Below are positions 1 through 23,046 of a stretch of DNA of 23,046 nucleotides, piece after piece (the stretch's first letter is position 1; every line of letters starts with the position of its first letter). The notes beneath the pieces were generated by a model. That model was not told the DNA's origin, did no database searches, and saw only the letters and a list, made by a program, of their open reading frames with translations. The translations under genes were made by a program, and so were the position numbers. The DNA lies in the IMG/VR virus record IMGVR_UViG_3300010885_025055, positions 1 to 23,046 of that record. One strand, given 5' to 3'. The stretch is from a virus.

Positions 1-813
1 CTGTGAGAAACCAAGTAAAGTAACACTCAAACCACTATTGTTACTAAAAATAAGATTACTAGCACCTTGCCCATCTCCCTTGATAAAGATGTTGTTTGCT
101 GTTGGAAGATTGAGCGATGCCGTAATCTTGTATTTTCCATAGGGAATATAGACACAACAATTATCAATCGCAGTTGCCCTAGTAAGAGCCGATTGAATTG
201 CCGCAGTGTCATCAGTAACGCCATCACCTACAGCACCAAAATCCTTGACGTTGATGATGTCTGCAAAACGATCTGGTAGGGTGCGAGCTGTCGTGCTACC
301 AGTTGCAGCGATAGGCGCAATCTTGGTGGCAGTAATAGCCCCGTCAGCAATAGCAGAAGCAGATTGCGGAACCCACGCAGGAGTTGCGCCAGTGGAACCA
401 ATGCCTAAAACAAATGGGGCCGATCCCGTTGTTACGGAAGGGTCAGGAGGTGCAAGGCGAGCAAGCTGCTGCGCCTCCATTGTGAGCTTGTCTAAAGCCT
501 TCTCAAGACTAGCAGCAGGCAGACGATCACCCGTGGTGAGTGAGGTCAGTTGCGTGTAGGGGACAGAACGGGAGATGATGACCTTTGAGGTCGCGGGAAT
601 TGCCGCTGTGGTTACGATAGATCCCGTTGAACCATTGCCACCAGTGACGGTGTAATTGGTTGAGAGGGTAAGGAGGGTCGAGGTTCCGGCAGAGTCTACC
701 GAATAAACCTTTAGATCAGAGGCATCGAAAAAGGGAAAGGAGACCACATATGGCGTCACCGTGGACGCATTGCCCGTGTAGGATACGGAGGATGTGGAGG
801 AAGATAGTGACAT
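1..813 (-). CDS. Tailspike / tail fibre, N-terminal part (runs off left edge)
   Basis: The frame is open from ATG at 813 to the window edge (271 codons), so the C-terminus is missing. Residues 10-120 resemble the virion-binding N-terminal domain of T7 gp17: an opening SYTGNASTVT, then SFPFFDASDLKVY, a beta-rich stretch and a helical part at residues 97-120. At residues 188-210, NVKDFGAVGDGVTDDTAAIQ is the signature that starts pectate-lyase-type beta-helix domains of phage tailspikes. By family knowledge, the protein binds the tail through its N-terminus and recognises or cleaves surface polysaccharide through the beta-helix. Which sugar is targeted, and whether it is enzymatic, cannot be seen here. 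It is the last gene of the tail block. A GAGGGG Shine-Dalgarno candidate lies about 17 bases upstream, inside a small hairpin, and a putative phage promoter motif lies 46 bases upstream of the start. Confidence 0.88.
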   Translation of the reverse strand, partial: MSLSSSTSSVSYTGNASTVTPYVVSFPFFDASDLKVYSVDSAGTSTLLTLSTNYTVTGGNGSTGSIVTTAAIPATSKVIISRSVPYTQLTSLTTGDRLPAASLEKALDKLTMEAQQLARLAPPDPSVTTGSAPFVLGIGSTGATPAWVPQSASAIADGAITATKIAPIAATGSTTARTLPDRFADIINVKDFGAVGDGVTDDTAAIQSALTRATAIDNCCVYIPYGKYKITASLNLPTANNIFIKGDGQGASNLIFSNNSGLSVTLLGFSQ

Positions 814-829
814 CGTGGGAATATATACA

Positions 830-845
830 CCCCTCAAAAGAGGAG
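830..845 (-). promoter_or_regulatory. Small hairpin covering the tailspike ribosome-binding site
   Basis: On the minus strand CTCCTC, loop TTTT, GAGGGG can form a 6-bp stem with one G-U pair. The right arm GAGGGG is the only Shine-Dalgarno-like sequence ahead of the tailspike ATG, so the stem would partly hide it. An AT-rich TGTATATATT follows, but it is not a clean T-tract, so I do not call a terminator. Confidence 0.35.
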
Positions 846-858
846 TGCAACCTGTAAG

Positions 859-872
859 AACTGGACATCTCT
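859..872 (-). promoter_or_regulatory. Putative phage promoter motif, copy upstream of tailspike
   Basis: Minus-strand GAGATGTCCAGTTC, extendable to GAGATGTCCAGTTCnTA. The identical 14-mer occurs at 15374-15387 upstream of the capsid gene and was not found elsewhere in the window by eye. It lies just after the stop of the 2334-residue gene and 46 bases before the tailspike start, which is where T7 has promoter phi17. It does not look like a sigma70 promoter, so a phage-encoded RNA polymerase is inferred. No such polymerase gene is in the window. Confidence 0.5.
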
Positions 873-877
873 CATTT

Positions 878-3800
878 TTATTCGGAGGTTGCCTCTTCTG
901 AGTCGGCGGGCACACGGTTCATGCTGTGGAACCGATGGAGGATCTCCTTTCTACGCTCGACCGCGGCTTTATACCGTTGCTGGTCATCCTCATCGAGAGA
1001 TTTGTAGAACTCCTTATCGTGCTTCGTGCTGCCCGTGAATGGGTGATCAATGCTCGACTTGAATCCCGTAGCGACATCGTGCTTCTTCATGCCTCCGGCA
1101 ATCAGTTTATCAACCTCCTTATGGGCTTTCTCCGTGTCGTTGTCTTCCAGTGCGTAGCGGAGTTGCTGGTACTTGGAGACGGGGTAACTGCCCTTTTGTA
1201 CGTCTTCGGGGTAGTTAGCTTTCACCCAATCATGCGCCATTGGATAGACTGTGGTGATAGGGGAGTAACGGTGGATCTGAACACCACCGGACGCGAGAAT
1301 CTGCTCCCACCATGAAAGGTCATGTGCCCGTCCAGTTGATGTCCACTCACTGACGAGAGGTTGAAGGGCCATCGGCACGACTCCCGCCATGATGTCACCT
1401 ATGGCATCTCCCACGCTCGTGCGTTCACCACGGTAGTTGACCCCAAAGACTCCTTCCTGCACGAACTTGCCGAAGAGTGGTGAAATACGTCCTCCGATGA
1501 ATCCCGTAGTATTGGAGACAAGTTTGTACATGTCCTCCGGCACGGATCGGAGTCCGTAATACTTGTTATCCACTCGGATCTCAAATGGGTGCTTCCACTC
1601 GTAGTCATCATTGGTCAGCTTGTTGAAGATGCGGGCACCGATGAACTGAGTCATGGCGAGGAAGGCGAGTGCTTGAAGCTGCTCCGTTCCTACTTTACCT
1701 CCCACAAGCCCCTTTGCTGCTTGCCCTACGAAGCGGGCGCGGGCCTCTAAGAAATCGGGTGCCAGTAGGATGATCTGTGCGGCATGCCGGATCGTTGGGT
1801 TGTGACCCATGTCCGTGTAGTTGAGGTGACCGTAGGCAGCATTAGACTGCCGCGCAGAGAGGTTCTTGATCTGCCACTCATCCACCTTACCCGCGGCAAG
1901 ATCGGCCTTATACCTGTCCATATTCCTCTCAAGAATATGGGTGTAGGTGTTGAACTTGAGGGCAGGGATGTACTGCGAGAAGAGGTAGTGCTGGTAGGCA
2001 TCAAGCGTGTCCGCGGCTTTTGTGCTAACACCCCACCCGATCTTACGGAGGCCCATCGTCAAAAGGTTGGAGTTGTTGTCTCCGACACCCTCCATGAAGA
2101 GGGACTGACTCAAGCGGTCGTGCGCCAGCATGAGACCGTGCTCGGAGGCATCGCGTTGAGCGGGATCTCGTAGGTCGATCTTTGGGAGACCGTTAAACGG
2201 ACTGACCCGATGACCGATTGCGTGAATACCTTCCTGCACTTGATGGAAGGGTGAGAGAGAAAGCATCGTCCCTTTGACGTAACTCTGAGCTTTTAGCAGG
2301 ACGTTTGCCGTTCCCTTGACCGCGTTATGGAAGGGGTTCTCAGTCTTTGTTCCGAGGTAGCGTGTGATTGCGGAGGAGGAGAGAGCGTTGTTTAGATGTT
2401 GGGCAATTTCGGGATGAACTGCTAGATCACCCTTAGTGAGCACGTTGTTGCCGGAGGAGTCTTGCCCCGCAAACTTCCAATCGTGAAGGGCGGGTTGGTC
2501 GAGCTTCTTGTAGTCTTCCGTGCCTTCATCTGCCGCGTCTGGATAGACCAAATGCGTGGTGCCATTAGCTGTTGTGGTCTCCTTACCGGAACCGCGGGCA
2601 GAGACGAGAGGGCGACCGTCAGCACCCTTCAATCCGCGGAGTTCCTCAACGAACCTACGCGAGTTGATCGCGTTGTTCATGTCGTTCATGTAGAGACCGA
2701 GTAGTTTGGCAATGTCTTTGGTCTCCGGCTCATACCCGTGCTGCTCTCCCTCGTGGTAGCTATCAAAGGTGCGTTCTTGGGAAAACTTGAAGAACTCATC
2801 GAGACGCTTTGGTGTGGAACCGGATGGGGGTTGCGGTTCGGTCTTGTAGACATGGGGAACGTAGTTCTCCCTGTACCCCATCTCGATCCCGTATGCCTCT
2901 GCCCTCTTCTTGAGAACGTCAAAGGTCTGCTGGATCTTGCCTGCTAGTTTCTCCTGCTCCGGCGTGAATGCCAGTGCTGCATCGTATCCCGCTTTGAGCT
3001 TTGGATCCGTTGTGCCGTTAGCCCGCAGGCGAAGGAGTGACTTGTCGCCACCCGCCTCAATCCAGTTGGTGATCCCTTCACGGGTCGCCTGCTGCGGGGC
3101 AACCGTTTCGATGTCGTGCTGCGCCCTCTCAATGTCGTTGGTGGATCGCTGAGAACGTGCCGACCACTTGAGGAGTGCCTTCTTAAATGGGGAAGCCGCG
3201 GGAAGATCGCGCATCGTGCTCTTGAGTCTGGTGAGGGATTCCTCAGTCTTCTCGCGGAGGGTTGGGGGAGGGGGAGTGACACCCCTAATGATTGGGGTAA
3301 TGTTGATTGATCCGGCCTCTGATGAAAACCGTGATCCCTTGTAAGCATCGTTGTAAGCATCGTACAGTTGCTTCAGCACTCCGGCAACGTGGTTGCCGAG
3401 ATCCGAGATCATCTGTTTGGCAAAGTCTACATACTCAACACCCTTCTTATAGATGCCCTCACCGTATCGGTAGATGTCCTCAAGAATTGTTGGGTCAATG
3501 AACCCTCCCTGCGACTTGAGGCGGGAACGGATGTTGGCCGCTTGCTGCTCCTTTGAGGGAGGCCCATTAGATGGCGCACTCTCCGACCCTGTTGAGGTTT
3601 CTACGGTTGGATCTGAGAATCTAGAGAGTCGTTCTTCGCGGGTTCCGGTGAGGGAGTCGGGGGCATGTTGTTCGATGGCATCGTTGACGATTTCTGCGTA
3701 CCTCCCACGAAAATTAAGGATGTCCCGTACTTTGCTATTGCCTCCTCCGTCGATAAGTCGTTGACGGTAATTCTCCCCTTCTTGTTGGGTGTTCCAGTTG

Positions 3801-6800
3801 TTTTCATTGGCATCTATTGTTGTTTGTGTTCTGTCTACGATTAAATCTACACCCTCTCGTTCAGCCCATGCACTGATTTTTTGTGTCATGTCATCCCGTT
3901 GCTTTTCCGTGAGTCCCTTTGGTGTAAGGGTTCCTTTCTTGGTTCCAACCAGCATGACCCGCTCTCCATCTCTGTAGGGCTGGACAGTCATGCCGGAAAT
4001 CCCCGCTTCCTTTGCTAAGGATTCCAGTTGTTCTGGAGTTAACTTTCCTCCGTCTTCGGGATGGAAGAAAATCGCGGAACTGTTCTTGCCCCCCTTTTCA
4101 AAGATTGCAGTCATGCTTCCACCCTGCTCGGAAACAAGTGCTAAAGCGTTTCCAAGCAATGCAGCAGACTCTGAACTGGCAAGAACTTCGATTGCGGTGC
4201 TTGGAGATGACTCACCTCCCCACCTTCCATTGGTCGCCGAAACGGAGCGGACACGCATTGACCCGCCAATAATCTGCGCCAGTTCCGGCACAGCAGTTGA
4301 GATGACTTGATGCGTGATTGCCGTCTGAGCCTCCATTGGAAGCGTCGATAAATCTGGGAATGCTGCGGGCAATCGATTGCCCTTGGAGTAGTTCACCTCT
4401 GCGTAGATGTGGGTAGTGTTGTGGGCGAGTGCCGTTGCAACCGTTGGTTCCGGCAATCCGTACTGTCGCAGGATCCTCATCCAACCAACTGCTTGAACCT
4501 CTGCGGGATTCCACCCACCACCTTCCCACTCTTGCTTGTTGAGGTGATCGGTGAGGTTGTTGCCCCACTCACTGATTCCCTCATAGTTACCATCACTTGG
4601 GGATCCGCGTTGATCGACAAACATATCGAATGGTTTCTTGCCTTTGATTTTTACGCTTATGCGTTCCGGCTGAACTGTCTCTTTAGTGGATCCATCCTCC
4701 ATCTTTTTGGTCACCGTCTTAGATTCCAGCACATCAATGGATACTGATTTATCTCCCACGAATAAATTGCCTTCATCTGCCATCTCTTTGAGGCGGGTAA
4801 GCGTTTGCTGATCAACATGTCCACTGTCTCGTCCGGTATGAACGTCTGCCACAAAGGGCATTCCACCCGCGAGATGTTCACCCATATAGGTGCGTGTGGG
4901 GCGTTGGAATCCAGCATCCACAAAATCGGTTAGCTTTTGCCCGAATCCTTTTTCCGGTATCGTATTGGTCAGAATCCCCTCAATCTTTTCATCTGCGAGA
5001 CCACCCTTCTTGCCCGTGCCAATTCCAGCAAGACGGTCTTCTACTTTGAAGACATTCCCAAGAGCACCGGAGGGAGAAACGTTCTGTTGAGCGGCAAGCC
5101 ATGCCATCATCATTGTGGGTGCATCCTCACCAAAGATATGGGTGAAATTCCCCTTCAGTTCAGTGTACCACTTTCTAAAGTCTGCAATCTCCGCGGGTTT
5201 TAACCACTGATCATTTTCCTTCACCCAATCCTCAAAGGGTTTTCCTCCCTGCTTTGGATCTGCTCCCACAACAATCGTGCGCCCATCAGAATCGTGAAAG
5301 CGGGTAAGCTGATTCTTGGCAACGCCAGTTCCCTCTCGTCTGCTCTGTTTTTTCTCTAGATTGGTTTTTGCGTCACCAACTGCCTCCCGCAAGAACGCAA
5401 GACCCGACTCATCAATGCCTGCCTGCTGCATGATTTCTGCTTTGGTCTCGGTCTTAGCTTTCTCAACTCTTGCAGCAAAATCATCTGCCTTCCCGCCGAT
5501 GGATCCGGCATTGCCGAGTGACTTGTATCCGTTCCAAATTTTACCGAGGACACTTTTCACTTTTTCGCCAAACTCCGAGATCATCCGCTTTGACCAATCC
5601 GCAAAAGTTTGCCCCTTCTCGTAGATCGACTTCCCGTACTCAGAGAGTTTGTCGTAGATCGGTGTGATGTCTAAAAACCCGCTCTCTCCGCTTGCGCGGT
5701 TGGAGAGGAAGTCTTGGAGTTGCTGCTTCACCTCCTCATTGGTGGTGGGAACTGGATCTTTTCCCATTGGGAGTTCATCCAACGTATCGTCGGGGAGTGG
5801 ATCCTGCGCGACCTCCGGTTGCCGTCCCTCATCCAGTACAGTCTTAGCATCCTCCGCGGTGGATCCTGTCCAATCATTGCCATCCTTCTCCTCTTTTGCC
5901 TGCTTCTCGATCAAGTGATCCTGCATCGCCATTGTGAAGGCAGTCTCTGCTGCTTCCTGATCCGTAAAGGTCGAGGCATGCTCCTTACCTTCCGCGTCAA
6001 CGGTGGTCACCCTAAAGGTGCCGTCGAAGTTGTTGACCAGTTTGGGGGCATCCGGCGCATTGATGGTGTCAACGATCTGCTGGTAGTTGTCTTTGATGAG
6101 TTGGGTTCCCGCGGCGATGTCCTCTTTAGTGCGCTTATCCCACCCTTCACCAATGGCTTGAAGTCGTTGATCCTCCGGCAGATCGGAGATGCGGGTCGCC
6201 TCATCGTGTGAGAATCCCTGCTCCTTTAGTGCCATCGGGTCTGCCGCGTTCTTTGCGGCTTGCGTTGCCACTTCTGGATCTACCTTTCCCCCACGGGAGG
6301 CAATGTGTGCCGCGGCTCCGAAGATGCCCAACTCCACAAATAGATACGGGACATTCTTGAGGGTTTCCAAATACTCTGCGGCAAACTGCTGCCCCGCGTT
6401 GATGTCTTTGTTCCACGCATGTTCCAGTTGGGCATAGAGGGTTTTGACTCCCTCTGCGGTAGAGAGGAGCACCGTCGATCCGGCGAAGTGCTTGATGACA
6501 CCCACTACGGAGGGGGCAACCTTTCCGAGTAGCTTGATCGCTTTGGTGCCGATCACCGTCGAGAGGGCCGCGGGCACAATGGAACGCTCAAACGACTCCC
6601 GTGCCGTCATGTTGGGGTTCTCCTGCATGTGCTTGAGGGTCAGATTGCTCACCTCATTGAGTCCAAATGCTACTTCTCCGACATATGGCACCATAAACGG
6701 GAGAACTTGTGGGATCATCCCAACGACACCACTAGCGACTTTGCTGACGGATCCCTTCCACCCGTAGTGTGCAGGTGGGGCATTCAACTCTGCGGTTGCA

Positions 6801-7882
6801 AACTGGCGAACCTTTTGAGCTAGAAGAATGTCGTTGTACTGCTGTTGGAATTTATCCTTTTCCGCGGGATCTGTTGCCGCGTCCCTCTGCTCCTCTAACT
6901 TGATGAGGGTATGAACATCTGTTATCCGACCATAACTTTCCGCACTTGCAGAAAAGGAATCGGCAAGACCGTTGAGTTCGGCAAGTACACCGGAATCGGC
7001 ACCCTGCTTCTTGAGGTATTGCCGCGCAAGCGTAAGGACTTTCGTCTGATCATCCGCGTTAAGCCCGCGGAGGTACTGCTTTGGGTCAGTAAATGTTGGG
7101 AACTCTTTGCTGTAGTCGGATGCCTTCGCTTCTTTTGTGTTTCCAGTGAGAGCGTCAACAAACCTCTTTGCTAGTGCCCCTTCCGGTGTGTTGAGTGCCT
7201 GCTGAATCGGTTTGTACACCGAATTGAAGGCATTGAACCTCTCGCTCTCAGAAAGTCCTTTAAGGGCATCCTCGTGCGATGACTGCCAGTTACTGAAACG
7301 GGTCAATGCTGGAACTGACATTCCCTTGTCGGCATCCTCAAAGGCATCGTTGATTGCCTGCGACTTGAGACCGTCAAGGGCAGAGACCCGTTTGTCGTGC
7401 TGCTGGAACACTCCGGCAATGTTGTTGCGGAACGTGCCGACATTGTCGGTAGGGTCAAAGTTGTACTGCTTCTCAAGTGCGGACTGATAAAAGCCAAAGT
7501 TATCGACAACGTCTTGGATGGGTGAACCCGTGAGGTGAGCCACTGCCGCGTAGGAGGCGACTTGATCACGATACCCCTGCGAATCGGTGGTCTTTTGGGA
7601 GTTGAGGATCGCTTGCTCTGCCTGCCCTCCGAGATTGATCGGATCGTAGAGCATTGCCTTCACGCGGGACTCCTGCTGCTGGTAGGGTTCCGTTTGAGTG
7701 AGGTCGGTGCCAAATGGTCGGAGGTTAGCCCCGTTGTCATCCTTCATTGCCTGCGCCATCTCCGGCGAGGTGGTGAAGGAATCAAACTTGTTGGTAAGCT
7801 CCTGCTTTTGCAGTCCCTCCTCAGTAAGTGGTGCCGTGGTGGGAACCTCAGAACTCTGAGGTGCGTAGGTAATTTCAGCCAT
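878..7882 (-). CDS. Giant internal virion (ejection) protein, polyvalent type, 2334 residues
   Basis: This gene sits where T7 encodes gp16, after gp14-like and gp15-like genes and before the tailspike, but it is much longer than T7 gp16 (about 1300 residues). Visible layout: residues 1-380 hydrophilic helical; about 385-530 several hydrophobic stretches (for example GMIPQVLPFMVPYVGEVAFG and VPYLFVELGIFGAAAHIA); about 728-785 a module with YGKSIYEKG and MISEFGEKV; about 895-1140 a helical domain containing FGEDAPTMMMAWLAAQQN, PFVADVHTGRDSG and WNPAEVQAVGWM; about 1200-1400 an alpha/beta-looking region; about 1450-1515 a second copy of the 728 module (YGEGIYKKG, MISDLGNHV); about 1530-2334 a long helical region with YVPHVY near 1667 and hydrophobic helices near 2040-2080. 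I saw no lytic transglycosylase motif. The role as an ejected DNA-delivery protein is inferred from position and size. AAGG lies 11 bases before the ATG. Confidence 0.75.
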   Translation of the reverse strand: MAEITYAPQSSEVPTTAPLTEEGLQKQELTNKFDSFTTSPEMAQAMKDDNGANLRPFGTDLTQTEPYQQQESRVKAMLYDPINLGGQAEQAILNSQKTTDSQGYRDQVASYAAVAHLTGSPIQDVVDNFGFYQSALEKQYNFDPTDNVGTFRNNIAGVFQQHDKRVSALDGLKSQAINDAFEDADKGMSVPALTRFSNWQSSHEDALKGLSESERFNAFNSVYKPIQQALNTPEGALAKRFVDALTGNTKEAKASDYSKEFPTFTDPKQYLRGLNADDQTKVLTLARQYLKKQGADSGVLAELNGLADSFSASAESYGRITDVHTLIKLEEQRDAATDPAEKDKFQQQYNDILLAQKVRQFATAELNAPPAHYGWKGSVSKVASGVVGMIPQVLPFMVPYVGEVAFGLNEVSNLTLKHMQENPNMTARESFERSIVPAALSTVIGTKAIKLLGKVAPSVVGVIKHFAGSTVLLSTAEGVKTLYAQLEHAWNKDINAGQQFAAEYLETLKNVPYLFVELGIFGAAAHIASRGGKVDPEVATQAAKNAADPMALKEQGFSHDEATRISDLPEDQRLQAIGEGWDKRTKEDIAAGTQLIKDNYQQIVDTINAPDAPKLVNNFDGTFRVTTVDAEGKEHASTFTDQEAAETAFTMAMQDHLIEKQAKEEKDGNDWTGSTAEDAKTVLDEGRQPEVAQDPLPDDTLDELPMGKDPVPTTNEEVKQQLQDFLSNRASGESGFLDITPIYDKLSEYGKSIYEKGQTFADWSKRMISEFGEKVKSVLGKIWNGYKSLGNAGSIGGKADDFAARVEKAKTETKAEIMQQAGIDESGLAFLREAVGDAKTNLEKKQSRREGTGVAKNQLTRFHDSDGRTIVVGADPKQGGKPFEDWVKENDQWLKPAEIADFRKWYTELKGNFTHIFGEDAPTMMMAWLAAQQNVSPSGALGNVFKVEDRLAGIGTGKKGGLADEKIEGILTNTIPEKGFGQKLTDFVDAGFQRPTRTYMGEHLAGGMPFVADVHTGRDSGHVDQQTLTRLKEMADEGNLFVGDKSVSIDVLESKTVTKKMEDGSTKETVQPERISVKIKGKKPFDMFVDQRGSPSDGNYEGISEWGNNLTDHLNKQEWEGGGWNPAEVQAVGWMRILRQYGLPEPTVATALAHNTTHIYAEVNYSKGNRLPAAFPDLSTLPMEAQTAITHQVISTAVPELAQIIGGSMRVRSVSATNGRWGGESSPSTAIEVLASSESAALLGNALALVSEQGGSMTAIFEKGGKNSSAIFFHPEDGGKLTPEQLESLAKEAGISGMTVQPYRDGERVMLVGTKKGTLTPKGLTEKQRDDMTQKISAWAEREGVDLIVDRTQTTIDANENNWNTQQEGENYRQRLIDGGGNSKVRDILNFRGRYAEIVNDAIEQHAPDSLTGTREERLSRFSDPTVETSTGSESAPSNGPPSKEQQAANIRSRLKSQGGFIDPTILEDIYRYGEGIYKKGVEYVDFAKQMISDLGNHVAGVLKQLYDAYNDAYKGSRFSSEAGSINITPIIRGVTPPPPTLREKTEESLTRLKSTMRDLPAASPFKKALLKWSARSQRSTNDIERAQHDIETVAPQQATREGITNWIEAGGDKSLLRLRANGTTDPKLKAGYDAALAFTPEQEKLAGKIQQTFDVLKKRAEAYGIEMGYRENYVPHVYKTEPQPPSGSTPKRLDEFFKFSQERTFDSYHEGEQHGYEPETKDIAKLLGLYMNDMNNAINSRRFVEELRGLKGADGRPLVSARGSGKETTTANGTTHLVYPDAADEGTEDYKKLDQPALHDWKFAGQDSSGNNVLTKGDLAVHPEIAQHLNNALSSSAITRYLGTKTENPFHNAVKGTANVLLKAQSYVKGTMLSLSPFHQVQEGIHAIGHRVSPFNGLPKIDLRDPAQRDASEHGLMLAHDRLSQSLFMEGVGDNNSNLLTMGLRKIGWGVSTKAADTLDAYQHYLFSQYIPALKFNTYTHILERNMDRYKADLAAGKVDEWQIKNLSARQSNAAYGHLNYTDMGHNPTIRHAAQIILLAPDFLEARARFVGQAAKGLVGGKVGTEQLQALAFLAMTQFIGARIFNKLTNDDYEWKHPFEIRVDNKYYGLRSVPEDMYKLVSNTTGFIGGRISPLFGKFVQEGVFGVNYRGERTSVGDAIGDIMAGVVPMALQPLVSEWTSTGRAHDLSWWEQILASGGVQIHRYSPITTVYPMAHDWVKANYPEDVQKGSYPVSKYQQLRYALEDNDTEKAHKEVDKLIAGGMKKHDVATGFKSSIDHPFTGSTKHDKEFYKSLDEDDQQRYKAAVERRKEILHRFHSMNRVPADSEEATSE

Positions 7883-7888
7883 GAATGG

Positions 7889-9841
7889 TTAGCCTTTTTG
7901 CACACCGACTATTTTTCGGTCTTGGTAGGGGTTAGCTTTCTCTCCGCGGGTGTTATAGAAGTCTGCACGTTTTGTGAGTCCCTCCTCAGTTGTATCGTCG
8001 TTGGTTGCCGCAACCATCGTGCCGTCATCGAGGTGCAAGATGATCGGGTCACCCTTCTTGATGCCTTCTGCCTTAATCTTCCGCTTGATCTCGCGTGAGA
8101 ATCCAACACTCCCACCGTTATCAGTCTGATCCACGAGTTTATTCTCATGGTCTCCTTTACCCATCTTTGTGTTGGAATCCATGTAGGGATCGGATTTATA
8201 TCCGTAGGTTGTTCCTACGGCATCAATAGGGATTACGGGATTATTGTTCGCCTGCCCGTGGAACCAGTTATAGATAGGCCCGTGCTTTGGTGCTGGCTTA
8301 TTAAAGAGAGAGGAGGCATCGGCACCCTGCTGGTACTTCTTCATCGCGGAATCAAGTCGGTCTGCTGCCTCCTTTGGGGTAGATGGAGGGCCGGAAGGGT
8401 AGGTGTCATGTCCGATTTTACCTCCCGACAGAACCTGCACTTGAATCCCCTCCGCTTTGGTTGCGGCTTTATTGGAATCAGTCGCCTCTTGCGTATCGGT
8501 AGGGGTTGCCGCGTAAGGCCCAAAGGTGCCTCCGACCAAGTGAGCCTTCACACCACGAGCAACATCGGTGACGATCTGAGTTTCCGGCTTGAGGTTGCCC
8601 CCATTTTCGGACATCTCTAACCTTTTCTTTTCAAGCGTCTTGAGTTGGTCATCTAAGAATGGAGCCGGAACCGTAGACATCAGTTGGATCTGAGTTGCGT
8701 AGTATGCCTTGCCGACATCACTCCCATCGGTAGGCGGGAAACTGTCCACCTTACTCTGACCGTTTTTGCGGTTGATCTCTCCCTGCGGAGTTCCGAGATA
8801 TGGTTGCGCCACATATTTGTAGACGGCATTCCGCACATCGGATGGCATATTTTGGAATATCGTGTCTTTCTCAAGTTGGTTAACGCTAGTGAGAGTTCCC
8901 GACTTGAACTGATCCATGTAATGACCCGCCATCGTCCATACGGTGTCGTTAGCCATTGCCGTTCCCGACTTTGCTAGTTTTTTGACATGTTCCGCGTCGA
9001 GATTGCCAATCCCGACCTCTTTGTCTGCTGCATCTTGTAACCTCTTGAGGGTTGGGCCTTGAACATCTTTTGATTGCCCCGTCATGAATTGGTCGTTTTC
9101 AGCTTGAAGTCCCTGCACCCATCCCAGTGTTTCACCGCGGGTTTGTATTGCTGTTTGGAACGAGATTACCTGCGACTTAGAGAAGTTGCCTTTACTCTGA
9201 TAGGCATCCAGCAATGGCTTGAGACCTTCCACCTCTTTGGGTGTTTTTGCGGTTGTAAGTTTATTACTGAAATCTTGCGTTGCGATTGCAGCATCCTCTT
9301 GTTGCTGGTTGACAAAGGCTTGAGTGCTCGCCTGCTGCATGCCCGTGTGGAAAACACGCATGGCATGTGGGATCATTACCTTCATTTCTCGGTTATCTAG
9401 TCCGTTCTGACCATTATGACCATTAAGCAACTTTTCTCCATCTGAACCAAATGCCTGCACATATGCAGCGGGCCATTGAGCTACCGGAAGGTTGGCGCGG
9501 AGTTCGTTGTATCTGTTAGTTGCTGCCGTCTCGTTTTGCGTCAGCTTGATAAGACCGGAATCGTAAGCGAGCTTCTGCCCTTTCTGCTTGTCATAGGAAT
9601 CCATCTGCATGGCAGTTCCGGCAATCTCAGAAGTTGTCCGTGCCGTTGCGTTTCCGATTGCTGCTTGTGCATCGTACTTGAGTCCGGCATTGCGTGGGTC
9701 TTGCATGACCCCTTGGAACCCGCGAGCGATCTCTCCTTTCGCTTGATCTCCGACTTGATCGGTTGGGAATCGGTAGTCTGCAATAGGGGTAAACACACCC
9801 TGCGGGGCATTGGGCACTTCTTTTAACGGGATGACTGCCAT
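7889..9841 (-). CDS. Internal virion protein, T7 gp15-like position
   Basis: A 650-residue soluble protein, rich in Gln, Ala, Asp and Lys, with predicted helices and no membrane segment. It lies between the gp14-like gene and the giant ejection protein, the position of T7 gp15 (747 residues), so an inner-core or ejected channel component is inferred. The N-terminus begins MAVIPLKEVPNAPQGVFTPI. The last 90 residues form a separate-looking part with VGFSREIKRKIKAEGIKKG followed by DPIILHLDDGTMVAA, which looks like a small beta-rich domain. I recognise no catalytic motif. Only a weak AAAGAA purine stretch precedes the ATG. The TAA stop is 7 bases before the next ATG. Confidence 0.7.
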   Translation of the reverse strand: MAVIPLKEVPNAPQGVFTPIADYRFPTDQVGDQAKGEIARGFQGVMQDPRNAGLKYDAQAAIGNATARTTSEIAGTAMQMDSYDKQKGQKLAYDSGLIKLTQNETAATNRYNELRANLPVAQWPAAYVQAFGSDGEKLLNGHNGQNGLDNREMKVMIPHAMRVFHTGMQQASTQAFVNQQQEDAAIATQDFSNKLTTAKTPKEVEGLKPLLDAYQSKGNFSKSQVISFQTAIQTRGETLGWVQGLQAENDQFMTGQSKDVQGPTLKRLQDAADKEVGIGNLDAEHVKKLAKSGTAMANDTVWTMAGHYMDQFKSGTLTSVNQLEKDTIFQNMPSDVRNAVYKYVAQPYLGTPQGEINRKNGQSKVDSFPPTDGSDVGKAYYATQIQLMSTVPAPFLDDQLKTLEKKRLEMSENGGNLKPETQIVTDVARGVKAHLVGGTFGPYAATPTDTQEATDSNKAATKAEGIQVQVLSGGKIGHDTYPSGPPSTPKEAADRLDSAMKKYQQGADASSLFNKPAPKHGPIYNWFHGQANNNPVIPIDAVGTTYGYKSDPYMDSNTKMGKGDHENKLVDQTDNGGSVGFSREIKRKIKAEGIKKGDPIILHLDDGTMVAATNDDTTEEGLTKRADFYNTRGEKANPYQDRKIVGVQKG

Positions 9842-9860
9842 GTGATTTCTTTGCTAGGGG

Positions 9861-10667
9861 TTAGTGAGACCCCAACTTGGTAAAGTAGGGAGTTGACGTA
9901 TATTGAACTCCACCTGCATTTGAGTAAGTCTTTGGAGCATTCATAAGAGATCCGGTGTCGTTGCGAGCGTAGTACGCGGCAGATCCAAAAGAGGATGCTG
10001 CTTGCCCTATGCTGGAGATTGCGGAGGAGATGCCTCCCATTGCTGTGGCATCTGCTGCATTGTTAGCGGCCTGCTGCTGGACGTTGGCACCCATAATGCC
10101 CATTTTCTGTGACCAATCTGCCATTGCGCCCGCGTACTGAAACTGCTTCGCGGTCTCGCGGGTGAGTGTTGCTTGATAGGAGGACATGGCACCCTTCCAA
10201 TCGGTGTCCATTGCCTGCAAGTTGGTGTTGTAGGCTTGATCCATGCGGGCAAGTTGCTGCTGCCCTGCATTATATGCTGCTACGACCACGGGGGCACCGG
10301 AATCAACAGTCACGCCACTGGCACCATAGGATGCCTTTGCAGCAGAGTTGACCACTTCATCCTGCTGAATCATCCGACTTCCCTGCTCAAAACCCACGCT
10401 CTCGGTTGTTCGTGCAGACTGATGGTATGCCTTAGCATTTGCATCAGAGACATCTGCCTGCGCCATCGCGGACTTGTAGTTAAGGTCGGCTTGAAACTTA
10501 GAGACTGCTGCCTGTGCGTTGACCTGCTGCTTTTGCAAAGCTGCGTTGGATGCCGCGGCACCCCTCTGTGCTCCGGCAGACTGCTGTGAAGAGTAGATGG
10601 AGTAAGCTCCACCACCGACAGCGGCAGCAGCAGTGACTCCCAATGCAATGGTGCTTACGGGGAACAT
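9861..10667 (-). CDS. Internal virion protein, T7 gp14-like
   Basis: 268 residues. The N-terminus has a hydrophobic segment (residues about 5-25, FPVSTIALGVTAAAAVGGGA) followed by a long Ala/Gln-rich helical region (about 30-200) and a Gly/Ser-rich C-terminus. Size, an N-terminal hydrophobic helix, Ala/Gln coiled coil, and position directly before the two larger internal proteins match T7 gp14, the ejection protein that reaches the outer membrane. The function is inferred from these features. A strong GGGAGG Shine-Dalgarno lies 7 bases before the ATG, and the start overlaps the end of the upstream cupin-like gene by 13 bases. Confidence 0.72.
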   Translation of the reverse strand: MFPVSTIALGVTAAAAVGGGAYSIYSSQQSAGAQRGAAASNAALQKQQVNAQAAVSKFQADLNYKSAMAQADVSDANAKAYHQSARTTESVGFEQGSRMIQQDEVVNSAAKASYGASGVTVDSGAPVVVAAYNAGQQQLARMDQAYNTNLQAMDTDWKGAMSSYQATLTRETAKQFQYAGAMADWSQKMGIMGANVQQQAANNAADATAMGGISSAISSIGQAASSFGSAAYYARNDTGSLMNAPKTYSNAGGVQYTSTPYFTKLGSH

Positions 10668-11137
10668 GGCAGTGCCTCCCGTGTTAGGTACGACTGCCGG
10701 AACCCCTGCGGCAATAGATCGTTATCAAAGTAGGTGATTTCCTCCGCAATGACATCGGGGTCAGTCTCGTTGGTGGGATTGGCATGGATAGTCATGAGGA
10801 TCGAGTCCTCGTGGAAAATGATGACCCTGCAACGATCCGGCACGGTGATCTCCATGTGGGGGGCATCAAGCATCACATGGTCACCTTTTTCGTTCACCAC
10901 CTCGATCTTGCCCTTGAGAAGCAGGAACGGGTGCTGAGTCTTGTGGGTGCGGGTGCACCACAACTGACCAGCAGGAACATTTCCCTGTCGTACATAGAGA
11001 CCCTCCGTGAAGTGGTGGATCATCTCAAAGTCTGCCTGCGGGAGTTTCGCGCATTCTCCTGCTAGAATGTCCATCTTCCTCTTGTGAGTGATAGGAGTGG
11101 TAGCGAGATCCATGAGTCGTTCTTGTAGCATAACCAT
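10655..11137 (-). CDS. Cupin-like protein in tail operon
   Basis: 160 residues. Residues about 43-120 read as a small beta-barrel of cupin/RmlC type: HFTEGLYVRQGNVPAG, then HPFLLLKGKIEVVNEKG, then VTVPDRC-like turns and a final HANPTNETDPD. The GxI(E)V after a PFLLLKG strand is the usual second cupin motif. Such genes recur next to podovirus tail genes, but their role is not established. Candidate metal ligands (several His) are present, but a complete canonical ligand set is not obvious. GAGGTG lies 11 bases before the first ATG. A second in-frame ATG two codons later could also be used. Confidence 0.65.
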   Translation of the reverse strand: MVMLQERLMDLATTPITHKRKMDILAGECAKLPQADFEMIHHFTEGLYVRQGNVPAGQLWCTRTHKTQHPFLLLKGKIEVVNEKGDHVMLDAPHMEITVPDRCRVIIFHEDSILMTIHANPTNETDPDVIAEEITYFDNDLLPQGFRQSYLTREALPCSP

Positions 11138-11154
11138 ATATACACCTCAAGCCA

Positions 11155-13581
11155 CTACTGACCCGCCTCCGAGGAATCCCAACTTGCCGCAATAGCCACC
11201 ACGGTGAGGGGCATCGGGAGGGTCTGCCGGATACTGATATCCACACCATCCTTCCAGTTGGAAGAGACCGAGACACGTTGGTATCCGAGGATGACCGGAG
11301 GGAGTTCATCCATGTCGTCGGAGAGGTGCCTGCTCACTAGCGGGAACCATGTCACCCCATCGGACGAGTACTCGCCCGCGAGAGAATTATAGACCTTCAC
11401 ATTCATCTTGTTGATCCGCATCCGGCGACCTGCGGAAGTGCCGTCTTGCAAATCCTTCTGCAACATCATCGGCGTAAGCGTCGAGGTGTAGGGTAGTCCA
11501 ATCAGCACGGAGGAGGCAGGAGACTGCAAGGTGATGCTTCCGGACACTACGGTCGGTTGCGTCACAATAAGCGATCCTACGGCATTGTCGCTCCATACAG
11601 ACACGGTCTGACCCTCTAAGTGAGAGAGTCCTGTGATAGTGGATGTGGGAGATCCGAACGTCTTCAGCACTGCGGCATCGAGATACCACCAGTTGGAGGT
11701 GTCGGCATTGTCGAGAGCATCGCGCATTCCAACTCGGAAACGCTCGATATAGCGGACGGTAGCCCCATTAATGACTCGTTTCACGGACACATAGACTTCG
11801 TCTTCACCATTCACTCCGTTGATGGTGGCAACCGATTCAAAGGATCCACCACTCGTGGTGTGCCTGCTAAATCCGACCACCTGCTGCTCGCGTTCGTAGG
11901 TCATGCTGACCAGTTGCCCGTCCGTGCGGACAATCCAAAGGAGGGCATCCGGCACACGTTGGTAGGCTTGCTCCACGATCCCTCCGCGGGTCGTGTGTTC
12001 CGCGAGTGCGGTGATGTCGTTACTGACCCATGTCTCCGAGTTCCATGTGTAGACGAACTCGCGCAACTTCCGGCCCATCTTTTGGAGGTAGATGACGGTG
12101 TCGTTGATGATGAGGGCAGGTAGTCCGGCAGACCCGTACTTGCTCTGCCGCTTTGCCAGCACGTTGGTCGGGGTGAGGGGTCTAGTCCCATCGGAAGAGG
12201 AGAGAGACCACTCGTCTTGGGTGGTGCCGACCAGCAGGCCCGTCTTACTGGTTAGCCACTGGATGCGCCCACCGGAGTTACTGGCAAGCGTGAAGGAGTA
12301 GGAATCGGAGTCGTAGGCACCCTGCCGGAAGTTTTCAAAGTCGTTGGTGTACGATCCCCAAATGGTGGAAGGGGCCGCGGAGGTGCCCGCGTAGATGATC
12401 CGAGACTCGTGGATGGAGCAGGAGGATGGGTATCCGTTTGCAGCGGAGAATGCTCCTTCCTTCCAAATCGTCGTGGTTGTTGCCGATCCGAGAGTTTTCA
12501 CAACCTGTGCGGTGACAACCGTTGGGGAGGTGTAACCCGTCACCCTCACGAATCCTTTCAATGTCGCATCGATGGGATTGAAAACGACACGCGGTGCTGT
12601 TGACGCACCCGTGATGGATGATCCCGCCACCACAAGACGCATGAGGCAGGTGGCGACCACCTCGCCGGAGGAGATCGCGTTGTAGTCGTTCTTACTGGAA
12701 TAGGTGCGAATCGTTCTCCAGTTGGTTCCGTTATCGTCAGACTGCTGGAGGGAAATGGTTGCCGTCCACGTTCCGAAAGTTTGAAGAGACCATTTGCCGA
12801 GCACCGTGATGGCAGTCGTGCCCGCGGTGTTGACTAGAAGAGATTGGTCGATGAGTTGGGTCGGGTTCGGGTGTGCGAGTTCCCAATAGGATCCCACATG
12901 GTTGGCGTTGAAGGTGGCAGTGGATGCCGTGAGTGAGATGGTTCCCGTCAATGCGGAGGGGAGGAGTGTCGTGCTGGTCGCATTGATGTCACCCATCGGT
13001 GCCCATGCCCACGGGATTTCACCCACTGTGAAGGGAGGGTTGTTAGAGTTGGTTGCCCAATAGGAAAGACGCATCGGAGGGTAGGAGGGGTGCGTGATGT
13101 AGGTCACGTTGTTCACCTGCACGATGGCAACAGACCGGAGATCGCTTTCGGTGTAGGGCACCGGAGTGCCTACTGAGCCGGAGGATGCAGCATAGACGGG
13201 CGCGGTGGCAGTGGAGGCGTAGGTGATCCCGATTGCCTCAAGCACGGATGTGGTCGTGTAGGCGACACCGTTCCATGTTGCGGAAACGGGGTGCGTCATG
13301 AGGGCACCATCCTTCCAAAACCTCATGTATCCCACTCCCAACTCCAGCACGATGCGGTTGGCATCGGAAAGGTTCAAACCAATCAAACGGCACCGAGTTG
13401 CCGATGTTTTTGCCGATCCTAAATACTCTGTGCCGGATCTCCTATTAGCAGGCCCGTAGGGGGTGATGAGATAGTTCTCTAAGGTAGAGCAACCGGAGCG
13501 ATATTTGTCGAGGTTGGTACGCGAGGAGAGGTAGGGACTTAACTCTCCCGCGTTAAAGGAGGAAATGAGGTCGTGGATCAC
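11155..13581 (-). CDS. Tail tubular protein B (tail nozzle), T7 gp12-like
   Basis: 808 residues, close to T7 gp12 (794). The N-terminus carries the family hallmark: FNAGELSPYLSSRTNLDKY, then GCSTLENYLITPYGPANRR and SGTEYLG (residues about 9-55). The rest is beta-rich, with repeated Thr/Ser/Gly strands typical of the beta-propeller nozzle. It forms the distal tail tube through which DNA leaves. The start codon is GTG, overlapping the stop of tubular A as GTGA. GGAGG lies about 10 bases upstream, inside the preceding gene, which supports this start. Confidence 0.9.
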   Translation of the reverse strand: MIHDLISSFNAGELSPYLSSRTNLDKYRSGCSTLENYLITPYGPANRRSGTEYLGSAKTSATRCRLIGLNLSDANRIVLELGVGYMRFWKDGALMTHPVSATWNGVAYTTTSVLEAIGITYASTATAPVYAASSGSVGTPVPYTESDLRSVAIVQVNNVTYITHPSYPPMRLSYWATNSNNPPFTVGEIPWAWAPMGDINATSTTLLPSALTGTISLTASTATFNANHVGSYWELAHPNPTQLIDQSLLVNTAGTTAITVLGKWSLQTFGTWTATISLQQSDDNGTNWRTIRTYSSKNDYNAISSGEVVATCLMRLVVAGSSITGASTAPRVVFNPIDATLKGFVRVTGYTSPTVVTAQVVKTLGSATTTTIWKEGAFSAANGYPSSCSIHESRIIYAGTSAAPSTIWGSYTNDFENFRQGAYDSDSYSFTLASNSGGRIQWLTSKTGLLVGTTQDEWSLSSSDGTRPLTPTNVLAKRQSKYGSAGLPALIINDTVIYLQKMGRKLREFVYTWNSETWVSNDITALAEHTTRGGIVEQAYQRVPDALLWIVRTDGQLVSMTYEREQQVVGFSRHTTSGGSFESVATINGVNGEDEVYVSVKRVINGATVRYIERFRVGMRDALDNADTSNWWYLDAAVLKTFGSPTSTITGLSHLEGQTVSVWSDNAVGSLIVTQPTVVSGSITLQSPASSVLIGLPYTSTLTPMMLQKDLQDGTSAGRRMRINKMNVKVYNSLAGEYSSDGVTWFPLVSRHLSDDMDELPPVILGYQRVSVSSNWKDGVDISIRQTLPMPLTVVAIAASWDSSEAGQ

Positions 13582-14171
13582 GCGAGCATTCCTCCGAACC
13601 TGCTACGCACAAGTGGTGAGTTGAGCCACGGTTCAATCTTGCGAGGGCGGGTGGAGTTGGCATCGATGCGTCCTGCCTCGGCGATCGCCACCTTAAACTC
13701 CCCTAAAAGTTGGTTCTTGAGGTCGAGAGATCCGGCAAGCGGTTTGGCAAGCTCGGCAGCTAGACGCAGGGCAAACACTTCCACAAAAGATGGTGTGAAT
13801 GTAGACGCATTGGGGGCGTTGGAGATGTACGCGATGGATGCAGCTTCCTCATCGGTGAGTAGGGTGGATCCGTTGATCTCGTAATTGGCAATGGCATCGG
13901 TCGAAGAGAAGCTATTGAACTTCACGATGCGGGCAAAGTCAGCAGGGAGTTGATAGGAATAGTTCCAATCGAAAATAGGTGCCACAGAGTTCCGCGACAA
14001 GTTGGCGAGCACGGTGGCAAAGTTCCATGTGTTCTGCATCAGCACTTGAGCGAGAACAACCGGATAGAAGAGTTTGCAGAAACGGGATTCCAACGTGTTG
14101 TCATCAAGGCTAGTGATCGACTGATCTCCGATTTTGGAGAGTGCGAGATTGCAGATGGTCGTTGAATCCAT
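13578..14171 (-). CDS. Tail tubular protein A (head-tail adaptor), T7 gp11-like
   Basis: 197 residues, the same size as T7 gp11 (196). The N-terminus ICNLALSKIGDQSITSLDD, then the cysteine/tyrosine stretch FCKLFYPVVLAQVL and TWNFATVLANL, matches the adaptor family that docks on the portal and receives the nozzle. It is immediately upstream of tubular B with a 4-base overlap. It has no Shine-Dalgarno: the bases before the ATG are a T-rich terminator tail and ACATTTTCTCT, so initiation may depend on something else. It is the first gene after the capsid terminator. Confidence 0.85.
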   Translation of the reverse strand: MDSTTICNLALSKIGDQSITSLDDNTLESRFCKLFYPVVLAQVLMQNTWNFATVLANLSRNSVAPIFDWNYSYQLPADFARIVKFNSFSSTDAIANYEINGSTLLTDEEAASIAYISNAPNASTFTPSFVEVFALRLAAELAKPLAGSLDLKNQLLGEFKVAIAEAGRIDANSTRPRKIEPWLNSPLVRSRFGGMLA

Positions 14172-14188
14172 AGAGAAAATGTTGGGTT

Positions 14189-14227
14189 AAAAGAAAGGGG
14201 TGGAGTCCCGTGATGAGACCCCACCCC
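14189..14227 (-). terminator. Intrinsic terminator after the capsid gene
   Basis: On the minus strand, arm 14227-14215 (GGGGTGGGGTCTC) pairs with arm 14209-14197 (GGGACTCCACCCC) in a 13-bp stem with two G-U pairs and a 5-base loop, followed directly by TTTCTTTT. The strong GC stem plus T-tract 15 bases after the capsid stop is a textbook Rho-independent terminator. The two wobble pairs form only in minus-strand RNA, which confirms the direction. T7 has its main late terminator at the same place, after gene 10. Confidence 0.87.
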
Positions 14228-14241
14228 CGACTTGGGAGGAA

Positions 14242-15174
14242 CTACTGCTTGGTCGTGTCCGTGAGGATCGTCACCACACCGTTGTCAAGCAGACGGGTGG
14301 CACCGATGACCGCGGTGGAACGAATTGCCAGACCGTGGCTCAAGTCAGCGCGAATATCCATGTAGGTCTTGCGTCCACCGTCCACGAGAACGAGAGCGTT
14401 CTTGTGATAGGCGAAGCAGGTACGGAGCTTCGGAGTGCCTGCCGTGGTGAGACCCTCATAGCGGATCACCTTGAAACCGAGGAAGGAATCAACCTGTCCA
14501 TCCACAAGAGCGCGAACGCTATTATAGAGTTGGTTGGTAACCTCTGTCGTGCTCAAGAGATCGGCGATCTCAGCGGCACTGATAACGAGCACTCGATCCT
14601 CAAGAGGAACCTCTGCGGAATCCAACTTGAACTTGGCATAACGCACCTTGTCGATGGTCAAGCCACTGTTGACTGCGGTGCCACCAAAGGGAACGCGATT
14701 GACTGCGATCTGCTGGTTGGTCGTGTCGTAGGCAACAGACGATGTCGTCTGGATACCGGAGGAGCTGGAGGCAGTTTGAGTAGCGGAACCTGTGGCAGCA
14801 GTGTTGATGATGCTGTCCACGGTACGGTTATACGCGGCGACTTGACTCTGCATGATCTCACTGGTTGGGTTGGAAACCGAACCGAGGAAGATTTCGTCGA
14901 ATTCGTCAACAATGTTGGCGACATCGTAAGGAGTCGGGTAGGCCCAACGGGTTGGCATCGTGATGTCGATGGTAGGAGTCGCCACGTTCTTTGCGGTGAC
15001 TGCTGCCATGCTGATCTTGTCCAACTGGTTGAAGCGGACTGCGGCACCGGATGCGGTGACGAGTTTGACACGCTCTTTCAAGCGGGAATCAAGCTGCTGG
15101 AGGAGGAGCTGCCAGCTATTCTCGTAAGCGATTACGAAATGCTGATCAATCTGAGTGAGGTTTGTCTGAGGCAT
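14242..15174 (-). CDS. Major capsid protein
   Basis: 310 residues, preceded by the scaffold gene and followed by the tail adaptor, the standard order for podoviruses. The sequence fits an HK97-fold capsid protein of T7-like or related type: an N-terminal helical part (QIDQHFVIAYENSWQLLLQQ), a central P-domain-like helix containing EIMQSQVAAYNRTVDSI (about residues 105-122), and a C-terminal KTYMDIRADLSHGLAIRSTA followed by GATRLLDNGVVTIL. The shell role is inferred from order plus this pattern. The start has no close Shine-Dalgarno, only GGAG about 18 bases upstream. The mRNA leader is long, with the nearest putative promoter about 200 bases upstream. Confidence 0.85.
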   Translation of the reverse strand: MPQTNLTQIDQHFVIAYENSWQLLLQQLDSRLKERVKLVTASGAAVRFNQLDKISMAAVTAKNVATPTIDITMPTRWAYPTPYDVANIVDEFDEIFLGSVSNPTSEIMQSQVAAYNRTVDSIINTAATGSATQTASSSSGIQTTSSVAYDTTNQQIAVNRVPFGGTAVNSGLTIDKVRYAKFKLDSAEVPLEDRVLVISAAEIADLLSTTEVTNQLYNSVRALVDGQVDSFLGFKVIRYEGLTTAGTPKLRTCFAYHKNALVLVDGGRKTYMDIRADLSHGLAIRSTAVIGATRLLDNGVVTILTDTTKQ

Positions 15175-15373
15175 GATAGTAGGTGGGTGTGTCTCCGCGG
15201 GTTGGTTAGCGGAAACGAGTTTGGATTGATGTCCGGTCTGCTCTGATTGTCCCTAATGGGGTCAGTCTCAATCGGGTCACTCCACCTACATGGGCCGAAG
15301 ATTTGGTTATCCTTCGATGGCGTTGAAATGTCTATACACCTATCGGCATGCCAACGCAAGCCGGACTAGTTAC

Positions 15374-15387
15374 GAACTGGACATCTC
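15374..15387 (-). promoter_or_regulatory. Putative phage promoter motif, copy upstream of capsid
   Basis: Minus-strand GAGATGTCCAGTTC, identical to the copy at 859-872 ahead of the tailspike. It lies 200 bases before the capsid ATG and directly after an 11-bp hairpin. The position corresponds to T7 promoter phi10, ahead of the capsid gene. Confidence 0.5.
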
Positions 15388-15390
15388 ATT

Positions 15391-15419
15391 GCACTTTACA
15401 CTCGGTTTGTGTAGAGTGC
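15391..15419. other. 11-bp hairpin beside the promoter-like motif
   Basis: Arms 15391-15401 (GCACTTTACAC) and 15409-15419 (GTGTAGAGTGC) pair over 11 positions around loop TCGGTTT. The single non-Watson-Crick position is U-G in plus-strand RNA but an A-C mismatch in minus-strand RNA, so the fold is slightly better on the plus strand. No T-tract follows on either side, so it is not a standard terminator. A processing site or structured 5' end is possible. Confidence 0.45.
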
Positions 15420-15530
15420 CCCCACACCTCCTACTTTCAATTAAAGCGGACTGATCATCCGTAGGTCTGGGAATACTCGGACGTTGAGGGAAAGAGGGGT
15501 TGCTGGCGACCATCACCAGATGACTTCCTA

Positions 15531-15565
15531 CTAAGCTGGATAACGCGGGTTACCGAAACGCTTAG
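15531..15565. other. Branched hairpin upstream of the tRNA-like element
   Basis: CTAAGC (15531-15536) pairs with GCTTAG (15560-15565). Inside it TAAC (15541-15544) pairs with GTTA (15549-15552) around GCGG. It ends 10 bases before the tRNA-like element. The stems are short, so it could be fortuitous. Confidence 0.3.
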
Positions 15566-15575
15566 ACAGTTCAAT

Positions 15576-15643
15576 CACCGATTCATCCAGTGGTAGGATC
15601 CCGTGCTTATCGGGAAACGAGTGTTCGATTCACTCATCGGTTG
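15576..15643 (+). tRNA. tRNA-like cloverleaf, possibly degenerate tRNA-Lys(CTT)
   Basis: A 68-base plus-strand sequence folds as a cloverleaf: acceptor CACCGAT/ATCGGTT (6 of 7 pairs, C1-T72 mismatched), D-arm ATCC/GGAT with loop AGTGGTA (A14, G18-G19 and A21 equivalents present), anticodon arm CCCG/CGGG with loop TGCTTAT, a 4-base variable region, and T-arm GAGTG/CACTC with the canonical loop TTCGATT. Odd points: base 26 is absent, the anticodon stem has 4 pairs (5 only if the D-stem gives up a base), the base before the anticodon is G rather than the near-universal T, and no CCA is encoded. Read literally, the anticodon is CTT. It lies opposite in strand to all confident protein genes. A decayed tRNA or tRNA mimic is as likely as a working tRNA. 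Confidence 0.45.
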
Positions 15644-15651
15644 ATTAAACT

Positions 15652-15681
15652 ATTATAAGTAATTTATTGCCAATAAGTAAT
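15652..15681. repeat. ATAAGTAAT direct repeat in AT-rich stretch
   Basis: ATAAGTAAT occurs at 15655-15663 and 15673-15681, an 18-base period. On the minus strand this stretch also contains a perfect TATAAT (15657-15652), about 480 bases before the capsid start, but no good -35 box at 16-18 bases. It could be an AT-rich promoter or operator. The evidence is weak. Confidence 0.35.
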
Positions 15682-15780
15682 GCGGAGTTAAGAGGATTTC
15701 ATGGAGCGAATCCAATAAGATTGTTTATCCTGTGCACTTGAAATCCCCTCATAGGGTCATTTGGGCGCACGGATCTAATC

Positions 15781-15817
15781 TGTTCTCCCAAAACCCAAAC
15801 GCAAAAATGGGAGAACA
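15781..15817. other. 10-bp perfect hairpin downstream of scaffold gene
   Basis: TGTTCTCCCA (15781-15790) and TGGGAGAACA (15808-15817) are perfect inverted repeats around a 17-base A-rich (plus strand) loop, 96 bases after the scaffold stop. The minus-strand RNA has no T-tract after it, and the plus-strand RNA has only ATTTTC. It may be an RNase III-type processing site or a weak bidirectional terminator. Confidence 0.5.
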
Positions 15818-15912
15818 TTTTCAGACACAAGAAACCCCCACCTCCTCTCGCACGGAGCATGTAGCCCGCGGTGGCGATATCGAGATGGGGGCCGTCTTGA
15901 ACGAGCGAGCAA

Positions 15913-16863
15913 CTACCCGTTCTTGAGCAAATCTAGCACGAGCTTATTGATCTCCTTATCACCATTGACGTACCTCTGATGGTACTGGTTCTGAGGGTTC
16001 ATCTGAATATCCCGCGCCTTTGCCGCACCTGCCATGAAGGTGGCAGTGCTGTCCGAGTTGACGATCTTGTCATCGCTCACCATGCGGGCAAACCTCTCCA
16101 GTGCTACCACCACCGCGGGGTCACTGAGACCCTTTGAGTTGGGGTCGAGTCCGGTCACTTGGCAGGCCCGTTTCACCACTGCCATGTTGGTGTCGAACTT
16201 GTCACCCCATGCCTCTCCGAGTGCCTTCTTGCCCGCCTCAAACTCGACCTGCGCCTGCTTTGCCTGCGCTTCCGCGGCTTGAGAGGATCGTGCAAGGTCG
16301 AATGCCATGATCTGCTCGGCCTGCGCGGGAGTGACTCCGAGCTTATGGGCGAGGGTGTTGAACTCTTTGGCCTGCGACTCATTCCACTCTGCTCCGGCAG
16401 GTAAATCCTTTGGCTTGACCGAGTAGGCATCGGGACTCTCCGGCACCCCACGCTTTGCGTTGAATGCTGCCCACTCTTCCGGTGTGGACTTCTCATTGGG
16501 CATGATGATGGCATCTGCCTTCTTTCCGAGAAGTCTCTGCTGGTTGATGAGGGTCTTGGCTAATGCTTCGGGGTTCTTGAACTGACCGAGGATCTGCTTG
16601 TCGTTCTTGAACTCGTCCGGCAGACGGTCGAGCCAACCTTCTCCGAACTCACCCTTCTCGTTGAGTGCCCACGGGGAGGAGCTATCCGTCTGAGTCGAGG
16701 TCGGTGTAGTCGAGGAACTCCCTCCAGTTTGCTGGTCGATGAGGCTTCCCGTCCCTGTTGGGGTCGTTGTCGTAGGGGTCGGGATGTTGCTGCCCTCGCT
16801 TGACGCGAGGAGTGCGTTTCCGTCCACGGGAGTCACCGAGACTCCCTCGCTTGAGATGTTCAT
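15913..16863 (-). CDS. Scaffolding (capsid assembly) protein
   Basis: 316 residues, located between the portal block and the capsid gene, the usual scaffold position, and about the size of T7 gp9 (307). The N-terminal 65 residues are Ser/Thr/Gly-rich and probably disordered. From residue 68 the order WALNEKGEFGEGWLDRLPDE, FKNPEALAKTLINQQRLLGK and YSVKPKDLPAG is typical of podovirus scaffold-type proteins. The middle (about 185-225) is a charged Ala/Gln coiled coil and the C-terminus is basic (NKLVLDLLKNG). It directs shell assembly and leaves before packaging. Its start overlaps the previous stop as ATGA and has no Shine-Dalgarno. Confidence 0.8.
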   Translation of the reverse strand: MNISSEGVSVTPVDGNALLASSEGSNIPTPTTTTPTGTGSLIDQQTGGSSSTTPTSTQTDSSSPWALNEKGEFGEGWLDRLPDEFKNDKQILGQFKNPEALAKTLINQQRLLGKKADAIIMPNEKSTPEEWAAFNAKRGVPESPDAYSVKPKDLPAGAEWNESQAKEFNTLAHKLGVTPAQAEQIMAFDLARSSQAAEAQAKQAQVEFEAGKKALGEAWGDKFDTNMAVVKRACQVTGLDPNSKGLSDPAVVVALERFARMVSDDKIVNSDSTATFMAGAAKARDIQMNPQNQYHQRYVNGDKEINKLVLDLLKNG

Positions 16864-17051
16864 TCTGTTTCATTGGGTTGAGGTGTGCTGTCCATTAGGG
16901 GTGGCAATACACCTCCCGCTAAAAATTCGGAGTGTTCTTTCTCCGTGAAATTCTCCTTGTGCCACTTGATGAACATCAGATTCTCCCGTAGGGATTCCGG
17001 CTTGAGTTCAGTCTCAGTCTTTGAGTGCTGTTTTTGTTTTGGGTGCTTCAT
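16860..17051 (-). CDS. Small hypothetical protein before scaffold
   Basis: A 63-residue, Lys/Glu-rich hydrophilic protein with no recognised family. The ATG at 17051 would overlap the upstream gene by 38 bases and lacks a clear Shine-Dalgarno. An internal ATG at 16976 has GGGAG about 7 bases upstream and would give a 38-residue product (MFIKWHKENFTEKEHSEF...), so the shorter start is quite possible. The stop overlaps the scaffold start by 4 bases, which supports translation through this frame. The function is unknown. Confidence 0.5.
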   Translation of the reverse strand: MKHPKQKQHSKTETELKPESLRENLMFIKWHKENFTEKEHSEFLAGGVLPPLMDSTPQPNETE

Positions 17052-17265
17052 GAGTTGCTCTGTAAATGCATGCTTCGATGTGGAGGATGACCTGCCTCTG
17101 ACCGTCCCTTAGTGCCGCTTTGAGGGGGTCGTAGTTGCCCTCCTTGTTGGCAATGAAGGCGGGTGCATCGGTGCCGAAGACCTTCTTCAAATTGTTCACC
17201 ACTTCTTCGCCTGCCTCCGTGGTGAGAACCGAGTAGGAGAGGATCTCCTTGGGGATTCCACTCAT
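17014..17265 (-). CDS. Bbp19-like small virion-region protein
   Basis: 83 residues lying directly after the portal gene with a 4-base ATGA overlap. The pattern TTEAGEEVVNNLKKVFGTD, then NYDPLKAALRDGQRQVILHI (roughly residues 15-65), matches the short Bbp19-type proteins often found between portal and scaffold genes in podoviruses, where a G-R-x-V-x-x-x-I helix is conserved. The biochemical role is not known to me. Assignment rests on that pattern and on position. Confidence 0.6.
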   Translation of the reverse strand: MSGIPKEILSYSVLTTEAGEEVVNNLKKVFGTDAPAFIANKEGNYDPLKAALRDGQRQVILHIEACIYRATHEAPKTKTALKD

Positions 17266-19010
17266 TGCTGCATGCCCCGTTGGAGTTGTGCCCCTGCCGC
17301 GGTATCCGGCTTGACGCTACCGAGCTTCTGAGCGATGTCGGCTTGATGGGCCTGCTGTTGCATCTGAGCCTGCTGCGCGGCCTGCTGTGCCCTCTGCTGA
17401 CGCATCTGAGCGACCTGCTGCACGTCCCGTAAGAAGTCGGGGTCACCACCATTGGCGAGGGTCTTCTCACGCACGATCTTGTCGAAGTCGAAGTTGTCGA
17501 GAGGAGACATGTCTCCTGTTGCTGATGCCAGTTGGACGGCAGATCCGACCACATCGTCGATCACCTGCACGGAACGGGTGCCGACTGCGATGGACATCCG
17601 GTTGTTGAAGATCACCTGCGGTTCGGGGATGAATGCCTCACCCATCGGGTTGAGTTGGATGAGTTCCTGCGGGGGAGGGGGCAGGAGTCCCCGGCGGGCG
17701 AGGATCCCGTAGACACGCTTGACAAGTGGGATGAGTAGCTCGGTGGTGAGGCGGGAGTAGGTAGGAGAGATGAGCACCAGTTTTTCCGATTCCATTGCAC
17801 GGACTTGAGTTGCCGTAATGGGAGTGCCACTGCGTTGGGCCTCCTCTTGAGCAAACATCTGAAAGAGGGGAACATTGAAGGCTTCCTCAATGTGCCTTTG
17901 CTTCATGATGACACGGTCTTGACCGATGTCGTAACGTCCACCCGTTGCCCACTCACGGGGAATCGCATTGGGATCGGTAGCGGAGAAGTAGGTGATCCCT
18001 CCGGCTCGGAGATCGACATCTCCGTTCATATCTTCCGGCACGAGTAGGCGGGGGAAGGCACTCAATTCGGCTAGACTGTCTAACTGGGCTTGCAGAAAAT
18101 TCAGTTGCTTTGCGTCCGGCAGTGCCACCCATGAAGGTGACCACCCGTAGACCGACTGCTGCCACTTCAGAAAGCGACTGACCACAAAGGGTTGCTCATC
18201 AAATCCGCTATTGCGAAGGATGTGGCGGGCATTGACTTCCACATGCACGGAGGCAAAGGCTTTATTCTCACCATCGATCTTACCCTTCACGCGATCCTTT
18301 TCGGGACGGGGAGCGATCATGTGGAGCATCTCCACTTTGTGCTCGTAGTTTTTGCCGTCACCCGACTCATACTGCTTGCGGGTTGGTTCTGAGACGTTCT
18401 CGATGCCATATTCTTCCACCAGTTGCCGGATGGTCATCTCCTTACGCACAAGAATGACATCGACCATTCCCTCGTTGTTTTCACTGGCGCAAAAGGTGCC
18501 TACGTCAAAGGTCTTGAAAAGGAGTGGGACGGTCTCTCCACTATCAACGAACATGGCGCATGTGCCAAAGGCACCACGCTCAAGGTGGGCCTCATGGATA
18601 ATGCTATAGAAGTTACTGCGACCGAGTTCCTCTAAGATAATCTCGGTGCACTCGGCGAAGTATTCACAGACACCTTCCGCGTCTTCCATGCTTTCCGGTG
18701 CTGAGAGTTGCACCCAGTTTGAGTGGGGATCATTGACGTAACTCATGATGCCTGCTGCCATGATCTGATTGGCGCGGACTGCGGTCGTGTCGAAGAGTTG
18801 AGTCTCGCGGTCTACGTTGGGGCCGATTTGCTTGTTGAGGATGTAACTCTTCCGCGGCATGACATAGGTGGCGAGTGTCTGCCACATGCTCATCCAGTAG
18901 TTGCGATCTGCCTCTAGTGCCGACCAACGTGCCAGCACGGATGCGGCGAGTGCTGTCTTGCTTTTATCGGGTTTAGGTGTCTTTACACCTGCGGGCAAAA
19001 CTTCATCCAT
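17262..19010 (-). CDS. Portal (head-to-tail connector) protein
   Basis: 582 residues, slightly longer than T7 gp8 (536). The order DRNYWMSMWQTLATYVMPRK, LFDTTAVRANQIMAAGIMSY, DPHSNWVQLSA (residues about 35-105) and later FQMFAQEEAQRSGTPITATQ (about 390) is characteristic of the podoviral head-tail connector family. The dodecameric ring sits at one vertex and is the docking point for the terminase and tail. The last 45 residues hold a Gln/Ala run (AQQAAQQAQMQQQA), probably a helical C-terminal extension. A TAGGA Shine-Dalgarno lies 7-8 bases before the ATG. Confidence 0.92.
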   Translation of the reverse strand: MDEVLPAGVKTPKPDKSKTALAASVLARWSALEADRNYWMSMWQTLATYVMPRKSYILNKQIGPNVDRETQLFDTTAVRANQIMAAGIMSYVNDPHSNWVQLSAPESMEDAEGVCEYFAECTEIILEELGRSNFYSIIHEAHLERGAFGTCAMFVDSGETVPLLFKTFDVGTFCASENNEGMVDVILVRKEMTIRQLVEEYGIENVSEPTRKQYESGDGKNYEHKVEMLHMIAPRPEKDRVKGKIDGENKAFASVHVEVNARHILRNSGFDEQPFVVSRFLKWQQSVYGWSPSWVALPDAKQLNFLQAQLDSLAELSAFPRLLVPEDMNGDVDLRAGGITYFSATDPNAIPREWATGGRYDIGQDRVIMKQRHIEEAFNVPLFQMFAQEEAQRSGTPITATQVRAMESEKLVLISPTYSRLTTELLIPLVKRVYGILARRGLLPPPPQELIQLNPMGEAFIPEPQVIFNNRMSIAVGTRSVQVIDDVVGSAVQLASATGDMSPLDNFDFDKIVREKTLANGGDPDFLRDVQQVAQMRQQRAQQAAQQAQMQQQAHQADIAQKLGSVKPDTAAGAQLQRGMQQ

Positions 19011-19011
19011 A

Positions 19012-19329
19012 CTAGCGTCCTAAGAGGGATCCGCTTCCGGTCGCGGTATTGACCGAGGGGTCACCGGACTTGAGGAGTGAGGCTTTATATCCAAACCCCT
19101 TCTGAGCATTTACTGCTCCCTGTTGCTGTGCCATCGCAACATCCGCGGAAGATGCTGTAGGTGGTGGTGGGGGAGGGGGAGGAGTTGGTGCCGCTGGAAT
19201 GTTGATGACCGGAGCGGCAGGAGGTTGGATCACGGGAGCTGATCCACCTCCACCTCCACCTTTGGCAACGTGTAAGTCCGGCTTGCGAGTTGGTGCTGGA
19301 GGCATTGGGATGCCACCTGCCAATGCCAT
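19012..19329 (-). CDS. Proline-rich protein upstream of portal
   Basis: 105 residues from ATG 19329, which follows the previous stop by 8 bases. A run of six Gly (residues 25-30) and a run of eight Pro (about 50-57) make the first half low-complexity and probably disordered. The end, KGFGYKASLLKSG then GSGSLLGR, matches the G-x-x-x-(T/S)LL...(T/S)LLG tail of small proteins found immediately before portal genes in many podoviruses. The function is unknown. Alternative starts at ATG 19386 (124 residues) or TTG 19407 would add a hydrophobic-helical N-terminus (MREAFLSFISDICNLL) but overlap the previous gene. None has a good Shine-Dalgarno, so the start is uncertain. Eight consecutive prolines would be expected to need EF-P. 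Confidence 0.65.
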   Translation of the reverse strand: MALAGGIPMPPAPTRKPDLHVAKGGGGGGSAPVIQPPAAPVINIPAAPTPPPPPPPPTASSADVAMAQQQGAVNAQKGFGYKASLLKSGDPSVNTATGSGSLLGR

Positions 19330-19337
19330 TTCGGGAG

Positions 19338-19742
19338 TTAAGAGGTTACAGATGTCCGATATGAAGGAGAGGAACGCTTCGCGCATGCGGTGTAGATAGC
19401 ATCCCAACTATACACCCGCAACGAGTTTTTACGTTCATAGGAAACATAGGGCAACTTATGGGTCGCCTGCTTAAAAGCGGACATCATGTCACCCGCGTAG
19501 AGGTAGAGGTGCCAGCAGTCGCCATTGGCATACCGGATGTGTGGATTGGTGACCGCTTTGTACGGGTGCCAGTGCAGGACGGGCCGAGCCATGAGGAAGA
19601 GCGATGGAGTCGAGATGACGATGCCATTGGGGTCAAGCAGGTGGGCCTCTAGATCCTCTTTGAAGGATCTCGCGCACGGTTCTTTGTCGTAGACTGCCGC
19701 GGCGATCTCGACGGGTCTTATGTGCCGCTTATGTGCACTCAT
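19338..19742 (-). CDS. Conserved-type phage protein after terminase, unknown function
   Basis: 134 residues. Its ATG overlaps the terminase large subunit stop by 4 bases. The middle reads STPSLFLMARPVLHW then GDCWHLYLYAGDMMSAF and LPYVSYERKNSLRVYSWDAI. This aromatic-rich, small alpha/beta-looking pattern recurs in proteins next to podovirus terminases, but I cannot name a family with confidence. It has no membrane segment or catalytic motif that I recognise. An AGGGG abuts the ATG too closely to act as a normal ribosome-binding site, so translation is probably coupled to the terminase gene. Confidence 0.7.
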   Translation of the reverse strand: MSAHKRHIRPVEIAAAVYDKEPCARSFKEDLEAHLLDPNGIVISTPSLFLMARPVLHWHPYKAVTNPHIRYANGDCWHLYLYAGDMMSAFKQATHKLPYVSYERKNSLRVYSWDAIYTACAKRSSPSYRTSVTS

Positions 19743-21055
19743 CCCCTAAACCCCATCGTCGCCACTTTCTGACGTTGCGGTTGGTATCCCATTTTGATCT
19801 TCTGAGGGATCGCACGACGATCCACGACCATGCCTTTGGCAATGGCTTGAAAGGCTAGAGAGAAAGCATCTGCCGCGTGTGATGCGTGGTCATGAATGGG
19901 TACGTCTCTTATCGTGATGCCATCGGTTTCCGAGCGACTTGCGTACTGGTCGAGAGCGTCGATACCCTGCTCACACCCCTGCTCATTGAAGGAGACGCGT
20001 GGGAATGCCTCTAGTGCGCTATTGATGCCATCCCACACGGAGTTTTGCCGCGGGACTGCCACCACGTTGGAAAGTCCGGCAGTAAGGAGAGCACCTTGGA
20101 AGAGTCCACCGTTGGCAGTAGCAGCATCGTGAGGAACAAAATGGGATGCGTAGTTGTATGCTTTAGCTTGCAGGCGGGTGACCCATTCCGCGGGTGTCCC
20201 GCAGTCATGAGACCCAAAGAGAGATTCCAGCATGACGATCCGGTCACCGACGATCTGCCACACCCACACCCGTTGGTTGAGGGGGGCACCGATATCCCAT
20301 GAGGTGAAAGTCGGGAGTTCCTTATGATAGAGGATGTCATTGCTGATGCGCCTCTCTCCGCGGGCCTGCTCCAGTAGTCGAGCATAGATGGCACCGAGCT
20401 TGCCGACCGAGAAGTCGCACTCCATCTCCTGCCGGAAGAGATGTTCCGGTGTGCCTTGCCGGATGCTTTCTAGCTCCGCGGGAGGGATGATGCCGGAGTC
20501 GGATGACTTGAGCATGAGGGAAAACCATTCGGGATTGCTGAGAGACTCCTGCCACATGCGCCAAAGAAACCCGCGGCCCTTTGGTGTTCCGGAGAACACG
20601 CACCACCCGTTGTAATCAATGAGGGTGGGCCGGACGACTCCGTACCACGCTTGAGGATCGAGATCACTGCACTCGTCGAGAATGCATCCATCGATGTAGG
20701 TGCCGCGGAGACGTTCATAGGCATCACCACTAAAAAGTCGGATGGTCGCTTGATTCGGGAGGGTGACTTGCAAGTCTGCTTCGTTGTATTTGACCGATGG
20801 AATGTCCGCGGTGAACTGCTTCAGATACATCCATGCGATCAACTTAATCTGATCGCGGGTAGGGCCGATGAGGGCATACCTGCACGGTGGGCCGGATCTC
20901 TTGTAACTCATGGCACGGGCAACCATGTCCATGATCGCGTGATAGCTTTTCCCGCTACGACGATGGGCCACAACGCACCCGAATCGATTCTTGCGTAGGA
21001 TGAACGGGAGGAACTGCTCCCGCGGGTCTAGATCGATGTTGATCTTGAGGGGCAT
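19739..21055 (-). CDS. terL: Terminase large subunit (packaging ATPase/nuclease)
   Basis: 438 residues. The N-terminal ATPase has Walker A AHRRSGKS (30-37), Walker B GCILDE (123-128) with catalytic Glu128, and coupling motif SGTPKG (155-160). The C-terminal RNase H-fold nuclease shows SWDIG (Asp254), FVPHD (Asp310) and HASHAADAF (Asp396), fitting the three acidic metal ligands. It pumps DNA into the prohead through the portal and cuts genome ends. The length is rather short for the family but all expected motifs are present. It begins 4 bases after the stop of a 31-residue zinc-ribbon gene, and the Shine-Dalgarno is weak, suggesting coupled translation. Confidence 0.95.
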   Translation of the reverse strand: MPLKINIDLDPREQFLPFILRKNRFGCVVAHRRSGKSYHAIMDMVARAMSYKRSGPPCRYALIGPTRDQIKLIAWMYLKQFTADIPSVKYNEADLQVTLPNQATIRLFSGDAYERLRGTYIDGCILDECSDLDPQAWYGVVRPTLIDYNGWCVFSGTPKGRGFLWRMWQESLSNPEWFSLMLKSSDSGIIPPAELESIRQGTPEHLFRQEMECDFSVGKLGAIYARLLEQARGERRISNDILYHKELPTFTSWDIGAPLNQRVWVWQIVGDRIVMLESLFGSHDCGTPAEWVTRLQAKAYNYASHFVPHDAATANGGLFQGALLTAGLSNVVAVPRQNSVWDGINSALEAFPRVSFNEQGCEQGIDALDQYASRSETDGITIRDVPIHDHASHAADAFSLAFQAIAKGMVVDRRAIPQKIKMGYQPQRQKVATMGFRG

Positions 21056-21059
21056 GAGA

Positions 21060-21155
21060 TCATTTCTCGCACTTGATGCACTTGCCGGACTTCACTGACA
21101 CCGGAGCCTTACTGCCGCACTTCTTGCAGGTGGGGATGGTGGCTTTAGATTTCAT
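21060..21155 (-). CDS. 31-residue zinc-ribbon microprotein
   Basis: A short frame starting with ATG at 21155 inside the stop of the upstream gene (ATGA overlap) and ending 4 bases before the terminase ATG. It has two CxxC pairs, CKKC (10-13) and CIKC (26-29), in a Lys-rich background, a minimal zinc-ribbon pattern. The exact fit between two genes and the paired cysteines argue that it is real. The function is unknown. A nucleic-acid-binding or packaging accessory role is only a guess. Confidence 0.65.
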   Translation of the reverse strand: MKSKATIPTCKKCGSKAPVSVKSGKCIKCEK

Positions 21156-21574
21156 AGACGAGCATTGATGGCATCACGAGTCATCTGCTGAAGAGCCTCC
21201 TCAGTAGCTTGCCATTCACCCTTCAGCCTCTCGACCTCGGCCTCGGCTTTTTTCCTTGCGTCCTGCTCTCTTTTAGCACGAGTGCCATAGTCCCAAGCAG
21301 CAAGCTCCTTTGTCAACCTCTCGACCTCGGCCTCTAGCTTCTGTGACTTCTCGCGTTCGTGGCATAGGTCGCTTGGGTAATACCCATAAACCGTTCCGCA
21401 ACGGTATTCTTTCCATGCAGGGTCGTCTTGGGGGTGCGCACAGACTTCATCGCCGCAATGAGGGCAGGCATCGGGCCCATATTTTGAGTAGCCGTTAATG
21501 GTATCGGGGTTCATTTTGTTGGCGTCAACAAATTGGTTATCCGTTCGTCGTATGTTGGTTGAGTTATTTGTCAT
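21152..21574 (-). CDS. Zinc-binding/coiled-coil protein between terminase subunits
   Basis: 140 residues. The N-terminal half has a putative zinc site, CPHCGDEVCAH (about 37-47) followed by RCGT and LCHER (about 58-73). The C-terminal half is a charged coiled coil with EAEVERL twice, 30 residues apart. The second half resembles structural-helix proteins. No enzyme motif is seen. It overlaps the terminase small subunit gene by 4 bases and has GGGGGGAAGCAGG just upstream of the ATG. Position suggests a packaging or late accessory role, which is inference. Confidence 0.7.
   Translation of the reverse strand: MTNNSTNIRRTDNQFVDANKMNPDTINGYSKYGPDACPHCGDEVCAHPQDDPAWKEYRCGTVYGYYPSDLCHEREKSQKLEAEVERLTKELAAWDYGTRAKREQDARKKAEAEVERLKGEWQATEEALQQMTRDAINARL
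21227..21334. repeat. 18-base direct repeat inside the coiled-coil gene
   Basis: CCTCTCGACCTCGGCCTC occurs at 21227-21244 and 21317-21334, exactly 90 bases (30 codons) apart in frame, giving the repeated EAEVERL. DNA identity, not just protein similarity, points to a recent segmental duplication within the coiled coil. Confidence 0.75.
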
Positions 21575-21942
21575 TCAACCTGCTTCCCCCCGATACGGAT
21601 CACGACCTCCATGCTTTGCGTGATGTCAAACTTCTCCGGCTCATTGTATCCGCAAGCCTTGGCAAGCATCTCACCATACTTCGGCGCGTCCCTGTTCTCC
21701 TCATTGGCAAACCTCGCATGAATGGTACGGATGAATCCTGCTCGACTGATCTCTAGTACCTGCTCGTTCTTTTCTCTGAGTTCAGCGACTCGTTGGGATA
21801 CGTTGGGTTTATTAGCTATCTCACAAGCAGATGTTTTCTCGCCGGAATAACCTGCTTTCTTTGCTGCTTTAGCAAGAGGTAGTCCGGTGGCTAAAGCCTT
21901 TGCAAGTTTCTCCTGCCGAGGAAGTAATGGCTTTTTCTTCAT
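21571..21942 (-). CDS. terS: Terminase small subunit
   Basis: 123 residues. RQEKLAKALATGLPLAKAAKKAGYSG (residues about 9-34) is the helix-turn-helix start found in phage small terminases, and KPNVSQRVAELREKNEQ continues into the usual helical oligomerisation part. The protein recognises phage DNA and loads the large subunit. The large subunit gene lies 515 bases downstream with two small genes between. Its start overlaps the DUF3310 gene stop by 4 bases. Confidence 0.8.
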   Translation of the reverse strand: MKKKPLLPRQEKLAKALATGLPLAKAAKKAGYSGEKTSACEIANKPNVSQRVAELREKNEQVLEISRAGFIRTIHARFANEENRDAPKYGEMLAKACGYNEPEKFDITQSMEVVIRIGGKQVE

Positions 21943-22151
21943 GAAGTCAGCTCAGTGATCTCTCGTTGAATGAACCACAGTGCTTTTTGGAGGTCTTGAA
22001 GCTCGGTATCTGCTCCACCCTTCTTTCCGGCGCGGTAGATGTACTTTATGGCAGCACCGCGGGGGAATGGGAGGTGACCGATCATATCGATCAACTCTAT
22101 CCCCTTTGGGTTGTCCGTGTAGTGGGCCGGATGATTGACGGGATCACTCAT
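21939..22151 (-). CDS. DUF3310 family protein
   Basis: 70 residues. VNHPAHYTDNPKGIELIDMI, then GAAIKYIYRAGKKGGADTEL and LQKALWFIQREI, cover almost the whole DUF3310 pattern (HPxHY, AIKY..RAGKK, KA.WF..REI). The domain occurs alone or fused in many phages; in T7 it is part of gp1.7, a nucleotide kinase-related protein. No P-loop is present here, so I claim only the family. The ATG overlaps the preceding stop by one base (TGATG). Confidence 0.85.
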   Translation of the reverse strand: MSDPVNHPAHYTDNPKGIELIDMIGHLPFPRGAAIKYIYRAGKKGGADTELQDLQKALWFIQREITELTS

Positions 22152-22456
22152 CAGAACGGCAGATCGTCGTCTGCTTCGATGGAGGCGACCACTGCTTTGA
22201 TCGGTGCTGGTTCAACTTTAGGTGCCTGCTTTCCGGTGGGTGTGAGGTTGCCGAGAATGGTGCCCTTCTTTCCGGCGTTCTTCTCCTCAATGGTCACGCT
22301 CTCGCAGAAGGTTCCGCACTGTCCGTACTGGTCGAGTTCGTCGTTGATGAAGATGACGGCATCGTAAAATTTGGCGGGCTTGCCGTTCTTACGGATTGCG
22401 TCTTTGACTCTCGATTTGTCGATGAGAGTGAGGTCGATGGATACGCGGACGATCAT
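22151..22456 (-). CDS. Small SSB-like protein
   Basis: 101 residues. VSIDLTLIDKSRVKDAI, then KFYDAVIFINDELDQYGQ and KNAGKKGTILGNL (residues about 4-70), resemble short OB-fold-like single-strand DNA-binding proteins of phages. A Pro/Ala-rich linker follows, and the last five residues are DDLPF after a further acid, the classic SSB tail that recruits replication and repair proteins. It probably coats single-stranded phage DNA. It is coupled by an ATGA overlap to the 59-residue gene upstream. Confidence 0.7.
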   Translation of the reverse strand: MIVRVSIDLTLIDKSRVKDAIRKNGKPAKFYDAVIFINDELDQYGQCGTFCESVTIEEKNAGKKGTILGNLTPTGKQAPKVEPAPIKAVVASIEADDDLPF

Positions 22457-22632
22457 GGTTGGTTTGGATATGTGGTTATGGTTCGGGTGTGCTTTTGCAG
22501 GAAGAGTTTCCCTCGGAGGGGTTGGTCTTTCTTCAAATCGGGATAGTTCTTTTGGAACGTGGAGAATGAGTCTCTTCGGGCATCACCCTTACCTACTCGC
22601 TTCTCGGAGTGCTGAGTTTTTAGTACGGACAT
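22453..22632 (-). CDS. Small basic hypothetical protein
   Basis: A 59-residue frame from ATG 22632, ending in TGA that overlaps the SSB-like start by 4 bases. The product is hydrophilic and basic (MSVLKTQHSEKRVGKG at the start, SFSTFQKNYPDLKKDQPL in the middle) with no recognised domain. There is no Shine-Dalgarno. Support comes from the overlap and from a promoter-like sequence directly upstream. The function is unknown. Confidence 0.5.
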   Translation of the reverse strand: MSVLKTQHSEKRVGKGDARRDSFSTFQKNYPDLKKDQPLRGKLFLQKHTRTITTYPNQP

Positions 22633-22661
22633 AAATTAGTCTTTGATCTAATGACCTGCTG

Positions 22662-22695
22662 ATAAAATTAGATTGTACTGGGGTGTCAATACACC
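22662..22695 (-). promoter_or_regulatory. Sigma70-like promoter with overlapping inverted repeat
   Basis: On the minus strand a perfect -35 TTGACA (22689-22684) is followed after 16 bases by a fair -10 TTTTAT (22667-22662) in an AT-rich stretch. The -35 lies within the inverted repeat GGTGT-ATTG-ACACC (22695-22682), which could be an operator. It sits between the ribbon-helix-helix gene and the gene series leading to terminase. No transcript evidence exists here. Confidence 0.35.
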
Positions 22696-22714
22696 TGCAA
22701 GCCCAAAGAATGGG

Positions 22715-22903
22715 TCACGGGATCAGACCGGAGATGTACTTCCCGCGGGAGAGATCACCGCGGAGGGTGTCGAGCCTCTCCCACTCCGGCGCGGGCATGG
22801 AGACCCCTCGTGTGATTGCCGTCCTGCCCTTTGCGTTGGGGTTGGTGGATCCCTTCTTACGTCCGGCACCTTTGCGTTTGCCTCCGTGTGGTTTGGGTTT
22901 CAT
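22715..22903 (-). CDS. Putative ribbon-helix-helix DNA-binding protein
   Basis: 62 residues from ATG 22903. I chose this start because AGGAGG lies 7 bases upstream and the ATG overlaps the previous stop. A longer start at 22963 would cover the preceding gene. The first half is a basic tail (GGKRKGAGRKKGSTNPNAKG) and the second half, RGVSMPAPEWERLDTLRG then RGKYISGLI, has the strand-helix-helix pattern of small CopG/Arc-type regulators. It could act on the inverted repeat just downstream, but that is inference. Confidence 0.6.
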   Translation of the reverse strand: MKPKPHGGKRKGAGRKKGSTNPNAKGRTAITRGVSMPAPEWERLDTLRGDLSRGKYISGLIP

Positions 22904-23046
22904 GACACTGCCTCCTCTGCTTGTTTGACCCATTGGTCGATAGTGAGGTGATCGTAGTAGCAAACCATTACGGACTCACCCACCGATGCGCCCGTCTCGA
23001 TGCTGGTGAAGTAGAAGTACCCGCTACCCCTTTTGTGCTGGATCTC
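22900..23046 (-). CDS. C-terminal end of a small unrecognised protein (partial)
   Basis: The frame is open from the right edge to TGA at 22900 (48 residues visible). Its stop overlaps the next ATG by 4 bases (ATGA), which supports it as a real gene. The visible part (YFYFTSIETGASVGES, then CYYDHLTIDQWVKQAEEAVS) is too short to assign. The N-terminus lies outside the window. Confidence 0.55.
   Translation of the reverse strand, partial: EIQHKRGSGYFYFTSIETGASVGESVMVCYYDHLTIDQWVKQAEEAVS

Follow-up and report, generated by a model that had tools for sequence, protein, structure and literature searches.

A conserved 14-base element at predicted host-type promoters of capsid and tailspike genes in lake phages: a probable upstream regulatory site

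The question raised by this locus is what a 14-base sequence may do when it is repeated unchanged ahead of the capsid and the tailspike genes of a phage. The window (the whole stretch of viral DNA analysed here, 23,046 nucleotides) is a 23-kb fragment of a podovirus-like phage, whose capsid protein is 30-33% identical to those of the HTVC010P-type pelagiphages (e.g. Skadi-1). It contains exactly two copies of the 14-mer GAGATGTCCAGTTC, both on the minus strand, at 858-871 and 15374-15387, and the record has no third site within 2 mismatches of it. An earlier note gave the capsid copy its correct coordinates, whereas its position for the tailspike copy (859-872) was one base off. Its statement that both copies are located in non-coding DNA, on the sense strand and ahead of the tailspike and major capsid genes, was confirmed (Table 1). 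The proposed extension of the 14-mer by a common nTA also held, as the triplets that follow the two copies are TTA and GTA.

Table 1. Positions of the genes and of the observed and predicted elements in the window.
Feature	Position	Strand	Basis
Major capsid protein gene	14242..15174	-	phrog_3437 4e-48, PF19821; ATG at 15174
Tailspike gene, truncated by record end	1..813	-	PF12708 1e-17, pectate-lyase-like domain; ATG 813-811
14-mer GAGATGTCCAGTTC, upstream element of capsid promoter	15374..15387	-	place kept in all near relatives
Predicted -35 TTGCGT, capsid promoter	15354..15359	-	TTG column and geometry
Predicted -10 TATAGA, capsid promoter, 17-nt spacer	15331..15336	-	promoter geometry
GGTGTATAGACA, imperfect copy of GGTGTN4ACACC overlapping capsid -10	15329..15340	-	sequence match
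Conserved structured leader of capsid mRNA, ~155 nt	15175..15330	-	covariation, model search
5' arm GTAGGTGG of long-range leader helix	15282..15289	-	sequence covariation
3' arm CCACCTAC of leader helix, 4 nt before capsid ATG	15179..15186	-	sequence covariation
14-mer GAGATGTCCAGTTC, upstream element of tailspike promoter	858..871	-	kept in relatives G003, G005, G010, G016
Predicted -35 TTGCAC, tailspike promoter	845..850	-	promoter geometry
Predicted -10 TATATA, tailspike promoter, 8 nt before ATG	822..827	-	promoter geometry

A repeated 14-mer in 23 kb is by itself unremarkable and represents weak evidence. In fact, about 10 distinct exact 14-mer repeats are present in the whole window (15 pairs when overlaps are counted, as compared to 2.0 pairs expected from a second-order Markov model). 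In pooled non-coding DNA a shared 14-mer arose in 6 out of 2000 simulations; a per-segment shuffle (238/400) was discarded because the model almost reproduces short segments. Since exact repeats of this length are not rare in the window, the case for GAGATGTCCAGTTC rests on the relatives, for which about 70 IMG/VR stretches were gathered by capsid and tail searches.

Every near relative retains the element ahead of the capsid gene in the form GARATGTCCAGWTY, with one mismatch or none, while further upstream their sequences are not alignable. At the tailspike gene the element is kept in G001, G002, G003 (with changes), G005, G010 and G016, and as a one-base variant in G008. G006 and G009 contain it at the capsid gene, and it was not found at their tailspike gene; an apparent G009 tailspike copy is the start of the coding sequence, ATGTCCATTTC, and was rejected. 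In G008, G010, G011 and G018 the element was also observed at a third place, ahead of a small ribbon-helix-helix gene; in G011 and G018 its distance from this gene is unchanged although the upstream gene differs, and the only copy near their capsid gene has the opposite orientation and lies over the -10. A more distant clade does not have the element. Several other matches with one mismatch are within long open frames and look like chance, and a short reading frame starting in the 14-mer (ATGTCC...) was ruled out, as the frames differ among relatives.

In nine relatives, DARATGTCCAG occurs 11 times on the non-coding sense strand and once on the coding strand (about 508 kb; p ~3e-10, an optimistic value, as are the other enrichment p-values, because the relatives have common ancestry). 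The shorter GATGTCCRG reaches a count of 15, equalled by none of 500 permuted 9-mers, and its density in the same nine relatives is 2.4 per 10 kb of non-coding sense strand vs. 0.04-0.43 in coding DNA. In several relatives a terminator-like hairpin and its T-run come to an end only a few bases ahead of the element, which therefore belongs to the downstream unit. These comparisons support the view that the 14-mer is a conserved non-coding element, on the sense strand, at the promoters of capsid and tailspike genes. That it is a chance repeat falling in two gaps, as the abundance of exact repeats in the window might suggest, is hardly conceivable given its conservation and enrichment in the relatives, and is refuted by the conservation at the capsid site.

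The DNA downstream of the element resembles a promoter core. Across 21 aligned capsid upstream regions a TTG column is invariant, and 17 nt further on there is a TATA-like hexamer. At 14 capsid and tailspike promoters of eight genomes, with hexamers picked by eye, the spacer is 17 nt in all cases and the element is found 5-14 nt upstream of the -35 (at 5, 7, 8, 13 or 14 nt; more than 30 nt at the third place), with its centre at about -47.5 to -56.5 relative to the predicted start sites. An independent tally of 35 promoter-like sites gave the best match to TATAAT at a spacer of 17 (mean 3.14 of 6 positions, as compared to no more than 2.23 with any other spacing). Agreement of the -10 hexamers with TATAAT is limited to 3-4 of 6 positions, and a strict sigma70 consensus scan of two regions of the window did not report the capsid and tailspike promoters. 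The core TTGNGG, with GTGTAT in the spacer, is also found ahead of further genes in these phages at which the 14-mer is missing, and indeed most of their promoters are without it. We predict that the capsid and tailspike cores are sigma70-like promoters of the host type.

At 19 of 43 core sites, a frame of 45 codons or more begins with an ATG 6-8 nt after the -10, as compared to about 5% of random places. This is the geometry of leaderless mRNAs and gives independent support to the promoters; many late genes may be expressed from such mRNAs. Leaderless-type sites were predicted in G001, G003, G005, G008, G010, G011, G016 and G018, and in the window at 813-827 and at the adhesin start near 11113. 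The short-range association with promoters and the position after terminators also argue against the 14-mer being a conserved linker that serves the recombination of gene modules and has no part in transcription; the copies are indeed located at module borders (before the tailspike gene, before the capsid gene and after the integrase gene), but we consider this explanation improbable.

The earlier note had compared the two sites with T7, in which phi10 and phi17 are placed ahead of the capsid and tail fibre genes, likewise on the sense strand, and had taken the 14-mer as a candidate promoter of a T7-like single-subunit RNA polymerase encoded outside the window. This polymerase was not borne out: PF00940 (T7-type RNA polymerase) was found in none of 35 related records, with T7 itself scoring 1e-110 as positive control. 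Several of the 35 records are probably complete, given exact repeats of 120-127 bases at their ends; the near-identical relative G001 (34.5 kb) is without PF00940, the window's own record being a 23-kb fragment. The early region of G006 encodes an integrase, Erf, an exonuclease, a DnaD/O-like replication protein and a DnaC-type loader, and no RNA polymerase was present among the replication and recombination genes found (integrase, Erf, exonuclease, DnaC-type loader). For the related isolate Skadi-1, host sigma70 promoters have been described and an RNA polymerase is reported to be absent (PMC10504331). An N4-type, virion-borne polymerase was considered for the 2334-aa protein whose gene (878-7882, minus strand) closes the virion operon, and is unlikely on sequence comparison: this protein has zero matches in Pfam and among PDB sequences, relatives show no conserved pattern for motif B, and the protein weakly matches a virion structural family.

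The element itself also differs from T7-class promoters, which have a consensus of about 20-23 bp at a fixed distance from the start site and are repeated at most late promoters. Here the repeat is 14 bp long, has two copies per record and lies at a variable distance from the promoter core, which rules out a constant spacing between it and the start site, and the sigma70-like core is also found at promoters without the 14-mer. With no T7-type polymerase found in the 35 records, and Skadi-1 reported to have none, a T7-like promoter is very unlikely. What stands of the "phage-specific promoter" is a conserved element at late promoters, not the 14-mer as a promoter for a phage polymerase.

We consider it probable that the 14-mer is instead an upstream regulatory site which activates sigma70-type promoters read by the host, most likely as the binding site of a phage-encoded protein; a host origin of this protein is less likely. 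The capsid and tailspike operons would each have a weak host-type promoter, with a TTG-type -35, a 17-nt spacer and a TATA-like -10. A candidate late-gene regulator would bind the 14-mer, which directly precedes the -35 and occupies the place from which class I/II activators contact RNA polymerase, and would activate the host enzyme at these promoters, thus timing late expression, with the 14-mer making up for the weak -35. Conservation, place, promoter geometry and the absence of a T7-type polymerase are the sequence-based part of this explanation; that a protein binds, that it activates rather than represses, and which regulator it might be, we infer. Where a relative does not have the element, the same column contains a better -35 (TTGAC vs. 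TTGCG), as expected if the element compensates for a weak one. This weaker -35 and an element centred about 48-57 bases upstream of the start point to activation, whereas the variable distance and the reversed copy over the -10 in G011 and G018 count against it, the reversed copy being better suited to a repressor.

Indeed, the 14-mer might be an operator for a repressor that silences the late genes, for instance in lysogeny. These phages carry an integrase, the half-palindromic shape GAnnTGnnCAnnTC fits a dimer, and one copy is located upstream of the ribbon-helix-helix regulatory gene. However, simple repression would not normally act from upstream of the -35, where the element is mostly found, and the palindrome GGTGTN4ACACC, which is inside promoters, represents a better repressor operator; for this 14-mer, repression seems rather unlikely. 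Among 16 relatives (e.g. G001, G012), the palindrome co-occurs with the gene for the ribbon-helix-helix (NikA-like) protein: the 12 genomes with the gene have 3-7 copies each, and the four without it, which may be one clade, have none. The protein was assigned to GGTGTN4ACACC because its gene is present exactly where the palindrome occurs, and the two are likely to be repressor and operator. In the window, a small GAGRK-type protein (~22715-22903, minus strand), without Pfam match, resembles by eye a second ribbon-helix-helix protein.

For the activating role that we favour, a different reader of the 14-mer may be sought. Two small DNA-binding proteins, the ribbon-helix-helix protein and an Xis-like HTH_17 protein, are encoded beside the integrase. 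The HTH_17 gene is present in 9/9 near and intermediate genomes, and only weak matches to it were found, in 2/7 far genomes. By gene presence it is the best-matching candidate, although a lead only, because other genes of that clade have the same distribution.

The capsid mRNA would start with a structured leader, which begins right after the -10 and whose conservation extends far beyond the clade with the 14-mer. RNAalifold gave changes on both sides in 10 of 14 pairs. A model built on 19 sequences detected, down to weak scores, further leaders at 12 loci on which it had not been trained, running up to the capsid ATG. The long-range helix GTAGGTGG/CCACCTAC, which is absent from some sequences, is replaced in relatives by GTAGTTGG/CCAACTAC, GAGTAGGCG/CGCCTACTC and others; adjoining the ATG, it could close over the capsid start codon. 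Since part of the same GTAGG strand is also able to pair upstream, the leader is possibly a switch or a pseudoknot. Rfam gave no match anywhere in the window at gathering score, nor in the capsid gap up to E = 5. The window also has a tRNA-like gene (15575-15644, plus strand), in opposite orientation to the structural genes; its body is conserved in relatives, its anticodon loop is variable (CTT, TTG, one not recognised), and G takes the place of the usual T just before the anticodon. More tentatively, these features may be combined into a two-site switch acting on the host polymerase, with the 14-mer (perhaps read by HTH_17), the ribbon-helix-helix palindrome, mostly leaderless late mRNAs and a structured capsid leader, an arrangement that we regard as possible but doubtful.

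The closest known counterpart may be the Ogr system of P2 and 186, and on the best reading the 14-mer is functionally like P2 Ogr sites. The P2 activator site is at about -55, within the range of element centres obtained here from predicted starts. In P2, four late promoters and the zinc-finger activator Ogr have been described (PMC3931495). The two systems would share the host RNA polymerase, several late operons and weak promoters with an upstream activator site. Unlike the contiguous 14-mer, P2 sites are TGT-N12-ACA, with a CX2CX22CX4C activator.

In spite of the related capsid, HTVC010P-type phages infect SAR11, whereas the present group consists of lake phages, from other waters. As for their host, the capsid alignment matched nothing in genome contigs and the tail alignment matched only one contig of a Spartobacteria bin and two remote contigs; the tail relative in this metagenome bin is the sole hint. 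The HTVC010P-like phages rank with the most abundant ones in water, and we know of no description of how those without their own polymerase time their late genes. The correction made here warns that repeated motifs ahead of capsid genes should not be taken as a sign of T7-like polymerases. The capsid leader RNA may be a more novel feature than the 14-mer, and together the element, the palindrome, the two candidate regulators and the leader offer concrete sites at which late-gene timing can be tested.
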